The position numbers and the translations under genes were made by a program. A stretch of 64,000 nucleotides of DNA from an uncultured Bacteroidota bacterium. GTDB taxonomy: Bacteria > Bacteroidota > Bacteroidia > JABEUT01. The notes below the pieces were generated by a model. The model saw only the letters and a list, made by a program, of their open reading frames with translations, searched no databases and was not told the DNA's origin. Shown here piece after piece: positions 1 through 64,000 of this stretch. Within the stretch, counting starts at the first letter, position 1, and the number at the start of each line of letters is the position of its first letter. Where the stretch lies: the NCBI GenBank assembly GCA_903863935.1, contig CAIPDV010000046.1, forward strand, positions 1-64,000, read 5' to 3'.

Positions 1-1
1 T

Positions 2-124
2 GAAAGAAAGGTAGCCGAAGGTAAAAACAAAATGAGCGTGCTCAATGCTATAAGGAACAAACTTATTCATAGAGTCTTTGCCGTTTTGAAAAGAAATACT
101 GAATATTATTTGGTTTTATCATAG
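2..124 (+). CDS. IS110-type transposase, C-terminal end (cut by window start)
   Basis: An open frame enters from the left edge and gives 40 residues before TAG. The segment VAEGKNKMSVLNAIRNKL followed by IHRVFAVLKR resembles the C-terminal end of IS110-family (DEDD/serine) transposases of Bacteroidota, where a basic helix rich in K and R closes the protein. Only this tail is visible, so it is unknown whether the element is intact. A fragment of a window-wide repeat (AGGGGTTTGGGG, 129-140) follows the stop codon. The family call is from memory of the conserved tail and is moderate. Confidence 0.55.
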   Translation, partial: ERKVAEGKNKMSVLNAIRNKLIHRVFAVLKRNTEYYLVLS

Positions 125-150
125 AAATAGGGGTTTGGGGCTGAGATAAA

Positions 151-858
151 TTATTTTGATACAGTCTGGAACTGGCCTTCAGCCTTTAACAAAACTTCTG
201 CAATAAGCAGGTCTTTAGGGCTGGTGATCTTTATATTTTCCGGATTCCCGTCTACCAGGTGTATTTGTTCACCCATGGCTTCAACCACCATAGCATCATC
301 GGTAAAGGTATAGTGATATTCTTGCAGATACGCTTTCTTAATAATATCGGAACGGAAACATTGAGGGGTTTGTGTAGCGCAATACCGGGAACGATCAACT
401 GCAATGGTACGGGTAGATTCAATCTGCCTTATGGAATCATTGATTGGGATAGCAGGAACAGCGTTTCCATACCTCTCTGCCGCTTTATAAGTAGCCAGAA
501 TAGTTTTACTGCTAACCAATGGTCGAACAGCATCATGAATGGCCACAATGCTTTCTTCGGTCACCAATTCAAGTCCGTTCTTAACAGAATGAAATCGGCT
601 CTCGCCGCTGAAAGCAATCTTTATAGGTTTATGAAACATAAACTCAGCACACAGTGCTTCCCAAAACTTCATATAGTCTTGCGGAAGGACCAAAATGATC
701 TCAATTGAAGGATCAGTATCCAGAAATTTGTTGATGCTGTGTAATAAAATCGGTTTGCCGTCTAACTTTAAAAATTGTTTTGGCACCGGGCTATTCATAC
801 GAATTCCGTTGCCACCAGCAACAATTATAGCATATCTTTTATAACCTGCTTCAGGCAT
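151..858 (-). CDS. ispD: 2-C-methyl-D-erythritol 4-phosphate cytidylyltransferase
   Basis: IspD joins CTP to MEP in the third step of the non-mevalonate isoprenoid pathway in the cytoplasm. The 235-residue protein has the usual length. Visible motifs are the nucleotide-binding loop AGGNGIRM (residues 14-21) with PKQF (26-29), HDAVRP (108-113), and the C-terminal NIKIT..KDL (208-217). It lies 6 bases downstream of queA on the same strand, so the two are probably cotranscribed from the queA promoter. Dxr, an earlier enzyme of the same pathway, is encoded about 8 kb away, which supports use of the MEP pathway here. Confidence 0.95.
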   Translation of the reverse strand: MPEAGYKRYAIIVAGGNGIRMNSPVPKQFLKLDGKPILLHSINKFLDTDPSIEIILVLPQDYMKFWEALCAEFMFHKPIKIAFSGESRFHSVKNGLELVTEESIVAIHDAVRPLVSSKTILATYKAAERYGNAVPAIPINDSIRQIESTRTIAVDRSRYCATQTPQCFRSDIIKKAYLQEYHYTFTDDAMVVEAMGEQIHLVDGNPENIKITSPKDLLIAEVLLKAEGQFQTVSK

Positions 859-864
859 CTCTAC

Positions 865-1914
865 TTAAAGGATGAGCATGGCATCACCATACGAAAAGAA
901 CTTGTATTTATTCTTTATCGCTTCTTTATAAGCTTTCATAATCAAATCATATCCACCAAATGCGCAAACCATAATGAGCAGGCTTGAACCCGGAATATGG
1001 AAGTTGGTGATCATGCTATTGGCAATACGGAAATCGTAAGGAGGATAGATAAACTTATTTGTCCATCCGTCAAAAGGTTTCAACATTCCATCGGTAGATA
1101 CGGAGGTTTCAATGGCACGCATAGAAGTGGTTCCAACAGCGCAAACCTTCCTTTTATCAACTTTGGCTTTATTTACAATATCAGCATTCTTCTGAGTGAT
1201 TATCATCTGCTCCGAATCCATTTTATGCTTGCTCAGGTCTTCCACTTCAATCGGGCGGAAGGTTCCTAACCCAACGTGTAATGTAACATGTGCAAATTCA
1301 GTACCCTTTAACTCCATTCTCTTCATCAGCTCTTTGCTGAAGTGAAGTCCGGCAGTTGGAGCCGCTACAGCTCCTTCATTAGCCGCATAAACGGTTTGAT
1401 AACGTTCTTTATCGGTGTCTTTTACTTCGCGTTTAATATATTTTGGAAGCGGGGTTTCGCCCAGGCTGTATACAATGTTCTTAAACTCTTCGTAAGTTCC
1501 GTCAAACAAGAAACGCAAGGTACGGCCCCTGGATGTGGTATTATCAATAACCTCGGCTACTAACTCCTCATTATTTCCGAAATACAGTTTGTTACCAATA
1601 CGGATTTTACGGGCAGGATCTACCAATACATCCCACAGGAAACTTTCACGATTCAATTCCCTTAAAAGGAACACTTCAATCTTCGCTCCTGTTTTTTCCT
1701 TTTTACCGAACAAACGTGCCGGGAATACCTTGGTGTCATTCAGGATAAATACATCATGAGGGCCATAATAACTTAATAAGTCTTTAAAAACCTTATGTTC
1801 TATCTTGCCTGTTTTACGGTGAACCACCATTAATTTGGCTTCATCGCGATTGGTGGCTGGGTATTCTGCTATTAATTCTTTAGGAAATGCGAAGTTAAAT
1901 TCTGATAATTTCAT
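865..1914 (-). CDS. queA: S-adenosylmethionine:tRNA ribosyltransferase-isomerase
   Basis: QueA transfers and isomerises the ribosyl part of SAM onto 7-aminomethyl-deazaguanine in tRNA, forming epoxyqueuosine at the wobble position. The 349-residue protein has the family length, starts MKLSEFNF, and shows the typical [15 protein letters not shown]-terminus, the [13 protein letters not shown] segment and the GLHF / TLHVGLGTF motifs in the middle. A C-terminal motif, [13 protein letters not shown], is also typical. It begins a two-gene unit with ispD. A Bacteroidota -7 box lies about 36 bases upstream of the start. Confidence 0.96.
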
Positions 1915-1949
1915 GTGTTATTGATATGTTACTTTTCTATAAAAGGGTG

Positions 1950-1957
1950 CAAATATA
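1950..1957 (-). promoter_or_regulatory. Promoter -7 box of queA-ispD
   Basis: On the minus strand the sequence reads TATATTTG, a perfect match to the Bacteroidota TAnnTTTG box, with TTGAC about 20 bases upstream. It lies some 36 bases before the queA start codon. Confidence 0.6.
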
Positions 1958-2199
1958 ATGCCTCAATGGGCGTTTGTCAACAAAAATCTTTGATAATGAC
2001 CATAAACCGCATCTAATCTTCCAATTACCAATTGCTATTTTTAAAGAGGCATCGTTTTTCATACAGTAAATTAGACGTTTACCCATCCTAAAACCTTCAT
2101 TTGATTTTTCATTTCGGCTTTCACCGACAAAATCCTCTCTTTTACCTACTTTTACCCATGCAGTACCTAATACCGCTAACCTACCCCTGCCAGGTTGAG
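1958..2199. other. Intergenic region between divergent queA and LiaF-like operon
   Basis: The whole gap from 1915 to 2229 is 315 bases. It holds one promoter for each flanking operon near its ends. In the middle I see no open frame with coding character, no RNA gene and no strong hairpin. Confidence 0.5.
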
Positions 2200-2207
2200 T
2201 AGTTTTG
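2200..2207 (+). promoter_or_regulatory. Promoter -7 box of the LiaF-LytS-LytTR operon
   Basis: TAGTTTTG matches TAnnTTTG and sits 22 bases before the ATG at 2230, leaving room for a short leader. No clear -33 TTTG is seen at the ideal distance (GTTGAG is closer), so confidence is moderate. Confidence 0.5.
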
Positions 2208-2229
2208 CATCATAAAATTTAAAAACACT

Positions 2230-3033
2230 ATGGATTCAGAAAAGATTCAACAACAGTATAACTTCGGAAAAACCCCTAATCGCGGTGGCCGCGCACTTGG
2301 CGGTTTAGTATTAGTAGGGCTTGGCGTAGTATGGCTCATCCACCGCATGCATCCGCTACTTTTAGCCTCATGGATTTTCACATGGCCTATGTTTCTAATT
2401 GCAATTGGTTTTTATATTGCAGCCAGAAAAGGTTTTTCACGCGGAGGATGGGAAGTACTTATGATTGTGGGTGCAGTATTTTTAATCCCGCACATTTATA
2501 GGTTTTACACAGCCCAATCTATTTCAGAGTACACCTGGCCGCTGGTAGTAATTGTGTTTGGGCTTTATATGATCCTTCGACCAAGGAGAAACTTTCGCAA
2601 CAGTGCAAAATATCAGGCCAAATGGGATAAGTATCAAGACTGGACTCACCAAAATAATCCGGGTTCAGAACAGTCTACTGGAGAAACATCAGCTGATGAT
2701 TTTATTGATGCAACTTCTGTATTCGGAGGGGTTGACAGAGTGGTTGTCTCTAAGAATTTTAAGGGAGGCCATATCGAAAACATCTTCGGTGGTTGCGATC
2801 TGAATCTTACCCAAGCAGATTTTACTGGAACCGTAACTATAGACTTTGTAAACGTTTTCGGCGGAGCTACTATTATTGTACCAACCGACTGGAAAGTAGT
2901 TGTTAAAACAACCTCTATTTTTGGCGGCACCGACGATAAAAGGCCTCAGGCTATAATTAAAGAAAACCCTGCTAAAACACTTATTATTGATGGGACTTCT
3001 ATATTCGGAGGAGTAACTATTCAATGTTATTAA
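2230..3033 (+). CDS. LiaF-like four-helix membrane protein with FGG beta-repeats
   Basis: The 267-residue protein has about four hydrophobic segments in its first 120 residues (near 22-38, 45-63, 73-90, 98-114), a polar linker rich in N, Q and K, and a C-terminal repeat region with five copies of an (I/V)FGG motif: SVFGG, NIFGG, NVFGG, SIFGG, SIFGG. This matches the LiaF / cell-wall-active antibiotic response architecture (DUF5668 plus LiaF C-terminal beta-solenoid). LiaF proteins restrain or sense with a histidine kinase in envelope stress. The LytS-type kinase starts 19 bases downstream, so a role as its membrane partner is a reasonable inference. Confidence 0.85.
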   Translation: MDSEKIQQQYNFGKTPNRGGRALGGLVLVGLGVVWLIHRMHPLLLASWIFTWPMFLIAIGFYIAARKGFSRGGWEVLMIVGAVFLIPHIYRFYTAQSISEYTWPLVVIVFGLYMILRPRRNFRNSAKYQAKWDKYQDWTHQNNPGSEQSTGETSADDFIDATSVFGGVDRVVVSKNFKGGHIENIFGGCDLNLTQADFTGTVTIDFVNVFGGATIIVPTDWKVVVKTTSIFGGTDDKRPQAIIKENPAKTLIIDGTSIFGGVTIQCY

Positions 3034-3052
3034 GATTGAACGTTAAAAGAAA

Positions 3053-4090
3053 ATGACAAGCACTAGAATAAACAGCCGCAACCTGCTTTTGATAAATATC
3101 GCCCTATCGGCGGTATTTATCATTATCCAGACTGCTATTTTAATGTGGCTGGATATTTCTCTAAGAACTTCCTTAATTGACAGTGCAGTTTGTTATGTGC
3201 TTCTTTCAGTTATTTGCTATAATTTAGGGAATATTCTGCGCTACTACCGTCCCGGAAAAAGCAGGTTTATTTATGTGTTCATCTGGGACCTGGCTATATC
3301 GGGTGTTTGGTTGCTAGCCATTAACTGGATTCTCTCATCCATTATTACTGAGCCTGCCTATTTAGCTCTTCTTCCCAAATCGCTCCCCATTCGTTTGTTT
3401 GTAGCTTTTCTTATTACAGGCTGGTTTGCCATGATAAGCTGGGTTATTTACAGCAATGAGGAACAGCAACTGAATGAAAAACGCAAACAGGAAGCAGAAA
3501 AATTAACCCGAGAAGCGGAGCTTTTCAAATTGAGAAAACAACTTCATCCTCACTTTTTATTTAATAGCTTAAACTCCATTAGTGCGCTTACCATTGCACG
3601 CCCCGAAGAGGCCAGATTAATGGTCCAGAATCTTTCCGATTTTTTGAGAGGTACATTAAAGAATGAAGAAGAATTACAGGTTACATTGGAAGAAGAATTG
3701 CGACTGCTCCAACTTTATCTCGACATTGAAAAAGTCCGCTTTGGGCATAGGTTGGAGACAGTACTTGAGAAAGATGAAAGTTGCCTCACAGCCAAAATTC
3801 CGCAGTTACTTTTGCAACCAATTGTTGAGAATGCTATCAAGTTTGGATTGTATGATACCACCGAAAAAGTGCTGATAAAAATTACAGCGAAAAAGGACGA
3901 CCACCTACTTACAATCTCCGTTCAAAATCCATTTGACCCCGCAACTTCTTCTTCTCAAAAAGGAACGGGATTTGGGCTTACATCTATATCCCGTAGGCTT
4001 TATCTGCTCTATGGACGAAATGATTTATTGGAAACAAAAGCGGAAGGAGCTCTATTTATTACAACCGTAAAAATCCCCCAATTAGGTTAA
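3053..4090 (+). CDS. LytS-type sensor histidine kinase (His_kinase family)
   Basis: The 345-residue protein has four hydrophobic segments (about 13-34, 41-60, 72-95, 113-132), a short coiled linker rich in E and K, and the His_kinase core RKQLHPHFLFNSLN (161-174) with the phospho-accepting histidine in PHFLFN. The N-box LLLQPIVENAIKFG and a GTGFGLTSI G-box complete a HATPase_c domain. There is no periplasmic sensor domain, so sensing is within the membrane or by a partner such as the LiaF-like protein upstream. Its cognate regulator is the LytTR protein two genes downstream. Confidence 0.93.
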   Translation: MTSTRINSRNLLLINIALSAVFIIIQTAILMWLDISLRTSLIDSAVCYVLLSVICYNLGNILRYYRPGKSRFIYVFIWDLAISGVWLLAINWILSSIITEPAYLALLPKSLPIRLFVAFLITGWFAMISWVIYSNEEQQLNEKRKQEAEKLTREAELFKLRKQLHPHFLFNSLNSISALTIARPEEARLMVQNLSDFLRGTLKNEEELQVTLEEELRLLQLYLDIEKVRFGHRLETVLEKDESCLTAKIPQLLLQPIVENAIKFGLYDTTEKVLIKITAKKDDHLLTISVQNPFDPATSSSQKGTGFGLTSISRRLYLLYGRNDLLETKAEGALFITTVKIPQLG

Positions 4091-4103
4091 TTAAAAAATA
4101 GCC

Positions 4104-4538
4104 ATGGCAAAAGAAATAAAAACTGAAATAATTATCAATGCAAGCCCCGCAAAGGTTTGGGCTATACTCACCGATTTTGATAAATACCCGTTATGGAATC
4201 CTTTTATTAAATCGTTAAAAGGTAAAGTTTCGGCCGGAAACAGGATTGAAACAAATATTCAACCACCGGGAGAAAAACCCATGACCTTCAAGCCACTCGT
4301 TCTTGCATTTGATGAAAATAAGGAACTCCGCTGGATTGGGCATTTGCTTATCCCCGGCCTGTTTGACGGAGAACATAAGTTTGAACTTATTGACATTGGT
4401 AATGGAACAACACTCTTCAAACAGAGTGAAAAATTTAGCGGAATACTTATTCCCTTGTTTAAGAAAATGCTCGACGTAAATACTGTTGAAGGCTTCAATC
4501 AGATGAACCTAAAATTAAAAGAACTGGCAGAAAAATAA
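4104..4538 (+). CDS. SRPBCC-fold (START-like) ligand-binding protein
   Basis: The 144-residue cytoplasmic protein begins AKEIKTEIIINASPAKVWAIL and contains WNPFIKSLKG, both typical of the polyketide cyclase/SRPBCC fold, which encloses small hydrophobic ligands. There is no signal peptide. It sits 13 bases after the kinase gene and 14 bases before the response regulator, inside a two-component operon, which is unusual. A ligand-sensing or lipid-binding role tied to that pathway is inference only. Confidence 0.85.
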   Translation: MAKEIKTEIIINASPAKVWAILTDFDKYPLWNPFIKSLKGKVSAGNRIETNIQPPGEKPMTFKPLVLAFDENKELRWIGHLLIPGLFDGEHKFELIDIGNGTTLFKQSEKFSGILIPLFKKMLDVNTVEGFNQMNLKLKELAEK

Positions 4539-4552
4539 AATATTCATTACCC

Positions 4553-5299
4553 ATGATTAAAACAATTATTATTGATGATGAGCCACTGGCAAGGGATATG
4601 GTGAAGGAATACCTGAAAGCTTATCCATTTATTTCGGTGGTAGATGAATGCGGAGATGGCTTCCAGGGCGTGAAAGCAATTGCAGAACATCAACCAGATC
4701 TAATTTTCCTGGATGTGCAAATGCCAAAGATAAATGGGTTTGAAATGCTGGAATTATTGAATACTCAACCCGGTGTAATTTTCACCACTGCTTTTGATGA
4801 ATACGCCATTAAAGCATTCGAGGCACATGCTATAGACTACCTTTTAAAACCCTTTAGCAGGGAGCGTTTCGACAAGGCTGTGCAAAAGTGGAAACAACAC
4901 CATAGTACTACTATTCCAAATCGCGGACTGAAAGAATTGGAAGAAGAACCCACATCGCTTACGCCAGAACAACATAGCAGAGTAGTTGTGAAAACCGGTA
5001 ACAACATCCGCATCATTCCGATGAGTGAAATCCTTTACCTGCAGGCCGATGACGACTATGTTAAAATTCATACTAAAGAAGGGTCCTATTTGAAAAAGAA
5101 AACCATTTCGTACTTTGAAAAAGTAATGGACCAGAATCAGTTTGTGCGGGTACATCGTTCCTACATGGTACAAGTAGGGCAAGTTACACGCATAGAGCCT
5201 TATGAAAAAGAAGGTCACCTCGCCATACTTAAATCAGGAGAAAAAATACCTATCAGTAAAACTGGATACCCCAAACTAAAAGCGATACTCGGACTATAA
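4553..5299 (+). CDS. LytTR-family response regulator
   Basis: The 248-residue protein has a CheY-like receiver with acidic pocket D8/D9, phospho-acceptor D54 (in IFLDVQMP), T79 and K99. A linker leads to a LytTR DNA-binding domain (about 140-248) with the recognisable ILYLQADDDYVKIHT, VRVHRSYMV and GEKIPISK segments. It is the regulator partner of the LytS kinase encoded upstream. LytTR proteins bind direct repeats near promoters of envelope, virulence or competence genes; the targets here are unknown. Confidence 0.95.
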   Translation: MIKTIIIDDEPLARDMVKEYLKAYPFISVVDECGDGFQGVKAIAEHQPDLIFLDVQMPKINGFEMLELLNTQPGVIFTTAFDEYAIKAFEAHAIDYLLKPFSRERFDKAVQKWKQHHSTTIPNRGLKELEEEPTSLTPEQHSRVVVKTGNNIRIIPMSEILYLQADDDYVKIHTKEGSYLKKKTISYFEKVMDQNQFVRVHRSYMVQVGQVTRIEPYEKEGHLAILKSGEKIPISKTGYPKLKAILGL

Positions 5300-5310
5300 A
5301 ACTCAAGCCT

Positions 5311-5532
5311 ATGAGAACAGTAGAAGTGTTTAAAACAAATGTATTGAACAAACGTGCGGCTAAAATAATTTTAGAGGAAATTGGCATGAACGCCCCACAT
5401 TACAAATGCAATTTCGATTTGGAAGATTGCGACAAAGTGCTGAGAATTGAGAACAGTAGTGGGAATGTAGATAACAATTTGGTTTTTTCCATTCTTGAGA
5501 AGAATAATTTCCAGGGATCCATTTTAGAATAA
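5311..5532 (+). CDS. Small heavy-metal-associated-like protein lacking CxxC
   Basis: This 73-residue protein is the last gene of the LytTR operon, 11 bases after the regulator. Its pattern (VFKTNVLNKRAAKIILEEI, then NFDLEDCDKVLRIE and a C-terminal beta-alpha unit) resembles the ferredoxin-like HMA fold, but the metal-binding CxxC is absent. Similar short proteins are common in Bacteroidota. No function can be assigned. Confidence 0.6.
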   Translation: MRTVEVFKTNVLNKRAAKIILEEIGMNAPHYKCNFDLEDCDKVLRIENSSGNVDNNLVFSILEKNNFQGSILE

Positions 5533-5565
5533 AGCCCTCTATCTGTTCTGGTATCTTTCTGTCTT

Positions 5566-5573
5566 TATCTTCG
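5566..5573 (+). promoter_or_regulatory. Promoter -7 box before the 217-residue exported protein
   Basis: TATCTTCG differs from TAnnTTTG at one position. It places transcription start near 5580, which argues against the in-frame GTG at 5580 and for the ATG at 5604. Confidence 0.4.
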
Positions 5574-5603
5574 TATAACGTGGGTGCTCTCTACCCTATC
5601 ATT

Positions 5604-6257
5604 ATGAATAAACAGTTTCTAATTCTTTCCCTGATATTTGGTTTTCTTATATCAAAACCGGGGAAATCACAATCGGTTGACGCATTGCTAACCGCGGATT
5701 ATTCTGCCTTTGAGTCTGCCAAAACTTATTCTCAATATCTTAGTGTGTGCAATAAGTTTAAGTTAATTGCGAAGCAGAATCCTCAAAATTGGCTTACCAA
5801 TTATTATGCCGCCTGGAGTATTGCCATTGTATCTTTTCAGGAGTCTAACAAAGACAATAAAGATAATATGCTGAATGAGGCTGATGTCTTTTTCAAAAAA
5901 ATTGAGCCCATGGATTCAACGAACGATGAAGTTGCAATTCTAGGAGGATTATTGGCTCAGGCAAGGCTTTCGGTGGCTCCTGCCGCCAGGCATACCGAAT
6001 ACGGTGCTATTGCCAATGCTTATTTCGACAAGGCAAAAAAGATAAATCCAGATAACCCCCGCGTGTATTTTCTAGAGGGTAACATACTCTTTTACACACC
6101 TAAACTTATGGGCGGCGGTGCGGAAAAAGCTTTACCCCTTTACAAAAAAGCAGCAGAATTATTTTCCGAAGATACCGGCCCCATGTTGAGAGATATAAGT
6201 AGCCCCTTTTGGGGAAAAGAGGTGAATGAATACATGATTAAAGAATGTAAGGAGTAG
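5604..6257 (+). CDS. Exported TPR-like protein of unknown function
   Basis: From ATG 5604 the 217-residue product starts MNKQFLILSLIFGFLISKPGKSQS, a clear signal peptide. The mature part is helical with TPR-like content (NPQNWLTNYYAAWS, NPDNPRVYFLEGNILFY, GGGAEKALPLYKKAAELF), typical of small periplasmic helical repeat proteins in this phylum. An upstream in-frame GTG would add eight residues that spoil the signal peptide and overlap the promoter, so the ATG is preferred. No specific role can be given. Confidence 0.8.
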   Translation: MNKQFLILSLIFGFLISKPGKSQSVDALLTADYSAFESAKTYSQYLSVCNKFKLIAKQNPQNWLTNYYAAWSIAIVSFQESNKDNKDNMLNEADVFFKKIEPMDSTNDEVAILGGLLAQARLSVAPAARHTEYGAIANAYFDKAKKINPDNPRVYFLEGNILFYTPKLMGGGAEKALPLYKKAAELFSEDTGPMLRDISSPFWGKEVNEYMIKECKE

Positions 6258-6273
6258 GAAAACAAGTCCTATT

Positions 6274-7215
6274 TCAGAATAATTCTAAAATCTTTTTTGC
6301 CAACACTGCTGAAATTTTTTCATTCGATTCGTGCGTCCAGCCTGCAATATGGGGAGTGAGAACTACACGGTCACTTTTGGCTAAATATTGAAATGAAGAA
6401 GGTAAATTGTTTTTATCAAGTCCTTCAAAAGAGAGACTTTCATATTCCATAACATCAATACAAGCACCAATTACCTTCCCGCTTTTCATAAATGCTACAA
6501 GGTCATCGGTAACGACTTGCTTACCGCGCGATGTATTGATAAAATAAATATTCTTTTTGAATTTTTCAAGGAAAGCACGATTGACAATTTTATTTGTTTC
6601 TTGAGTTAAAGGTAGATGAATACTCAACACATCTGTCTTTTCAAAAAGCACTTCCATGGTGACTTCTCGCACATATTCATTGGAGTAATTCTTCTTGTAC
6701 TTGTCGTAAGCAATCACAGTACAATCAAATCCCTTTAGCCTTTGTGCAAAAGCACTGCCCATATTTCCGTAGCCAATTATCCCGACTGTTTTTCCTTGCA
6801 ATTCTACTCCTCTATTTCCCTCTCTAACCCATAAACCCTGCCTTACTTCTCGGTCTGCACGGTTAATATTATTGAACAGGCAAAGCAGCATTCCCAATGC
6901 ATGTTCCCCTACCGCATCTCTATTTCCTTCTGCCGATGGCAAACATTTTATCCCTTTGCTTTCAGCGTAAGGCACATCAATATTTTCCATACCCGCTCCT
7001 GCCCTTGCAATGAATTTTAAATTCGTTCCCTTATCAATCAATTCCTTGTCTAACTTAACTCTGCTACGGATTACAACACCATCAAATTTATGCAACTCCT
7101 CCCCTATTTTCTCACGGCTCCATTCATATTGTAAATGGCAAATAAATCCATGTGCTTCCAATTCCCTTTGCAATAAAGGATGAACAGAATCAATGAAAAG
7201 GATATTGATAGGCAT
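6274..7215 (-). CDS. D-isomer 2-hydroxyacid dehydrogenase (3-phosphoglycerate dehydrogenase type)
   Basis: The 313-residue protein has the NAD-binding loop VGIIGYGNMGSAF (144-156), catalytic R230 in INTSRG and H289 in LTPHIAG, and the substrate-binding RAGAGMENID (71-80). It lacks a C-terminal ACT domain, so it is the short form. Phosphoglycerate oxidation in serine synthesis is the commonest activity, but other 2-hydroxyacids are possible. The start chosen is ATG 7215, where MPINILFIDS begins the fold; a start at 7269 would run into the terminator of the neighbouring gene and add an unrelated hydrophobic stretch. Confidence 0.88.
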   Translation of the reverse strand: MPINILFIDSVHPLLQRELEAHGFICHLQYEWSREKIGEELHKFDGVVIRSRVKLDKELIDKGTNLKFIARAGAGMENIDVPYAESKGIKCLPSAEGNRDAVGEHALGMLLCLFNNINRADREVRQGLWVREGNRGVELQGKTVGIIGYGNMGSAFAQRLKGFDCTVIAYDKYKKNYSNEYVREVTMEVLFEKTDVLSIHLPLTQETNKIVNRAFLEKFKKNIYFINTSRGKQVVTDDLVAFMKSGKVIGACIDVMEYESLSFEGLDKNNLPSSFQYLAKSDRVVLTPHIAGWTHESNEKISAVLAKKILELF

Positions 7216-7251
7216 TTTGGGCTGGGTTTGTGAGTGCGAAAATAGATAAAA

Positions 7252-7280
7252 CAAAAAAGCCCTGAACAAATCAGGGCCTT
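7252..7280 (-). terminator. Rho-independent terminator after the SnoaL-like lipoprotein gene
   Basis: On the minus strand GCCCTGA and TCAGGGC form a stem with a short loop followed by TTTTTTG. It lies 22 bases after the stop codon of the upstream gene. Confidence 0.75.
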
Positions 7281-7302
7281 TCCATTTTAATCTTGCTGCG
7301 TC

Positions 7303-7854
7303 TTACATTTTCTTCTTCTCTCCATCCGGCACTTTTGCCTTTGATGTATCTCCACCCATTCCCGGCATCAAACCCATTTGCATCATCATTTTTGTCTCTT
7401 CGTTATAGCCCCAATGTCCAATAGCTTTTCCATTTTTGAACTTAACAATATCCACTCCATCAATATTTACTTTTTTCCCGGTGGCCGGCATTCCCATCAT
7501 CTCGCCTGTATTGGTTCCGGTAAAGGTATATTGTACGGTAACATAGTCGGAATCCGCAACCATGAAATTAACTTGGGAGTGCATATCAGGCATCGATTTA
7601 ATAAAATCATCAAACGATTTTTTAAGGCCGGCCCTATCAGGAGTATAGCCCGGTGCTGTACAATGCTCCACATAATCCGGTGCCACAAGTGAATCAATCA
7701 TTGCCGTATTATGCTTGTTAAATACTTCCTCCATAAATAATTTCTGCGCCTCCATATTTTTAGCTGCCCTGTTATCGGCCATTTTATTGTTACTCGGAGG
7801 CATACAAGCAGAAAAAGCTGCTGTAATAGCTATTACTGTAATTAATTTGTTCAT
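7303..7854 (-). CDS. SnoaL-like (ester cyclase) lipoprotein
   Basis: The 183-residue protein starts MNKLITVIAITAAFSACMPPS, a lipoprotein signal with the lipobox FSAC. The remainder carries the SnoaL/NTF2-like pattern: LFMEEVFNKHNTAMIDSLVA, DYVEHC, a middle phenylalanine/aspartate-rich strand, and GKKVNIDGVDIVKFKNGKA..HWGYNEE near the end. The fold forms a conical pocket for small ligands; most members have no known reaction. A C-terminal tail rich in M, K and G follows the domain. Confidence 0.85.
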   Translation of the reverse strand: MNKLITVIAITAAFSACMPPSNNKMADNRAAKNMEAQKLFMEEVFNKHNTAMIDSLVAPDYVEHCTAPGYTPDRAGLKKSFDDFIKSMPDMHSQVNFMVADSDYVTVQYTFTGTNTGEMMGMPATGKKVNIDGVDIVKFKNGKAIGHWGYNEETKMMMQMGLMPGMGGDTSKAKVPDGEKKKM

Positions 7855-7918
7855 GGGTTATTTTGGTTTTGATTTATAGGTTCAAATGTATAAAATATTT
7901 TATTCCTTTTCATTCGTA

Positions 7919-7933
7919 TTCCCATTTTGGGAA
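7919..7933. promoter_or_regulatory. Palindromic operator of the HigBA pair
   Basis: TTCCCATTTTGGGAA is a perfect inverted repeat of 6-base arms around TTT, immediately before the -7 box at 7941-7948. HigA antitoxins bind such palindromes to repress their own operon, so autoregulation is likely. Confidence 0.55.
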
Positions 7934-7940
7934 CTTTTTG

Positions 7941-7948
7941 TATCTTTG
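7941..7948 (+). promoter_or_regulatory. Promoter -7 box of higBA
   Basis: TATCTTTG matches TAnnTTTG exactly. It lies 16 bases before the higB ATG, leaving only a very short leader, and just after the palindrome at 7919-7933. Confidence 0.6.
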
Positions 7949-7964
7949 CATCCTACGATTAAAC

Positions 7965-8258
7965 ATGAGGATACTTACAAAAAAGAGGTTAAAGGATTTT
8001 TGGCTAAAGCACAGCGATTGTGAACAAGCCTTAAAATCATGGTATGCGGAATGTAAACGTTCACAATGGAAAACACCAAATGATATTAAACGGGAATATC
8101 CAAGTGCGAGTTTTCTTATTGACAACCGTGTAGTATTTAATATTAAAGGAAACAACTATCGCTTAATAGTGAAGATAAATTATAAATACCAAATAGCCTG
8201 GATTCGCTTTGTAGGAACTCATTCTGAATACGATAAAATTAACTCAACAACCATATAA
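7965..8258 (+). CDS. higB: HigB-family mRNA interferase toxin
   Basis: From ATG 7965 the product is 97 residues, the usual size of HigB. The family signature is clear: KTPNDIKREYPSAS, then RVVFNIKGNNYRLIVKI and the C-terminal IRFVGTHSEYDKI. HigB cleaves ribosome-bound mRNA. Longer in-frame starts exist but lie upstream of the promoter, so the ATG is chosen. The antitoxin gene follows after 2 bases. Toxin-first order is normal for higBA. Confidence 0.93.
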   Translation: MRILTKKRLKDFWLKHSDCEQALKSWYAECKRSQWKTPNDIKREYPSASFLIDNRVVFNIKGNNYRLIVKINYKYQIAWIRFVGTHSEYDKINSTTI

Positions 8259-8260
8259 AA

Positions 8261-8617
8261 ATGAAAATTAAACCTATTCATACAGAGAAGGATTATAAAG
8301 AAGCAATGGCCCGTTTGGAAGATATTTTTGAGGCATCGCCCGGAACTAAAGAAGGTGATGAATTAGAACTTCTCTCAATTCTCATTGAAAAATATGAAGA
8401 CGAGCATTTCCCTATAGAAGCACCAGACCCAATTGAAGCCATCAAATTCCGAATGGAGCAATTAGGGCTTGAGAATAAAGACTTGGAAGGTATCATTGGT
8501 TCTAAAGGAAGAGTGAGCGAAATATTAAATAAGAAACGCAAACTCACTTTAAAGATGATACAAAGTATCATCCAAAACTTACATGTTCCTGCTGAAATAT
8601 TGCTACAGGAATATTAG
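8261..8617 (+). CDS. higA: HigA-family antitoxin with helix-turn-helix
   Basis: The 118-residue protein has the HigA layout: an N-terminal helical segment (KDYKEAMARLEDIFEA.. and LELLSILIEKYE), then a helix-turn-helix (LENKDLEGIIGSKGRVSEILNKKR). It neutralises HigB and, with it, should repress the operon through the palindrome at 7919-7933. The end overlaps the upstream leader of dxr by nothing but lies only 22 bases before the dxr start, so dxr may be read through from the higBA promoter. Confidence 0.93.
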   Translation: MKIKPIHTEKDYKEAMARLEDIFEASPGTKEGDELELLSILIEKYEDEHFPIEAPDPIEAIKFRMEQLGLENKDLEGIIGSKGRVSEILNKKRKLTLKMIQSIIQNLHVPAEILLQEY

Positions 8618-8639
8618 TCATAGTTTCGCACCTTCCACC

Positions 8640-9818
8640 ATGGCACAACCTACAAAGAAAAATATTGCAATCCTTGGCTCTACAGGCTCTATTGGTAAAC
8701 AGGCGCTAGATATTGTAAGGGCTAACCTCGACAAGCTACAGGTGGAAGTTCTTTCTGCCGAAAACAATGCGGACCTGCTTATACAACAGGCAATCGAGTT
8801 CTCTCCGAATGCAGTTGTAATTGGCAATGAAGAAAAATACCAATTTGTAAAAGATGCTCTCTTCAAACACGATATAAAAGTATATGCCGGTGCTGATGCG
8901 CTTGTACAAGTGGTACAGATGGAAAGCATACACATGGTATTGGCTGCCATTGTTGGCTTTGCCGGATTACGTTCTACACTTGCCGCTATTGAGGCAGGCA
9001 AACAAATTGCACTCGCCAACAAAGAAACATTGGTTGTTGCAGGTGCCTTGGTAACCGAAGCCGCCAAAGCAAAAGGTGTAAATATTTATCCGGTTGATTC
9101 GGAACACTCTGCTATCTTTCAATGTTTAGCAGGTGAGTTTCATAATAAGATTGAGAAGATAATACTCACCGCATCGGGCGGGCCATTCAGAGGGAAGGAT
9201 AAGAAGTTTTTAGAGACAGTTAAAAAAGAAACGGCACTGAAACATCCCAACTGGAGCATGGGTAATAAAATTACCATCGACTCTGCAACCCTTATGAATA
9301 AAGGGCTGGAGATTATCGAGGCGGCATGGCTCTTTGCCCTCAAACCCGAACAGATTGAAGTGATTGTTCATCCACAGTCTATCATTCATTCCATGGTGCA
9401 GTTTGAAGATGGCTCTATCAAAGCTCAAATGGGTTTACCCGATATGAAGTTGCCAATACAATACGCTCTTTTTTATCCGCTGAGAGTTCATTCCTCTTTT
9501 CCCCGTTTTGATTTTGCAGCTTATCCTTCCTTAACTTTTGAAAAGCCTGACTACACTGCTTTCCCCTCCATTCAACTAGCTTTCGATGCCATGAAAAAAG
9601 GTGGTAACATGGCCTGCATTTTAAATGCGGCCAATGAAGTAGCAGTACATGCATTTCTGCGAGATGAAGTTGGTTTTACCGATATTCCAACAGTAGTTAA
9701 AAAGTGTATGGAACAGGGAACTTTCATTGAAAAACCAACTCTGGCAGACCATCTTGAAAGTGATAAAGAAACACGAGTTAAGGCAATCGAGTTTTGCAAA
9801 AAGAACGTTAGTGCATGA
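8640..9818 (+). CDS. dxr: 1-deoxy-D-xylulose 5-phosphate reductoisomerase
   Basis: Dxr converts DXP to MEP with NADPH, the committed step of the MEP isoprenoid pathway. The 392-residue product from ATG 8640 shows the NADPH loop GSTGSIG (13-19), NKETLV, the metal-binding VDSEHSA, and SATLMNKGLE and IVHPQSIIHSMV of the substrate domain. A frame extending upstream into higA is not used. Its TGA overlaps the ATG of the next gene (PAP2), implying translational coupling. Confidence 0.97.
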   Translation: MAQPTKKNIAILGSTGSIGKQALDIVRANLDKLQVEVLSAENNADLLIQQAIEFSPNAVVIGNEEKYQFVKDALFKHDIKVYAGADALVQVVQMESIHMVLAAIVGFAGLRSTLAAIEAGKQIALANKETLVVAGALVTEAAKAKGVNIYPVDSEHSAIFQCLAGEFHNKIEKIILTASGGPFRGKDKKFLETVKKETALKHPNWSMGNKITIDSATLMNKGLEIIEAAWLFALKPEQIEVIVHPQSIIHSMVQFEDGSIKAQMGLPDMKLPIQYALFYPLRVHSSFPRFDFAAYPSLTFEKPDYTAFPSIQLAFDAMKKGGNMACILNAANEVAVHAFLRDEVGFTDIPTVVKKCMEQGTFIEKPTLADHLESDKETRVKAIEFCKKNVSA

Positions 9819-10642
9819 AGTTTTCTTACAAAAGTTTGCGGTACTTTATAATCCTTATATGCCTTTTTCAAAGCCCCTTTAGGGGTTTGGGGCAAACTAA
9901 AAATGATTCCGATACTCACCCCACCCGGTTTGATGAACGTTTTATCCTTTCCGGATTTTTAGATGCCCGGGATGTGGTTGTTGCTCCATTTCATTGGAAG
10001 GGCTCTCAATGGTTAATTTTCGGAGCGATTGCAACGGCAGATGTTGCCCTTATCTTTACGAATGCTGATAAAAGTGTAATGACTTTTGCCCAAACCAACC
10101 GCAATAACACCTCAAATTATCTTGAAAAATATGTTGGAGACCCTTTTGGCAGTGGAGTTTTTCCTGCGGTAATAATCGGCACCTCTTATTTAGCCGGATG
10201 TATTTTTAAGAAGGACCATCCAAAGCACATGGCTATGCTTACTACCAAGTCTATTGTAATCAGTGGAGTAACTACATTATTGCTCAAATCTGTTTTTGAG
10301 CGTTATCGTCCCTATCAGGACCCAAACCCCAAGCACTGGTTAGGCCCAAAAGGTCAATTCCAATTCGATTCCTATCCGGGAGGGCATACCACACTTGCGT
10401 TTGCTACCGCCACTATGATTGCGCAGGAATATCCCCACCCTTTAATTATTCCCATAACAGCATATACCCTTGCCACCATAACGGGGCTGGGCCGTATAAA
10501 TGGCAATTACCACTGGGCCTCCGACATATTAATGGGTAGTGCAATAGGGTATTTTACTTCGCGACTCATCTTCAGGCATGATAACTGGAAGAAGTGCCGT
10601 TTGAAGCGATTAAAACATGAACCGAACAATGATTCTATGTAG
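9815..10642 (+). CDS. Membrane-associated PAP2 phosphatase
   Basis: The 275-residue protein has an N-terminal signal or anchor and the PAP2 catalytic motifs: K-x6-RP in KSVFERYRP, a SYPGGHTT variant of the usual PSGH, and the third motif in NGNYHWASDILMGSAIG. PAP2 enzymes dephosphorylate lipid phosphates such as phosphatidate or undecaprenyl pyrophosphate at the membrane. The gene overlaps dxr by 4 bases. Its codons for QSPFRGLGQ lie in a copy of a genome repeat (9869-9893), right where the signal region ends. Confidence 0.88.
   Translation: MKFSYKSLRYFIILICLFQSPFRGLGQTKNDSDTHPTRFDERFILSGFLDARDVVVAPFHWKGSQWLIFGAIATADVALIFTNADKSVMTFAQTNRNNTSNYLEKYVGDPFGSGVFPAVIIGTSYLAGCIFKKDHPKHMAMLTTKSIVISGVTTLLLKSVFERYRPYQDPNPKHWLGPKGQFQFDSYPGGHTTLAFATATMIAQEYPHPLIIPITAYTLATITGLGRINGNYHWASDILMGSAIGYFTSRLIFRHDNWKKCRLKRLKHEPNNDSM
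9869..9893 (+). repeat. In-frame copy of the CAAAGCCCC...GGGG repeat
   Basis: CAAAGCCCCTTTAGGGG followed by TTTGGGGC is one arm of the 64-base palindrome found at 61142-61205 (one internal mismatch). Here it encodes part of the signal/cleavage region of the PAP2 protein. A shorter match lies at 129-140. Confidence 0.7.
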
Positions 10643-10657
10643 ATTGAAAAATTGGGG

Positions 10658-10665
10658 TAACTTTG
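10658..10665 (+). promoter_or_regulatory. Promoter -7 box of rseP
   Basis: TAACTTTG matches TAnnTTTG and lies 18 bases before the rseP ATG, which suggests rseP can be transcribed apart from dxr-PAP2. Confidence 0.6.
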
Positions 10666-10683
10666 CAATCTTTTTAATTTAAA

Positions 10684-12000
10684 ATGGGTGTATTAGTTCA
10701 GGTCTCTCAGTTCTTACTTAGCCTCTCTATACTCATCCTGCTTCATGAAGCAGGACATTTTTTTGCAGCGCGTTTATTTAAGATTCGTGTAGAAAAATTC
10801 TATTTGTTCTTTGATCCATGGTTCTCCTTATTCAAGTATAAGAAGGGTGATACAGAATATGGAATTGGCTGGTTGCCACTTGGCGGATATGTAAAGATCT
10901 CAGGAATGATAGATGAATCGATGGATAAGGAGCAGATGAAACTGCCGCCACAACCATACGAATTCCGTGCTAAACCGGGATGGCAACGACTGATTGTTAT
11001 GGTTGCCGGGGTTACGGTTAATTTCCTGTTGGGCTTTGTAATATTTACGAGTCTCACCTATGCAAACGGAACTTCTTACCTGCCTATAAAAAACGTTAAG
11101 TATGGTATCTATTGCGATTCACTCGCTACTAAAATAGGGCTTAGGAGTACCGACACTATTGTTGCTGTAAATGGTAAAACGGTTACCCGTTTCGATTCCA
11201 TTACCATGGATATCATTTTTGAGAAGGCTAAATCCATTGAGGTTAAAAGAATGGGCAAAGTGGTTAGTCTCCCAATCACCGAAGAAAACCTTTCCGCTAT
11301 TTTAGGCGATTCTAAAGGATTTATTGATGCCCAGGTTCCCTTTACGGTTGATTCGATAGCGGTCGGATCAGGTGCGGAAAAATCGGGATTAAAGAAAGGA
11401 GATATTATTGCAAAAGTTGACACTTTCCCTACTCCTTATTACCAGAATTTAACCGCTACCTTACAGAGATATAAAAATAAAGATGTTTCACTTTTAGTAA
11501 ACTCCCACGGACAAATGCACACCCTAAATGCGCATACCGATGAGGATGGCAAACTCGGTTTTTATCCAAAGCTGGATACAACCCTACAGTTCGTTCATAT
11601 AAAGTACACTTTGCTGCAAAGCATTCCTGCCGGTGTAAGGAACACCTTTGCTACCATTGGAAGTTTAGCAAAGCAATTGAACATTATTTTCACCGTTAAA
11701 GGGGCTCACAAACAGATCGGCAGTTTTATTACCATTGGAAAAAGCTTTCCCAAAGTATGGGATTGGGGCCGTTTCTGGGCATTCACTGCGTTCATTTCTG
11801 TGATGTTGGCATTTATCAATATTCTCCCTATTCCTGCATTAGATGGTGGGCATGTTATGTTCCTGTTGTATGAAATGATCACCGGCCGCAAACCCAACGA
11901 AAAGGTGATGGAATATGCACAATGGGCTGGCATGATCCTTCTGCTTACAGTTATTATTTACGCCAACGGGCTTGATATAGGAAGGCTACTACATAAATAA
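10684..12000 (+). CDS. rseP: Site-2 intramembrane zinc metalloprotease RseP
   Basis: RseP cleaves transmembrane anti-sigma factors and leftover signal peptides inside the membrane. The 438-residue protein has the zinc site HEAGH (21-25) in its first hydrophobic helix, PDZ-like regions in the middle (for example near GLRSTDTIVAVNG and GLKKGDIIAKVD), and the third ligand motif PALDGGHV near the C-terminus followed by a final helix. The placement near dxr is common in bacteria. Confidence 0.96.
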   Translation: MGVLVQVSQFLLSLSILILLHEAGHFFAARLFKIRVEKFYLFFDPWFSLFKYKKGDTEYGIGWLPLGGYVKISGMIDESMDKEQMKLPPQPYEFRAKPGWQRLIVMVAGVTVNFLLGFVIFTSLTYANGTSYLPIKNVKYGIYCDSLATKIGLRSTDTIVAVNGKTVTRFDSITMDIIFEKAKSIEVKRMGKVVSLPITEENLSAILGDSKGFIDAQVPFTVDSIAVGSGAEKSGLKKGDIIAKVDTFPTPYYQNLTATLQRYKNKDVSLLVNSHGQMHTLNAHTDEDGKLGFYPKLDTTLQFVHIKYTLLQSIPAGVRNTFATIGSLAKQLNIIFTVKGAHKQIGSFITIGKSFPKVWDWGRFWAFTAFISVMLAFINILPIPALDGGHVMFLLYEMITGRKPNEKVMEYAQWAGMILLLTVIIYANGLDIGRLLHK

Positions 12001-12002
12001 CC

Positions 12003-12854
12003 ATGTTAAGCAAAACCCGGAACATAGCTGTTTGTCTGGGACTGTTGATTGTCTCCACGCATTTGTTTTCGCAGCAAACCAAAGTTGCGCCTAAAAGTGC
12101 GGATAGCATAAAACATTCCATTCTGCTTATTCCTGTTAAGCCAACCATGATTATGAGTGAAATAGGAAAGGCGGTAAACACCACAACAAAATTAAGTTAT
12201 CCCAAAATAGCACAGGCTTTCCGGTATAGTCTTGACCTGGCTTTATACAATACCTTGAAGCAAACCTACAACGTCAAATCACTAATTCAGACAAAGAAAA
12301 AGTCAGACTCAACTTTGTTATATATTTACAATTCTATAGGGTATAATTACGATATCATTCCCGGACACGATTCAGGTGAAAGTCATTCCGAGTTCGACCC
12401 TAAACAACAAAAAACACATTTTATAAAAAATGGCCAGTTGCAGGTACCCATGGATTATACCAAACGGTTCATGAATACATATGTTGTAAATCCTAAATTA
12501 CTTCCGAAACTCAATTCAGTTTTCGGTTCTGATATCATTGTTTTCATTAATGAACTTGACATACGCAATGTTGCAAACACCCTAACAGAAGACCTTACCG
12601 CAAGCAATTTCCGAAGGGAAATAATGGTTCAGTACACCATACTTAATGCACAAAAGCAATATTTGGCCAAAGGTGTTCTAACAACATACTTTCCGCATAA
12701 CATGAATGATCCGAAAATAATCGGAGAGAAATATTTTGCGATTATTGCAGCCGATATGAGTAAAGAATTGGCTAAAGGACTTGCAAAAGCGCAAGCATTT
12801 AAAGATAAACCGGGTGCTATACATAGCCCCAAAAAAGTCACTAAAAAGAAATAA
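12003..12854 (+). CDS. Exported protein of unknown function
   Basis: The 283-residue product follows rseP after 2 bases and starts with a signal peptide (MLSKTRNIAVCLGLLIVSTHLFSQ). The mature part contains HSILLIPVKPTMIMSEIGKA, a helical stretch, and FGSDIIVFINELDIRN, and ends in a basic tail KKVTKKK. It resembles conserved Bacteroidota proteins without a named family. Operon position suggests a periplasmic role, but no function can be assigned. Confidence 0.8.
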   Translation: MLSKTRNIAVCLGLLIVSTHLFSQQTKVAPKSADSIKHSILLIPVKPTMIMSEIGKAVNTTTKLSYPKIAQAFRYSLDLALYNTLKQTYNVKSLIQTKKKSDSTLLYIYNSIGYNYDIIPGHDSGESHSEFDPKQQKTHFIKNGQLQVPMDYTKRFMNTYVVNPKLLPKLNSVFGSDIIVFINELDIRNVANTLTEDLTASNFRREIMVQYTILNAQKQYLAKGVLTTYFPHNMNDPKIIGEKYFAIIAADMSKELAKGLAKAQAFKDKPGAIHSPKKVTKKK

Positions 12855-12859
12855 CCTTT

Positions 12860-14416
12860 ATGAAAACAAAAGATAAACACGGCATTGCAGCAGTACTAAA
12901 AAATTTAAAACTTACCGGCATCCAGAATGGTGCATCAACAGGTGTTGAGTGGGTAAAAACATCGGGAGATATTCTTGAATCACATTCCCCGATTGATGGA
13001 AATTTAATTGGCTCAATAAAGCAAGCTACCGAAAAAGAGTATGAAAAAGTAATTGCAAAAGCCACCTCTGCATTCATTGAATGGCGCAAGATTCCTGCTC
13101 CGAAACGTGGTGAGATAGTACGTCAGATTGGTGAAGCTTTGCGCGAAAACAAAGAAAGTCTTGGCAAACTTGTTTCCTATGAAATGGGAAAAATTTACCA
13201 GGAAGGATTAGGCGAAGTGCAAGAGATGATTGATATCTGTGACTTTGCTGTGGGGCTCTCACGCCAACTCTATGGTCTCACTATGCAATCGGAAAGGCCG
13301 TTGCACCGTATGTATGAACAATACCATCCTATCGGACCGGTAGGAATTATTTCAGCATTTAATTTCCCGGTTGCCGTATGGTCGTGGAATGCTATGCTGG
13401 GCTTAGTTTGTGGCGATGTGTGCATTTGGAAGCCATCGGAAAAAACTCCACTCACTGCTCTCGCTTGCCAGCATATTATTGCTCCCGTTTTAAAACGCAA
13501 TAATGTTCCTGAAGGTGTTTGTTGTTTGCTTATTGGTGATTATAAAATCGGGGAATTAATTTCAAATGATACCCGTATTCCGCTTGTATCTGCAACAGGT
13601 TCCACCCGAATGGGAAAGAAAGTTGCAGTAGCAGTTGGTCAGCGTTTGGGCCGCTCTCTGCTTGAATTAGGGGGCAACAATGCAATTATCCTTACACCCG
13701 ATGCTAACTTGAAAATGGCTATTACGGCAATTCTTTTCGGCTCGGTTGGGACTGCAGGACAACGTTGTACCACTACACGCCGTTTGATCATTCATGAAAG
13801 TATTTATGATAAACTGAAAGCTTCCTTAGTAAAGGCTTACAAGCAAGTTAAAATTGGTAATCCTTTGGTGGAAGGTACCTTGATGGGTCCACTCATTGAT
13901 AAACTTGCGGTTCAAAATTATTCCGACGCTATTGTACAGATTAAAAAACAAGGCGGAAAAATCCTTTACGGGGCGCAGGTTTTGAGTGGAGGTGAATATT
14001 CATCGGGTTGTTATGTGCTACCAACAATTGCTGAAGTTAAGAATGAATACTCCATTGTTCAGCATGAAACCTTTGCTCCTATTCTCTATTTAACAAAATA
14101 CAAAACCATTGATGAAGCCATCGCTATTCATAACGATGTGCCACAAGGATTATCTTCATCTATCTTCTCCAATAATATTCTTGAAACAGAAAAGTTCCTT
14201 TCCAATGCAGGTTCTGATTGCGGTATTGCCAACGTAAACATTGGCACCTCTGGTGCTGAGATTGGCGGGGCTTTCGGCGGTGAAAAAGAAACAGGCGGCG
14301 GACGTGAAAGCGGCTCCGATGCATGGAAGGTATACATGCGCAGGCAAACCAATACCATCAACTATGGTTCTGTTTTGCCACTGGCACAAGGAATAAAGTT
14401 TGATGTAGGGGAATAA
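12860..14416 (+). CDS. Aldehyde dehydrogenase, ALDH7 (antiquitin) type
   Basis: The 518-residue protein carries the ALDH7 signature around 145-175 (GLTMQSERPLHRMYEQYHP, then GIISAFNFPVAVWSWN), the catalytic glutamate in LLELGGNNA and the catalytic cysteine in GTAGQRCTTTRRL. ALDH7 enzymes oxidise alpha-aminoadipic semialdehyde (in equilibrium with piperideine-6-carboxylate) in lysine breakdown with NAD. Other members act on betaine aldehyde, so the substrate is inferred. It starts 5 bases after the preceding gene. Confidence 0.92.
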   Translation: MKTKDKHGIAAVLKNLKLTGIQNGASTGVEWVKTSGDILESHSPIDGNLIGSIKQATEKEYEKVIAKATSAFIEWRKIPAPKRGEIVRQIGEALRENKESLGKLVSYEMGKIYQEGLGEVQEMIDICDFAVGLSRQLYGLTMQSERPLHRMYEQYHPIGPVGIISAFNFPVAVWSWNAMLGLVCGDVCIWKPSEKTPLTALACQHIIAPVLKRNNVPEGVCCLLIGDYKIGELISNDTRIPLVSATGSTRMGKKVAVAVGQRLGRSLLELGGNNAIILTPDANLKMAITAILFGSVGTAGQRCTTTRRLIIHESIYDKLKASLVKAYKQVKIGNPLVEGTLMGPLIDKLAVQNYSDAIVQIKKQGGKILYGAQVLSGGEYSSGCYVLPTIAEVKNEYSIVQHETFAPILYLTKYKTIDEAIAIHNDVPQGLSSSIFSNNILETEKFLSNAGSDCGIANVNIGTSGAEIGGAFGGEKETGGGRESGSDAWKVYMRRQTNTINYGSVLPLAQGIKFDVGE

Positions 14417-14433
14417 ACACTTGTATTTATTTT

Positions 14434-14441
14434 TATCTTTG
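14434..14441 (+). promoter_or_regulatory. Promoter -7 box of the NHL-repeat gene
   Basis: TATCTTTG matches TAnnTTTG and lies 33 bases before the ATG at 14475. It rules out the in-frame TTG at 14421 as a start. Confidence 0.6.
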
Positions 14442-14474
14442 TTCAGAATTAGTAACCATTACCTTTTTTTGAGC

Positions 14475-15839
14475 ATGAAAAAATTATACATCTTTTTATT
14501 AATTGCCATTGGCGCATCTCTTTCAAGTTTAAATGCTCAAATCATCTCCACCTATGTGGGAAATGGCATACAGGGGTATTCAGGTAATGGCGGACAAGCT
14601 ACTTCCGCTGAAATATATAATCCCTATTATATGTCCTGCGATAACCTGGGTAACCTTTATTTGGTAGATGCAACGGATGGATGGTTGCGCAAAGTTGATC
14701 CAATTTCGGGTATCATTACCACTATTGCCGGAACAGGAGTTAGTGGCTTTAATGGCGATAATATTCAAGCAACCGCAGCTAATTTAAGCAATCCGCTTGG
14801 CAGTGCTGAAGATGCTTCGGGCAATGTTTTTATTTCAGACCAGGGCGCATCCCGCATCCGCGTGATTGATGCCACCTCCGGCATTATTACAACTATTGCA
14901 GGTAACGGATATGGTGGGTATACTGGTGATGGTGGACAAGCTACTGCCGCTGAAATCTATTTCCCTTCGGGCTTATCAGTCGATGCACTTGGAAATATTT
15001 ATATCTCGGATGCATTAAATTGCTGTATTCGTAAAGTCACTAAGTCATCGGGCATAATTACAACCATAGCAGGTAACGGAATTTCAGGTTTTAGCGGAGA
15101 TGGCGGACCAGCAACTGCGGCCGAAATAGCCCAGCCTTTCGGAAATATTGTAGATGCATCGGGCAATGTATATATAGCCGACGGCCTGAATAATGTGGTG
15201 CGGAGAATAGACGCTATTACCGGCATTATTACAAGCTTTGCAGGTAATTCAGTTGGCGGATTTTCAGGTGATGGCGGACAGGCTACTGCAGCTGAAATAA
15301 GTTTCTGTTACAATCTGGCTTTCGATCCATCCGGAAATATTTTAATTGCCGATGATGGCAATAGTGTTATACGTGAAGTGAATATAAGCACCGGAGTTAT
15401 TACTTCTGTTGCCGGCAATACTGTTTCCGGATATTCAGGCGATGGAGGAATGGCTACTGCTGCTGAAATTGCTTCTCCATTAGGCCTTGCAGCTGATCCA
15501 TCCGGCAATTTTTTCATTGGCGATATTTCGAATAACCACGTGCGCAAAGTAACAGGCGTACCAACCAATACTTCTCAATTGAAAATGGACAATTATCAGG
15601 CAACAATTTACCCGAACCCGGCAAATAATAACTTGAACATTATATTTTCACAACCACTTTCTGATATTACTACTCTTAGGGTTTTTGACCTTTCAGGCAG
15701 AGAACTTATTACTGACCACTTACAACTTTCCACAGATCACTATTCCCTCGATGTGTCTTCCCTTTCTTCTGGTATGTATTTCATGCATATTGAAAACAAA
15801 AACGGGGTAGTTTTAAGTTCTAAGTTTATCAAAGAATAA
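14475..15839 (+). CDS. NHL-repeat beta-propeller protein with T9SS sorting domain
   Basis: The 454-residue product has a signal peptide (MKKLYIFLLIAIGASLSSLNA), then six repeats of about 56 residues with the core IITTIAGNG..G(Y/F)SGDGG.ATAAEI and DxxGNxYI(A/S)D, the NHL-propeller pattern, forming a six-bladed propeller. The last 80 residues are a type IX sorting domain (IYPNPANNNLNI, GRELI, SSGMYFMHI, FIKE). It should be exported through the Por system and attached or released at the surface. Ligand or activity is unknown; similar proteins are often predicted adhesins. Confidence 0.93.
   Translation: MKKLYIFLLIAIGASLSSLNAQIISTYVGNGIQGYSGNGGQATSAEIYNPYYMSCDNLGNLYLVDATDGWLRKVDPISGIITTIAGTGVSGFNGDNIQATAANLSNPLGSAEDASGNVFISDQGASRIRVIDATSGIITTIAGNGYGGYTGDGGQATAAEIYFPSGLSVDALGNIYISDALNCCIRKVTKSSGIITTIAGNGISGFSGDGGPATAAEIAQPFGNIVDASGNVYIADGLNNVVRRIDAITGIITSFAGNSVGGFSGDGGQATAAEISFCYNLAFDPSGNILIADDGNSVIREVNISTGVITSVAGNTVSGYSGDGGMATAAEIASPLGLAADPSGNFFIGDISNNHVRKVTGVPTNTSQLKMDNYQATIYPNPANNNLNIIFSQPLSDITTLRVFDLSGRELITDHLQLSTDHYSLDVSSLSSGMYFMHIENKNGVVLSSKFIKE
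14548..15560 (+). repeat. Six tandem coding repeats of about 170 bases
   Basis: The segment GGTGATGGTGGACAAGC with its neighbours recurs at a spacing of about 168-171 bases, with variants at about 14580, 14750, 14930, 15100, 15265 and 15440. The repeat is diverged at DNA level but clear in protein (GDGG.ATAAEI). Confidence 0.85.
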
Positions 15840-16277
15840 AGATCAGCGAACTCCCTTTTTGTAAGAATATTTATATACTTTTTCGTACCCCTATAGTGAC
15901 GGAATCTACACTATTCATTTATTATACTATTTAAAATTAGAGTTGAATTTCAGCTATAAAATGAATTTTACAAAATAACAGCGAAATAACAGGGGGAAAC
16001 AAGGTAATTAACAGAAAAATAACAGCGGGGAAACTGTAGCCATAAAAAGCTATTTTATTGATATTCATATAGTTAATTTTTCATTTCCTTGTTATTAACA
16101 ACGGAAAACAGGGTTTTATAGCAAAAATATGTATATACTTTTTTATTTTTGATATAATTATTCTTCTTTAATTCCAACATCTTCCAACTCTTCACAGTAC
16201 AAATTTACAATACGGAAATGTGCTTTTCTAAAAAGTCAATGACCTGAAGGTACCCATAAAGCAATAACAAATTATAT
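15840..16277. other. AT-rich intergenic region with AATAACAGCG repeats
   Basis: This 480-base gap before the next gene is AT-rich and has no coding frame or RNA gene that I recognise. AAATAACAG occurs in three close copies (around 15973, 15985 and 16017), and TATATACTTTTT occurs near 15872 and 16130. These may be binding sites, but no known motif is matched. Confidence 0.4.
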
Positions 16278-16285
16278 TATATTTG
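16278..16285 (+). promoter_or_regulatory. Promoter -7 box of the T9SS cargo gene
   Basis: TATATTTG matches TAnnTTTG and sits 34 bases before the ATG at 16320. Confidence 0.55.
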
Positions 16286-16319
16286 TTTATCAAACCTCTT
16301 CTCTTTAAATAACTTCTGC

Positions 16320-17018
16320 ATGAAAAAAATTATCCTTTCCCTTTTTGTTTTAGCTCTGGCGCATCAGTTTACAGTTGCCCAATGCAACCCTGCCATTCCA
16401 AATTCAGCTTACGTAATTAGCAGCACCCAAGCCATAGGCTTTGGTGGTTCCAACCTATGGGTTTGTAGTGGAGACACGCTTACTACCAATGGAGGAAGCA
16501 ATACAGTTTTTCTTGAAATAGGGGCATTCCTGTATGCAAATGGAGGAAGCAATTACGTTTATGTTCCCATAGGGGCGAAAATTGATCTTTCAAGCGGAAG
16601 TAATACGATTTATTATGTAGATACTACCGATATAATTAGTGCGGGCGGAGCACCAATTATCAATAAATGTGCTTCTATTGCATACGATTATACCAATGCC
16701 CCTGCAGGTGGTTGCACGTTTACTACCGGCATGGCTCATGTAAATGTTGAAAATACCGTTTCTGTTTATCCAAATCCCGGTAAAGGCATATTCACAATCA
16801 CGCTTAGGCACCCTGAACTTGTTTCATCCGCCGTGGCGGAGCAAACAACAATCATCGAAATTTATAATGTGCTTGGAGAGAAAGTCACTTTTGGGATGCT
16901 GAAACCAGTTCAGCATGACTATGAAGTTGACTTAAGTAACCAACCCAATGGAGTTTATATCATTAAAATATCTTCCGCTAAAGAAGTAATCACGCAAAAA
17001 ATTATTTTGGAGAAATAG
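16320..17018 (+). CDS. Secreted GGSN-repeat protein with T9SS sorting domain
   Basis: The 232-residue protein has a signal peptide (MKKIILSLFVLALAHQFTVA) and a middle region with short beta-helix-like repeats (GGSNLWVC, GGSNTVFL, GGSNYVYV, SGSNTIYY). The C-terminus is a type IX sorting domain (SVYPNPGKGIFTIT to KIILEK). The sorting domain contains two in-frame repeat arms: RHPELVS and LKPVQHDY are encoded by inverted copies of a palindromic repeat (16807-16826 and 16897-16919). The passenger role is unknown. Confidence 0.88.
   Translation: MKKIILSLFVLALAHQFTVAQCNPAIPNSAYVISSTQAIGFGGSNLWVCSGDTLTTNGGSNTVFLEIGAFLYANGGSNYVYVPIGAKIDLSSGSNTIYYVDTTDIISAGGAPIINKCASIAYDYTNAPAGGCTFTTGMAHVNVENTVSVYPNPGKGIFTITLRHPELVSSAVAEQTTIIEIYNVLGEKVTFGMLKPVQHDYEVDLSNQPNGVYIIKISSAKEVITQKIILEK
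16807..16919 (+). repeat. Inverted repeat arms inside a T9SS sorting domain
   Basis: The arms CACCCTGAACTTGTTTCA and TGCTGAAACCAGTTCAGC are inverted copies of one another with few mismatches. A second, smaller palindrome TCCGCCGTGGCGGA (16827-16840) abuts the left arm. The reading frame is kept through all of it. Confidence 0.75.
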
Positions 17019-17035
17019 GGTATTTCGGATTTATA

Positions 17036-17698
17036 ATGAAAAAAATCCTGACACATTTATTTCTCTTCCTTTCCCTCCTCTCCCTCATTAGTTGCAGCGT
17101 TACCAAACGCAAATACACAGGCGGGTTTTATGTGAGCTGGCATAAAAAAGTGCCAGAAGTACTTAGGCCTCACCCTACCCTCTCCTGCAAGGAGAGGGGA
17201 AAGTCACGACCTTACGATGATACATGTAAAATTGCACTTGGTGGAAAGCGAGATAAGCCTCTCTCGCCCGCTAATACTATAAGTAGGCCCTATAAAGAAA
17301 TCATAGCACAGCGGGTACATGAAAAAAACATTTCGAATAATCGAATTGCAACTACATATAAAGTAACACCAGAGAATTCAGTACCAGATCCTGATAAAAC
17401 TAAAAAAGATTCATCTGGATGGAAATTGGCATTATCTATTATTTTTTGTCTGCTTGGAATTTTAGGTGCAATTATTGTTGTAGGAATAGTCGCTTCAGCT
17501 CCATTTTTTACAGGTACCAGTTTACCATTGGCTAAAGGATTATCGTACGCTTTGTTGCCTCTAATGCTTTTATTTGCCTCCTTAATATTTGGCGATGCTG
17601 CTATGAAAAATGGACATAATAGGGGGTTGATTGTTTGTATGATTTTGGATTGTATATTATTCTTGGTTTTAGTTTTTAGTGTATTTTCATTAAAATAA
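17036..17698 (+). CDS. Membrane lipoprotein with KRKYTGGFYVSW motif, paralog 1
   Basis: The 220-residue protein has a lipoprotein signal (MKKILTHLFLFLSLLSLISC), followed by the SVTKRKYTGGFYVSWH segment common in Bacteroidota lipoproteins. A polar linker leads to three hydrophobic helices near the C-terminus (about 120-145, 160-180, 190-215). It is a paralog of the next gene. Part of the linker (RPHPTLSCKERGKS) comes from an in-frame repeat hairpin at 17168-17200. No function is known. Confidence 0.75.
   Translation: MKKILTHLFLFLSLLSLISCSVTKRKYTGGFYVSWHKKVPEVLRPHPTLSCKERGKSRPYDDTCKIALGGKRDKPLSPANTISRPYKEIIAQRVHEKNISNNRIATTYKVTPENSVPDPDKTKKDSSGWKLALSIIFCLLGILGAIIVVGIVASAPFFTGTSLPLAKGLSYALLPLMLLFASLIFGDAAMKNGHNRGLIVCMILDCILFLVLVFSVFSLK
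17168..17200 (+). repeat. CCTCACCC...GAGAGGGG repeat hairpin inside a gene
   Basis: CCCTCTCCT and AGGAGAGGG (9-base perfect arms, 3-base loop) with CCTCACCCTA upstream form a common Bacteroidota repeat. It lies in frame in the lipoprotein gene and has a partner in the paralog at 17831-17895. Confidence 0.75.
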
Positions 17699-17713
17699 AT
17701 AATTGCATTAATA

Positions 17714-18346
17714 TTGAAACCCTTTACCAAATTTCTCTTCTTATTTTCACTTCTATCCCTCGTTAGTTGTAGCGTTACCAAACGCAAATACACGAGAGGG
17801 TTTTATGTGAGCTGGCATAAAACAATTAGACCTCACCCCCGTCCGAACGATTCATCCGGGCGGACTGCCCGCTCTTATGAGGAGAGGGGAAAGTCAAGAT
17901 CTTACGAAACTCACCAAGTTGCAGTTAGCGGGCATGAAAAAGATAAACTTAACATTCCACAAAGCGCAGTTTCGCGGACACAAGTGCAACAAAAAGAAAT
18001 TCCCAAAAGCATTTCTTACAATAACATTACGGTATCAGCCACACAAAGCATTGCCGGTGGCACCAAGCATGTGGAGAGTGTTAAAGCCCGCAACCGCGAC
18101 AATGGCTTAACCGGTTTCGAAATTGGCCTACTGAATATTATAGCTGTGGCCTTGTTGATTTTTTTCGGGCATATTGGCTATGGAATTTTTGTGCTTGGTA
18201 TGTTCCTGATTTTCCTGTTCCTGTTTATCTCTGGCTTGATATATAGTTTCATGGGCCTCAACCGGCAAGACAAACACCGTGGATTAGCCCTGCTTGGCAT
18301 ATTGATTGAAGCAGTAGTACTTTATGCTCTTACAAGGTTTGCTTAA
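17714..18346 (+). CDS. Membrane lipoprotein with KRKYTRGFYVSW motif, paralog 2
   Basis: This 210-residue paralog of the preceding gene starts at TTG 17714, 15 bases after it, because no ATG precedes the signal MKPFTKFLFLFSLLSLVSC. The SVTKRKYTRGFYVSWH motif follows the lipobox. Two to three hydrophobic helices fill the C-terminal half. The linker is again built from repeat DNA: RPHPRPNDSSGRTARSYEER is encoded by the CCTCACCCC repeat with a second palindrome set into it (17838-17863). Function unknown. Confidence 0.7.
   Translation: MKPFTKFLFLFSLLSLVSCSVTKRKYTRGFYVSWHKTIRPHPRPNDSSGRTARSYEERGKSRSYETHQVAVSGHEKDKLNIPQSAVSRTQVQQKEIPKSISYNNITVSATQSIAGGTKHVESVKARNRDNGLTGFEIGLLNIIAVALLIFFGHIGYGIFVLGMFLIFLFLFISGLIYSFMGLNRQDKHRGLALLGILIEAVVLYALTRFA
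17831..17895 (+). repeat. Composite repeat inside lipoprotein paralog 2
   Basis: CCTCACCCC and GAGGAGAGGGGAAAGTCA match the repeat of paralog 1, but between them lies a 26-base palindrome-like unit (CGTCCGAACGATTC...CCGGGCGG, 17838-17863). The same 26 bases occur reversed at 22949-22975. Confidence 0.8.
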
Positions 18347-18380
18347 ATTGTGGAAAGATTATACGCAAATAAATTAAAGG

Positions 18381-18388
18381 GCTAAAGC
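18381..18388 (+). repeat. Left 8-bp target duplication GCTAAAGC
   Basis: GCTAAAGC directly flanks the left terminal inverted repeat and is repeated in the same orientation after the right one (19911-19918). Confidence 0.85.
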
Positions 18389-18416
18389 GGTAACTATATA
18401 TCTGTCCGACCACGAA
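18389..18416 (+). repeat. Left terminal inverted repeat, 28 bp
   Basis: It starts GGTAACTATATATCTG and is identical to the reverse complement of 19883-19910. A related motif, TGTAACTATATAGCAG, follows at 18421-18436 as a possible subterminal transposase site. Confidence 0.9.
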
Positions 18417-18486
18417 TACCTGTAACTATATAGCAGTAGGGACTGAATAGGAATTTTTTCTTACTTTCGCCTACAAATATGAATAT

Positions 18487-18771
18487 ATGAAAATAAAACA
18501 CATTATTATTTTAGCGTTTATCGGTTTTACTGTATCCTCTTTTACCATAGATAATTTAAAAGTAACACCAAAAATTAAAATTGTTAGGGCATCTGATGAT
18601 TATTGCGATGGATGGAAAGACGGATATAAGGATGGATGGTGTTATGGAAAAGGGATAGGTTGTTTACCACCATTAGTTCCATTATGCCCATTGCGGGAGT
18701 TGGGTGAACCAGATACTTACAAGGCAGGGTATCAAAGAGGATTTAATCAAGGGCAATATGATAATCGTTAA
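18487..18771 (+). CDS. Small exported DGWKDGYKDGW-repeat protein
   Basis: The 94-residue product starts with a signal peptide (MKIKHIIILAFIGFTVSSFT). The mature part has glycine-aromatic repeats (CDGWKDGYKDGWCYGKG and YKAGYQRGFNQGQYD) flanking a proline-rich core with several cysteines (GCLPPLVPLCPL). Similar small proteins occur in Flavobacteria and relatives; none has a known role. It is cargo of the 1522-bp element. A TTACTTTCG box at about 18462-18470 could serve as a promoter. Confidence 0.7.
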   Translation: MKIKHIIILAFIGFTVSSFTIDNLKVTPKIKIVRASDDYCDGWKDGYKDGWCYGKGIGCLPPLVPLCPLRELGEPDTYKAGYQRGFNQGQYDNR

Positions 18772-18796
18772 ATAATACCTATCTTTGCAAATGGAA

Positions 18797-18820
18797 AAGG
18801 GGCTATAATGATTGCCCCTT
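18797..18820 (+). terminator. Hairpin after the small exported protein gene
   Basis: AAGGGGC and GCCCCTT form a 7-base stem about 25 bases after the stop codon, followed by a weak T-containing tract. It probably ends transcription on the plus strand. Confidence 0.5.
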
Positions 18821-18856
18821 CTGTCGGTCTGCCACTCTAATGATGTAACCCAACCT

Positions 18857-18880
18857 AAGCCCTGCCTCAAACAGGGCTTT
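18857..18880 (-). terminator. Hairpin between the convergent cargo genes
   Basis: AAGCCCTG and CAGGGCTT form a perfect stem abutting the stop codon of the RelA/SpoT gene. On the plus strand it is followed by an AT-rich tract, so it may work in both directions. Confidence 0.6.
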
Positions 18881-19802
18881 ATACTATTATTTTATCAATA
18901 GAATGTAAAAACATTTCGGTATCTACGAAATAGTTCGGATAAGCACTTTTTAAAGATGCTATTGAATCGGCAGAAACAAGTACAGCATTTGAATCGGCAA
19001 TATTTAACGTCTTTTTTTCTATATCTAAATAATCATTCATCGCTTGCTCTAATTGTGCGCCTTTATAAGGAGTTACAGTTATTGATTTATTTTCTATTTG
19101 CATTAAATAATATCTTGCATTTCTCTTTTCTTTAATGTCAACCTGAGTTAAGGCTGACTTATATCCTGACAATACCGATGAAACAGATAATTGGTTATAG
19201 TATTCTCTTAATTCTTTCCTTAATTCGTCTCCTGATGTTGGAACTCCCGGAACTAATGGAGTGCCTTCATACATGGACATCCCTGCTGATGCTAACGAAA
19301 AAAATCTCAACCAATCTTGTTCTCCTATACTTGATTTTAAAGCCTGTCCAGTAAATAATCCAACAGTTTCAACAGCGGTTGCCCATGCGTGTTGTTGTAA
19401 TGTTCTAAGTTGAATTTCTATTTTGAGTCCATTATATCCAGCGACCTTATCACTAACATAACTATATACTACATGCGCCCCTCTATACCCTGATGGTTTT
19501 GGCGTAGCAACATAATCTTTAGCATCTATAACTTTATGTTTAAGTCCTCTTTCTGAACGGTCTTTATCTTTTATCCGCATAATTTCATACATCTTATACA
19601 AATGCTCAACTGTACTTACGATTGCCCTGCAACCTCCAATGTCTTGCATTTGGTATAAACGCATGCTATCAAATCTATCTAACTTATGTTTTATAGAAGA
19701 TAATCGTTTTATTCTTTGTGCACCCAAGCACAAGGCATACCAAAATATCAGGCAATAAAACCTGATGAACAAGTTGCATTTTTTATGCAATACGTAACCC
19801 AT
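18879..19802 (-). CDS. RelA/SpoT-domain nucleotide synthetase, N-terminally truncated
   Basis: The 307-residue product contains all visible (p)ppGpp-synthetase-type motifs: R30-x-K-x-x-S-S-I-x-x-K for ATP binding, D54 in QDIGGCRAI, GYRGAH (105-110) and the catalytic glutamate of EIQLRT (129-134), followed by QHAWATAVET and the family-specific ALKSSIGEQDWLRFF. Homologous proteins, as I recall them, have about 60 more residues upstream (a WRSSHSFPLNTFQ-type segment), which are missing. Residues 1-27 are instead a hydrophobic stretch read from DNA that looks coding on the other strand. It may be a dead remnant or a new membrane-anchored form. Relatives include toxic small alarmone synthetases, so a toxin role is possible but unproven. 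Confidence 0.75.
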   Translation of the reverse strand: MGYVLHKKCNLFIRFYCLIFWYALCLGAQRIKRLSSIKHKLDRFDSMRLYQMQDIGGCRAIVSTVEHLYKMYEIMRIKDKDRSERGLKHKVIDAKDYVATPKPSGYRGAHVVYSYVSDKVAGYNGLKIEIQLRTLQQHAWATAVETVGLFTGQALKSSIGEQDWLRFFSLASAGMSMYEGTPLVPGVPTSGDELRKELREYYNQLSVSSVLSGYKSALTQVDIKEKRNARYYLMQIENKSITVTPYKGAQLEQAMNDYLDIEKKTLNIADSNAVLVSADSIASLKSAYPNYFVDTEMFLHSIDKIIV

Positions 19803-19847
19803 ATCGGAGGAATTATCGATAATATCATTAAGTCAATCAAAAAATAA
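19704..19847 (+). pseudogene. Possible transposase C-terminal remnant
   Basis: On the plus strand 47 codons are open between stops, with protein-like content (TQAQGIPKYQAIKPDEQVA, then FFMQYVTHIGGIIDNI and a basic end SIKK). It stops 35 bases before the right inverted repeat, where a transposase gene would end. It lies opposite the odd N-terminus of the RelA/SpoT frame. The identification is an inference from position and composition only. Confidence 0.35.
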
Positions 19848-19882
19848 TTTTGTTTTTTCAAGATAATCGAATCCAATAAAAT

Positions 19883-19910
19883 TTCGTGGTCGGACAGATA
19901 TATAGTTACC
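19883..19910 (-). repeat. Right terminal inverted repeat, 28 bp
   Basis: It is the exact reverse complement of 18389-18416. The direct repeat GCTAAAGC follows at 19911-19918. Confidence 0.9.
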
Positions 19911-20066
19911 GCTAAAGCCCTTCCTGAAATGTAGGTATTTTTCACCCCGCCATAAATGGCGGGGCTAATGAATGAACTCCTGCTCAAATGTTTTTCATTC
20001 ATTAGCCACGGCTTTTAAGCCGTGGACAGGATGGAGAATCCTAAGTTCTGAGGGCTTTAGCCCTTA
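19911..20066. repeat. REP-type composite repeat with TAAA-loop hairpins
   Basis: The stretch holds CCCCGCCATAAATGGCGGGG (19945-19964), inverted CTAATGAATG/CATTCATTAG (19965-19974, 19996-20005) and CCACGGCTTTTAAGCCGTGG (20006-20025), and ends in GAGGGCTTTAGCCCTT (20050-20065). Removing the 1522-bp element restores AAGGGCTAAAGCCCTT at the left side, giving a symmetrical unit. No gene is seen between 19803 and 20156. Confidence 0.75.
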
Positions 20067-20103
20067 CCTCTGTTTGTATAAAATCCATCTATGAGCAAAA
20101 GCA

Positions 20104-20131
20104 AACAGCCCGCAATAAATTGCAGGCTGTT
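20104..20131. terminator. Terminator of glutamate dehydrogenase gene
   Basis: AACAGCC and GGCTGTT arms extend to a 13-base stem with one mismatch (loop AAA region). It lies 26 bases after the gdh stop on the minus strand, followed by TTTGCTTTTGC. Confidence 0.65.
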
Positions 20132-20144
20132 AAAATTATTGCCG

Positions 20145-20157
20145 GTCGGGCCCCGAC
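20145..20157. repeat. GTCGGGGCCCGAC palindrome at the gdh stop codon
   Basis: Read on the minus strand, TAGTCGGGGCCCGAC begins with the TAG stop of the glutamate dehydrogenase gene. The same 15 bases follow the stop of the gene ending at 51027. Confidence 0.8.
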
Positions 20158-21449
20158 TAGTAAATACCTCTGTAACGGATAGCTTTTTCCAGCCTCTTAA
20201 AGCCTGTGATGTAAGCACCTAAACGCAGGTTGGTTTTGTATTGTTTGGAGTTATACCAAACTTGTTCAAAAGCCTGTTGCATATAATGATCGTGCTTTGC
20301 ATTTACTTCTTCTTCTTTCCAGTAATAACCTTGTTTGTTCTGTACCCACTCAAAATAAGAAACGGTAACACCGCCTGAGTTGGCAAGAATATCCGGAACT
20401 ACAATTACACCTTTGTTATGCAGGATTTCATCGGCTTCTACTTCGGTAGGGCCATTAGCACCTTCTACAATCAATTTAGCTTTAACACCTTTAGCAATCT
20501 CAGCAGAAATTTGGTTTTGCAATGCAGCAGGAACCAATACATCAACGTTTAAGGTAAGCAGTTCCTGATTGGTAATTAATTCTCCGCCCGGGAAATCTTC
20601 CAACGTATTTCCGTGTTTCTTTTGGTGTTGAAGTGCTTTATCCAGATCAATGCCTCTTTCGTTATAATATGCTCCTGTGTAATCGGAAATAGCAACTACA
20701 TTAATATTCTTCGATTTAAGCAAAGTAGCAGCAAAACTGCCTACGTTACCAAAACCTTGCACTGCGGCAGTTGACTTTTTACGGTCAATGCCCATCTTTT
20801 TCATTGCTTCCAATGTATGGATCATAACACCTCTTCCTGTAGCAGCTTCGCGACCGCGTGAACCACCAAGGGTAATAGGTTTTCCGGTTACAACACCAGG
20901 CTGGTAATTACGGTGAATAGTTGAATATTCATCTACAATCCAAGCCATTTCACGTTTTCCGGTACCCATATCAGGAGCTGGAATATCGCGGTCCGGTCCG
21001 AAAACTTCGCACATTGCAAGAGTATATTCACGGGTCAATCTTTCTAATTCTCCGGCCGACATGCTGCGTGGGTCGCAGGTAACACCGCCTTTAGCTCCGC
21101 CTAATGGCAAACCTGCAACGGCACATTTGTAGGTCATCCATGCAGCCAATGCTTTCACTTCATCATCATTCACATCGAGTGCATAACGAATACCACCTTT
21201 AGAAGGGCCTAAATAAGTGGAGTGAATAATACGATACCCTTCAAATACCTTTATCTTTCCATTATCCATCATTACAGGAAGAGAAACCTTCACTTGTTTT
21301 TGGGGGGCACGCAGAATTTCTGCAATGTCGGATGGTAATTTGTAAATATCGGCAGCCTGATTAAAACGGGCAAGTACTGCCTCATACATACTTAAAGGTT
21401 TATGTTTGTGGGGATGAGCAGCAACAATTTTTTTGCTTGGTTTAGCCAT
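20157..21449 (-). CDS. gdhA: Glutamate dehydrogenase (Glu/Leu/Phe/Val family)
   Basis: The enzyme interconverts glutamate and 2-oxoglutarate plus ammonia with NAD(P). The 430-residue protein has the catalytic lysine segment LPLGGAKGGVTCDP, the dinucleotide-binding AVQGFGNVGSFAA, and the late motif EGANGPTEVEADEIL. The N-terminal KVFEGYRIIHSTYLGPSKGG is typical of the short hexameric family. It is monocistronic, with a promoter about 20 bases upstream and a terminator after it. Leucine-type dehydrogenases share the fold, but the spacing and length favour glutamate. Confidence 0.94.
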   Translation of the reverse strand: MAKPSKKIVAAHPHKHKPLSMYEAVLARFNQAADIYKLPSDIAEILRAPQKQVKVSLPVMMDNGKIKVFEGYRIIHSTYLGPSKGGIRYALDVNDDEVKALAAWMTYKCAVAGLPLGGAKGGVTCDPRSMSAGELERLTREYTLAMCEVFGPDRDIPAPDMGTGKREMAWIVDEYSTIHRNYQPGVVTGKPITLGGSRGREAATGRGVMIHTLEAMKKMGIDRKKSTAAVQGFGNVGSFAATLLKSKNINVVAISDYTGAYYNERGIDLDKALQHQKKHGNTLEDFPGGELITNQELLTLNVDVLVPAALQNQISAEIAKGVKAKLIVEGANGPTEVEADEILHNKGVIVVPDILANSGGVTVSYFEWVQNKQGYYWKEEEVNAKHDHYMQQAFEQVWYNSKQYKTNLRLGAYITGFKRLEKAIRYRGIY

Positions 21450-21469
21450 AGTTTTGTTTTTTGAGGGGG

Positions 21470-21477
21470 CAAAGGTA
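21470..21477 (-). promoter_or_regulatory. Promoter -7 box of gdhA
   Basis: On the minus strand TACCTTTG matches TAnnTTTG, 20 bases before the start codon. Confidence 0.6.
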
Positions 21478-21601
21478 GAAAAATGGAATAAATGGTGGTG
21501 TTATCTTTGTCATGTATTGCTAACAGCCTGATATTAATAAGTTTTATTGCGAAAATGCATATAAAAACTCATTATTTGGCTTGATCTGATAGCTAACAGG
21601 C

Positions 21602-22150
21602 TTATTTTGTCATGAGTGATTTATAGTCTTTTATGGCGGTTCGAATGATTTTTTTAGCGGTTTTCGCATCCTGAAAATCCTCCACTTTAACCGTTTTATT
21701 TTCCAGCTTTTTATAACTCTCGAAAAAATTACGGAGCTGAAGAATGAAATGCCCCGGTAATTCGGAAATAGAATTGATGTAGTTTACACTCATATCCTTT
21801 TCAGCTACTGCAATTATCTTGTCATCGCCTTGCTTCGTATCAATCATACGCATTACTCCTATCACTTTTGCTTCAACAATACAAAGAGGCTGAACAGCAA
21901 TTTCAGATAATACCAGTATATCAAGCGGATCGTTATCATCGCCATACGTTTGTGGAATGAAACCATAATTAGCCGGATAATAAACTGTAGAGAACAGAAC
22001 CCGGTCCAGACGAAGCATACCTGTTTCTTTATCCAGTTCATATTTGGCATTGCTTCCTTTAGGAATTTCAATTATTGCCTGAACTACATCAGGGCATTTA
22101 TTGCCTATCGGAACCTGATGCCAGGGATTAAAACCATTATTTTTTGTCAT
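21602..22150 (-). CDS. ppa: Inorganic pyrophosphatase, family I
   Basis: The enzyme hydrolyses pyrophosphate to phosphate in the cytoplasm. The 182-residue protein shows [30 protein letters not shown] and the metal-binding [11 protein letters not shown], all diagnostic for family I. Its ATG overlaps the TGA of the patatin-like gene upstream (ATGA), so the two are translationally coupled. Confidence 0.96.
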
Positions 22151-22899
22151 GATTTAAAATTTTGCAAAATTGACTTGGTAGAATTATATCCTACATCAAA
22201 TATCTCAGATAGCTTGTGAATATCGAAGAGTCCATAATTATACAAATTCTCCGGTTCAATATACAAATAACACCCTTCTGAAGATTTCCTGACTATAGGC
22301 CGGAAACTTAAATGGATAGAACGATCGAGAACTTCAAATGAACCTTCATCCGACTTAAATGGCTTAATAGGGTTGACATAAACACATACAACATCTTTCT
22401 TTCTGTCGCTGAATGGTTCAACGGGTAAGTTATTTGATAATCCCCCATCTAAATAAGGAATACCGTTAATCAGTACCGGTGGAAATAAAACAGGAATTGA
22501 ACTTGCTGCAATAACCGCATTAACTAGTTCTCCTTCTTTAAATGTGGTTTGTACGCCATTAATAAAGTTTGTTGCCGTAACATAAAATGGAATTTGCAAC
22601 TGTTCGAATTTGGTATGCGTGAGGTTTTTCTCCAAAAACTCCCGTATGTTTTTCATGGAAATCAAACCCGGTTTAAACCAGTTCAACGGGAACATACTTA
22701 ACTTCAACTGGCTCAAAAATAACTCCTTAATTTCATCGGGAGCGAAGCCATCAGCAAGGAATGTCCCTGCAATTGCTCCTGCGCTTGTACCTGCTATTTC
22801 ACAAGGAATGATACTGTGTTCTTTCAACGCTTTCACCACCCCTAAATGTGCGAACCCCCTGCATCCTCCGCCCGATAATACAAAATACTTTTCTATCAT
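22147..22899 (-). CDS. Patatin-like phospholipase
   Basis: The 250-residue product from ATG 22899 has the oxyanion loop [12 protein letters not shown], the nucleophile elbow GTSAGAIAG and the DGG of the catalytic dyad in [15 protein letters not shown]. These are the full set for a patatin-type lipid acyl hydrolase. There is no signal peptide, so it should be cytoplasmic or membrane-associated. An in-frame ATG 33 bases further up would add residues ahead of the conserved start and is less likely. Confidence 0.9.
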
Positions 22900-22927
22900 A
22901 TTTGATATAAGTCTATAATATGTATTT

Positions 22928-23015
22928 GTCATTCTGAGTGCAGCGAAGCCCGCCCGGATGAATCGTTCGGACGGGAATCTGGGCTAAAACAGATCCTTCC
23001 TACGTCAGGATGACA
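22928..23015. repeat. Composite repeat GTCATTCTGAG...CAGGATGAC with inserted palindrome
   Basis: GTCATTCTGAGTGCAGCGAAG (21 bases spanning 22928-22948, reported here as the left end) and CCTACGTCAGGATGACA (right end) enclose a 27-base palindrome (22949-22975) identical, reversed, to one inside the lipoprotein gene at 17838-17863. The host repeat is of the kind common in Bacteroidota intergenic regions. Confidence 0.75.
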
Positions 23016-23022
23016 AGTAAAG

Positions 23023-23457
23023 TCACCTTTTTTGCCACATGAACAAATGTGAATTGCTGGTATAATTTAAATGTATATCTTTATTAAGAAGGATAAGTAC
23101 AAAATCAATAAAGGGCAATATGCCTATGCCACCGCCTAATGTAGCTATATATAAAAGGGGCACTTTAGCCGACGAATGCATATACATCCGGTGAGCACCA
23201 AACACCCCAAATGGGACAGGAAATGCAAGCAAAGCAGCTATTAACCTATGCTTTTTATGGAATACTTTATTCTTTTGGTTAGTTGCCGGAGTATCTGTAG
23301 CTACTTGTTGCGGATTAGCAGCCTTTATATTGTTTACATGACTTTCCGATTCTCCTTTAACGGTGATTTTAGAAGTATCCGCATCCAAGGCAAATCCACG
23401 CAGGGATGCGAATACAAATATTAAAGCCCATAAGAAAAAACGCAAAGGTTTTCCCAT
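23023..23457 (-). CDS. TM2-domain membrane protein
   Basis: The 144-residue protein has an N-terminal signal or first helix, a polar segment of about 50 residues, then KKHRLIAALLAFPVPFGVFG followed by AHRMYMH and a second helix ending DFVLILL. This is the TM2 fold, two helices joined by a short turn with a conserved DF motif. TM2 proteins are membrane proteins without a settled function. It lies between the repeat element and sod. Confidence 0.8.
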   Translation of the reverse strand: MGKPLRFFLWALIFVFASLRGFALDADTSKITVKGESESHVNNIKAANPQQVATDTPATNQKNKVFHKKHRLIAALLAFPVPFGVFGAHRMYMHSSAKVPLLYIATLGGGIGILPFIDFVLILLNKDIHLNYTSNSHLFMWQKR

Positions 23458-23489
23458 GAAATAGAACAGGGTTTTTCTAAAAGTTCCGT

Positions 23490-24089
23490 TTACTTAGCTG
23501 CATCAAAACGCTTTGCAACCTCATCCCAGTTAACTACATTCCAGAAAGCTGCAATGTAATCAGGTCTGCGGTTTTGGTATTTGAGGTAATAAGCGTGTTC
23601 CCAAACATCCATTCCGAGGATAGGAGTTCCTTTGCATTCTGAAATATCCATTAAAGGATTATCCTGATTAGGAGTTGAGCAAACGGCCAATTTACCATCG
23701 CTACTACAAAGCCATGCCCAGCCTGAGCCAAAACGGGTAGCACCTGCTTCTGCAAATTTGGTTTTGAAATCGGCAAATGTGCCAAACGCACTATTGATAG
23801 CCTCAGCAAGTTTTCCGGTAGGTTCTCCACCGCCGTTAGGTTTCATAATGGTCCAGAAAAGGCTATGGTTAAAATGTCCGCCGCCATTATTTCTAACAGC
23901 CATCGGATATTTTGAAATGTTCTTGCAAATTTCTTCAATGCTCTCTTCAGGCTTGCCTTCTAAAGCTTTGCTAAGATTGGTTACATACGCATTGTGATGC
24001 TTGCTATGGTGAATTTCCATAGTTTGTGCATCAATGTGCGGCTCGAGTGCGTTGTACGCGTATGGGAGTTGTGGAAGTGTGAATGCCAT
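23490..24089 (-). CDS. Superoxide dismutase, Fe/Mn type
   Basis: The enzyme dismutes superoxide to oxygen and peroxide. The 199-residue cytoplasmic protein has the metal ligands in [13 protein letters not shown] (first His pair), NHSLFWTIM, and [28 protein letters not shown] is the usual glycine-rich loop. The metal (Fe, Mn or either) cannot be decided by eye. No signal peptide is present. Confidence 0.95.
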
Positions 24090-24183
24090 ATTAGTTTAAA
24101 GTTTATAAAGTTAAAAGTTCATAAAGTGAATTAAAAGCAAATCTATGAAATTCTAAATACTGCTTTGTTACATAATTCCGACT

Positions 24184-25356
24184 TTATTTTAAAAGTTCCC
24201 TTGCTATTACCACCTTCTGAATTTCGGAAGTTCCTTCGCCAATAGTGCAAAGCTTGGCATCACGGTAGAATTTTTCAACCGGGAAATCTTTGGTATAACC
24301 GTATCCGCCAAAAATTTGAACCGCATCATTTGCCACTTCCGTAGATATTTCAGAAGCATAATACTTTGCATAAGCGCATTCTTTGGTGCATTTTTGATGC
24401 CTTGTTTTAAGGTCTGCAGCTTGATATGTCAATAATTCCGCCGCTTCAATTTTGGTTGCCATATCAGCCAGTTTAAACGCAATGCCTTGAAATTCGCTGA
24501 TGGATTTTCCAAATTGTTTACGCTCTTTTGAATATTTTATGGATGCTTCCAAAGCACCTTTTGCAATACCAATTGCCAGTGAAGCGATAGAAATACGTCC
24601 ACCATCAAGCACTTTTAATGCTTGCACAAAACCATCCCCTTCTTCCCCTATAATTTGGCTCTTATGAACTCTGCAATTAGTGAATATCTGTTCAGCAGTT
24701 TCCGAAGCACGCATACCCAGTTTGTTTTCTTTTTTTCCGCTGGTAAACCCCGGTGTTCCTTTTTCAACTATGAAAGCTGTCATTCCATGGGAATCTCCTT
24801 TCTCGCCTGTGCGGGTCATTACTACGGCAACATCACCGGATATACCGTGGGTAATGAAATTCTTTGCTCCGTTAATGATATAATCATCTCCGTCTTTTAC
24901 TGCGGTGGTCGACATATTTCCGGCATCCGATCCCGTACCAACTTCAGTTAAACCCCAGGAACCAATCCATTCGCCCGATGCAAGTTTTGGCAAATATTTT
25001 TTCTTTTGCTCTTCGTTAGCAAACTGCAAAATATGACCGGTGCAAAGCGAATTATGTGCTGCAAATGAAAGTCCAATTGAGCCATCAATCTTGGCAATTT
25101 CAACAATAGCTGTTATGTAATCAAAGTAACCGAATCCGGCTCCTCCGTATTCTTCAGGAACCAATACCCCCATGAATCCAAGTTTGCCCAATTCTTTAAA
25201 AACTTCCACCGGAAATTTCTGGCTCTCATCCCATTCCATAATATGCGGATAGATATGCTCCTTACCAAATTTGCGGAGGGTATCAGCAATCATTTGTTGG
25301 GTTTCGCTGATAGAAAAATCAATGGCAGATGCTATGGTTGTTTCAGTAGAACTCAT
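24184..25356 (-). CDS. Acyl-CoA dehydrogenase (short-chain type)
   Basis: The 390-residue flavoenzyme oxidises acyl-CoA to trans-2-enoyl-CoA and passes electrons to ETF. Visible signatures are [19 protein letters not shown], the FAD-binding [25 protein letters not shown], and the catalytic-base region [12 protein letters not shown], in the place used by butyryl-CoA dehydrogenases. A promoter lies just upstream, divergent from the beta-propeller gene. Confidence 0.95.
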
Positions 25357-25370
25357 GGTTAGTTTTTTTG

Positions 25371-25378
25371 CAAAGTTA
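25371..25378 (-). promoter_or_regulatory. Promoter -7 box of the acyl-CoA dehydrogenase gene
   Basis: On the minus strand TAACTTTG matches TAnnTTTG 14 bases before the start codon. Confidence 0.55.
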
Positions 25379-25401
25379 ATATTTCAGTATTATAGAAATT
25401 C

Positions 25402-25409
25402 TATCTTTG
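25402..25409 (+). promoter_or_regulatory. Promoter -7 box of the beta-propeller gene
   Basis: TATCTTTG matches TAnnTTTG and sits 32 bases before the ATG at 25442. It shows that the longer upstream frame is not translated. Confidence 0.6.
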
Positions 25410-25441
25410 AACTTTTAATCGTACTACTTAACATATTCATA

Positions 25442-26476
25442 ATGAAAACCACGTTATTAACAGGTTTATTTGCGGCTGCTTTCGGAATTTTAGCAAACGC
25501 ACAGGCAACAAAATCGCATTATAAGATTGTGAACCGTATTCACATAAACGGCGAAACATTTTGGGACTATCTTACCGTAGACGAAGCATCCAATACTTTA
25601 TATGTTTCTCATAGCAACCGGGTAGAAGTTGTGGACCTCAATAAGTCGAAACTGGTTGATAGTATAATCAACCTGAATGGAGTTCATGGAATAGCCTTGG
25701 CACCTGATTATAATAAAGGTTTCATTACCGAAGGGAAAGATACCTCTGTTACCGTTTTTGATATGACTACGCATGCCACACTTGCAAAAATTAAGTTGCC
25801 CGGTGGCTTTGGACCGGATGCAATTGTTTATGATAAAACCACACACCGTATTTTCACATTCAACGGGCACAGCAATAATTCAACCGTAATAAGTGCCAAG
25901 ACAAATGCGATTCTCGGAACCATTCCATTAGATGGCAAACCGGAGTTTTGTGTGGCCGATGGACAAGGTAAACTATATGTGAACCTGGAAGACAAAAGCA
26001 TGATTGAAGAGATTGATGTCAATACTATGAAAGTTTTAAAACAATGGTCTATTGCACCTGGGGCAGGCCCAAGCGGGTTAGCAATGGATACTAAAAATCG
26101 TCGCTTATTTTCTGTTTGCGATAATAAATTAATGGTTGTTTCCGATCCGGATAAAGGAACCGTTGTTACTACAGTACCTGTTGGAGATGGGCCAGATGCT
26201 GCAGCCTTTGATCCGGAACTGATGCGTATATATAGCTCCAACGGAAACGGAAATATTACGGTTGTTTCGGATAGCGCAGATACCTACAAAGTATTGGAAA
26301 CAGTTACCACCCAAAACCGGGCAAGAACCATGGCCATTAATACCAAAACACATCACCTTTATCTGCCGGTAGGCGAATGGAAACCACTGCCGCCCGTTAG
26401 AGCCGGAGCTGAAAAACCAAAACCCGGAATTAAACAGGGTACATTTGTTGTTATGGATATTGAGACGAAGGATTGA
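25442..26476 (+). CDS. Exported YncE-like seven-bladed beta-propeller protein
   Basis: The 344-residue product has a signal peptide (MKTTLLTGLFAAAFGILANA) and repeated YVTN-type beta-propeller units (LYVSHSNRVEVVDLNKSK, GFGPDAIVYD, LYVNLEDKSMIEEIDVNT, GDGPDAAAFDPELMRIYSS). Such proteins fold as seven-bladed propellers in the periplasm; no enzymatic residues are evident. It has its own promoter and is followed by the acyl-CoA ligase gene after 39 bases. Confidence 0.87.
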   Translation: MKTTLLTGLFAAAFGILANAQATKSHYKIVNRIHINGETFWDYLTVDEASNTLYVSHSNRVEVVDLNKSKLVDSIINLNGVHGIALAPDYNKGFITEGKDTSVTVFDMTTHATLAKIKLPGGFGPDAIVYDKTTHRIFTFNGHSNNSTVISAKTNAILGTIPLDGKPEFCVADGQGKLYVNLEDKSMIEEIDVNTMKVLKQWSIAPGAGPSGLAMDTKNRRLFSVCDNKLMVVSDPDKGTVVTTVPVGDGPDAAAFDPELMRIYSSNGNGNITVVSDSADTYKVLETVTTQNRARTMAINTKTHHLYLPVGEWKPLPPVRAGAEKPKPGIKQGTFVVMDIETKD

Positions 26477-26515
26477 GGTTTTCTAAATTATTTTTCTGTA
26501 ATACAGTCTGCACTT

Positions 26516-28060
26516 ATGCTTAATCTATCCATTATACTTGAAGATAGTGCAAAGCGTTATCCGAAAAAGGCGGCTTTTACTTTTTTAGATAGAAGCATCT
26601 CCTATGTTGAAACAAATGATGCAGCAAACCAAGTTGCCAATGGGTTACTAAATTTAGGCATTAAACCCGGTGATAAAATAGCCATAAGCTGTCCGAACCT
26701 AATTGAGTTTCCGGTTATTTATTTTGGTATTCTAAAAACCGGAGCAGTAGTAGTTCCGCTAAATGTATTGCTAAAAAAAGATGAAATAGAATATCATTTG
26801 AAAGACAGTGATGCCAAAGTTTATTTCTGTTTTGCAGGCACACCCGAATTACCTTCAGGTGAAACAGGTTACGCAGCTTTCAATTCAGTGGAAGGATGTC
26901 AACACTTTTTCCTGATCATGCAAGATCCTGAAATGGGTTCTTCTATAAAAGGAGTTCAGACATTAAACGATTTTACAAAAGGGCAATCATCGCAATTTGA
27001 AACACATCAAGCTAAAGAAGATGATACCGCTGTCATTATTTATACATCAGGCACCACAGGCCGTCCGAAGGGAGCTGAACTGACGCACTCGAACTTGCTG
27101 CTCAATGCAATTTCTATGTGCGATTTGATGGAATGCCAAACGGAAGATGTAATACTAATTATCCTGCCTTTGTTCCATAGTTTTGGTATGACGGTCTCCA
27201 TGAATGCGGGTGTTTACAGAGGTTGTAGCTGTGTATTGTTAACTCGCTTTGATGCAGAAATGGCTTTTAGCATGATGGAAAAACATGGCGTTAGCATTTT
27301 TGCAGCTGTACCTACTATGTATTGGGGACTATTGAATTATACCAACCCTAAATTTAATTACGAGCTCATTGCCAAAAACCTGAAATTATGCGTTTCGGGT
27401 GGTGCATCGTTGCCTGTGAAAGTGATACAAGATTTCGAAAAACGGTTTAACGTTCCTATTATTGAAAGTTATGGAATGTCGGAAGGTTCACCAGTGGTGA
27501 CATTTAACCAACCGAAAATAGGCCGGAAAGCAGGTTCCATTGGTACGCCCTTATGGGGATTGGAAGTAAAATTGATAGATGCTGATGGGAATGAAGTACC
27601 CGTCGGAGAAAAAGGAGAACTACTCTACAGAGGCCATAATGTGATGAAAGGCTATTATAAAAAACCGGATGAAACCCAAAAAACATTGCGAAATGGTTGG
27701 CTGCATTCCGGCGATATGGCTGTAAAAGACGAAGATGGTTTTATATATATTGTAGATAGAATTAAGGATATGATAAACCGGGGAGGCATGAAGGTTTACC
27801 CGCGTGAAATAGAAGAAGTGATTATTAAACATGAAGCTGTATCTTTAGTAGCTGTAATAGGTATTCCGCATGAAGAATTAGGTGAAGAGGTAAAGGCGTA
27901 TGTTGTTTTGAAAGAAACTGCAACAATATCCGATACAGATTTAATAACATGGACGAAAGAACGGGTTGCATCTTATAAATATCCCCGCCATATTGAGTTT
28001 ATAAAAGCCTTGCCGACCACTGCAACTGGTAAGATTTTAAAAAGGGAGTTAAGGAAGTGA
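26516..28060 (+). CDS. Long-chain fatty acid-CoA ligase (AMP-forming)
   Basis: The 514-residue enzyme activates carboxylates to acyl-CoA through an acyl-adenylate. It has the P-loop YTSGTTGRPKGAE, the adenylate motif IIESYGMSEGSP, GWLHSGDMAVKDEDGFIYIVDR with the hinge DR, and the C-terminal lysine motif PTTATGKILKREL. Fatty acids are the likeliest substrate given the acyl-CoA dehydrogenase nearby, but the specificity cannot be read from sequence. Confidence 0.9.
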   Translation: MLNLSIILEDSAKRYPKKAAFTFLDRSISYVETNDAANQVANGLLNLGIKPGDKIAISCPNLIEFPVIYFGILKTGAVVVPLNVLLKKDEIEYHLKDSDAKVYFCFAGTPELPSGETGYAAFNSVEGCQHFFLIMQDPEMGSSIKGVQTLNDFTKGQSSQFETHQAKEDDTAVIIYTSGTTGRPKGAELTHSNLLLNAISMCDLMECQTEDVILIILPLFHSFGMTVSMNAGVYRGCSCVLLTRFDAEMAFSMMEKHGVSIFAAVPTMYWGLLNYTNPKFNYELIAKNLKLCVSGGASLPVKVIQDFEKRFNVPIIESYGMSEGSPVVTFNQPKIGRKAGSIGTPLWGLEVKLIDADGNEVPVGEKGELLYRGHNVMKGYYKKPDETQKTLRNGWLHSGDMAVKDEDGFIYIVDRIKDMINRGGMKVYPREIEEVIIKHEAVSLVAVIGIPHEELGEEVKAYVVLKETATISDTDLITWTKERVASYKYPRHIEFIKALPTTATGKILKRELRK

Positions 28061-28088
28061 GGTTGTAAATGTTGCCATGACCAATTTA

Positions 28089-28249
28089 AATTAGGCTAAA
28101 GCCAAAATATAGTTCACTTTTTTATCCACGACCTAAAGGTCGTGGCAATTGCAAACTCTTTCCAATATTGAGTGGGGGCTGTTTTAGTTGCCACGACCTT
28201 TAGGTCGTGGATAGATTGACCTCCAGAATTTTGGCTTTAGCCTAAATTC
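28089..28249. repeat. REP pair (BIME) upstream of the RAYT gene
   Basis: Two hairpins CCACGACCTAAAGGTCGTGG (28126-28145 and, inverted, 28191-28210) are flanked by TTAGGCTAAAGCCAAAAT and its inverted copy. The whole unit is symmetric, as in bacterial interspersed mosaic elements. The gap between the ligase gene and the transposase holds nothing else except the promoter at 28267. Confidence 0.88.
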
Positions 28250-28266
28250 ATCCTAATGAATTTATT

Positions 28267-28274
28267 TATCTTTG
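28267..28274 (+). promoter_or_regulatory. Promoter -7 box of the RAYT gene
   Basis: TATCTTTG matches TAnnTTTG, 22 bases before the ATG. Confidence 0.55.
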
Positions 28275-28296
28275 CTATAATTATAACCTACTTATC

Positions 28297-28725
28297 ATGC
28301 CTTATTGCAAACTAATGGTTCATGCCATTTGGTCCACCAAAAATCGTAACCCAATTATTGGGAAAGAGCTGAAACCACTTTTATTGCAACATATAAAGGA
28401 AAATAGTTTCAAAAAATATATACATATTGATTCTCTTGAATGTGTTTCAAACCATATTCATTTGCTTATATCTCTTGGAGCAGACCAAACAATTGCAAAG
28501 ACAATAGGATTGATAAAAGGCGAGTCATCAAATTGGGTTAATAAGCAAAGTTTTAGTCGCGTAAAATTTGAATGGCAGGAAGAATATATAGCTATTTCTG
28601 TAAGCCCCTCAGTAATTGATAAAGTTCGTGTTTATATTTCGAGACAAGAGGAGCACCATAAAAAGAAAACTTTTGCAGATGAATATGATGAGTTTATTAA
28701 GGCAAGCGGTATTGTGTTAGGCTAA
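28297..28725 (+). CDS. REP-associated tyrosine transposase (Y1/IS200-like)
   Basis: The 142-residue protein is a full-length Y1 transposase domain: the HUH motif in VSNHIHLLISL, EWQEEYIAISVS, and the catalytic tyrosine in VYISRQEEHHKKKTF with the closing ADEYDEFI. Such domesticated relatives of TnpA handle single-stranded hairpins of REP elements. Four REP hairpins in two mirrored pairs flank the gene, the arrangement of a REPtron. Its own stop codon lies in the outer arm of the downstream REP unit, so gene and repeats have moved or evolved together. Confidence 0.92.
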   Translation: MPYCKLMVHAIWSTKNRNPIIGKELKPLLLQHIKENSFKKYIHIDSLECVSNHIHLLISLGADQTIAKTIGLIKGESSNWVNKQSFSRVKFEWQEEYIAISVSPSVIDKVRVYISRQEEHHKKKTFADEYDEFIKASGIVLG

Positions 28726-28935
28726 AGCCAGAGCATTTGGGCTTATCAATCCACGACCTAAAGGTCGTGGCAACTAAAACAGCCAAAGTTCGATTTCAAA
28801 AGGAAGTCCTAATTGCCACGACCTTTAGGTCGTGGATTAGAATAAAAAAGGAAATTGGCTTTAGCCTAACAATTTTCTTTTAGGCCAAAGCTAATACAAA
28901 GGGGTTTGGCTATCCACGACCTAAAGGTCGTGGCA
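28716..28935. repeat. REP cluster downstream of the RAYT gene
   Basis: Hairpins CCACGACCTAAAGGTCGTGG occur at 28751-28770, inverted at 28816-28835, and again at 28914-28933. The outer arms TTAGGCTAAAGCC (from 28718) and GGCTTTAGCCTAA (about 28856-28869) close the first pair. No gene lies in this stretch. Confidence 0.88.
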
Positions 28936-28949
28936 ACTATAATGCAAGG

Positions 28950-29333
28950 CTATTCAGTTTTCTTGTCAAATCTAACAGCTAGAAAATACACCCCAATAGT
29001 ATATGTTGTTAAAATAGCTAATAATACCAATTCATTTGGTGTCCAATAAGTTCCAATTGAAAAAAATAAAACAAATACACCAAAAATGAAAAGTGAAGGG
29101 GCAATCAATGCTTTCGAATTGTATTTAGCGATTGAAAACATCGTGCCAAAAATGCTAATTACTCCAGATATTTCACATATCCTAAGCCAGACATTTAAAT
29201 AAGTTCTTTCATCATTTACCCCATAGTAATAAGCAGAATAGAGCGTAACAATGAACAGTAGATAAAATGATAAATTAAATATTGTATAACCTTTAAAACT
29301 GAACTTAAAGTATTTAAATAATTTGGCCATCAT
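28950..29333 (-). CDS. Four-helix membrane protein of unknown function
   Basis: The 127-residue protein has four hydrophobic segments (about 15-36, 46-68, 75-93, 99-120) and charged ends. No family is recognised. It lies 7 bases after the Fe-S oxidoreductase gene on the same strand and so may be its operon partner. In related genomes this position is often held by a CCG-domain Fe-S protein, which is not present here. Confidence 0.7.
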   Translation of the reverse strand: MMAKLFKYFKFSFKGYTIFNLSFYLLFIVTLYSAYYYGVNDERTYLNVWLRICEISGVISIFGTMFSIAKYNSKALIAPSLFIFGVFVLFFSIGTYWTPNELVLLAILTTYTIGVYFLAVRFDKKTE

Positions 29334-29340
29334 TCGGATA

Positions 29341-30630
29341 TTAAACCCCGCTCACCCACCCTAACCTGTCACTCGCAGGGAACTGCCAGGGAGCGCCGTT
29401 GTTCTCAATATTGTTGAGCATCATCGCCAACTCTTGCGGTGCAGCTGATTGCTCCATTACGAGGAAACGGCGTATGTCTACAATAATAGAAAGTGGGTCA
29501 ATATTTACAGGGCATTCCTGTACACAGGCATTGCAAGATGTGCATGCCCAAACCTCTTCCGGAAGAATATAATTGCCGAGAAGTGATTTTCCGTCATCAA
29601 CAAATTTTCCATTTTTTGCTATATTCTTTCCCACCTCTTCCAACCTGTCCCGGGTGTCCATCATTATTTTGCGCGGAGAAAGAAGTTTGCCGGTTTGGTT
29701 GGCCGGGCAGCTCGAGGTACATCGTCCACATTCGGTGCAGGAGTAAGCATTCATTAACTGATGGCGCGATAAATCAAAAACATCCTTGGCTCCGAAACGC
29801 TCCGGCGGGGCAGCATTGGCAGTATCAGGAGGAACGCTTGATGGGTCCAGCATCAGCTTGATTTCTTTCGTAACCGAGGCGAGATTTGTAAACTCTCCTT
29901 TGGGTTTCAGGTTTGAATAATATACATTCGGGAATGCAAGCAGAATATGGAAATGCTTGGAATAGGGTACATAATTTAAAAAAGCAAGGATGCCAATTAT
30001 GTGAAACCACCAACAGAAATGTTCTATGAATTCAAGGGTTGGAATGGAGCAGCCATTAAGCATTGGTACTAAGAAATTGCTTACCGGAAATCCTTTAACA
30101 TTGCGCATAAGAATAGTATCGGAAGCATCCAGAAAAAGGAAAGCAGTCATTAAAGCTATTTCTGTAATGAGGATAATATTTGCGTCGGACCTTGGCCAGG
30201 TTGTCATTTCTCTTGACCAAAACCGTTTTAATTTGGCAACATTCCTTCTCAATAAAAAAATGGCACAGGAAATCCATACAGCTACCGCTAAAAATTCAAA
30301 TGAAGTAATAAGAAAAGTGTAAAAAGAACCCAGGAATGAGAAGATACGATGCGTCCCCATCACACCATCAATAAGGATTTCGAGAACTTCGATATTGATG
30401 ATGATGAAACCGACGTAAACAAAAATATGGAGTATACCCGCAAATGGACGCTTCACCATTTTACTTTGCCCTATGGCAACCATGAACATAGTTTTCCATC
30501 TTTCGGCAGAATCGCCTGTAACCTCAAAAGGCTTGCCCAGCTTAATATTGCTTGTTATCCTGCGGATGGCAAGTGTAAACGATACAATCGCGACGACTAA
30601 TACAATTATGAATATGATTTGTGCTATCAT
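29341..30630 (-). CDS. Membrane Fe-S oxidoreductase (heterodisulfide reductase-like)
   Basis: The 429-residue protein has five to six N-terminal helices resembling nitrate reductase gamma/HdrE cytochrome domains, then a soluble region with two 4Fe-4S motifs, CTECGRCTSSCP and CTSCNACVQECP. This layout passes electrons between the membrane quinone pool and a soluble partner. Substrate and partner are unknown. It lies 11 bases after the MCE gene, so the two are cotranscribed. Confidence 0.88.
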   Translation of the reverse strand: MIAQIIFIIVLVVAIVSFTLAIRRITSNIKLGKPFEVTGDSAERWKTMFMVAIGQSKMVKRPFAGILHIFVYVGFIIINIEVLEILIDGVMGTHRIFSFLGSFYTFLITSFEFLAVAVWISCAIFLLRRNVAKLKRFWSREMTTWPRSDANIILITEIALMTAFLFLDASDTILMRNVKGFPVSNFLVPMLNGCSIPTLEFIEHFCWWFHIIGILAFLNYVPYSKHFHILLAFPNVYYSNLKPKGEFTNLASVTKEIKLMLDPSSVPPDTANAAPPERFGAKDVFDLSRHQLMNAYSCTECGRCTSSCPANQTGKLLSPRKIMMDTRDRLEEVGKNIAKNGKFVDDGKSLLGNYILPEEVWACTSCNACVQECPVNIDPLSIIVDIRRFLVMEQSAAPQELAMMLNNIENNGAPWQFPASDRLGWVSGV

Positions 30631-30641
30631 AATGTAGTCGG

Positions 30642-31604
30642 TTATTCTTTTTTACCAAAAACAGAGAAGTGAACATACCGTTTTGGATGCAGGCGGAAAT
30701 CTTCCAGTAATTGTCTTAGCTGTTCCGATGCGCCTGAAAGCCTGTTATACAATGCCGTATCTTTTGCCAACATACCCATGCTACCTTCGCCCTTGTTTAT
30801 CCTTCCCATAATTTGAGAAGTATAATAAAGGGCACTGTCGGCGTGATTAATTGCGCTTTGAATTTTAGCTTTTGCCAATGTGTCACTAAGGTTGGCAAAG
30901 TTCGTAATGATCTTATTCAGGTTTTTGCTGTTCTTGGCGAGTGTTGTCGAAATTTCATCCACCTTTCCAAGGATTGAAGAAATGTGCCCTGATTCATTTC
31001 CCATGAGTTCGTCAACACTTTTCGAAGTATTCTCAATGTGAACGAGAGAATTCTTGATGCTGGCTATACTTTGTTTCAGATTATCACGTGTATCCTTGGT
31101 AAATATTCCATCAATTATTGCAATGGTTGTGTCGATGGATGAGATAAGATTTTCAACTTTCCGTTTTAAAGGCAATACCTGCTTGTCAACCGTTTCTTTA
31201 AGGGTTTCTTCTACAGTTGCCGAAAGTGTGTCTCCATCCTGAATTAATTCAGTTCCCTTACCCAATTGAATTTCGATTGCTTTGGAACCAAGAAAATCTG
31301 CGCTGAATATTTTAGCAATGGAATTCTTAGGTATCTTAACATCGGTATTGGTAATTTGCATGGTTACCACAATTTTTCCCGATGTATTCGGTTCAATAGC
31401 AATTGTTTTGATATGTCCTATATGGAAACCATTTATTACAACCGGGTTGGATGGAACAACACCCTGCACATCGGAATAAACTGCATATATTTTCTTAGTA
31501 TGCGTAAAAAGGTTTATGCCTTTCAGAAAGTTCAGCCCGAAAATCACCATTCCAAGCGCAACCGTTACTATAATACCTGTTTTAACTTCTTTTTTTAATG
31601 CCAC
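30642..31604 (-). CDS. MCE/MlaD-family lipid transport protein
   Basis: From GTG 31604 the product has 320 residues: one N-terminal helix (about 8-30), an MCE domain (YAVYSDVQGVVPSNPVVING with GHIKTI), and a long helical tail with low-complexity N, K, S. MlaD proteins form rings that move phospholipids between membranes. The TTG at 31625 would overlap the promoter box, so the GTG is preferred. It heads an operon with the Fe-S protein. Confidence 0.85.
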   Translation of the reverse strand: MALKKEVKTGIIVTVALGMVIFGLNFLKGINLFTHTKKIYAVYSDVQGVVPSNPVVINGFHIGHIKTIAIEPNTSGKIVVTMQITNTDVKIPKNSIAKIFSADFLGSKAIEIQLGKGTELIQDGDTLSATVEETLKETVDKQVLPLKRKVENLISSIDTTIAIIDGIFTKDTRDNLKQSIASIKNSLVHIENTSKSVDELMGNESGHISSILGKVDEISTTLAKNSKNLNKIITNFANLSDTLAKAKIQSAINHADSALYYTSQIMGRINKGEGSMGMLAKDTALYNRLSGASEQLRQLLEDFRLHPKRYVHFSVFGKKE

Positions 31605-31622
31605 AATCTTACTATAAAGTTG

Positions 31623-31630
31623 CAAAGGTA
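31623..31630 (-). promoter_or_regulatory. Promoter -7 box of the MCE operon
   Basis: On the minus strand TACCTTTG matches TAnnTTTG, about 18 bases before the GTG start at 31604. Confidence 0.6.
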
Positions 31631-31678
31631 AGGATTATGGAATAAATGAACCTATTCCATCCTGATTACTTATGTTTT

Positions 31679-31811
31679 CAGATTCCTCACTTCGTTCGGA
31701 ATGACAGAGTTTGTATTATAGTGGGGATGTTGCGGCAGGCTTCGCCCGCCGCAACATCCCCCTACCTTTCAACCTCAAAACCTTGTTATTCTGAACGAAG
31801 TGAGGAATCTG
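31679..31811. repeat. Nested inverted repeat between MCE and marR operons
   Basis: Outer arms CAGATTCCTCACTTCGTTCG (31679-31698) and its near-copy (31786-31811) enclose a perfect 14-base inner stem GGGGATGTTGCGGC / GCCGCAACATCCCC (31723-31736, 31748-31761). It fills most of the gap between the divergent promoters. No gene is seen. Confidence 0.8.
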
Positions 31812-31844
31812 ACAGAAGATTTACAATTTCACCAATTAGTTTAA

Positions 31845-31877
31845 TTTGCCAACTATTAATAAATTAAACTATCTTTG
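31845..31877 (+). promoter_or_regulatory. Promoter of the marR-RND operon
   Basis: TTTG (31845-31848) and TATCTTTG (31870-31877) are 21 bases apart, a full match to the Bacteroidota TTTG-n20-TAnnTTTG promoter. The start codon follows 20 bases later. Confidence 0.8.
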
Positions 31878-31896
31878 TGGCCTCCCCTTCAATTTT

Positions 31897-32361
31897 ATGG
31901 CAACCAGGCAAAAACAGAATTCTATTTTTGATTTTGAAGATTTTTCCTTCGGAAGAAAATTCGGAATGCTTGGTAAACTGTATGTTACACAACTTGCCAA
32001 AAACCTGAAACACCTGGGTATAGAAAGGCAGTTTTCGGTGCTTGTTCTGCTCGACAAAATGGGTAGCCAGTGCAGCCAGAAAGTAATTGGTGAAATGCTT
32101 CATATAGATAAGGCCATGATGGTTGGTGTAATTGATGATCTTTCAAAGAAAGGATTTATTAAACGGACCCCCAACCCGAACGACCGCCGGGAGTACTGGA
32201 TTCAGCTTACTGCTAAAGGAAAAGAAAGCACCCCCGAAATTTTATCGACCGTTCATCGTCTAAACAAATCTATTACGAAAGGATTGACCCCGGCAGAAGT
32301 GAAAAAGTTTCACAACCAGCTCGAATTAGTTTACAAAAACCTGGAAGAGATTTCCAAATAA
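31897..32361 (+). CDS. MarR-family transcriptional regulator
   Basis: The 154-residue protein has the winged helix of MarR: QFSVLVLLDKMGSQCSQ, IGEMLHIDKAMMVGVIDDLS, and the wing KRTPNPNDRREYWIQLTAKG. It is the first gene of an operon with an RND efflux system and probably represses it until a small aromatic ligand binds. It overlaps nothing and is 14 bases from the adaptor gene. Confidence 0.92.
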   Translation: MATRQKQNSIFDFEDFSFGRKFGMLGKLYVTQLAKNLKHLGIERQFSVLVLLDKMGSQCSQKVIGEMLHIDKAMMVGVIDDLSKKGFIKRTPNPNDRREYWIQLTAKGKESTPEILSTVHRLNKSITKGLTPAEVKKFHNQLELVYKNLEEISK

Positions 32362-32375
32362 CACAGCATCCCGGT

Positions 32376-33425
32376 ATGAAAAAAACTGTTATATGGATAG
32401 TAATTATTGCAGCCGTAGTTAAAGCTTTGATACTTCTGAAGCCTGTAAATAAAGACGCCATTGTTGGCCCACCGGCATCCAAAAAAATTATTCAGGTTGA
32501 AGGTAGAATTGTAAAAACTACACCCGTTTCCAATATTATTAAAGTGTCGGGCAATATCATGTCGAACGAAGAGGTGAATTTGCAAAGCCAGATTGCTGGG
32601 GTAGTTACTGATGTGAATTTTATAGAAGGAGCCCATATTAAAAAGGGGGACCTGCTTATTAAAATAGATGACGCCCAATACCAGGCGCAGTTGCAAAAGG
32701 ACCAGGTCGCTAAAAATCTGGACCAGGTTACAGTTGACCGGACAAAAAAACTACTTGATATAAACGGTGTTTCCCAGCAGGATTATGACATTGCATTAAA
32801 TAACCTGAACACGGTTATTGCGGATATGAAACTTATTGAGGTCTCTATTGGGTATTGTAGTATCCGGGCGCCATTTGATGGTGTGATTGGCTTGAAAAAT
32901 GTAAGCCCGGGAAGCTACATTAATACCGGAACAGTGATAGCTGACATAGAACAACTATCCCCAATAAAAATTGATTTTTATGTGCCTGAAAAATATTCGG
33001 GACAATTACAAAAGGATGATTCCATTCACTTCACGGTAAGTGGTTATGAGGAAAACTTTGCCGGTATTATTTATGCCGTTGACCCTAAAATAGAACAAAC
33101 TTCAGGTGGTATGCATGTTCGTGCATTGTCGCCCAACAAAAACGGAAGATTACTGCCCGGGCAATTTGCCAATATTTCCATCATGTTGTCGCATGTTGAT
33201 AATGCCATTATGATTCCCACAGAAGCAGTAATTCCAAAAGTAATAGGGCAGAATATATATGTATATAAGAAAGGTGTGGCGGTTTCCAAACCAATAGAAT
33301 TGGGCATAAGAACTGATTCTACGGTTGAAGTAACCAAAGGCCTTAATCCGGGAGACACCATTATTACCCGAGGAAGTATGGTTATCTATCCAGGAAGTAA
33401 AGTAACTATAAACACACTCCGATAA
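32376..33425 (+). CDS. RND efflux periplasmic adaptor (MFP)
   Basis: The 349-residue adaptor has an N-terminal anchor (IWIVIIAAVVKALILL), the biotinyl-lipoyl half-motifs VNLQSQIAGVVTDVNFIEGA and IRAPFDGVIGLKNVSPG, a coiled-coil hairpin between them, and beta-barrel/membrane-proximal regions (RLLPGQFANISIML). It links the inner-membrane pump to TolC. It is followed by the pump and channel genes at gaps of 8 and -1 bases. Confidence 0.94.
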   Translation: MKKTVIWIVIIAAVVKALILLKPVNKDAIVGPPASKKIIQVEGRIVKTTPVSNIIKVSGNIMSNEEVNLQSQIAGVVTDVNFIEGAHIKKGDLLIKIDDAQYQAQLQKDQVAKNLDQVTVDRTKKLLDINGVSQQDYDIALNNLNTVIADMKLIEVSIGYCSIRAPFDGVIGLKNVSPGSYINTGTVIADIEQLSPIKIDFYVPEKYSGQLQKDDSIHFTVSGYEENFAGIIYAVDPKIEQTSGGMHVRALSPNKNGRLLPGQFANISIMLSHVDNAIMIPTEAVIPKVIGQNIYVYKKGVAVSKPIELGIRTDSTVEVTKGLNPGDTIITRGSMVIYPGSKVTINTLR

Positions 33426-33433
33426 TTTAAGCA

Positions 33434-36400
33434 ATGAGCCTTTCATCCGTCAGTTTAAAAAGACCGGTTTTTGCAAGCGTAATGTCAATCATTATCGTGT
33501 TGTTTGGCTGCATTGGCTTTAAACGGTTAGGTGTTCGTGACTATCCTGCCATCGATCCTCCGGTAATTAACGTAGTGACCAACTACACCGGTGCCGACCC
33601 GAATGTTATAGAATCTCAAATTACTACTCCGCTCGAGAAAGCAATTAATGGAGTACAAGGTATTAAAGATATAACCTCCTTTAGTGCTCAAGGTTTAAGC
33701 TCTATTTCGGTTGAGTTCAACCTGGGATACGATATGGAAACTGCCGCCAACGACGTGCGTGATAAAGTATCGCAGGCGTTAGCTCAGTTACCTCAAAATC
33801 TGGATGCTCCGCCTGTAGTTACAAAACTGGATGCTAACTCCGATGCTATTGTAGCCCTGCTGGTAAAAAGTAAAACAAAGAACGCATTGCAGGTAACGGA
33901 CTACTGCGAAAACGTGTTGATGAATACCCTTCAAACCATTCCGGATGTGAGTACTATTCAGGTATGGGGAGAAAAGAAATATGCCATGCGTATATGGATG
34001 GATCCAGCGAAGCTGGCGGCATTCAAAATGACTCCACTGGATGTTCAACAAGCTCTCATTGCTAAAAACGTTTATCTGCCTTCAGGCTCTGTTGAAGGTA
34101 CTGCAACCCAACTTACTGTTAATACCCGGGGCAACCTGGTTACCGAACAGGACTTCGATAACATGGTAATAAAAAGCAGCGGCACAAAAACCATTCGAAT
34201 CAGGGATATAGGGTATGCCGAACTCGGCGCACAGAACCCTGAAACGATTATGAAAGAATCGGGTACCCCTATGATTGGTCTTGGAATTGTTCCTCAGCCG
34301 GGCGCGAATTATGTAAATATCTCGAATGAATTTTACAAACGTATGGCTATGCTTAAGGCAACCATTCCAAAAGATTATGAACTGGATGTAGCACTTGATA
34401 CAACCAAATACATTAAAAACTCAATTGCGGATGTAGAAGAAACGTTGGCAATAGCATTCGCACTTGTTATACTTATTATTTTCCTATTCTTCCGCGATCT
34501 GCTTATTGCCTTCCGTCCGTTGATTGATATTCCGGTTTGTATTATTGGTTCCTTCTTTGTTATGTATGTGGCCGGGCTTTCCATTAATATTCTAACCATG
34601 CTTGCCATTGTATTGGCAACCGGCTTGGTTGTAGATGACGGTATTGTAGTTACCGAAAATATTTATAAAAAAATAGAAGAAGGAATGTCTCCCATGGAGG
34701 CTGCCCTGAAAGGTTGCAATGAAATATTTATGGTGGTAATTACTACCTCTATCACGCTTGCTATTATATTTTTGCCTATCATATTTTTATCCGGTTTCAC
34801 CGGAAAATTATTCCGCGAGTTTGCCATTGTAGTTGCAGGTTCTGTACTTATCTCTGCTTTTGTTTCCTTATCGCTAACTCCAGTTCTCAGTGTAAAATTA
34901 GCCCGAAAAGGAGGGAAACACGGTAAATTTTATGAACGGTCTGAACCATTTTTTGTAGGCATGAATAATGGGTATTCAAGGATGCTTAAAGCATTTATGC
35001 GATACCGTTGGGTGGCATTCGTAATTATGGTTGTTTGCGGAGGAATTATTTACTTTATGGGCAGTTCACTCCATTCTGAATTGGCTCCTCTAGAAGATAA
35101 ATCATTGCTGCGTTTTCAAATACTTGGCCCTGAAGGTGCCTCGTATGATTACACATCTGCGTATATGGATTCGATTAACCGCTTTGTGCAGGATTCTGTA
35201 CCCGAGAAAAAAGTATTTCTAACTATTGCTGCACCATCCTTTAGTGGTTCAGGAGCGTTGAACACCGGTTATGCCCGTATGGTTTTGCCGCCTCCAGATG
35301 AACGAAAACGCTCGCAAAATGACATTGCCAACTATATGACTGCCAGACTTGGCAAATTCCCTTCGGCACGGACTTTTGCAGTGCAGGAACAAACCATTGC
35401 TGTAGGTTCAGGAAGGCTTGCCCTGCCTATTCAGTTTGTTATTGAAGCAACTACCGTTCAGGAATTACGAAAAATACTTCCGCGTTTTCTAGCCTTGGCA
35501 CAAAAAGATTCTCTTCTTACCAAGGTAGATGCGAATCTAAAATTCAACCACCCTCAACTGGATCTTACCATTGACAGGAATAAAGCCGATGCACTCAATG
35601 TGCCCATCATGAATATTGCCCAAACATTGGAAGCCTCTATGAGCGGACAACGGTTCCAGTACTTCTATTTAAATAATAACCAATACCAGGTAGTAGGGGA
35701 ATTGATGAATAAAAGCCGCACCAAACCATTGGATATTCAATCTATTTATTTAAGAAGTGATTCCGGCAGGGGCAATTTGGTTGAATTGGATAACCTTGTA
35801 CGCATTCATGACACTGCAAACCCTGCTCAGTTATTCCATTATAACCGTTTTGAATCGGCAACCATTGCCGCTGACATTGCACCCGGCCATACCATTGGCG
35901 ATGCTATTAATGAATTAAACAGGCTGGCAAAGCTGACTGATACAGCTACTAAAAAAGCCTACCTGCCCGATAATATCCGAACAGAACTGGCAGGAGCATC
36001 GCGCGATTTTACGGAAAGTTCTTCTGATCTGTTATTTGCATTCGTACTTGCACTGGTATTAATTTATTTAGTCCTTGCTGCTCAATTTGAAAGCTTTATT
36101 GATCCGTTCATTATTATGTTAACGGTGCCAATGGCAATGGCAGGTGCTATTCTTTGTCTCTGGTATTTCAACCAGACTTTAAATATTTTCAGTGAGATAG
36201 GAATCATTACGCTTATAGGTCTGGTTACAAAAAATAGCATATTAATTGTCGAATTTGCAAACCAATTACAGGAACAGGGTGTTTCATTCCGTGAATCTAT
36301 TCTGCAGGCTGCCGAAGCCCGTTTACGCCCCATCCTTATGACTACATTAGCGATGGCTTTGGGGGCTTTGCCAATTGCATTAGCTTTAGGTGCCGGGGCT

Positions 36401-36541
36401 ACCAGCCGCAAGTCGCTTGGTACTGTCATCGTAGGAGGGTTATTGTTTGCCCTGGTGCTTACTTTGTTTGTAATTCCAGCTATGTATACATACCTGGCAA
36501 GACCTGTTAAACATATAGAAAAAAATCCTGAAAAAATTTAA
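33434..36541 (+). CDS. RND multidrug efflux permease (HAE1 family)
   Basis: The 1035-residue protein has the full RND layout with 12 helices and two large periplasmic loops. RPVFASVMSIIIVLFG starts the first helix, and the proton-relay aspartates lie in LATGLVVDDGIVVTENIY in the fourth helix. A second VTKNSILIVEFANQ motif and ARLRPILMTTLAM mark the C-terminal half. It exports drugs, lipids or dyes with the adaptor and TolC protein of the operon. Confidence 0.97.
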   Translation: MSLSSVSLKRPVFASVMSIIIVLFGCIGFKRLGVRDYPAIDPPVINVVTNYTGADPNVIESQITTPLEKAINGVQGIKDITSFSAQGLSSISVEFNLGYDMETAANDVRDKVSQALAQLPQNLDAPPVVTKLDANSDAIVALLVKSKTKNALQVTDYCENVLMNTLQTIPDVSTIQVWGEKKYAMRIWMDPAKLAAFKMTPLDVQQALIAKNVYLPSGSVEGTATQLTVNTRGNLVTEQDFDNMVIKSSGTKTIRIRDIGYAELGAQNPETIMKESGTPMIGLGIVPQPGANYVNISNEFYKRMAMLKATIPKDYELDVALDTTKYIKNSIADVEETLAIAFALVILIIFLFFRDLLIAFRPLIDIPVCIIGSFFVMYVAGLSINILTMLAIVLATGLVVDDGIVVTENIYKKIEEGMSPMEAALKGCNEIFMVVITTSITLAIIFLPIIFLSGFTGKLFREFAIVVAGSVLISAFVSLSLTPVLSVKLARKGGKHGKFYERSEPFFVGMNNGYSRMLKAFMRYRWVAFVIMVVCGGIIYFMGSSLHSELAPLEDKSLLRFQILGPEGASYDYTSAYMDSINRFVQDSVPEKKVFLTIAAPSFSGSGALNTGYARMVLPPPDERKRSQNDIANYMTARLGKFPSARTFAVQEQTIAVGSGRLALPIQFVIEATTVQELRKILPRFLALAQKDSLLTKVDANLKFNHPQLDLTIDRNKADALNVPIMNIAQTLEASMSGQRFQYFYLNNNQYQVVGELMNKSRTKPLDIQSIYLRSDSGRGNLVELDNLVRIHDTANPAQLFHYNRFESATIAADIAPGHTIGDAINELNRLAKLTDTATKKAYLPDNIRTELAGASRDFTESSSDLLFAFVLALVLIYLVLAAQFESFIDPFIIMLTVPMAMAGAILCLWYFNQTLNIFSEIGIITLIGLVTKNSILIVEFANQLQEQGVSFRESILQAAEARLRPILMTTLAMALGALPIALALGAGATSRKSLGTVIVGGLLFALVLTLFVIPAMYTYLARPVKHIEKNPEKI

Positions 36542-37842
36542 TGAAGAAAGTCGTTCTATATATAATCACTCTGTTTATTAGTTCGGGAATTTATGCTCAA
36601 AAGTTTCTTACACTTGATAGTGCTATTGCAATCACCCTGAAGAATAACTACAATATTCTGCTGGCTCAAAATGCGTATAAAACAGCTACCAATAACTATG
36701 CCCCCGGTGAAGCAGGTATGTTACCAAATATTGGACTAACAGCAGGTTTTTCAGGGTCTGAATATAATCTCGATCAGAAATACAGTTCCGGGTTAGAGAT
36801 AAGTAAAAACGGTGCTACTTCAACCACCATTAACCCGGCAATTGGGTTACAATGGACCTTATTTGATGGCACAAAAATGTTTATAGCATACAAACAACTG
36901 GGATTGTTGCGCGATATAAGTATGCTTAACCTGAAAGCATCGATACAAGACAATGTTGCCTCCGTAATTGAAGCATACTATAATGTGGTACAGCAAAAAC
37001 AATTGCTTTCGGTTGAGGATTCAAACCTTGCCGTGTATAAGGAAGAAATGAATATTGCCCTTAAACAATGGCAAATAGGGACAAGTTCAAAGCTTAATTA
37101 TTTGCAGGCTGAAGTAAGCTATAACGCACAAAATTCTGCTTACCTGCGCCAGGAAGTTGCAGTGGTTAATGCAATAATTTCATTGAACCAACTATTAGAA
37201 TTACCATTGGAAACAACCTATAATGTCAGGCAAGATATTACGATTGAAAGGGAATTAAAATTCGACAGTTTGAACAGCCTCGCAACAACACAAAATCCTA
37301 CACTTGCTGTTGCAAAAACCGGTATGCGAATTGCAGAAAATAATGTGAAAGAAACCGACGCAATGCGTTTACCAACTATTGGCCTTGGCTTGAATTACGG
37401 ACTTACACGCACACAATCAAATGCCGGGTTTGCATTGTATAATCAAACCACCGGTTTATCCGGAGGCCTTACATTATCATGGACCATCTTCAATGGCTCT
37501 ATTATAAACATACAGCATGAAAACGCACAATTGGCGGAGCTTTCAGCCAAGTTTCAATATAATTTGGCAAGTTTCCAGGTGAATACCGCTTTACTCGAAA
37601 ATTTCAAACTGTATGAAGTAAATTTGAAAATTTTGAAGATGGATGAAGATAATTTTCTGATTGCAAAAGAAAATATTTACGTTGCCCTGGAACAATTCAG
37701 AATTGGAACAACAAATATAGTTCAATTGCAGCAAGCCCAGCAGAGCTACGCACTGGCCGGAAGCCAAGTGGTTAGCGACCGTTACGCGGCCAAGGTCAGC
37801 GAAACCCAACTCCTGCAACTATCAGGCGAACTGGTAAAATAA
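36541..37842 (+). CDS. TolC-family outer membrane efflux channel
   Basis: The 433-residue protein has a signal peptide (MKKVVLYIITLFISSGIYAQ) and two outer-membrane-efflux repeats of long helices with typical A, L, N, Q composition and small conserved turns (GLQWTLFDG, LSWTIFNG). It forms the outer membrane exit of the RND pump. Its ATG shares one base with the stop codon of the permease gene. Confidence 0.94.
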   Translation: MKKVVLYIITLFISSGIYAQKFLTLDSAIAITLKNNYNILLAQNAYKTATNNYAPGEAGMLPNIGLTAGFSGSEYNLDQKYSSGLEISKNGATSTTINPAIGLQWTLFDGTKMFIAYKQLGLLRDISMLNLKASIQDNVASVIEAYYNVVQQKQLLSVEDSNLAVYKEEMNIALKQWQIGTSSKLNYLQAEVSYNAQNSAYLRQEVAVVNAIISLNQLLELPLETTYNVRQDITIERELKFDSLNSLATTQNPTLAVAKTGMRIAENNVKETDAMRLPTIGLGLNYGLTRTQSNAGFALYNQTTGLSGGLTLSWTIFNGSIINIQHENAQLAELSAKFQYNLASFQVNTALLENFKLYEVNLKILKMDEDNFLIAKENIYVALEQFRIGTTNIVQLQQAQQSYALAGSQVVSDRYAAKVSETQLLQLSGELVK

Positions 37843-37871
37843 TTTCTGAATTAACTACACTTTTTTTTCAT

Positions 37872-37908
37872 TCCGCGAAGAAAAATATTTTTTTATTTTT
37901 CGTGCGGA
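37872..37908 (+). terminator. Probable terminator after the RND operon
   Basis: TCCGC and GCGGA arms are extended by an AT-rich stem (GAAAAATA / TATTTTTC). It lies 30 bases after the TolC stop and before the dnaA promoter. The stem is AT-rich, so the strength is uncertain. Confidence 0.5.
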
Positions 37909-38177
37909 GATTGAAAATATTTCTTTATCATTGCCGAAGAATTCCAAAGTTCGAAAAAAGTTAGTACCTTTGAAAAAGCTTGAATTTATTGGGATTCTCA
38001 AAAAGACCGAAATGCAAACAAAAAACACATACGAATTATTCACGAAAAAAAAATCAAAATTTTTTTCGGGTAATTCAAAAAGAAATGTTTTTTTTGCAAC
38101 CCCAAAATTAAAGCCGTAAAAACGTAACCATTTAAACTTTCTATAGTAAAGAACTATTCATCCCCTTGTCGACTCTA
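37909..38177. other. AT-rich leader region of dnaA
   Basis: Upstream of dnaA there is no convincing gene, only A- and T-rich tracts with a promoter at 37965-37972. I found no clear TTATNCACA DnaA boxes here, so I do not call an origin. A 62-codon open frame in this region is lysine-rich by base composition and lies on the leader, and I do not accept it as a gene. Confidence 0.5.
37965..37972 (+). promoter_or_regulatory. Promoter -7 box of dnaA
   Basis: TACCTTTG matches TAnnTTTG, about 205 bases before the dnaA ATG. If used, the mRNA has an unusually long, A-rich leader. Confidence 0.5.
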
Positions 38178-39614
38178 ATGGAAAAAAATCACTTAAAAAT
38201 TTGGGAACACTGCCTTGAGATCATCAAGGATAACGTAACACCTCAAAGTTTTAAGACTTGGTTTGAACCCATTAAGTCTGTTAAGTTGAGCGATCATGTT
38301 CTTACCATACAAGTTCCAAGTCAGTTTGTTTACGAATATTTAGAAGAACATTACATCGGATTACTCAAGAAAGCCCTTAAAAGGGAACTTGGAGCTGAAT
38401 CGCGTTTGGAGTATAGTATAGTTATGGAAAACAACCGTAGCTCCAAGCCCTACAATATTAAATCTCCGAGCACCAATAAGCAAGGTGCAAAGTCACAGTC
38501 CGTTGCTATTCCTATTGATATCAATAAGAACCCCATACGTAATCCGTTCATTATTCCGGGGTTAAAGAAAATTGACATTGCTCCTCAGTTAAACCCTTCC
38601 TATTCATTCGAGAATTTTATTGAGGGTGATTGCAACCGTTTGGCACGCTCTGCAGGATTTGCTGTAGCACAAAAACCGGGAGGCACTTCTTTCAATCCAT
38701 TATTTATTTATGGTGGTGTGGGATTAGGAAAAACACACTTAGCCCATGCAATAGGATTGGAAATTAAGAACAATTTCCCGAACAAGACAGTACTTTATTT
38801 ATCATCGGAAAAGTTTACTACCCAATTTATTGACGCTACCAAGAATAATACCCAGAACGATTTCATCAACTTCTACCAGATGATTGATGCTCTGATTGTG
38901 GATGATGTTCAATTCTTAGCTAAGAAGGAAAAAACCCAGGATGTATTCTTCCATATATTTAACCACCTGCACCAAAACGGTAAGCAGTTGGTATTTACAT
39001 CGGACAAACCTCCGGTGGAAATTGAAGGTATGGAACAAAGGCTACTCTCCCGCTTTAAATGGGGATTGGCTGCCGACCTGCAAATACCGGGACTGGAAAC
39101 CCGTATTGCTATCCTGAAAAAGAAGATCTATACAGAAGGCCTTGATATATCGGATGAAGTAGTGGAATATTTGGCATACAGTATTAACAGCAACGTTCGC
39201 GAACTGGAAGGTGCTCTTATATCCTTGGTTGCTCAGTCATCATTAAACAAGAAAGCTATTACCCTGGAACTTGCCAAGCAAATGATTGACAAGTTTGTTA
39301 AGAATACCGCCCGCGAAGTATCTATAGATTATATTCAGAAAGTGGTTTGCGATTATTTCGGACTTCCGATTGACATGATTAAATCGAAGACCCGTAAACG
39401 TGAAGTAGTACAAGCCCGTCAGATAACCATGTATTTTGCCAAGAGCTTTACCAAATCATCGCTTGCCAATATTGGTATGCAATGCGGGGGCAAAGATCAC
39501 GCTACTGTATTACATGCCTGCAAAACGGTTAACAACCTTATCGACACCGACAAGCGTTTCAAAGCCTACATTGTAGAACTGGAAAAGAAGATTACTCTTT
39601 CGAATTACCAGTAA
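38178..39614 (+). CDS. dnaA: Chromosomal replication initiator DnaA
   Basis: DnaA binds ATP and origin boxes to open the replication origin. From ATG 38178 the product has 478 residues: N-terminal DnaB-interaction domain (LKIWEHCLEIIKDNVTPQSF), Walker A GGVGLGKTHLAHA, Walker B LIVDDVQFL, sensor motifs, and a C-terminal helix-turn-helix box with CGGKDHATVLHAC. A TTG at 38166 would add four residues; the ATG is preferred. No origin boxes are evident around the gene. Confidence 0.97.
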   Translation: MEKNHLKIWEHCLEIIKDNVTPQSFKTWFEPIKSVKLSDHVLTIQVPSQFVYEYLEEHYIGLLKKALKRELGAESRLEYSIVMENNRSSKPYNIKSPSTNKQGAKSQSVAIPIDINKNPIRNPFIIPGLKKIDIAPQLNPSYSFENFIEGDCNRLARSAGFAVAQKPGGTSFNPLFIYGGVGLGKTHLAHAIGLEIKNNFPNKTVLYLSSEKFTTQFIDATKNNTQNDFINFYQMIDALIVDDVQFLAKKEKTQDVFFHIFNHLHQNGKQLVFTSDKPPVEIEGMEQRLLSRFKWGLAADLQIPGLETRIAILKKKIYTEGLDISDEVVEYLAYSINSNVRELEGALISLVAQSSLNKKAITLELAKQMIDKFVKNTAREVSIDYIQKVVCDYFGLPIDMIKSKTRKREVVQARQITMYFAKSFTKSSLANIGMQCGGKDHATVLHACKTVNNLIDTDKRFKAYIVELEKKITLSNYQ

Positions 39615-39634
39615 AAGACATTTCTCGCAGATTA

Positions 39635-39672
39635 TAAAAAAATGCCCACGAATATTCGGGGGTATTTTTTTG
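39635..39672. terminator. Bidirectional terminator after dnaA
   Basis: AAAAAAATGCCCACGAA and TTCGGGGGTATTTTTTT form a stem bounded by A and T runs. It separates dnaA from the convergent radical-SAM remnant. Confidence 0.7.
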
Positions 39673-39801
39673 CTCGGGTTTAGGCAGAAACAATTATATA
39701 AGTAAAATAGGATGGTTATTTTTGTGGGGGGAGGGTGGACATTTAATTGTTAGCAATCCCAAATCACAGAGTAGAGATAATACTAATAACATGGCTTTTT
39801 A

Positions 39802-40725
39802 TCAGCAAACTAACTCCAAATTCGGGCGGACAGAAAGAATATATGATTTTATGTGATTGATAATAAGCTTTAAATCTTCGCAGTAAACCGAAGGTTGGTC
39901 GAATTTTTTATTTTCACTATATCGATGTATAGGGTTCCCGCCGCCACAAACTCGGAATAATTCACAATTTAAACAGATAGCAGAAGCATAAGTTGCCTTA
40001 TTTCGAAAGGCCTTTGTCAGTGGTAAAGAATCAGTAGATTCAATAGTACTATCCTGTACATTCATTTGAGTAACACCAGCCCCAGAAAACGATGTTTTTA
40101 AGCCATCATAAACTTGATATGACCCATCTGTTTCTATCATTATCGTTCCAATAGATTCTGCGCCTAGTTGATCAGTTCCATTTTTACCGCCGAGTAATAA
40201 ATTGATTATTGTTAAAAATATCCTAATATGTACAGCATTTTCTTGATTAATCCAAATTTTGAAAACATGTATGAGCCAGTTTCCAATTTCTCCTGGAATA
40301 ATATTTGCATTTTTAATTGTATCGTGATTTAAATCCGGGAATAGGAGGTCTGTCCGTTCAATTCCAAGAACTTCTAAGTTTTTAAGTACGCTTGCCGGTG
40401 AAACCTTTGGATCAATGACTTGCAAAGTGCTATCAAGCAGATCAGGTGCAATATTTCTTACTAAATTTAATCCTTTCAAAATATCATCATAACTTCCATT
40501 TCCATTATGATATACCCTATATTTATCATGCTTTTCTTTGCTACCATCAATGCTAATTCCGATTCTAACTTCATTTTTCTTTAGAATTTCTAAGTTTTTT
40601 TTATTAAACAGAGTACCATTTGTTTGAATGGAAAATACTACTTTTCCATTCGGCACTGATTTTTTTATTTTTTTAAAGAAATGGTCCAGGTAAGGGTACA
40701 ATAATGGTTCACCACCATGAGTACA
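39802..40725 (-). pseudogene. Radical SAM/SPASM peptide maturase, N-terminally deleted
   Basis: The frame opens just after an in-frame TAA and runs CTHGGEPLLYPYLDHF, a radical-SAM HGGEP motif, through SIDGS and LQVIDPKVSPASVLKNL to a SPASM-type C-terminus with CLNCELFRVCGGGNPIHRY followed by the typical PSVYCEDL. The first part with the CxxxCxxC cluster motif is missing, so the protein cannot bind its main 4Fe-4S cluster. The closest families, by memory, are FxsB/GrrM-type maturases of ribosomally made peptides. The gene upstream on the same strand is fused across the breakpoint at about 40725. Confidence 0.8.
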
Positions 40726-41333
40726 TTAAATTCTATTCTACGCACAAAGTTAAATAAAATTTCTTTAAAAACGGCAAACTCTATTCCTTCGCTTTTTTGT
40801 TTTACTTGCGGTAATGGAGCACCTTTCGTTAGAAGCATCAATTGAAAATCAATACCTTCCTTTAAGCCAAATTCATTTAGAATAGTTATAATTTGAAGCC
40901 AAGATAAATTACTTTCCTGTTTAGTTACGGTATCTTTACATATTTTAATAGAATAAGAAACATTTTCAATCGTAGCAATTCCCGGCCCAAAATTCGATAA
41001 ATTAGTTATCCATCCCTTTCCTTCCATAGTCGTGCTTTGTGAAAAATGAGTAGACCATGAAATATTAGGTCTCATTGACATTGCAAATTGCCCACGAGCA
41101 ATCAATAAACTGGCGAAGACACCTGACAAAGTTGCAGAACTTGTTACTCCGAGTAGTGTAAATTTCCATGGACATATAGTAGTTGTCATGTTAGAACGAA
41201 CTATCTCCCAAGTTAAATCTGACAAAAGTAAAATAAGAATGAGCATTGGAATAAAAAAAAATTTCCAATTACGTTTTACAATTCTTTGTCGGGCATTTTC
41301 TATTTCTAAAATAGGCTCGGGATATTCTCTCAT
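40665..41333 (-). CDS. Membrane protein with altered C-terminus, unknown function
   Basis: The 222-residue product has two hydrophobic segments (about 26-42 and 55-75) and a soluble domain with PNISWSTHFSQ and GWITNLSNFGPGIATIENV. The last 17 or so residues (from LMVVNHYC) are read from radical-SAM DNA in the wrong frame, showing that a deletion joined this gene to the next. The original C-terminus is lost. No family is recognised. Confidence 0.6.
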   Translation of the reverse strand: MREYPEPILEIENARQRIVKRNWKFFFIPMLILILLLSDLTWEIVRSNMTTTICPWKFTLLGVTSSATLSGVFASLLIARGQFAMSMRPNISWSTHFSQSTTMEGKGWITNLSNFGPGIATIENVSYSIKICKDTVTKQESNLSWLQIITILNEFGLKEGIDFQLMLLTKGAPLPQVKQKSEGIEFAVFKEILFNFVRRIEFNVLMVVNHYCTLTWTISLKK

Positions 41334-41348
41334 TAGCTTAAAAATTAA

Positions 41349-41630
41349 ATTTGGGTTTATGAACCGAATGAAACTGTGTTTACAGGTGTAGAACTCGAAG
41401 AATCCCTAAAAGACAATACATTATTACAACACAAACATATTATGCTGGAAAAATATGCTTACTTCAAACACATTGGTCCATATAGATTAATTGGGCAGGC
41501 AGGCCAAAATATGAATGAAGAAATAAAGAGCAGAGGTTTTCAAACGACATTACCCTACATCGAAATTTATGGCCATTGGAACAACGATGAAACAAAGCTG
41601 GAAACAGAGCTTTTAATGAGTTTGCGATAA
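41349..41630 (+). pseudogene. GyrI/AraC effector-binding domain, C-terminal fragment
   Basis: The frame opens after a TAA at 41346-41348 and gives IWVYEPNETVFTGVELEE, then YAYFKHIGPYRLIGQ and LPYIEIYGHWNNDETKL. This resembles the second half of a GyrI-like small-molecule-binding domain. No natural start codon precedes it and the first half of the domain is absent, so it is a remnant. It lies between decayed genes in the dnaA to DHFR-like interval. Confidence 0.65.
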
Positions 41631-41709
41631 AAAGGTTTTATACAACACATATGTCTTTAATTATCGGCTAAGCCGAAACTGGGGCATCTACCTTAGCGGT
41701 TAACTATTA

Positions 41710-42267
41710 CTACTTTTTTATCTCATATCGTAGTTCTACCAACCCGTTTTTATAAGCGGTAACGTCTAACAGATGCAATGGTTGTTCGTGCCCAATTCCT
41801 TCAAGAAAAGATAGACCTTCCCCCAGGATAATCGGGATAATAGTCACCCTTATTTCATCCGCTAATTTTAACCTAATAAATTGTTTTGCAAGCATTGCCC
41901 CTCCAACAAGCCAAACATTTTTATAGGTTGGTTTTAACTTCTCGTTTACCAGTTTAATCAGGTCTCCGGAAAAAACTTCAATGTTCATTCTTTCCGGCTT
42001 AAAATTTTTATGGCTTACTACAATAGTAGGTACATCGCCATAAGCCCATCCGTAAGACTTAGAAAGCTCCAAGGCATGTTGATACGTAAGTGAGCCCATC
42101 ACATAGCAGTCAATCGTTTTAAGAAACTCCTCCGGGTTCTCTCCGGCAACTCCTTTTTCGTAGTTGTCAGTTGTGTCAAACCATGAAACACTATTATCCC
42201 TTTTGGCAATAATACCATCGAGGCTTGAAACCATGTGTACTGTTATTTTAAATGGGTCTTTGGTCAT
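41710..42267 (-). CDS. Dihydrofolate reductase-fold (RibD C-terminal type) protein
   Basis: The 185-residue protein starts with FKITVHMVSSLDGIIAKRD and includes YVMGSLTYQHALEL, KNVWLVGGAMLAKQF and LADEIRVTIIPIILGEGLSFL, the RibD/DHFR-like reductase fold. It probably reduces a pterin- or flavin-related substrate with NADPH. True folate reductase activity is not shown. It is the last gene of the ArsR operon, 29 bases after the YdeI-like gene. Confidence 0.88.
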   Translation of the reverse strand: MTKDPFKITVHMVSSLDGIIAKRDNSVSWFDTTDNYEKGVAGENPEEFLKTIDCYVMGSLTYQHALELSKSYGWAYGDVPTIVVSHKNFKPERMNIEVFSGDLIKLVNEKLKPTYKNVWLVGGAMLAKQFIRLKLADEIRVTIIPIILGEGLSFLEGIGHEQPLHLLDVTAYKNGLVELRYEIKK

Positions 42268-42296
42268 TTAAGATTCCGGTTGTAAGTTTTACTTTG

Positions 42297-42890
42297 TTAA
42301 TCATCAATTCCTTTACCTGCAAGTATTTGCGGTATATATTTTTCAACTTTTGCCTCTCTGGTTTTAGCTAATTTGGCAAGGGAAATAGTATAAATATATG
42401 CGCGTTGCCTACCAGGAGTCAATGCATAAAAGGCTTTTTTTAAATCGGGGTTTTCATCCAGTTTAATTTCAAGTTCTTCCGGCATTTTGTATTCAGCGGT
42501 CTTTTTCAAAGTTGCTTTCACACCTCCTTTTTCCAGTTCGATGGCTTCTTTAATATAGGCTTTAAGGGTGGGTGCCAGCTTGGTAATCTCCTTCACATTG
42601 GTAACCCGTATTTGTCGGGGCACTTGTACATTGGGCGTTTGCTGGATCAGAATTCCACTCTCATCTTTCATTAACGAACCTTTGAAAAACAGGTAGGCGC
42701 AGTACTCTTTAAAACCATGTATAAGCACTATGTTTTTATCTCCTAAGGTATAGCAAGGGCAACCCCATTTCAGGTCTTCCGTAAGTCCGCAGTCCAGCGC
42801 AATGGTTCTCAATTTTCCATATTCCTCCTGCCATTTGGTAGGCTTAGTGAAGAACCAATCGACTTTCGGATTTAATTTGCTTGATGTCAT
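42297..42890 (-). CDS. YdeI/OmpD-associated family protein (DUF1801 fold)
   Basis: The 197-residue cytoplasmic protein has the DUF1801-like start (VDWFFTKPTKWQEEYGKLR, CPCYTLGDKNIVLIHGFKEYCAYLFFKG) and a YdeI-type C-terminus (LTPGRQRAYIYTISLAKLAKTREAKVEK). The family is widespread in stress operons beside ArsR and SRPBCC proteins. No biochemical activity is known. Confidence 0.85.
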   Translation of the reverse strand: MTSSKLNPKVDWFFTKPTKWQEEYGKLRTIALDCGLTEDLKWGCPCYTLGDKNIVLIHGFKEYCAYLFFKGSLMKDESGILIQQTPNVQVPRQIRVTNVKEITKLAPTLKAYIKEAIELEKGGVKATLKKTAEYKMPEELEIKLDENPDLKKAFYALTPGRQRAYIYTISLAKLAKTREAKVEKYIPQILAGKGIDD

Positions 42891-42922
42891 AATATGTCTA
42901 AGTTATTTCAAAAATAGCTTTT

Positions 42923-43003
42923 CGCCACAAATACACTAAATCACCAAATCCCACAAAATACTTTTAGTGTGTCTTTTTTTAGTGATTTAGTGTTTTTGTG
43001 GCG
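42923..43003. repeat. 80-base imperfect hairpin between operon genes
   Basis: CGCCACAAATACACTAAATC (42923-42942) and the inverted TGATTTAGTGTTTTTGTGGCG match apart from one or two bases. It resembles short repeats common in Bacteroidota intergenic space and lies between the YdeI and SRPBCC genes. Confidence 0.7.
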
Positions 43004-43017
43004 TATTTGGTTTAATA

Positions 43018-43500
43018 CTATTTTAATTTACCCATTATCTCTTGCATCCTGTCATGTGCCATGCTTAAGCCTTGTGCAAAAGGCATTTTCAACTGCCGGT
43101 CGCGTAATGTACCTGATTCATAAATTACGTGCGTAGTGAGTTTGCTAGTGGTGTCAGTTAGCTTTTCAAACGTAATTAATTCCAACTGAACACCTAATTG
43201 CGCATTCTCCATTTCAAATGTACGGGTGATTTTCTCGTTTGGAATAAATTCATGGAATGTTCCGTTTGCTTTAAACACCACTTTCCCATTTGAATCTTTC
43301 GATTCCTGTTGATAACTGCCATGCTTCTTCGCTTCAAACTTCAGCATTTTAGCGGTTGCATATGGGTTCGACATCCATTGCTCAATGAGTTCAGGTTCGG
43401 TATGCGCTTTAAAAAGTAACTCAACGGGCAAATCAAATTCCCTTGTAATCGTTAAATCCTGTTTGCCGTCTTCTGCATTTATTTTTGTCTTCAGTTCCAT
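43018..43500 (-). CDS. SRPBCC (AHSA1-type) protein
   Basis: The 160-residue protein has the AHSA1 pattern: TITREFDLPVELLFKAHTEP, EQWMSNPYATAKMLKFEAKKH, and a C-terminal helix SMAHDRMQEIMGKL. It is the second of two SRPBCC genes after an ArsR-family regulator. Such proteins bind hydrophobic ligands; those beside ArsR often sense or sequester them. The exact ligand is unknown. Confidence 0.88.
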   Translation of the reverse strand: MELKTKINAEDGKQDLTITREFDLPVELLFKAHTEPELIEQWMSNPYATAKMLKFEAKKHGSYQQESKDSNGKVVFKANGTFHEFIPNEKITRTFEMENAQLGVQLELITFEKLTDTTSKLTTHVIYESGTLRDRQLKMPFAQGLSMAHDRMQEIMGKLK

Positions 43501-43524
43501 ATTAATTGACTTTTAAAATTTGTT

Positions 43525-44019
43525 TTATTGTGGTAGTTGTAATACTTCATCAAGGTTTCCAAGTGTAGATGTAAACCCGGCTTCAAAGCCCATTTCAATC
43601 ATCTTCTTCATACGGTCAAGGGATTCATTTATAATAATAATGTACACTTTTGTTGCTCCGTTTTCTTCGCTAAAATTCACATCCCAATCAGATCCCGGCA
43701 ATTGAGGGTTTTCATCTTTGTCAGCAAAAGTGTTATACATTTTGAAATTGGTTTTTGGAGTAATGGAAGTATATTTTTGGACTGACCAATGCTCTTGTCC
43801 TTCCGGGCTTACCATTGCATAAAATCTTCGTCCGCCAACTTTGAAATCCATAAATTTTGTTTTTGCACTGAAAGGTTTAGGCGCCCACCATTGGTCTAAT
43901 AAATCACTTTCAGTCCATGCACGCCATACGTTTTCAAGCGGTGCATCAAACTCTTTTGTAATGGTAACTTTTTTGTTTTGTAAATCCGTTACAAATTCTG
44001 TTTTGCTGTTACTTTCCAT
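43525..44019 (-). CDS. SRPBCC (AHSA1-type) protein
   Basis: This 164-residue paralog has [41 protein letters not shown] and the closing helix [17 protein letters not shown]. Its start overlaps the end of the ArsR gene by 11 bases, so it is translated with it. The second SRPBCC gene follows after 24 bases. Confidence 0.88.
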
Positions 44020-44335
44020 CTTTTTTTAAGTTTTTTAATACAGTTTCTAATTTATTAAATCGGTCATCCCACATTTTGCGGAATGGTTCTACAAAGTCTG
44101 CTATCTCTTTCATTTTATCAGGATTTAAGTTGTAATAGACCTCTCTGCCTTTTTGTTCTTGTACAAGCAACTTACACTCGGTGAGTATCTGCAAGTGTTT
44201 TGAAATGGTTGGCCTGGCGGTATCAAAATTTGAGGCTATTGCGCCGGCTGTCATTACCTGCGAGGCTACTAAAGTAAGTATGGCCCTTCTTGTCGGGTCG
44301 GCTATGGCTTGAAAAACATCTCGTCTTAAATTCAT
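44009..44335 (-). CDS. ArsR-family HTH regulator
   Basis: From ATG 44335 the 108-residue product reads [20 protein letters not shown], the canonical start of this subfamily. The winged helix is clear ([40 protein letters not shown]). It lacks the metal-binding cysteines of ArsR proper. The upstream in-frame codons overlap the promoter and are not used. It probably controls its own SRPBCC operon through repeats at 44344-44378. Confidence 0.93.
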
Positions 44336-44343
44336 TGTGTAGC

Positions 44344-44378
44344 TATTTGACTGCAAATATATATGAAGTTATTTGACT
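44344..44378 (-). promoter_or_regulatory. ArsR operon promoter and direct-repeat operator
   Basis: TATTTGACT occurs at 44344-44352 and 44370-44378, 26 bases apart, on either side of a minus-strand -7 box (TATATTTG, 44354-44361). The arrangement fits a repressor site covering the promoter. Confidence 0.5.
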
Positions 44379-44457
44379 ACATATATTTTTTAACAGTTTT
44401 CTATGTCATAGAAATAGAACTGACTGAAAGTTAGCTTGAAAAATTTTTGGGGTTCGA

Positions 44458-45129
44458 TTAATTTACATAAGTACAACAAAATGCCACGCGTACCCAATGG
44501 TCATTTATTCTTTGATATAAACCTGTCCAGCCATCACCGCATAGCCCTGCACAATAGTGATGACAATGGATAATTGCGTAGCTGTAATTTTTATCGAAAA
44601 CCGGACGGCTTATATTATAAGCTCCGTCAGCGTTAGCATAGAATCGCTTAACAGAATCTATTTGCGCTAATCTTTTTTGAATTATTCTTTCTTGCTTTTT
44701 ATTACTGGCCTTCCGGTGTTGTGTATAATGATCTAACAGTATTGCAACATCCTTATCCTGTACAAAACAAATTCTCCTGCTCCCGGGAAGATGAACATCC
44801 TTTGCAATCCACTGGAAAGTTTTGCCGCTATCACCACCTATACTTTCCTTCATTTGCTGAAATGAACTGTCAGGCAAAAACCCACTACCACAACAACTAT
44901 AAGAAACAATCAGGCCATTCTTATCTGTTTTAGGCTTCTCAAAAGGATTCTCCTTCCAATAAAATTCATAATTACATTCTAAATCTACCAATGTAGTGTT
45001 GTGCACCATATCATCAACACTATAATAATTGGTGTCAGCTATCATATCACTCAAAAAAAATTCTTTTGTGACTACTTGGGAATGACACCAAAAAGGAATA
45101 AAGAAAGCTACTATCCAAATCCATCTCAT
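44458..45129 (-). CDS. Exported protein of unknown function
   Basis: The 223-residue protein has a signal peptide (MRWIWIVAFFIPFWCHSQVV) and a mature part with many aromatic and cysteine residues, including CCGSGFLPD and, near the end, YAIIHCHHYCAGLCGDGWTGL and FCCTY. The cysteines suggest disulfides in the periplasm. No family is recognised and the gene stands alone. Confidence 0.7.
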   Translation of the reverse strand: MRWIWIVAFFIPFWCHSQVVTKEFFLSDMIADTNYYSVDDMVHNTTLVDLECNYEFYWKENPFEKPKTDKNGLIVSYSCCGSGFLPDSSFQQMKESIGGDSGKTFQWIAKDVHLPGSRRICFVQDKDVAILLDHYTQHRKASNKKQERIIQKRLAQIDSVKRFYANADGAYNISRPVFDKNYSYAIIHCHHYCAGLCGDGWTGLYQRINDHWVRVAFCCTYVN

Positions 45130-45430
45130 AGACTCAAAGATAAAAAATATTGGGGCATTAAAACAAAATAAGCCGGCTTAGTTGCGTGAGGGATTGCAGT
45201 GGAAAGCCTGCAAAGGCATTTCATGGCTATTATGCCTGCAGACTTGTAACGGAAAGCCCGACCCCTTGCGCTTTGGCATGGGGGCACGCCCAAAATCAGT
45301 AAAAAGTGGAAAGTAGAAAAGGGAAAGTGCCGATTGGGTAAGATTGCTTCGCAGAGCCTCGCAATGACGTGGTTTATAGGGAAATGATACGTCCCGCAAT
45401 TTCTGCGGGATAAGGAATGGGGCAAACTAC
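45130..45430. repeat. Composite repeat region before dnaK
   Basis: The gap contains GCGTGAGGGATTGCAGTGG, GGGGGCACGCCC, ATTGCTTCGCAGAGCCTCGC followed by AATGACG, and CCCGCAATTTCTGCGGG, several of them common repeat units in Bacteroidota. No coding frame with protein-like character is seen over the first 300 bases. Confidence 0.55.
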
Positions 45431-45468
45431 TGACATTTTGTCACTATCCCCTATTGGCATGTTTTGGC
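45431..45468 (+). promoter_or_regulatory. Candidate heat-shock control region of dnaK
   Basis: TGACATTTTGTCA (45431-45443) is a perfect inverted repeat. TTGGCATGTTTTGGCA (45454-45469) resembles a sigma-54 site but with one base less between GG and GC than usual. Both lie 60-95 bases before the dnaK start. The reading is tentative. Confidence 0.35.
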
Positions 45469-45526
45469 ACACTAATTGATAAGTACTTTAATAGAACATA
45501 AATTATAAACCGAAAAATAAATAGAA

Positions 45527-47455
45527 ATGAGCAAAATCATTGGAATTGACTTAGGAACAACCAACTCGTGCGTGGCAGTAATGGAAGGCAGCGAGCCTAC
45601 CGTAATAGCTAACAGCGAGGGCAGGCGTACAACCCCTTCTATCGTAGCCTTTGTAGAAAACGGCGAACGTAAAGTGGGCGACCCTGCTAAAAGACAGGCG
45701 ATAACCAACGCCAAAAAGACCGTTGCCTCCATCAAGAGGTTTATGGGACATAACATGAGCGAAGTAACCGACGAAATGAAACGGGTACCATATACTATTG
45801 TAAACGAAGGTAACGTACCTAAAGTACAGATTGACGACCGCAAGTATTCTCCTCAGGAAATATCGGCTATGATTCTTCAAAAGATGAAGAAGACCGCTGA
45901 AGATTATCTGGGACATGAAGTTACCGAAGCCGTTATTACCGTACCTGCATACTTTAACGATGCACAACGCCAGGCTACCAAAGAAGCCGGAGAAATTGCC
46001 GGATTGAAGGTTCGCCGTATTATCAACGAGCCTACTGCAGCTGCATTGGCTTATGGCTTAGACAAGAAACATAAAAACATGAAAATAGCGGTGTTCGACT
46101 TAGGTGGTGGAACATTCGATATATCTATATTGGAATTGGGCGAAGGCGTATTTGAAGTAAAATCGACCAACGGTAACACCCACTTGGGTGGCGATGACTT
46201 CGACCAGAAGATTGTTGACTGGTTGGCAGATGAATTCAAGAAAGATGAAGGCCTGGATCTCCGCAAGGACCCAATGGCGCTGCAACGCTTGAAAGAGGCT
46301 GCTGAAAAAGCCAAGATTGAACTTTCCAGTTCTACCTCTACCGAAATTAACCTGCCTTATATTATGCCGGTTGACGGTATGCCAAAGCACTTGGTAAAAA
46401 CCTTATCGCGCGCTAAATTTGAAAGCCTTTGCGACAGCCTGATACAAGCATGTATCCCGCCATGCGAAAAAGCCATGAAGGATGCAGGCCTTACCAACAA
46501 AGACATTGACGAAGTAATTTTAGTAGGAGGTTCTACACGTACCCCTATTATACAAACCATAGTAGAAAAATTCTTCGGCAGAGTACCAAGCAAAGGTGTA
46601 AATCCTGATGAAGCTGTTGCCGTAGGTGCGGCCATTCAAGGTGCCGTATTGACAGGTGAAATTAAAGATGTGTTATTGCTCGACGTAACCCCGCTTTCCT
46701 TAGGTATTGAAACCCTGGGAGGTGTGTTTACCAAGTTGATTGAATCGAACACTACCATACCATCGCGCAAATCGGAAACCTTCTCTACCGCTGCTGATAA
46801 CCAGCCTTCGGTTGAGATACACGTGCTGCAAGGCGAACGCCCGATGGCAAACGCTAACCGTACCATTGGCCGCTTTACATTAGATGGCTTGCCACCTGCA
46901 CAACGTGGCACACCTCAAATTGAAGTGACCTTTGATATTGATGCGAACGGAATTGTGAACGTATCGGCAAAGGATAAGGCAACAGGCAAATCTCAACATG
47001 TGCGTATTGAAGCAAGTTCTGGATTGAGCGATGCAGAAATAAAACGTATGAAAGAAGAAGCTGCTGCTAACGCTGACAGCGACAAGAAAGCCAAAGAAGA
47101 AATAGATAAGATAAACAGCGCTGATGCTCTCATCTTCCAAAGTGATAAGCAACTGAAAGACTATGGAGACAAACTCTCTGCAGATAAGAAAGAAGCTATT
47201 ACCAAAGCATTGGATGGTTTGAAAGAAGCCCACAAAGCAAAGGACCTTGCACGGATTGATGTTACCATGGGTGAATTAAACACCGCATGGCAAGCAGCCT
47301 CCGAAGAAATGTACAAGGCTACCCAAGCAGCCCAACCCGGCGCAGATGGCGCAGGACAACCAAACGCTGACGGAGGAGCTCCCGGAGCCGACGGTAAAAA
47401 AGAAGGTGAGGTTACCGATGTAGATTTTGAAGAGGTTAAGGATGACAAGAAGTAA
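45527..47455 (+). CDS. dnaK: Hsp70 chaperone DnaK
   Basis: DnaK folds nascent and stressed proteins in an ATP-driven cycle with DnaJ and GrpE, neither of which is encoded nearby. The 642-residue protein begins [18 protein letters not shown], has the [12 protein letters not shown] and [10 protein letters not shown] nucleotide-binding motifs, a substrate-binding domain, and the acidic end [13 protein letters not shown]. Length and motifs are typical of bacterial DnaK. A terminator follows at 47470-47503. Confidence 0.98.
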
Positions 47456-47469
47456 AAACAAATAAGAGG

Positions 47470-47503
47470 AAACCCTCGCAGAAATGCGGGGGTTTTTGAT
47501 TTT
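47470..47503 (+). terminator. Terminator of dnaK
   Basis: AACCCTCGCA and TGCGGGGGTT pair with a GAAA loop, followed by TTTGATTTT. It lies 14 bases after the dnaK stop. Confidence 0.75.
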
Positions 47504-47513
47504 AAAGAGTATT

Positions 47514-47900
47514 ATGAAAACAATAGAACAATTACATATGGCAAAAAATTTTATTCTCTTCACGGACAAATACATTTCCTTGAAAACTATTGAAGTAGAA
47601 ATTCAAAACTTTCAGGAGTCTCTCGCATCTGGAACAGGCTTAAACCTTTTGAGTTGGTCATTTGGTGATAGGAGTGATTTAAGATGTTGTATTACATATC
47701 TTACCAGTATAGATAGAAACTGGGCTGCAAATGGAGAAACAGAAATATTTCGATGGAACTTGGAACAACCTATTGAAGACAAGCAATTTCAATTGGAAAT
47801 AAAAACTGACAAAGATTTAAGTACTTACGCAATTGCTGTTACAGGCAAAGATAAGAATGGAGAAACTGTAAACTTTGAATTGGAGAGAATGCCGAATTAA
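47514..47900 (+). CDS. Small soluble protein of unknown function
   Basis: From ATG 47514 the product has 128 residues, no signal peptide and no membrane segment. It has an N-terminal helix with LHMAKNFILFTDKYI, an SLASGTGLNLLSWSFGDR stretch and beta-rich middle. No family is recognised. A second in-frame ATG at 47538 could be the true start. It stands just after the dnaK terminator. Confidence 0.6.
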   Translation: MKTIEQLHMAKNFILFTDKYISLKTIEVEIQNFQESLASGTGLNLLSWSFGDRSDLRCCITYLTSIDRNWAANGETEIFRWNLEQPIEDKQFQLEIKTDKDLSTYAIAVTGKDKNGETVNFELERMPN

Positions 47901-47937
47901 TACCTTGTCATAATTATTTATTCTCGTTAATTATTGA

Positions 47938-48090
<153 letters not shown>

Positions 48091-48101
48091 GAATTTTCCA
48101 G

Positions 48102-48125
48102 TTGCCACAACCTTTCGGCCGTGCG
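48102..48125. repeat. Degenerate REP copy
   Basis: TTGCCACAACCTTTCGGCCG matches the RAYT-linked REP TTGCCACGACCTTTAGGTCG with three changes. It sits beside a terminator. Confidence 0.5.
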
Positions 48126-48126
48126 C

Positions 48127-48160
48127 AAAAAAACCCCGACATTCCTGCCGGGGTTTTTTA
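48127..48160. terminator. Bidirectional terminator before the SnoaL-like gene
   Basis: AAAAAACCCCG and CGGGGTTTTTT form a strong stem with A and T tracts on both sides. It lies 20 bases after the stop of the minus-strand gene at 48181. Confidence 0.85.
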
Positions 48161-48180
48161 ATTGGGTAAGGAGAACCTAC

Positions 48181-48747
48181 TTACTTACCTAAACCAATTT
48201 GGCTCATATAGGTTTGGTTATCCCAAAAGAGCCACTCTTCAATCATTACACCATCTTTCCAATGCCCGATAGTGCACATAGGCAGTTTAAATGATTTCCC
48301 TGTTGGCTGAATAAATTTTCCGTTCCCGATAGGCATAGGTTTGGTAAATGTACCTTCCATAACACCCATAACACAGGTCCATTCACCGTTGGATGAGCCA
48401 ATCTTTATAGGATGCTGTTTTATTCTTGTATCAGGAGCATAAACAAACATGGCTTTCAGGTCTTCAATGTGCTTTTCTATACCATTGGTATGGTGTCCGT
48501 CGGGCCAGTCTACAATAATGTCCTTGGCATGACTTTCATGCAGGCGAACCCAATCCTGGTTTGAGAACACAGTATAATCGAGGGTATCAAAGGTCATCAG
48601 GTTTTTTGCGAGCGTTGAGTTGCCGTCAGCAATTCCTTTCAAAATAGTCTGCATCGAATCTATTTTCGCCTGCATTTCTTTCGAATACTTTTCATTGTTT
48701 TCTGAACAGCCCGTAAAATTCAGCGCCCCTGCCACACATAAAAGCAT
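48181..48747 (-). CDS. SnoaL-like (NTF2-fold) lipoprotein
   Basis: The 188-residue protein has a lipobox in LNFTGCS and a mature SnoaL-like domain (GIEKHIEDLKAMFVYAPDTR, PTGKSFKLPMCTIGHWKDG, EEWLFWDNQTYMSQIGL), homologous in style to the protein at 7303. The first ATG gives a signal without positive charge; sense codons upstream (KKQKIKTTFKIGI) would supply it only if a non-standard ATT or ATC start were used. A -7 box TACTTTTG lies further up on the minus strand. Confidence 0.82.
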   Translation of the reverse strand: MLLCVAGALNFTGCSENNEKYSKEMQAKIDSMQTILKGIADGNSTLAKNLMTFDTLDYTVFSNQDWVRLHESHAKDIIVDWPDGHHTNGIEKHIEDLKAMFVYAPDTRIKQHPIKIGSSNGEWTCVMGVMEGTFTKPMPIGNGKFIQPTGKSFKLPMCTIGHWKDGVMIEEWLFWDNQTYMSQIGLGK

Positions 48748-49001
48748 GATGCCGATTTTGAATGTTGTTTTGATTTTTTGTTTTTTGATAATTTTAATTA
48801 ATAAATATATTTCAATTGACGATGCAAAAGTATCAGGTTTGTGCTAGAAGATACTTAACCTAGATTAATAAATAAATTTTCGAGTCTTCTTATTTGATTT
48901 AACGTTATTCATTTTTCATCTCCGCCTTAGCTAAACCTATATAAGCTGCATCTCTAACAGAATTATTTGTATAATTGTATTAGCACTTAAACATATTCAA
49001 T

Positions 49002-49445
49002 ATGAAAAAAATAATCTTGTTAATCGCAATGGTATTGGGTATAGTGTCAGCTCAGGCGCAAAGGATGGATACAAATGATATTCCTCAGAAAGTGAGGGAT
49101 GCATTCCGGAAGGATTACTCATCGGTTGAATTTCCCGGTTGGACCAAATTCGGAGATATCTATATTACAACATTCGCTTTTAATGGTTCCGTAACCATCA
49201 GGTACAATTCCGATGGAACATTAAACCACCTGGAACAAAGTATTGAACCGAATGCGATCCCACAGGCGGCTAAAGATTATTTAGACACAAATTTCCCTAA
49301 CGATACAGTGCAATTGGCATACGAAATAAAAGATGGTAATGGAGTAATTACCTATTTAACAGATTTCAGTTATAGTGATTCCAAAAAGATTTCGAAATAT
49401 ATTTTTGATGCGAAAGGAAACTTTCTGGAAACAAGAAGTTGGTAG
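49002..49445 (+). CDS. Exported PepSY-like (BLIP-like) protein
   Basis: The 147-residue protein has a signal peptide (MKKIILLIAMVLGIVSAQAQ) and two PepSY-like repeats, VRDAFRKDYSSVEFPGWTKF and AKDYLDTNFPNDTVQLAYEI, with beta strands between. Many Bacteroidota carry such periplasmic proteins, possibly protease inhibitors. Function is not known. Confidence 0.83.
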   Translation: MKKIILLIAMVLGIVSAQAQRMDTNDIPQKVRDAFRKDYSSVEFPGWTKFGDIYITTFAFNGSVTIRYNSDGTLNHLEQSIEPNAIPQAAKDYLDTNFPNDTVQLAYEIKDGNGVITYLTDFSYSDSKKISKYIFDAKGNFLETRSW

Positions 49446-49460
49446 CTAATGTGGATTAGA

Positions 49461-49670
49461 CTAGGCCTTCTTCAAAAACTCGGGCCTAAGGACAATACTG
49501 CTGCCGTTAATCTTACAATCAATTTCATTTTCGTCGTCAGTGAGTCGTATTTTTTTAACTACGGTTCCGCGTTTAATAACTTGTGATGAGCCTTTTAATT
49601 TTAAGTCCTTTATCAGGATTACTGAATCGCCTTCGTTCAATATAGTGCCATTGCTGTCTTTTGTTTCCAT
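49461..49670 (-). CDS. PhnA/YjdM C-terminal-domain protein
   Basis: The 69-residue product from ATG 49670 matches the C-terminal domain of PhnA: DSNGTILNEGDSVILIKDLK, SSQVIKRGTVVKKIRLTD and EIDCKINGSSIVLRPEFLKK. The zinc-ribbon half found in longer relatives is absent, as usual in this phylum. Despite the family name there is no firm link to phosphonate use. A promoter lies at 49688-49695. Confidence 0.85.
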   Translation of the reverse strand: METKDSNGTILNEGDSVILIKDLKLKGSSQVIKRGTVVKKIRLTDDENEIDCKINGSSIVLRPEFLKKA

Positions 49671-49687
49671 GTTTTTTTGATTTTCAC

Positions 49688-49695
49688 AAAGATAC
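49688..49695 (-). promoter_or_regulatory. Promoter -7 box of the PhnA-like gene
   Basis: On the minus strand TATCTTTG matches TAnnTTTG, 17 bases before the ATG at 49670, which confirms the shorter start. Confidence 0.6.
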
Positions 49696-49748
49696 AATCT
49701 TGGGGTTCTTATAAGATTTATTAGATTTGTCAATTATAAACTCCGCTC

Positions 49749-50423
49749 ATGAAAAAATTAAAAATCAGTATCATTTTATTTGTATTTACTGCCTTGGTTT
49801 CCTGTAATTTTTTTCTGAAAAAAGGAAAAGCCATTACTGCAATGACCGCTACCGGAAAGGAAGTACAGTTATATGAAAACGGTACGTGGGAATACACCAA
49901 TAAAGCTGACGGTAAGAAAATAAAAACTACCGATTCTCTCCTTGATGCAGCAGATGGCTCATCTACAAGTTATGTGTTAAAAAGCCAGGTTACCAATGTA
50001 TCGGTAAATCTTAATCCGGAAAAATGGTCATTTGAAAAAGGCGATGGAAGCAGTTCTTCTGAATATACCTTCACACTCAAGCGGAAAGATGCCTACGCAA
50101 TGCTTATTACAGAACGCATTGGAGCTACCATAAAAATTTTAAAAGAAGCAGCATTAAGCAATGCCCAAAAAGTATCACCTGATGTAAAGGTGGTGGATGA
50201 AGAAATGAAAGATGTACACGGAGTAAAAGTATTATTCATGCAACTTGAAGGCACAGTACAGGATATTCCGTTCACTTATCTGGGTTATTATTACTCAAGT
50301 CCAAAGGGGTCTATTCAGTTTGTTGCGTACACCTCCCAATCTTTATTAAAGGAATATCGTTCAGATATGGAAGAATTATTGAATGGAATGACTATAACTC
50401 CTGACACTGCACCCGTAAATTAG
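49749..50423 (+). CDS. Lipoprotein of unknown function
   Basis: The 224-residue protein has a lipoprotein signal (MKKLKISIILFVFTALVSC) and a mature part starting FLKKGKAITAMTATGKEVQL with a short ENGTWEYTNK motif seen in several Bacteroidota proteins. The rest is mixed alpha/beta (ITERIGATIKILKEAALSNA, FTYLGYYYSSPKG). No family is recognised. It lies 16 bases before the next exported protein gene. Confidence 0.75.
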   Translation: MKKLKISIILFVFTALVSCNFFLKKGKAITAMTATGKEVQLYENGTWEYTNKADGKKIKTTDSLLDAADGSSTSYVLKSQVTNVSVNLNPEKWSFEKGDGSSSSEYTFTLKRKDAYAMLITERIGATIKILKEAALSNAQKVSPDVKVVDEEMKDVHGVKVLFMQLEGTVQDIPFTYLGYYYSSPKGSIQFVAYTSQSLLKEYRSDMEELLNGMTITPDTAPVN

Positions 50424-50439
50424 TATATTTGTTTTTCAA

Positions 50440-51027
50440 ATGTTTAGTATGAAAAAAGTGCTTTTATTTTCATTCTCACTGCTGCTTTTTTTAAGCGGAT
50501 ATTCCCAAAAGGGGCAGGTAGTGAATATTAAGAAGTTGAAGAATGACACGATCATCTGGCAGAAAGATTCCCTTTTAAACCCGGCTGATTTTAAAGGAAA
50601 AGTAAGCAAACAATGGGCCGGTTGTGCAGTTACATTTATCATGATTGAACCTGTGGAGAGTAATGGTAACATGCTGTTCTCTGTTCAGGCTGTGTTCGAT
50701 AAATCGAAATCATCTATCATCAAAACATCTGACTATATTCTGAAACATGAGCAACTTCATTTCGACATTTGCGAATTATATGCCCGCAAATTGAGAAAGA
50801 TGCTGCTGGAAACCGATTTTAAGAAGGTAAAAAATATTCAGCGGGAAATACAGAATATGTACAACAAAGTGAACAATGAATACGCAAAATACGAGGAGAA
50901 ATACGATAAGGATACCAACCACGGTGAAAACCCTGCCAAACAAAAGGTGTGGAGCGATGATATTGCTAATCAGATGAAAGAGCTGGATAAGTACGCTTCC
51001 ACTATGGTGAATGTAGTTCAGAATTAG
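50440..51027 (+). CDS. DUF922-type putative secreted metalloprotease
   Basis: The 195-residue protein (192 from the second ATG at 50449) has a signal peptide and the zinc-binding HEQLH (103-107) in LKHEQLHFDICELYARKL, the DUF922 signature. Predicted activity is zinc-dependent proteolysis in the periplasm, not demonstrated. A basic coiled region (VKNIQREIQNMYNKVNNEYA) fills the C-terminus. The gene ends TAG within TAGTCGGGGCCCGAC. Confidence 0.8.
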   Translation: MFSMKKVLLFSFSLLLFLSGYSQKGQVVNIKKLKNDTIIWQKDSLLNPADFKGKVSKQWAGCAVTFIMIEPVESNGNMLFSVQAVFDKSKSSIIKTSDYILKHEQLHFDICELYARKLRKMLLETDFKKVKNIQREIQNMYNKVNNEYAKYEEKYDKDTNHGENPAKQKVWSDDIANQMKELDKYASTMVNVVQN

Positions 51028-51036
51028 TCGGGGCCC
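51024..51036. repeat. GTCGGGGCCCGAC palindrome at a stop codon
   Basis: The TAG of the preceding gene begins TAGTCGGGGCCCGAC, as at the gdh stop (20145-20159 on the minus strand). AATAATT or ATAATTA follows in both. Confidence 0.8.
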
Positions 51037-51068
51037 GACAGATAATTACCATACCTTTTTGCTTTTTG

Positions 51069-51128
51069 CCCTATCCCCCTAAAATGGCTTTGTATAGCAG
51101 TTTTTCAAGTCCCCTTTAGCGTTTTGCA
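51069..51128. repeat. Degenerate copy of the CAAAGCCCC palindrome
   Basis: CCCTAAAATGGCTTTGTATA followed by GCAGTTTTTCAAGTCCCCTT and TAGCG follows the layout of the 64-base palindrome at 61142-61205 with many changes. It lies before the helicase promoter. Confidence 0.5.
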
Positions 51129-51160
51129 GCAGGTAAATCCCACAATTCCGATAAAAAGCG

Positions 51161-51168
51161 TACCTTTG
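51161..51168 (+). promoter_or_regulatory. Promoter -7 box of the helicase gene
   Basis: TACCTTTG matches TAnnTTTG. The start codon at 51249 gives a leader of about 75 bases, longer than most here, as is common for cold-responsive RNA helicase genes. Confidence 0.6.
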
Positions 51169-51248
51169 CAGCCAATTGAATCAATTTTTACATGGGTTAC
51201 TGTCTGCTAACTGTTTGTGAAAGTTGATGCCTTAACATAACAAACAAC

Positions 51249-53456
51249 GTGAGCAACAGATTTAAAGAACTCGGGATAATTAAACCCGTATTAGAAGCTA
51301 TTGTGGAACTCGGCTTCGAAACCCCAACCCCAATACAAGAAAAAGTAATTCCAACTCTATTAAGCGACTCCTGCGATATTGTGGCACTGGCACAAACAGG
51401 CACAGGAAAAACCGCTGCCTTCGGACTTCCATTAATATCGCTGATTGATTTTGCAGAACGCAAACCGGTAGCCCTTATTTTGGCTCCTACCCGCGAGCTT
51501 TGCATGCAAATTACTTCAGACTTAAAGAACTACTCCAAAAATATACATGGTGCCAATATTGTAGCCGTTTATGGCGGTGCCAGCATTCGCGGACAAGTTG
51601 ATGACCTGAGACGTGGTGCTCAAATTGTGGTTGCTACTCCCGGTCGTATGGTAGATATTATTAACCGTGGCAGCATTGATCTTGAAAACATCCGCTATGT
51701 AATACTTGACGAAGCAGATGAAATGCTGAACATGGGTTTCAAAGATGATTTGGATTTTATCCTTTCCTCTTCGTCAGAAAAAAGAAATACCTGGCTCTTC
51801 TCGGCTACCATGCCGAATGAAGTGTTGGCTATTTCGAAAAACTACATGAAAGACCCGATTGAAGTTACGGCGGGCGAAAAGAACGTTGCCAATGAAAATA
51901 TTGAACACACCTACTACGTAATTCAGGAGCGTGAACGCTATAATGCGCTTAAACGTATCGCCGATTTTTATCCCGATATTTTTGCTGTGGTTTTTTGCCG
52001 CACAAAAATTGAAACTCAAAAAGTTGCTGATAAACTTATAAAGGATGGATACAATGCCGATGCTTTGCATGGCGATTTATCGCAAGCACAGCGCGACCAT
52101 GTTATGAAACGTTTCCGAGCACGTACTTTGCAATTGCTTGTAGCAACCGATGTTGCGGCCCGCGGTATTGACGTGAGCGACATCACCCACGTTATACATT
52201 ACAACCTGCCTGATGAAATTGAAAACTATACCCACCGTAGCGGACGTACAGCCCGTGCGGGAAAAACAGGCATCTCCATTGCACTTATCAATCACAGAGA
52301 CCAGTATAAAATTAAGACGTTAGAAAAACTTACGCATAAAACATTCAAGAGGGAAAGCATCCCTACAGGATTCCAGATATGCGAAAAGCAATTGTTCCAT
52401 TTGGTGCAAGGGTTAGATAATGCCAAAGTGAACGAAGAAGAGATAAAAGAATATCTCCCGAACATCATGGAGCAGTTAAGTCACCTGAGTAAAGAAGAAG
52501 TAATCAAGCGTTTTGTTTCCATAGAATTTAACCGTTTCCTCGATTATTACCGCAATGCCCCTGACCTGGATGCAGGCAGTAGTAGCAGCAGTGACGAAAG
52601 AGGATATCGTGAAACCCCGGCAGGTGTTGTGAAACTATTCCTCACCGTAGGTAAAATGGATGGATTCAATAACGACAGTTTGAAACAATATTTATCGGAG
52701 ACATCAACTGTTCCAATGGAAGCATTGACATGGGTGGATATTAAAAACAGTTTCTCTTTTATTGAAGTGAAAAACGAAATGAAGGACCAACTGATGACAG
52801 GAGTTAACGGCCAACTTTATCGCGGTAGAACCGTGAAGATTGAAAATCGCGGCAACCGCGAAGAAGGTGTACCAAGAGAACGCAACAGAGGTTACGGCGG
52901 CGGAAGAGACCGTGGCGGTGACAGAGGAGGAAGTGACAGACGTTTTGAAAAAGGCTGGGGTGATTCAGGTGGCAGCAGAGGCGGCGACAGGAGAAGCAGT
53001 GGAGGCGGTGAAAGACGAAGCAGCGGCGGATTTGACAGAAGAAGTAGCGGAGGCGGAGAAAGACGCAGCGGTGGTGGCTTTGACAGGCGCAGCAGTGGCG
53101 GCGACAGAGAATACAAACCGAGAGAACGCAGCAGCGAAGGCGGTTCTGAGAGAAGAAGCAGTGGCGGTTCTGATTATAAGCCTCGCGAAAGAAGCAGCGG
53201 CGGCGGTGAATTTAAACCAAGAGAACGCAGCAGTGGCTCAGACTACAAACCACGTGAAAGAAAAACCGGTGGTAGTTTTGAAAGACGCAGCAGTGGCCCA
53301 CCAAAAAGTGATGGCTTTAAGAAGACTGAAAGACCCGCCCGATCAGATGATAAACCACGTACCCCACCAGCAAGACCGGCGGAAGGTGGCATGAACAGAG
53401 CAGAAAGAAGAAAAGCCAAGTTTGGAAGTGGTGAGGCTCCGAAGGGGGATAGCTAG
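51249..53456 (+). CDS. DEAD-box RNA helicase with DbpA-like domain and RGG tail
   Basis: The 735-residue protein starts at GTG. The helicase core has AQTGTGKT (48-55), PTRELC, GGASI, VILDEADEML, FSATMP and HRSGRTARAGKTG. A DbpA-type RNA-binding domain follows (about 440-530), then about 200 residues of RSSGGG, RRSSGG and YKPRERSSGG repeats. It should unwind or remodel rRNA or mRNA; the arginine-glycine tail binds RNA non-specifically. Ribosome assembly or cold adaptation are likely roles. Confidence 0.93.
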   Translation: MSNRFKELGIIKPVLEAIVELGFETPTPIQEKVIPTLLSDSCDIVALAQTGTGKTAAFGLPLISLIDFAERKPVALILAPTRELCMQITSDLKNYSKNIHGANIVAVYGGASIRGQVDDLRRGAQIVVATPGRMVDIINRGSIDLENIRYVILDEADEMLNMGFKDDLDFILSSSSEKRNTWLFSATMPNEVLAISKNYMKDPIEVTAGEKNVANENIEHTYYVIQERERYNALKRIADFYPDIFAVVFCRTKIETQKVADKLIKDGYNADALHGDLSQAQRDHVMKRFRARTLQLLVATDVAARGIDVSDITHVIHYNLPDEIENYTHRSGRTARAGKTGISIALINHRDQYKIKTLEKLTHKTFKRESIPTGFQICEKQLFHLVQGLDNAKVNEEEIKEYLPNIMEQLSHLSKEEVIKRFVSIEFNRFLDYYRNAPDLDAGSSSSSDERGYRETPAGVVKLFLTVGKMDGFNNDSLKQYLSETSTVPMEALTWVDIKNSFSFIEVKNEMKDQLMTGVNGQLYRGRTVKIENRGNREEGVPRERNRGYGGGRDRGGDRGGSDRRFEKGWGDSGGSRGGDRRSSGGGERRSSGGFDRRSSGGGERRSGGGFDRRSSGGDREYKPRERSSEGGSERRSSGGSDYKPRERSSGGGEFKPRERSSGSDYKPRERKTGGSFERRSSGPPKSDGFKKTERPARSDDKPRTPPARPAEGGMNRAERRKAKFGSGEAPKGDS
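52890..53330 (+). repeat. Tandem coding repeats of the RGG tail
   Basis: Short units (AGAAGCAGTGGAGGCGGTG, AAACCGAGAGAACGCAGCAG) are repeated with small changes. Such DNA expands and shrinks by slippage. Confidence 0.8.
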
Positions 53457-53508
53457 GTAAAAATCTTTAATCGAATTTTTCACTATGTTTGTCTAAAAAG
53501 CAAGCATA

Positions 53509-54093
53509 ATGAAATCTAAAATCATGAAAAATATTTCACTATTGCTATCAGTAATAGTACTGTTTAGCTGCAACCAATCTCAACAAAATCAAACAGCGAA
53601 AGACGAAAAAGCATCTGTTAAAAAAATAGATTCTGTCCTAACTCATTGGATTTACAGTAGCGACACAGACCAAATGCGAAATATCATAAACAGGTATGCT
53701 ACTTTAATCTCTGTTGACGAGCAATTTAGTATCCATTTACGGTTAAAGGATAATGAATTTGAAATTTTTATTACTTCTAACAAAGATATTTTCACCGACA
53801 AGGAATTGCTATATAAATTTGACAACGATAGTATAATAAAGGCGTATTGTGGGAAATCAGACGATGCAACTGCTTTATTTCTATTTAGTTCTGAAATCGA
53901 CAAAAAGATATTTAAGGACATGGCTAAAAGGAGCATTAAGGAAATTGAAGCAGACGAAAATAAGTTTATACAAAATAAATTAGGTGCATTTAAAGAGCAG
54001 TTAAAAAGCCATAAGAAGTTGTTTATTGAAGCTCATTTATACAGCAAGACCAAACAAGCAATATTTAATATTGAGGGGCTAAAATGGGAGTAA
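53509..54093 (+). CDS. Lipoprotein of unknown function
   Basis: The 194-residue product has a lipoprotein signal with FSC in KNISLLLSVIVLFSCNQSQ. The second ATG at 53524 gives the better signal peptide. The mature part has DQFSIHLRLKDNEFEIFITS-like beta strands and charged helices. No family is recognised. The next gene starts 10 bases before its stop. Confidence 0.65.
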   Translation: MKSKIMKNISLLLSVIVLFSCNQSQQNQTAKDEKASVKKIDSVLTHWIYSSDTDQMRNIINRYATLISVDEQFSIHLRLKDNEFEIFITSNKDIFTDKELLYKFDNDSIIKAYCGKSDDATALFLFSSEIDKKIFKDMAKRSIKEIEADENKFIQNKLGAFKEQLKSHKKLFIEAHLYSKTKQAIFNIEGLKWE

Positions 54094-54566
54094 ATGGACA
54101 CAGTAAGCAAATCACTCTCACCCCAATTGGCTTTGTAAAAAACTCCCGCAGCGGAATGAAAGATGATTTTTGGGGAAATGTAATTTCAGAAATTACTATT
54201 TCAGATGACCTGCTTGAAGAATGTCTGGATGGAATTGAAGCCTATTCACATCTCGAAATCATTTTCTATTTGAATCAAACGGATACAGGCAATAAAGTTT
54301 ATAAAGCTTCCCATCCTCGTGAAAATCCGGAATGGGCTAAGGTTGGCGTGTTTGCCAGAAGAAATAAAGACCGCCCCAATCATTTAGGTTTGACAATTGT
54401 AAAACTCCTTTCCCGAAAAGGCAGAACCATAACGGTCCAAGGTTTGGATGCCGATAATGGTACACGTGTATTGGATATTAAACCTGTTTCAAAAGAATAT
54501 CTCCCAAGAGAAGATGTGAAGCAACCTCAGTGGATGACTGAGTTGATGAAGGATTACTGGAAGTAA
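54084..54566 (+). CDS. trmO: tRNA (N6-threonylcarbamoyladenosine-N6)-methyltransferase
   Basis: TrmO methylates t6A37 in tRNA-Thr using SAM. The 160-residue protein shows the family core: ITLTPIGFVKNSRSGMKDDF, EAYSHLEIIFYL, and KVGVFARRNKDRPNHLGLT with the closing LDADNGTRVLDIKP. It overlaps the lipoprotein gene by 10 bases. Short members of the family in Bacteroidota look the same. Confidence 0.88.
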   Translation: MGVNGHSKQITLTPIGFVKNSRSGMKDDFWGNVISEITISDDLLEECLDGIEAYSHLEIIFYLNQTDTGNKVYKASHPRENPEWAKVGVFARRNKDRPNHLGLTIVKLLSRKGRTITVQGLDADNGTRVLDIKPVSKEYLPREDVKQPQWMTELMKDYWK

Positions 54567-54576
54567 CAATAATAAA

Positions 54577-54852
54577 ATGAGTGAGAACACCGTTTTATAT
54601 CTGACATCGCTCCTACTACTTGCACTTATTATATTTTCTGCAAAATATAAAAAGAGCTTCTTTATAGTTAATCTCATTCTCTTCTTGGTTTATACGTTGC
54701 CTATGTACTACGGACTATTCTTTGATGTTGGTAATGGATCTGCACTTGTTTACTGGGCTTATTTGCTATTTCTTACCTTACTGCATATAATTATAACTAC
54801 ATATTATCTTGTCTTCTATTTATTGAAAAGCAAATCTTCTTCCGGGCAATAG
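54577..54852 (+). CDS. Small membrane protein of unknown function
   Basis: The 91-residue product has three hydrophobic segments (about 5-22, 28-48, 57-80) and a polar C-terminal KSKSSSGQ. It follows trmO after 10 bases and is probably cotranscribed. No family is recognised. Confidence 0.6.
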   Translation: MSENTVLYLTSLLLLALIIFSAKYKKSFFIVNLILFLVYTLPMYYGLFFDVGNGSALVYWAYLLFLTLLHIIITTYYLVFYLLKSKSSSGQ

Positions 54853-54894
54853 AAACTACTTTGTTATTCACGGTTTTTTTGTATCATTGTCTTA

Positions 54895-55473
54895 ATGCTA
54901 ACTCCTAAAGAAATATACGGTGGTATTGCCCTTTGCCTTGCAATTGGGGCATACATTATTTATATATCGAGCATACTTCAAAACAAAACCAAGCCTCATG
55001 CTTTCTCCTGGCTTTTGTGGACATTGACTACTGCCGTCGTTTTCACAGCACAAGTATTAAAAGGTGGTGCTGCTGGTTCATGGTCTACCGGATTAACATG
55101 TACCATCTGTCTGCTTATTGGAATTATTTCTCTTTTCAAATACGATAAGAAGTATACCCTCTCTGACATTCTGTTTATCAGTGTGGCATTACTCGCTCTT
55201 ATTCCATGGTACTTTACCAAGGATCCTACTGCATCCGTAGTGTTGATTGCAAGTATAGATGTGGTTGGATATGCGCCCACACTTCGCAAGTGTTACTACT
55301 ACCCCGATGAAGAAAAAGCGGTAACCTTCGGTATGAATTCCATCAAACATTTCTTTTCGTTTATCGCGCTTGGCAATTATGAAATAGCTACATGGATTTA
55401 TCCGATATCACAAATTTTTATGAATGCGTTGGTGGTAGGGCTGATATTTATAAGAAGGAAGCGATTATTGTAG
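54895..55473 (+). CDS. Polytopic membrane protein of unknown function
   Basis: The 192-residue protein has about six hydrophobic segments (8-28, 40-55, 65-80, 90-107, 116-133, 165-185) and the short motif KPHAFSWLLWTLTTA, suggestive of PQ-loop-like transporters. Similar proteins are scattered in Bacteroidota and Proteobacteria. No substrate can be named. Confidence 0.7.
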   Translation: MLTPKEIYGGIALCLAIGAYIIYISSILQNKTKPHAFSWLLWTLTTAVVFTAQVLKGGAAGSWSTGLTCTICLLIGIISLFKYDKKYTLSDILFISVALLALIPWYFTKDPTASVVLIASIDVVGYAPTLRKCYYYPDEEKAVTFGMNSIKHFFSFIALGNYEIATWIYPISQIFMNALVVGLIFIRRKRLL

Positions 55474-55487
55474 TGCGCAATGAATTT

Positions 55488-55570
55488 GTCATGCTGACGC
55501 AGGAAGCATCTGTTTTTTTAACTCAGATCCTTCGCTATGTTCATGCCTATGTCATGCTGTTGTATGTGCT
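55488..55570. repeat. Diverged copy of the GTCATNCTGA repeat family
   Basis: GTCATGCTGACGCAGGAAGC and ATCTGTTTT, then CAGATCCTTC, match (inverted) the right part of the repeat at 22928-23015. It fills the gap after the preceding gene, overlapping no gene. Further on, TAGTTGCTGTTGTATGTGC-like sequence has no match. Confidence 0.55.
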
Positions 55571-55649
55571 AACAGCACTATAACACGGTCCTCTTTCATT
55601 TTATTATTCCCTTTTTTCCAAATTTATTTATCCTTTACTTATATCCATT

Positions 55650-56117
55650 ATGGAACTTGAATTAATAGCCAATACTGAAAAACGCGAACTGAAAAAAGTC
55701 AGTGCTATTCACTCATTCACGGTTTTTCCGGAAGATTTGAATTACAAAGGCTCGCTCTTCGGAGGAAAAATTTTAGCTGAAATGGATATAGCAGGACTTA
55801 AGCCTGTAAGAAGGATGCTATATGCTACAGATTGTGATAACACGGTTACGGCAAGTATTGACAGGGTTGACTTTCTGAAACCAGCCAAGCTTGGCGATAT
55901 TATTGAAATGACTTCTACCATTTACAAACTTGGCAGGACCTCTATCAATGTGTTTGTGCATGTGACCAAGGAAGATGAATTCGGAAACATTGAGAAGATA
56001 TGCGATGCTCATTTCGTATATGTTTCTTTGAAAAATGGAAAGCCTCACCCGCACAATCATTATTTGGCTAAGGAGTACGTTTCGAGCGATGATTTGTTCA
56101 ATCCGTGTGTAAGCTGA
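55650..56117 (+). CDS. Acyl-CoA thioesterase (hotdog fold)
   Basis: The 155-residue protein has the YciA/4HBT-type hotdog: FPEDLNYKGSLFGGKILAEM (N, G-rich catalytic turn), SIDRVDFLKPAKLGDIIEMT and AHFVYVSLKNGKPHPHNH. It hydrolyses acyl-CoA to free acid and CoA in the cytoplasm. Chain-length preference is not readable. Confidence 0.9.
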   Translation: MELELIANTEKRELKKVSAIHSFTVFPEDLNYKGSLFGGKILAEMDIAGLKPVRRMLYATDCDNTVTASIDRVDFLKPAKLGDIIEMTSTIYKLGRTSINVFVHVTKEDEFGNIEKICDAHFVYVSLKNGKPHPHNHYLAKEYVSSDDLFNPCVS

Positions 56118-56128
56118 GCATTTATTTT

Positions 56129-56136
56129 TATATTTG
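56129..56136 (+). promoter_or_regulatory. Promoter -7 box of the 110-residue membrane protein
   Basis: TATATTTG matches TAnnTTTG and lies 45 bases before the ATG at 56182. Confidence 0.5.
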
Positions 56137-56181
56137 AAAGTGTATTTTCAGAAAATACCTTCAACCTAAAAACTACAACTC

Positions 56182-56514
56182 ATGGAAAACACAACAGAAC
56201 CAAAAATCAAGTGGTATCATTACATAGCTGCATTATTTGCAGGATTCTTTTTGGCGAATGTTGTTCCGCATTTTATTCATGGTATATCTGGCGACCCCTT
56301 CCCTACCCCATTCGCTACGCCCCCGGGCAAAGGGCTTTCATCCCCAACCTGCAATGTATTATGGGCATGTTTCAACCTATTGGTAGGCTATATACTTTTA
56401 AAAGTAAGCAAAGCCTCCTGGAAAAATAAACTCTTGTTGGTTTTTGTTTTTATCGGGATAGTTATCTGCGCGGTAATGCTAAGCATAGCATTTCAGGATA
56501 AAATGAAGGCATAA
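56182..56514 (+). CDS. Small membrane protein of unknown function
   Basis: The 110-residue protein has three hydrophobic helices (about 12-32, 57-73, 83-103) separated by a proline- and glycine-rich loop (PFPTPFATPPGKGLSSP). It begins at the first ATG, 45 bases after a promoter. No family is recognised. Confidence 0.7.
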   Translation: MENTTEPKIKWYHYIAALFAGFFLANVVPHFIHGISGDPFPTPFATPPGKGLSSPTCNVLWACFNLLVGYILLKVSKASWKNKLLLVFVFIGIVICAVMLSIAFQDKMKA

Positions 56515-56523
56515 AGACCGGGT

Positions 56524-56907
56524 GTGTTAAACAGAGAGGCTTTAAAAAGGTCGCTGAATTCATTAGTGGAACTCGGAACACCTGAGTTGGATGATGAGCG
56601 TATCCGGGAGTATGTGGTCCTGTACAATGAAACACTGAAATACATCAGTAATCATCTAAATGAAGACTCCGTTCTGAAAGAATATTATGGCAAATTTCCT
56701 AAAATTGAATTAAAAGAATTTAATAAGCCTTCGGAAAAATTCCTTGATCTTACATTCCGTTTCATAAATGACGTCATCTTTTCCAAAAGCTATGCACGTG
56801 GGCAGGGAATGAGCCCCGAGCATAGAAAATATATAGATTCTGTCCGCGAAACTATGCCGGAAATAAGTACCATTGCTTCTGAATTGATAATGAGGATAGG
56901 TGAATAA
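56524..56907 (+). CDS. Small helical protein of unknown function
   Basis: The 127-residue product starts at GTG, 9 bases after the preceding gene. It is mostly charged helices (LNSLVELGTPELDDERIREY, KFPKIELKEFNKPSEKFLDL) without signal or membrane segment. No family is recognised, and the next gene lies on the opposite strand. Confidence 0.6.
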   Translation: MLNREALKRSLNSLVELGTPELDDERIREYVVLYNETLKYISNHLNEDSVLKEYYGKFPKIELKEFNKPSEKFLDLTFRFINDVIFSKSYARGQGMSPEHRKYIDSVRETMPEISTIASELIMRIGE

Positions 56908-56915
56908 ACCCACAA

Positions 56916-58277
56916 TTATAAATTATACCTGAACATCCAAATGCCCATAGACACATTCGCATTGCTTGGCTTACCCAGAAAAGCAGTAATGTCATTTGTT
57001 CCGGCATAAAATTCGATTCTCTTGGTGGCACTAAACGTAACTCCCAATGGAATACCCCATCCGAAATAAGCTGTAGTTGCAAAGCCTGTAGAGAGAGTGA
57101 TTATTTTCGGTGCTTTCCATTGTGCACCCACTGCGTAATAAGGACCTTGTAATCCGCCTACTACCCTGTTCAATGGGAATATTGCATCAGCCGACAGTAA
57201 CCAGTTTTTTGTAAGAATGTAGCTTGCAGCCACCCGCATTTTTGCGGGAAGATAGGTCGTGAAATCACTTGCAGGTGTTGAGCCTGCCAGGGTGCCCGTT
57301 TTTAATTCATTCAGAAAATCACTGCCGTATTTTATGGGTGCCACGTTTGTATCGTGTACTGTACTGGATGCATGTTTCCACCGAATGGAACCAAAATCGG
57401 TAACAGACCAGCCAAAGGTCCAGCGTCGGTATTTCTCACTTAAGCCCAGATCAAAAGCATATCCATGTCCGGGTGTATTAAAAAACCCTTTTGGAACATT
57501 CGGGTAATCAGGTGTCATATCATAGATAGCATTAATTCCTCCACCCGATATACCTCCGTTTAAATCGGCGATGCCGAAAATGTATTTCAACCCTATCCCT
57601 GCATAGGTTGAAGCTTCCTCATCACCAAGGTTAGTGTTGTTTTTGTTAAACGAAAAACATTTGGAGAGATCGGGGCCGGCACTCCCAAACCCACCGCTAC
57701 TGCTGAAAAGCTTTACACCATAATCCAAATTTATTTCTCGGTAATGCAGATAATTAAGGGTTGTGCCATTTAAAAAAGACATGATCCTGGCATCGGTATA
57801 TTCTCCGTCGGTACTGTGTATTAAGGCTTCCGATGCATTGAATCCCAAAAATGCATTGCCGATTATTCTATCCCGGAGGTTTACTGCAAACGCACCCGGA
57901 ATAACAGGTATTTTGAATGATACTGCAAACCAGTTAACATCTCCATAAGCATTCATTCCTCTTGGAGATCCCAGAATTTTTTGCCAGCTCAACGCACCGG
58001 AAATAAGGCTTGCTGAGCCTAAGGCGGTGGCAACGGTTGGCATGTTCATCCCTTTTGATTGTCCGCTTATACCTGCATCAAGTATAGTAAATGAAAGCCG
58101 GTGGTTTACATCCCAGCCAAGGTTAGATGGGTTAACACCAATTACTTCCCAATCATAAACTACCGCAGTTAGCGAGCCATTTTTTGCAGTAGATACCGGA
58201 AGCACGCTTTGAATTTGTCCGCTTGAAATGACCGGAAACAATATAATGGCCAGAAATAACGATCTGAGTGTTTTCAT
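56916..58277 (-). CDS. DUF5723-type outer membrane beta-barrel protein
   Basis: The 453-residue protein has a signal peptide (MKTLRSLFLAIILFPVISSG) and a run of amphipathic strands with many G, F, Y, W residues, ending in GIWMFRYNL. The repeated pattern of alternating residues and the final aromatic residue fit an outer membrane beta-barrel; DUF5723 is my best match. Its role in the outer membrane is unknown. It faces the upstream gene tail to tail with an 8-base gap. Confidence 0.8.
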   Translation of the reverse strand: MKTLRSLFLAIILFPVISSGQIQSVLPVSTAKNGSLTAVVYDWEVIGVNPSNLGWDVNHRLSFTILDAGISGQSKGMNMPTVATALGSASLISGALSWQKILGSPRGMNAYGDVNWFAVSFKIPVIPGAFAVNLRDRIIGNAFLGFNASEALIHSTDGEYTDARIMSFLNGTTLNYLHYREINLDYGVKLFSSSGGFGSAGPDLSKCFSFNKNNTNLGDEEASTYAGIGLKYIFGIADLNGGISGGGINAIYDMTPDYPNVPKGFFNTPGHGYAFDLGLSEKYRRWTFGWSVTDFGSIRWKHASSTVHDTNVAPIKYGSDFLNELKTGTLAGSTPASDFTTYLPAKMRVAASYILTKNWLLSADAIFPLNRVVGGLQGPYYAVGAQWKAPKIITLSTGFATTAYFGWGIPLGVTFSATKRIEFYAGTNDITAFLGKPSNANVSMGIWMFRYNL

Positions 58278-58465
58278 AGGCAGGAGTGTTTGTTGTATAT
58301 AAGTTACGCCTTTTTTTACAAAAATGTTACGCCAAAGTATTGTATAATGAAAGACATGCTAAATGAGCCGTTGTTTTACCTAAAATCGCTGACGAATGTC
58401 AGGAATAAATGCACCCATTACTTCGTCATAATCACCATAACATTTTCATTGTGTTAAATAATTTA

Positions 58466-58473
58466 TATATTTG
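58466..58473 (+). promoter_or_regulatory. Promoter -7 box of the 127-residue gene
   Basis: TATATTTG matches TAnnTTTG and ends only 5 bases before the ATG at 58479, so the mRNA may have no leader. Confidence 0.4.
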
Positions 58474-58478
58474 ATTTC

Positions 58479-58862
58479 ATGGATAAGGCACAATTGAATA
58501 AGAACTTATGCCGTCAAGTGGAGGATATTATTTTCCAAGCTAATGCACTTGAATCGTGCCAATATTTTTATACGGATTTCGACAACTTTTGCCAATACAA
58601 TCAAGAATTAAAGAAATTTATTCAAGAGCACATTACCAATTCCAAAATATTGAGTATTGCAGAGGATATTCCTGACATCAGTCTGAAGATATATTTGAGG
58701 AAACACTGGTATAGTTTTTTACTTAGTGGAAATGGAAATAACTTTAGGACAGAGTCTGCTCTTAGAGATGATTCAAAATGGGATAGAGCCCATTTAAAAG
58801 AACAATACATAAAGATTTACGAAGAGCTTTGCGGCAATGAGGATAATGTTTCAAAAAATTGA
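58479..58862 (+). CDS. Small soluble protein of unknown function
   Basis: The 127-residue product has no signal peptide. It is largely helical and charged, with a central FCQYNQELKKFIQEHITN stretch. The stop codon is followed at once by the ATG of the next, interrupted frame. No family is recognised. Confidence 0.55.
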   Translation: MDKAQLNKNLCRQVEDIIFQANALESCQYFYTDFDNFCQYNQELKKFIQEHITNSKILSIAEDIPDISLKIYLRKHWYSFLLSGNGNNFRTESALRDDSKWDRAHLKEQYIKIYEELCGNEDNVSKN

Positions 58863-59333
58863 ATGAAAAAAATAACAGATTACAACGCTCAACTGGATTT
58901 GCATTTTGAATCCATGTTGAAGAGTTCTAAAATTTATGTGGTTCTTCAGGAGGTGCTTTTTGTAGTGATGCTTTTCTATTATTCTTGTTTTTTTTAATTC
59001 GATAAAAGTGGTATTTCTTCCATTTGTATTCCTTTGTCATTTATATCTTTTGTTTTTATTCATGTTAAGATTCAAACTATTATTTGCCTTTATTTACGGG
59101 ATAGAAATACTTACATTTACGACAAATACAAAACATATTGGAGTTATGTAAGGGGTTATTATCCATTATCCAACATTAACCTTTTCAGGTTAACCAAAAA
59201 TGATTTAAGTGAAATAAAAGATGAAAGGATTGTAATTCTTATTCAGGCTAAGCGAAAGGCTTTCCTGATATGTATTTCCTGTGTTGTTATACTTCTATTT
59301 CTTTTAATTGGAAAGTCGTTTAGATTTCTTTGA
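58863..59333 (+). pseudogene. Hydrophobic protein gene interrupted by one in-frame stop
   Basis: One frame is open from ATG 58863 to 59333 apart from a TAA at 58995-58997, at the end of a run of eight T. The two halves give YVVLQEVLFVVMLFYYSCFF before the stop and SFISFVFIHVKIQTIICLYL after it, with a charged loop and a last helix (CISCVVILLFLLIG). A slip or nonsense change in one membrane protein gene is likely; two separate small genes are possible. Confidence 0.4.
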
Positions 59334-59388
59334 TACTCGAATCACCTACATTTCATAGTTAGTTTATTGTTGCTTGTGATTTCTTGTT

Positions 59389-59396
59389 TATATTTG
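59389..59396 (+). promoter_or_regulatory. Promoter -7 box of dnaX
   Basis: TATATTTG matches TAnnTTTG, 19 bases before the dnaX ATG. Confidence 0.6.
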
Positions 59397-59415
59397 AACA
59401 TTCAGAGAAAACCTC

Positions 59416-61131
59416 ATGTCAGATTTTGTAGTATCAGCCAGGAAATATCGCCCTTCTACGTTTAATGATGTAGTGGGACAGGGTGCTATTGTAAACACCC
59501 TTAAGAACGCTATTGCCAATAATCACCTTGCTCAGTCATTTCTTTTCTGCGGCCAGCGTGGTGTGGGTAAAACAACCTGCGCACGTATTTTGGCGAAGAC
59601 CATCAACTGCCAGAACTTAACCGCCGATACCGAAGCCTGCAACGAATGCGATTCCTGCAAAAGCTTTAACGATGGCCGTTCGTTTAATATTCATGAGTTA
59701 GATGCTGCATCGAGCAACTCGGTGGACGATATCCGTGCTTTAATTGAACAGGTGCGCTTTGCACCACAGGCCGGAAAGTACAAGGTCTATATCATAGATG
59801 AGGTTCATATGTTATCAGCCAGTGCATTCAATGCCTTTTTGAAGACCTTGGAAGAACCACCACCACATGCTATTTTCATACTTGCTACGACTGAAAAGCA
59901 CAAGATAATTCCGACCATACTTTCCCGTTGTCAGATATTTGACTTTAAACGGATTCAGATAAAGGATATTGCCGGACACCTTGCCTATATTGCCAAAGCA
60001 GAAGGCATTACAGCAGAACCGGAAGCACTGCATATTCTTGCTGAAAAGTCAGACGGAGCGATGCGTGATGCACTCTCCATGTTCGACAGGATGGTGAGTT
60101 TTGCCGGAAATGAATTGACCTACAAAAAGGTTATTGAAAACCTCAATATACTCGATTACGACTATTATTTCAAGGTAACTCAGGCCATACTAAATGCCGA
60201 TATTTATTCAGCACTTTTAATCTTCGATGAAATTCTTGCCAACGGTTTCGATGGTCATTTATTCATCAATGGTTTAGGGGAACATTTCAGGAATTTATTG
60301 GTCGCAAAAAATCCATCAACAGCAGTACTTCTTGAAAAAGGTGGTGCTTTAAATGAAAAATATATTGCCCAGGCTTCGGCTTATACAGAGCCATTATTAT
60401 TCAAGGGGCTTACCATTATCAGTCGTACCGATGTCAGTTATAAAATGGCAGTGAATCAGCGTTTGCTGGTAGAAGTTGCGCTGGTAAAACTTACCAATCT
60501 TTTAATTGCTCCGGAAAGCCAAACGATTGCTCCGGTAAAAAAAGCGGAAGCAACACCAACCGTTATACCTGCGGCTACCGCCCCTCCCGCCTACAAACAA
60601 CCTGCTCCTCCCCCACCTACTAAGGCGGCGGAACCTAAACAGGAAGCCCCAAAACCGGTTGCGAAGCCTATTTTCACTTCCATTAATAAACTTATTAATG
60701 AGAATCCTGCTGCAAACCAAGCCTCCGAAAAAGAAGAGGCTGGAGAACCCGAAAAATCGGAACCTCTGCCTGAAGAGGCTTTATTAGAGGCCTGGAATGA
60801 ATACGCCCAATCTATTAAAGAGAAAAAAATAGGTAACTATAGTATTCTTATAAACACCGCTCCAAAGGTGTTGGCAGATAATCCATCTACCTTCGAAGTA
60901 TTGGTAGAAAGCACCTACCACCAACAAGTTATTGAAACCGAAAAGTTAGCCTTGCTTGAGTTCATCCGGAACAGGCTGCAAGTTAAAAAGGCCAATATGG
61001 TTATCAGTATTTCGAAAACTGAAACCCAAAAAAAGCCCTATACAGCTGCCGAAAAGTATGCTCACATGAAGAGTAAAAACCCTGATGTTGAGAAACTAGT
61101 AGACCAACTTGGGTTGGGATTAGACCAATAA
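59416..61131 (+). CDS. dnaX: DNA polymerase III subunit gamma/tau
   Basis: DnaX is the ATP-driven clamp-loader subunit of the replisome. The 571-residue protein has Walker A GQRGVGKTT, zinc-binding cysteines around CNECDSCK, Walker B IIDEVHML, sensor STEKHKIIPTILSRCQ-like motifs (TTEKHKIIPTILSR) and a proline-, alanine-rich linker (about 370-440) before a C-terminal domain. No programmed frameshift site for a shorter gamma form is obvious. A hairpin follows at 61142. Confidence 0.96.
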   Translation: MSDFVVSARKYRPSTFNDVVGQGAIVNTLKNAIANNHLAQSFLFCGQRGVGKTTCARILAKTINCQNLTADTEACNECDSCKSFNDGRSFNIHELDAASSNSVDDIRALIEQVRFAPQAGKYKVYIIDEVHMLSASAFNAFLKTLEEPPPHAIFILATTEKHKIIPTILSRCQIFDFKRIQIKDIAGHLAYIAKAEGITAEPEALHILAEKSDGAMRDALSMFDRMVSFAGNELTYKKVIENLNILDYDYYFKVTQAILNADIYSALLIFDEILANGFDGHLFINGLGEHFRNLLVAKNPSTAVLLEKGGALNEKYIAQASAYTEPLLFKGLTIISRTDVSYKMAVNQRLLVEVALVKLTNLLIAPESQTIAPVKKAEATPTVIPAATAPPAYKQPAPPPPTKAAEPKQEAPKPVAKPIFTSINKLINENPAANQASEKEEAGEPEKSEPLPEEALLEAWNEYAQSIKEKKIGNYSILINTAPKVLADNPSTFEVLVESTYHQQVIETEKLALLEFIRNRLQVKKANMVISISKTETQKKPYTAAEKYAHMKSKNPDVEKLVDQLGLGLDQ

Positions 61132-61141
61132 GTATTTTCTT

Positions 61142-61205
61142 TACCCCAAACTCCTAAAGGGGCTTTGAATAGCACTATTCAAAGCCCCTTTAGGAGTTTG
61201 GGGTA
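61142..61205. repeat. 64-base perfect palindrome after dnaX
   Basis: Two 31-base arms (61142-61172 and 61175-61205) with a 2-base loop pair perfectly; the arms carry CCCCAAACTCCTAAAGG and CCTTTAGGAGTTTGGGG. Related copies lie at 51069-51128, 9869-9893 (in a gene) and 129-140. It may also end dnaX transcription. Confidence 0.9.
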
Positions 61206-61229
61206 TGTAGACGTTAAGGACCGTTAATT

Positions 61230-61263
61230 TTTGAAAAATGTATACCCACTTCTGCTATATTTG
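61230..61263 (+). promoter_or_regulatory. Promoter of the M16 peptidase gene
   Basis: TTTG (61230-61233) and TATATTTG (61256-61263) are spaced 22 bases apart. The ATG follows 21 bases later. Confidence 0.65.
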
Positions 61264-61284
61264 CAGTCCTTAAAAACAAAATTC

Positions 61285-64000
61285 ATGAAAAAATTATTGC
61301 TTTTTCTGCCATTAGCCACTTTGCTATTTGGAGGTTGCCCGAATAATAAGCAGAAAGATAAATATGCTTATGTAACTGTTCCGAACGATCCTACCAACGG
61401 ACGTATTTACACATTGCCTAACGGATTGACAGTATTCATCAGCCAGTATAGTGCTGAGCCAAGGATTCAGACCCTTATTGCTACCAAAGCAGGAAGCAAA
61501 TTCGATCCGCATGATGCAACGGGACTGGCACACTATTTAGAGCATATGCTCTTTAAAGGCACACCAAGTTATGGCAGTGCAGATTATGCAAAAGAAAAAC
61601 CATTACTTGATCAGATTGATTCATTGTGTGAACAGTATCGTCACATACCAATGGATGATAAAGATACTGCAGCCCGTTCGGCTATGTATCATAAAATAGA
61701 CAGTGTTTCCCAACTAGCTTCGCATTTTGCTATTGCTAACGAGTATGATAAAATGATGACTGCCATTGGCGCAAGGGGAACCAATGCATTTACTTCAGTT
61801 GAACAAACAGTTTTCCAGGAAGATATTCCTGCGAATGAACTGGAGCCCTGGTTGCAAATTGAATCAGACCGTTTCACAAACCCTGTAATGCGTTTATTTC
61901 ACACTGAGTTAGAGGCTGTGTATGAAGAAAAGAACAGAAATCTGGATAACGATGATGTAAAGGCTTATACAGCTATGAATGAGCTGTTGTTTCAGAAGCA
62001 TCCATATGGCACACAAACCACCATTGGAACTATTCATGATTTAAAGAACCCTTCGTTGAAATATATCATAGAATATTTCCATAAATATTATGTTCCGAAT
62101 AACATGGTTATTGCACTTAGCGGTGATATCAATCCGGACACTGCAATCCGTATGATAGATAAATACTGGGGTGGAGTTCCTTCCAAAGAAGTTCCAAAGT
62201 TTAGCCCTCCTGTAGAAGACCCTATCACAACTCCAATTTATAAAACTGTGGTTGGTCCTGAAGCCCCTTATGTTTCTGTAGGCTATCGCTTTCCGGGTGC
62301 AGGTTCTAAAGATGCAGACATGCTAGACCTTTGTTCCCAACTCTTAAATAATAACCAGGCCGGATTGTTTGATCTGGATCTGAAACAGCAATACAAAGTT
62401 TTAAATGCAAATGCCTTTAACCAAAATATGATGGACTACTCTGTTTGGGAATTACAAGCGTATCCTAAACAAGGCCAATCACTGGAAGAAGCGCGTGATC
62501 TTTTATTGAAAGAGCAAGATAAACTAGCAGCAGGAGATTTCCCTGACTGGTTACTTGGTGCGGTCATCAACAATATGAAACTTCAGGAAATTCAACAGTT
62601 CCGTGAATATGGCAGCCGTGCCTACGCTTTTGTGCAGGCATTTACTTCTGGTGAAGATTGGGCCGACGCAGTAAATGAAGTTGACCGCCTTTCAAAAGTA
62701 ACTAAGCAAGATGTTATGAATTTTGCCAAGGCAAACTTTAAAAATAATTATGCTGTAGTGTATAAAAAAGTAGGCTATGATTCAACGGTTGAAAAGGTTC
62801 ACAGTAACAAAATAACCCCAATACAAACCAATGCCAAAGGTGAATCTTCTGCATTTGTAAAGAAGATTGAAGGAGAAAAGATGCCTCCAGTAACCCCGGT
62901 TTATATGGATTTTAAGAAGGATATTCAAACCTTGAGCGCAGGAAACAAATTACCTGTGTACTATGTAAAAAATAGTGAAGACAGTCTTTTCAGCTTCACA
63001 TACTCTTTTGATTTTGGCTCGAAGAACAGTAAGTTGATCAAACCCGCACTTAAGTATTTAGAATATGGTGGTACCTCCAAACTGTCGCCGGCACAAGTTC
63101 AACAGGAGTTTTACAAAATTGCATGCGCTTTTTCAACTTCTGTTGAGAAGGACAAACTGAATATTACACTAACAGGGTTAACCAGGAATTTTGTTCCTGC
63201 CATTCAGTTAATGGAAAACCTTTTGAACGATGTTCAGCCTGATACATCTGTAATGCAAAAAGTTACAGGAGCCATAATGAAACAAAGAGAGAATGACAAA
63301 CAGGATAAAAATGTGATTCTGTTTCAATCCATGTACAGTTTTGGCATTTATGGCAAGAACAATCCTTTCAACTACACTCTCTCTAATAAGGACCTGATGA
63401 GTTTGAAGCCTCAGGAGCTGACCGACCTCCTGCACCATCTTTCCTCCTATTCTCATTATGTGCTTTACTATGGTCCGGAAGATGGAAAGCAATTAACGGC
63501 AGATCTTGAAAAATACCATAAACTTCCGGCTACGTTTGATGCAGTACCTAATTCTGAGAAGTTTGAACAACAGGAAGGAGCTAACCAGGTTTATGTTGTT
63601 GACCACGACATGAAACAATCTGAAATTATTGTTCTTTCACGTGGCGGACATTATGACTTAAGCCTTTCCCCGGTAGCTAATATGTATAACGAATATTTCG
63701 GAGGCTCTATGGCTTCAGTAGTATTTCAAACCCTACGGGAATCTAAAGCACTTGCCTATTCAACCTTTTGCAGTTATAGACCACCGAGCGATTCTACCGA
63801 GCATTATTACAACCTTGCTTATATAGGAGCACAGGCTGATAAGCTGCCTTTAGCAATGGATGGCATGTTCCAGCTCCTGAATGACACTATGCCAAACTAT
63901 GAGCAATTATGGAGCACTTCAAAAGATGCAGTTATTAAAAGTATTGAATCAACACGGATCATCAGAGAAGGTATTTTATTCCGTTTCGAAAGTGCACGCA
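61285..64000 (+). CDS. M16-family zinc metallopeptidase lipoprotein (cut by window end)
   Basis: From ATG 61285 the frame stays open to the window end (905 codons), so the true length is unknown. The signal (MKKLLLFLPLATLLFGGC) marks a lipoprotein. The inverted zinc motif HYLEH (83-87, HxxEH) lies in LAHYLEHMLFKGT, with the third ligand glutamate probably in LEAVYEEKNRNLDND. A second, inactive M16 domain (KFEQQEG..., SEIIVLSRGG, ESKALAYSTFC) follows, as in pitrilysin-type two-domain enzymes. It should degrade peptides in the periplasm. Confidence 0.92.
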   Translation, partial: MKKLLLFLPLATLLFGGCPNNKQKDKYAYVTVPNDPTNGRIYTLPNGLTVFISQYSAEPRIQTLIATKAGSKFDPHDATGLAHYLEHMLFKGTPSYGSADYAKEKPLLDQIDSLCEQYRHIPMDDKDTAARSAMYHKIDSVSQLASHFAIANEYDKMMTAIGARGTNAFTSVEQTVFQEDIPANELEPWLQIESDRFTNPVMRLFHTELEAVYEEKNRNLDNDDVKAYTAMNELLFQKHPYGTQTTIGTIHDLKNPSLKYIIEYFHKYYVPNNMVIALSGDINPDTAIRMIDKYWGGVPSKEVPKFSPPVEDPITTPIYKTVVGPEAPYVSVGYRFPGAGSKDADMLDLCSQLLNNNQAGLFDLDLKQQYKVLNANAFNQNMMDYSVWELQAYPKQGQSLEEARDLLLKEQDKLAAGDFPDWLLGAVINNMKLQEIQQFREYGSRAYAFVQAFTSGEDWADAVNEVDRLSKVTKQDVMNFAKANFKNNYAVVYKKVGYDSTVEKVHSNKITPIQTNAKGESSAFVKKIEGEKMPPVTPVYMDFKKDIQTLSAGNKLPVYYVKNSEDSLFSFTYSFDFGSKNSKLIKPALKYLEYGGTSKLSPAQVQQEFYKIACAFSTSVEKDKLNITLTGLTRNFVPAIQLMENLLNDVQPDTSVMQKVTGAIMKQRENDKQDKNVILFQSMYSFGIYGKNNPFNYTLSNKDLMSLKPQELTDLLHHLSSYSHYVLYYGPEDGKQLTADLEKYHKLPATFDAVPNSEKFEQQEGANQVYVVDHDMKQSEIIVLSRGGHYDLSLSPVANMYNEYFGGSMASVVFQTLRESKALAYSTFCSYRPPSDSTEHYYNLAYIGAQADKLPLAMDGMFQLLNDTMPNYEQLWSTSKDAVIKSIESTRIIREGILFRFESAR

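Follow-up and report, generated by a model that had tools for sequence, protein, structure and literature searches.

The window analysed here, a stretch of 64,000 nt taken at its full length, belongs to contig 46 of a 3.76 Mb metagenome-assembled genome (MAG) of a member of the Bacteroidota, as judged from its T9SS sorting domains and from the organisms that carry the palindrome described below. It harbours two tandem genes for lipobox proteins, P1 and P2, each of which contains a copy of a dispersed repeat:

17036–17698, plus strand: lipoprotein paralog 1 (P1), 220 aa, taken from the list of open reading frames and having homologs in a congener.
17714–18346, plus strand: lipoprotein paralog 2 (P2), 210 aa, with a TTG start and a frame that is open throughout.
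17166–17206, plus strand: copy in P1 of a dispersed stem-loop repeat, CCTCACCC..GAGAGGGG, which is translated as RPHPTLSCKERGKS; the same element is found elsewhere in the genome.
17828–17896, plus strand: the CCTCACCC..GAGAGGGG repeat in P2, broken by a 27-nt palindrome.

In P1, the lipobox is followed by the KRKYTGGFYVSWHK motif, a variable linker and C-terminal membrane helices. Searches of Pfam and NCBIfam revealed no real family for either lipoprotein, and a search for related loci in a set of genome contigs with P1 as the query returned no relatives. Two homologs of P1, both free of the repeat, are present in the congener G005. The core of the P1 repeat, CCTCACCCTACCCTCTCCTGCAAGGAGAGGGG, occupies positions 17168–17199, and that of P2, CCTCACC..(insert)..CTGCCCGCTCTTATGAGGAGAGGGG, positions 17830–17889; both lie directly 3' of SWHK and share one reading frame (RPHP...ERGKS), which confirms the claim of the first-pass annotation that the two paralogs carry the repeat in the same place after WHK. 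The comparison with orthologs proposed there was also carried out: the homologs of the congener are devoid of the repeat, and no conserved protein sequence extends across the segment. Moreover, both segments consist of dispersed-repeat DNA and the linker is tolerant, in keeping with the earlier view that repeat DNA spreads within coding sequence at such a linker. Other repeats are located in the vicinity of the two genes. The T9SS protein encoded upstream (16320–17018) has an in-frame CACCCTGAACTTGTTTCA..TGCTGAAACCAGTTCAGCATGAC inverted repeat in its sorting domain (16800–16920; HPELVS..LKPVQHD), and two genes are flanked by a 40-nt inverted repeat pair (18377–18416 and 19883–19922, 95%; AAGGGCTAAAGCGGTAACTATATATCTGTCCGACCACGAA).

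The outer repeat is ∼42 nt long and has the consensus GACCTCACCCTRCCCTCTCCTnnnAGGAGAGGGaAAAGTCA. About a dozen copies, most of them intergenic, were found in this genome, and the element is rare in congeners; copies with a perfect stem number 10, vs 0 for the reversed control. The copy in P1 folds as a stable DNA hairpin (z −3.3). In the case of P2, deletion of the 27 nt at 17838–17864 gives back CCTCACCCTGCCC, to which the copies of the repeat in the genome conform, and the insert is therefore 27 nt (nine codons) long. The first-pass annotation had described a 26-base palindrome set in frame into the second copy; its nested and in-frame position holds, whereas its length has to be corrected. 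Two copies of the palindrome are present in the window:

17838–17864, plus strand: the palindrome CCCGTCCGAACGATTCATCCGGGCGGA (27 nt), which lies inside the repeat of P2 and encodes RPNDSSGRT in frame.
22949–22975, minus strand: second copy of the 27-nt palindrome, intergenic and set into another kind of repeat (GTCATTCTGAG..GCGAAG, interrupted before AATCTG).

The general form of the palindrome is CCCGTCCGAACGRTTCATCCGGGCGGG, and its recurrence in the genome greatly exceeds chance: with up to three mismatches allowed, a search with the 23-nt core yielded 18 genomic matches vs 0 for the reversed control. Listing of these copies, as had been suggested, placed 8 of the 18 inside reading frames. 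Among the 119 genomes searched, the core was detected in this genome (18 copies), G005 (10), G010 (3) and G002 (2), and in none of the other genomes of the same genus or the ∼108 more distant relatives. The exact 27-mer occurs in 31 stretches among ∼85,000 species genomes, mostly those of Chitinophagaceae and other Bacteroidota; among the Chitinophagaceae, the carriers include Niastella, Niabella, Agriterribacter and Ferruginibacter. Further carriers are MAGs of other Bacteroidota, as well as three MAG contigs of CPR (Patescibacteria), which could be misbinned. When 58 distinct copies were aligned, the 27 bases proved to be nearly invariant save for a central G/A, with the stem reading CCCGTCC..GGGCGGG and the flanks varying. 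The base 3' of the palindrome is C in 57 of the 58 copies, a following C having been required for those retrieved with the GGGC-ending pattern and not for the remaining ones. The hairpin is modestly stable (DNA z −1.4). A looser search brought up sister palindrome families of equal length in the same genome, CCCGCCTGAACGGCTCAGTCGGGCAGG being one example. Phrase searches of the literature, in which most subscription papers were beyond reach, found no description of the palindrome in Bacteroidota.

The 27 nt are inserted precisely, and four empty sites demonstrate this. The cysteine desulfurase of this genome, of which a single copy was found, reads KLKEN[ARPDESFGR]GHIDL, while its counterparts in eight congeners are devoid of exactly those nine residues (KEN-GHI and alike), the difference at the DNA level being exactly 27 nt. 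In the AlphaFold model of the inserted enzyme, which has a modest pLDDT of 66, residues 125–129 appear as a coil, modelled with low confidence, that links a strand to a helix. In the window itself, sites that are filled elsewhere were found empty:

29599–29619, minus strand: empty site in the gene for an Fe-S oxidoreductase (29341–30630), between KNIAKN and GKFVDD.
23688–23714, minus strand: empty site in the gene for superoxide dismutase (SOD; 23490–24089), between WLCSSD and GKL.

The filled Fe-S oxidoreductase is that of G005 (KNIAKN[ARPDEPFGR]GKFVDD), the empty ortholog of the window having KNIAKNGKFVDD. The filled SOD is encoded by a Sphingobacteriaceae MAG (WLIVQD[ARPDEPFGR]GKL), and its insert corresponds to exactly a nine-residue gap when compared with solved SOD structures. 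In addition, a contig of G005 (L071, 35–700) bears an intact tRNA-Arg(CCG) between two copies that have the palindrome in the D-loop; in the predicted RNA fold of one inserted tRNA-Arg, the acceptor, D, anticodon and T stems are kept and the insert forms a separate hairpin. One of these two D-loop-inserted copies has a different 3' end. Duplication of the target at the empty sites amounts to at most one ambiguous nucleotide. One intergenic copy (L061), with a net difference of 26 nt from its presumed empty site, speaks against a uniform 27-nt insertion. The inserted proteins and tRNAs may still be functional.

Further in-frame palindromes were identified in RecN, a phosphoglucose isomerase-like family protein, a GT9 glycosyltransferase, four T9SS sorting domains and ribulose-phosphate epimerase. 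The CPR MAG contigs L093 and L085 contain the exact palindrome in frame (at the end of what we take, from its sequence, to be topoisomerase I, and in the ribulose-phosphate epimerase), and a sister palindrome (ARLNESVGQA) is located just upstream of the exact copy on L093. The palindrome is stop-free in five of the six frames. The idea that this openness is a selected trait was rejected, since 27-mers shuffled at constant composition are equally open in 83% of cases and the property is thus to be expected from base composition. Two frames, RPNGSSGR and ARPDEPFGR, account for 12 of the 14 confirmed insertions into coding sequence (p 0.0006 if all five frames were used equally), a bias that is consistent with the survival of tolerated hydrophilic loops. 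A 24-nt palindrome (CCTGCCCGAACTGGTACAGGCGGG) occurs at a single site in five T9SS sorting domains of this genome. The domains L105–L109 contain an in-frame GATCCTTCGCTC..CTCAG repeat (KQILRSAQ..DDKVIDL) into which the 24-nt palindrome is set, always at one and the same position; the palindromic repeat thus belongs to a domain that the secretion machinery reads.

Nesting is common among the copies of the 27-nt palindrome: 11 of the 18 in this genome sit within other dispersed repeats, and at least five occupy the identical point (between GCGAAG and CAATCT) in a repeat recognisable by its GTCATTGCGAGG mark, of which 69 instances, covering <0.2% of the genome, were counted. Such recurrent nestings may reflect either a target preference or the spread of a composite unit. 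In the genome nzgw126 (L103), the palindrome is again found within a CCTCACCC..GAGAGGGG-type repeat. Nesting reportedly occurs in the small dispersed repeats of cyanobacteria.

As to the order of events at the lipoprotein locus, the palindrome interrupts the outer repeat of P2 and is the younger of the two, just as the first-pass annotation had it in placing the nested insertion last. Of the preceding steps that it named, the order of repeat first and gene duplication afterwards finds no support. In a small tree of these fast-diverging proteins, constructed after removal of the repeat-derived residues, P1 clusters with the two repeat-free genes of G005 (support 94/95) and P2 is left outside, hence the duplication would seem to predate the repeat. 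It is quite possible, if somewhat short of probable, that the repeat was inserted once and copied to the neighbouring gene by conversion of the 5' end, after which the palindrome entered P2 only. The repeat has the same position and frame in both paralogs, the congener genes nearest to P1 lack it, and the third bases of shared P1/P2 codons match at 19 of 25 positions in the N-terminal block vs 12 of 32 in the rest (Fisher p = 0.007), an unusual likeness which makes gene conversion possible. However, the conserved lipobox motif might itself slow divergence, and the spacing 5' of the repeat differs by 12 nt between the paralogs.

The two repeats, moreover, differ at 9 of 46 sites, whereas that of P1 differs from the genomic copy L013 at 4 of 46, so that two insertions are possible too. 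Independent arrival of the repeat in two old paralogs, at the tolerant linker that they share, is also in line with the behaviour of other genes of this genome, such as those for T9SS sorting domains, which accept repeats at fixed tolerant sites; we nevertheless regard it with some doubt, since the same site, orientation and frame would be required twice. The GGGG that follows the stem in both copies was considered as proof of their common descent and rejected, as other copies also have G there. Insertion into a single ancestral gene, followed by gene duplication and then by the nested palindrome, would account for the common position and frame and for some homologous linker sequence 3' of the repeat, but it seems unlikely given the placement of P1 in the tree, and beyond the 5' block the likeness of P1 to P2 (36%) is no higher than that of P1 to the G005 genes (44%). 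Finally, the notion that the lipoprotein segments represent normal coding DNA kept by selection, with incidental palindromy, is practically untenable: the frames are open, and the two that prevail among the coding insertions are the most hydrophilic-looking ones, as expected if selection acts on tolerated peptides, but the same DNA is also found between genes, within tRNA genes and in both orientations, and the empty orthologs are entirely without the insert, so that empty sites and non-coding copies already refute it.

Taken as a whole, the locus is thus very probably best explained by mobile short-repeat DNA that lies within a tolerant linker in two layers, the inner layer being a precisely inserting 27-nt palindrome. 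The palindrome usually inserts directly 5' of a C, with a visible target duplication of no more than one ambiguous base. Because it comprises nine codons and is stop-free in five frames, a protein gene that receives it gains nine residues without a shift of frame, and in an RNA gene it would constitute an added self-contained hairpin. It may be a non-autonomous hairpin element moved in trans by a putative enzyme, the first guess for which would be a single-strand HUH/Y1 transposase, and is presumably neutral or selfish, and would survive within genes only at sites that the host can tolerate. Profile matches revealed seven Y1_Tnp genes in this genome. A Y1 gene flanked by the palindrome was sought and rejected as a candidate, none of the seven having a copy at its ends, and the one Y1 gene tested against NCBIfam REP_Tyr scored below the cut-off. 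An IS200-like Y1 transposase gene (28297–28725) is situated amid five CCACGACCT..AGGTCGTGG palindromes (window 28118–28942) in a REPtron-like arrangement.

Comparison with known systems brings to mind, first of all, the Rickettsia palindromic elements (RPE), short palindromic repeats present in frame, and apparently tolerated, in many unrelated conserved proteins and also in RNA genes such as those for tmRNA and RNase P RNA (PMC2229807). The 27-nt palindrome likewise lies in frame in several unrelated genes (IscS/NifS, Fe-S protein, RecN, SOD, Rpe, GT9, T9SS). However, classical RPE are 105–146 bp long and Rickettsia-specific (Ogata et al. 2000, reviewed in PMC2229807), whereas the element described here measures 27 nt, resides in Bacteroidota and on CPR MAG contigs, is found in tRNA D-loops, is often nested in other repeats and displays no visible sequence kinship to them. 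The GTAG/CGTC REPs (including RPE-4 and RPE-6) are dispersed hairpins of 20–40 bp, some of them within repair and housekeeping genes; they carry an unpaired terminal tetranucleotide tag and are mostly intergenic and mostly arranged as head-to-head dimers (PMC3733652). In contrast, the palindrome has no unpaired terminal tag, its CGTC being paired in the stem, and its copies are single, lie in reading frames in 8 of 18 cases and do not flank a transposase gene. It is the GTCATTGCGAGG repeat, often invaded by the palindrome, that resembles CGTC elements.

REPINs are REP doublets linked to RAYT; they consist of non-autonomous hairpin DNA for whose movement Y1 transposases are held responsible, if tentatively (PMC3116915). 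The seven Y1 transposase genes of this genome are reminiscent of that system, but the copies of the palindrome are singlets without a linked RAYT and do not flank a cognate gene. Nor does the element look like a MITE, for which terminal inverted repeats and a multi-base target site duplication are typical: it is one inverted repeat with a duplication of at most 1 nt. The cyanobacterial small dispersed repeats (SDR; Elhai et al. 2008), as cited in PMC3116915 and PMC2884548, are ∼20–27 nt long and apparently mobile; the palindrome is similar in size and differs in phylum and presumably in sequence. In summary, the palindrome does not correspond to the full definition of any family tested (RPE, GTAG/CGTC REP, REPIN/RAYT, MITE) and works like RPEs and intragenic REPs. 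It is filed here with a known kind, the tiny mobile palindromes able to become coding.

The in-frame spread of palindromes was first described for Rickettsia (and Wolbachia) and was later extended to some REPs. Here, a much smaller, nine-codon element does likewise in members of the Bacteroidota, and clean empty sites are available for conserved enzymes as well as for a tRNA. We propose, with more reserve than confidence, that a family of 27-nt mobile palindromes (with variants such as the sister family named above) spreads within and between bacterial phyla by single-strand hairpin insertion, entering conserved protein genes, tRNA D-loops and repeats cleanly and thereby acting as a portable donor of nine-residue loops to evolving proteins. 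Owing to the clean empty sites, three questions can be put to the test: the agent that moves a hairpin of 27 nt, the neutrality of the loops and the frequency with which peptides are donated to proteins in this way. A word of caution is also in order: an indel seen in a conserved alignment may have arisen by insertion of a repeat.

Follow-up and report, generated by a model that had tools for sequence, protein, structure and literature searches.

A REP-producing layout around a Y1 transposase gene of the IS200-like side in an uncultured Bacteroidota bacterium

The window studied here is a stretch of 64,000 nucleotides (64 kb) from an uncultured Bacteroidota bacterium, and between positions 28,071 and 28,937 it holds a compact array of hairpins and one transposase gene. 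The 20-base hairpin CCACGACCTAAAGGTCGTGG has exactly five exact copies in the 64-kb window, all of them around the Y1 transposase gene. When up to three mismatches were allowed, shuffles of the window gave a mean of 0.01 matches, compared with 10 rows observed, in which each copy is counted on both strands. A sequence-only reading of this DNA had described five hairpin copies around an intact transposase gene, and this description was confirmed by the five exact matches, by the open reading frame of 142 aa and by its match to Pfam Y1_Tnp (80.7 bits, cut-off 23). The features of the array are as follows.

28071..28082, + strand: possible left-end remnant of the third unit, GTTGCCATGACC, picked out by eye
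28091..28148, + strand: right half of the third unit, with inner motif (28091-28105) and REP copy 1
28126-28145, + strand: REP copy 1, exact match, in the right half of the third unit
28187..28774, no strand: unit 1, gene-bearing, with the same order of parts as gene-less units elsewhere
28191-28210, - strand: outer REP hairpin, copy 2, exact match, left end of unit 1
28231..28245, no strand: left inner motif of unit 1, TTGGCTTTAGCCTAA, from repeat comparison
28297..28725, + strand: TnpA-Y1 transposase gene, intact, 142 aa, with the Pfam Y1_Tnp match
28717..28730, no strand: right inner motif of unit 1, TTAGGCTAAAGCCA, from repeat comparison
28751-28770, + strand: outer REP hairpin, copy 3, exact match, right end of unit 1
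28812..28937, no strand: unit 2, gene-less and REPIN-like, from repeats, fold and comparison of units
28816-28835, - strand: outer REP hairpin, copy 4, exact match, in unit 2
28914-28933, + strand: outer REP hairpin, copy 5, exact match, in unit 2

Comparison of direct and mirrored repeats placed a second, smaller palindrome, the inner motif GGCTTTAGCC, next to every hairpin of the array. Unit 1 is organized as a GTTG foot, copy 2, an inner motif, the gene, an inner motif, copy 3 and CAAC, which is the mirrored foot; the stop codon of the transposase falls within the right inner motif at 28717..28730. Unit 2 runs in the order ATTG, copy 4, an inner motif (28855-28869), a degenerate mirrored inner motif (28880-28893), copy 5 and CAAC, and its fold as single-stranded DNA (28812-28937) reached -42.7 kcal/mol with a z of -11.6. 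A decayed third unit is represented by its right half, to which copy 1 belongs. The sequence-only reading had paired copy 1 with copy 2 and copy 3 with copy 4, each pair being mirrored and having outer arms that match. The geometry was correct, in that 28088-28108 mirrors 28228-28248 and 28715-28730 mirrors 28856-28871, but these pairs were rejected as functional units because gene-less pairs elsewhere run (-) then (+). Since the fetched pairs have this order, with GGCTTTAGCC and its mirror image between the hairpins, one unit comprises copy 2, the gene and copy 3, and another comprises copies 4 and 5. The array can therefore be read as a half unit followed by a gene-bearing unit and then a gene-less unit.

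In its AlphaFold2 model (mean pLDDT 88), the protein is a HUH-Y1 fold with intact catalytic residues. The closest solved fold to this model was the TnpA of ISDra2 (Z 14.6, rmsd 2.1 over 107), followed by the TnpA of IS608 (Z 13.8, rmsd 1.8 over 106), and the E. coli REP transposase 4er8 came behind both of them (Z 11.1). The HUH pair H53/H55, W93 and the catalytic-type Y113 lie in columns that are invariant over 50 sequences. The HUH site reads NHIH in the window protein, compared to the DH[IV]H listed for TnpA-Y1 subclass 1.2. Around the tyrosine, the protein carries Y113-x3-Q117-E118-x-H120-H121, that is, Y---Q--HH, which is the signature of subclass 1.2 in the available text of Quentin et al. 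(2018, PMC6006769), where the REP entry of the subclass is 'no'. This signature was found in all 84 homologues usable in our tree, the window protein included, and in none of the seven class 1.1 (IS200/IS605) or four class 2 references.

The hairpin array itself would fit a classical class 2 RAYT/REPtron that had been transferred into Bacteroidota, because such genes are flanked by mirrored REP pairs with dispersed intergenic copies, and TT[TC]A loops like those described below occur in some class 2 REPs too (table of Nunvar 2010). The sequence-only reading had indeed named the gene a RAYT of the known type, but this identification was not supported. The window protein scored 26.9 bits against NCBIfam REP_Tyr_transpos, below the cut-off of 80, and 54.9 bits against transpos_IS200, for which the cut-off is 55. 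By an E-value criterion instead of the 80-bit cut-off, 39 of the 50 aligned homologues match REP_Tyr_transpos at 1e-5 or better. In the tree, the four class 2 references, including E. coli RayT, fall on one fully supported side and all 84 homologues on the opposite side, separated by long, fully supported branches. The signature is Y---Q--HH, not Y---NP, and the foot at the locus is GTTG or ATTG, not GT[AG]G. We rejected a classical RAYT on the score and the tree position, and we consider the chance that this explanation is right to be almost negligible.

Outside the window, the hairpin is dispersed. In line with the sequence-only reading, the hairpin sequence CCACGACCTNNAGGTCGTGG has 20 copies in the source genome, five of them within the window, and the copies form mirrored pairs; the 13 sites in the source genome, counting the window locus, all lie outside the listed open reading frames. 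In the fetched DNA of the source genome and of its relatives G005 and G003, we found 22 gene-less units, every one with a left end followed by a right end in the same mirrored order. Their length is 87-167 nt, mostly about 115-140 nt. Both inner motifs are present with at most two mismatches in all 22 units and are both exact in 16 of them. Sequence conservation of the units starts abruptly at the A[A/G]TTG foot; outside, only a T-rich bias is left. Units like 28812-28937 have the layout of REPINs, being two mirrored REPs with a short spacer that are dispersed and foldable. The fetched DNA also contained 24 unpaired hairpin matches, a number that counts array copies 1-3, ends of other gene-bearing units and two weak matches in the window, at 20005 and 48104, which resemble another family and a decayed copy. 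At 48101-48125, a decayed REP left end, GTTGCCACAACCTTTCGGCCGTG, directly precedes a strong terminator-like hairpin that has a T run.

The hairpin accompanies the gene across genomes. In the genus sample of 11 genomes, which also makes up the family and order samples, the four genomes whose homologue reaches at least 74% identity had 20, 12, 9 and 1 hairpins, and the seven remaining genomes had 3, 1, 0, 0, 0, 0 and 0. G010 has an 80% homologue and a single exact hairpin. G004 (three hairpins) and G008 (one) are without a close homologue, and both genomes are less than 62% complete. Of the 247 genomes in the class sample, nine have a homologue at 62% identity or more, and eight of these nine carry the hairpin; among the 238 others it was found in nine (Fisher p 7e-10). 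It is thus neither rare outside the locus nor equally common without the gene, either of which would have spoken against the sequence-only reading. In four genomes of the class sample from outside the genus (G017, G077, G135 and G068), two hairpins bracket the homologue at a spacing of about 520-620 nt. G200 carries a 62% homologue and showed no such hairpin or inner motif adjoining the gene. The nine genomes with hairpins and without a homologue at this threshold are G224 (1 copy), G140 (3), G102 (1), G056 (5), G104 (5), G165 (4), G213 (3), G013 (1) and G243 (6). Homologues of 51-58% identity are present in G102, G056, G224, G243 and G013, and the copies listed for G104 and G165 are all of a TTAA-centred variant. 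This variant, CCACGACCTTAAGGTCGTGG, has a fully symmetrical centre and was seen as single dispersed copies in G104, G165, G135, G068 and G003. Being dispersed, intergenic, arranged in mirrored pairs and strongly tied to the gene across the 247 genomes of the class, the hairpins support the earlier view that this is a REP-producing layout.

To characterize the ends, we used the loci of 80 out of 257 relatives, 58 of them at 47% identity or more to the window protein and 22 at 36-43%, and we labelled them types A and B by this 47% line; one locus, L102, is labelled B and yet lies outside the B group in the tree. Type A is not established as a clade, because the class 1.1 references fall weakly among its members, on a long branch. 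Within 250 nt of the 58 closer homologues, a perfect hairpin of 8 bp or more was found in 26/56 upstream and 40/55 downstream flanks, so that the upstream hairpin is missing at 30/56 loci; the controls gave 24/1427 distant windows and 16/127 distant non-coding stretches. Most of these hairpins lie 50-70 nt from the start codon or 50-70 nt from the matched gene end. Among the 65 nearest hairpins, the foot read from outside inwards is ATTG, GTTG, ATAG or TTTG in 49 and GTAG in one, and the centre is TTTA or TTCA in 55. The palindromes therefore have a polarity. The inner motif was present in 35/57 upstream and 47/56 downstream flanks, compared to 8/2359 in the control, and it is nearly constant, with 74 of the 82 found being GGCTTTAGCC and six being GGCTTCAGCC. 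A further 24 homologues, among which species of the first set may recur, had it upstream in 21 cases and downstream in 20.

The outer hairpin varies from group to group, for example CCACGACC, CCTCCAGAT and CCAACATCT in Flavobacterium, and CCACGCCC and CCACAGGC. With shared ancestry left in, its distance tracks the distance between the proteins (Mantel r 0.35, p 1e-4, 38 loci), and the two sides of a locus differ at 1.43 of 9 positions on average, compared to 2.98 for shuffled sides (21 loci).

The 22 divergent relatives (36-43% identity) appeared to have a second end design. None of their 22 upstream and 22 downstream flanks contained the inner motif. What was seen instead is a short hairpin and, after it, a GGTAG-type tail, on the outside-in strand at 12/22 loci and on the other strand at 5/22, and this signature was found in 0/406 control windows. 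Support for the type B design is weaker than that for type A.

Seven Y1 genes were counted in the source genome, and the other six are at most 52% identical to the window protein. Two of them, on contigs C22 and C102, are of type A and have different outer hairpins with the same inner motif. The other four, on C45, C49, C64 and C121 (loci L025, L027, L029 and L030), are type B by sequence, and each has its own short hairpin family, such as GCTCCGTAGGAGC with the tail CCTGTTTGTAG. Between two same-strand genes at 19945-20062 of the window there are CCCCGCCATAAATGGCGGGG, which is identical to the hairpin by the type A gene of C102 (L028 1854-1873), a GGCTTTAGCC at 20053 and a third hairpin near 20005; these are probably dispersed copies of other REP families. 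On source contig C93, a hairpin of the C102 family lies within a CCACGACC unit (L197 3912-3931), so that REP families are nested, and the extra length of this unit may be due to the hairpin inside it.

The placement of the units bears on the possibility that the hairpins serve as bidirectional terminators or stabilize RNA between convergent genes, with the transposase merely nearby. Ten of the 13 source sites lie between convergent genes and three between codirectional genes, whereas only 6 of 40 gaps in the window are convergent (binomial p 1e-6), and at the site of the source C62 unit G005 has a different, terminator-like hairpin. Such elements would not be expected to form a standard two-part unit at set distances from a gene, to be associated with that gene across genomes, to change along with its protein or to be missing from the site in relatives. 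We therefore give this explanation little chance. The accumulation in convergent gaps may reflect a preference during insertion or selection after insertion.

One clean empty site was obtained. The source genome has a gene-less unit at C37:33264-33400, between convergent genes; G010 and G004 lack it in the matching gap, and 10-20 nt link the conserved flanks there. The junctions are not exact because a short repeat adjoins the unit, and we read the difference as an insertion on the basis that the empty state is common to the two relatives. The source C62 unit was rejected as a second case, since the gap in G005 was too diverged and G010 has about 1 kb of other sequence between the flanks. The window locus offered no comparable empty site, as in none of the seven relatives checked was its upstream neighbour found beside the downstream gene. 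Four congeners (the source genome, G005, G003 and G010) have the gene-bearing unit among unrelated neighbours, and outside the source genome the orthologue of the window's downstream gene sits on other contigs in them. In G010 (contig C132, L165), the gap by this orthologue holds two further palindrome families, CCACCGATGAAATCGGTGG and CAACCCTGAAGGGGTTG.

These unrelated positions are also what an ordinary insertion sequence of the IS200 group would produce, with an autonomous gene and ends and with the gene-less units as internally deleted, MITE-like derivatives. The class 1 fold and sequence of the protein, and the nesting of the gene exactly between the halves of a unit, agree with such an origin. 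On the other hand, each type has one copy per genome, and near-identical gene-bearing copies were absent from the source genome, where the next Y1 gene is only 52% identical. The gene-less units far outnumber the gene. The ends here are mirror images of each other, while those of the IS200 group are strand-specific left and right ends with their own guides, according to the available text of PMC8266576. We regard an ordinary insertion sequence as possible, although rather unlikely.

We suggest instead, with a probability of about three in four, that the locus is a REPtron on the IS200-like side of the Y1 family, in which a single-copy TnpA-Y1 gene of subclass 1.2 lies within mirrored two-part ends and its transposase disperses gene-less units. 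Followed from its outer side, each end consists of an A[A/G]TTG foot, then the specific REP, whose 9-bp hairpin has a loop of TT or TC, then roughly 20-30 nt of AT-rich spacer, and last the nearly constant small palindrome GGCTTTAGCC. A TnpA dimer would bind the end hairpins while they are single-stranded. By analogy with IS608 and class 2 enzymes, as treated in the available text of PMC8266576, Tyr113 may cut the single strand close to the A[A/G]TTG foot, becoming linked to the DNA at the cut; the foot may guide the choice of the cleavage site and the hairpin would be the recognition element. The gene-less mirrored, REPIN-like units would then be moved or copied to new intergenic sites. The variable outer hairpin perhaps gives specificity, and the inner motif is perhaps read by a feature shared by the family. 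Cleavage and mobilization of the units by the transposase are thus inferences.

From the sampled, non-cyanobacterial members, we would give an even chance to the wider proposal that the genes of subclass 1.2 make up a large family of REP producers in Bacteroidota and Ignavibacteriota that has been overlooked and that acquired REPs on the IS200 side separately from the classical RAYTs. It would comprise two designs, type A with an exchangeable outer hairpin and a GGCTTTAGCC core and type B with a short hairpin and a GGTAG tail, and one genome could have several systems side by side, each with its own hairpin. Such a family would provide a second lineage for testing the way in which a transposase and a small population of genomic repeats become tied to each other. 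Because the inner hairpin is constant and the outer one varies, specificity could be swapped in a clean test, and the family may explain the origin of some of the hairpins between Bacteroidota genes.

Among known systems, the TnpA proteins of IS200/IS605 elements (IS608, ISDra2) are closest to the window protein in structure and sequence, and they are likewise single-domain HUH-Y1 enzymes. Those insertion sequences are multi-copy and have separate left and right hairpin ends, whereas the ends here are mirrored and the gene has one copy. TIRtrons, as described in the available text of Di Nocera et al. (2013, PMC3733652), also combine a tyrosine transposase gene (TIRYT) with inverted repeats at set distances that are long and in part self-complementary, and some of these repeats form families as here. 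They differ in their shared motif GGGGWSAS and in their host groups, and no GGCTTTAGCC end is described for them in that text.

The class 2 RAYT/TnpA-REP REPtrons and REPINs of E. coli (rayT), Pseudomonas and Stenotrophomonas have these features of the layout in common with ours: a Y1 HUH transposase with one gene copy, mirrored hairpins, gene-less pairs between genes and a foot tetranucleotide 5' of the hairpin. However, our system belongs to a different Y1 branch, its foot is mostly ATTG, GTTG or ATAG and not GTAG or GTGG, it has an extra, nearly constant inner palindrome, and its gene lies within one unit. It has about 20 copies, compared to the high numbers reported for the class 2 REPs of E. 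coli. In the portions of the literature covered by our search, to which parts of PMC2817692, PMC8049555 and PMC12306157 also belong, no paper linked subclass 1.2 to REPs or described the inner motif, and the sole match to GGCTTTAGCC in Nunvar 2010 was part of a Haemophilus REP stem.

Subclass 1.2 itself is characterized in the available text of PMC6006769 by a low copy number, by proteins that are short (median 148 aa), by DH[IV]H and by occurrence in Bacteroidetes and Cyanobacteria. The window gene resembles it in Y---Q--HH, its 142 aa, its HuH motif, its low copy number and its host in Bacteroidetes. In the same text, 1.2 is not among the subclasses named as having REPs, and the automatic REP search used families with a GTAG or GTGG foot; we suggest that the REPs of subclass 1.2 were overlooked because the search demanded this GT[AG]G foot. 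The REP-making layout in the window is real, although its gene is no classical RAYT, and it occurs in a subclass for which REPs were said to be absent. This contradicts the published statement, and in contrast to the 'no' given for the subclass in that text, most of the close members sampled here are flanked by REP-like ends.
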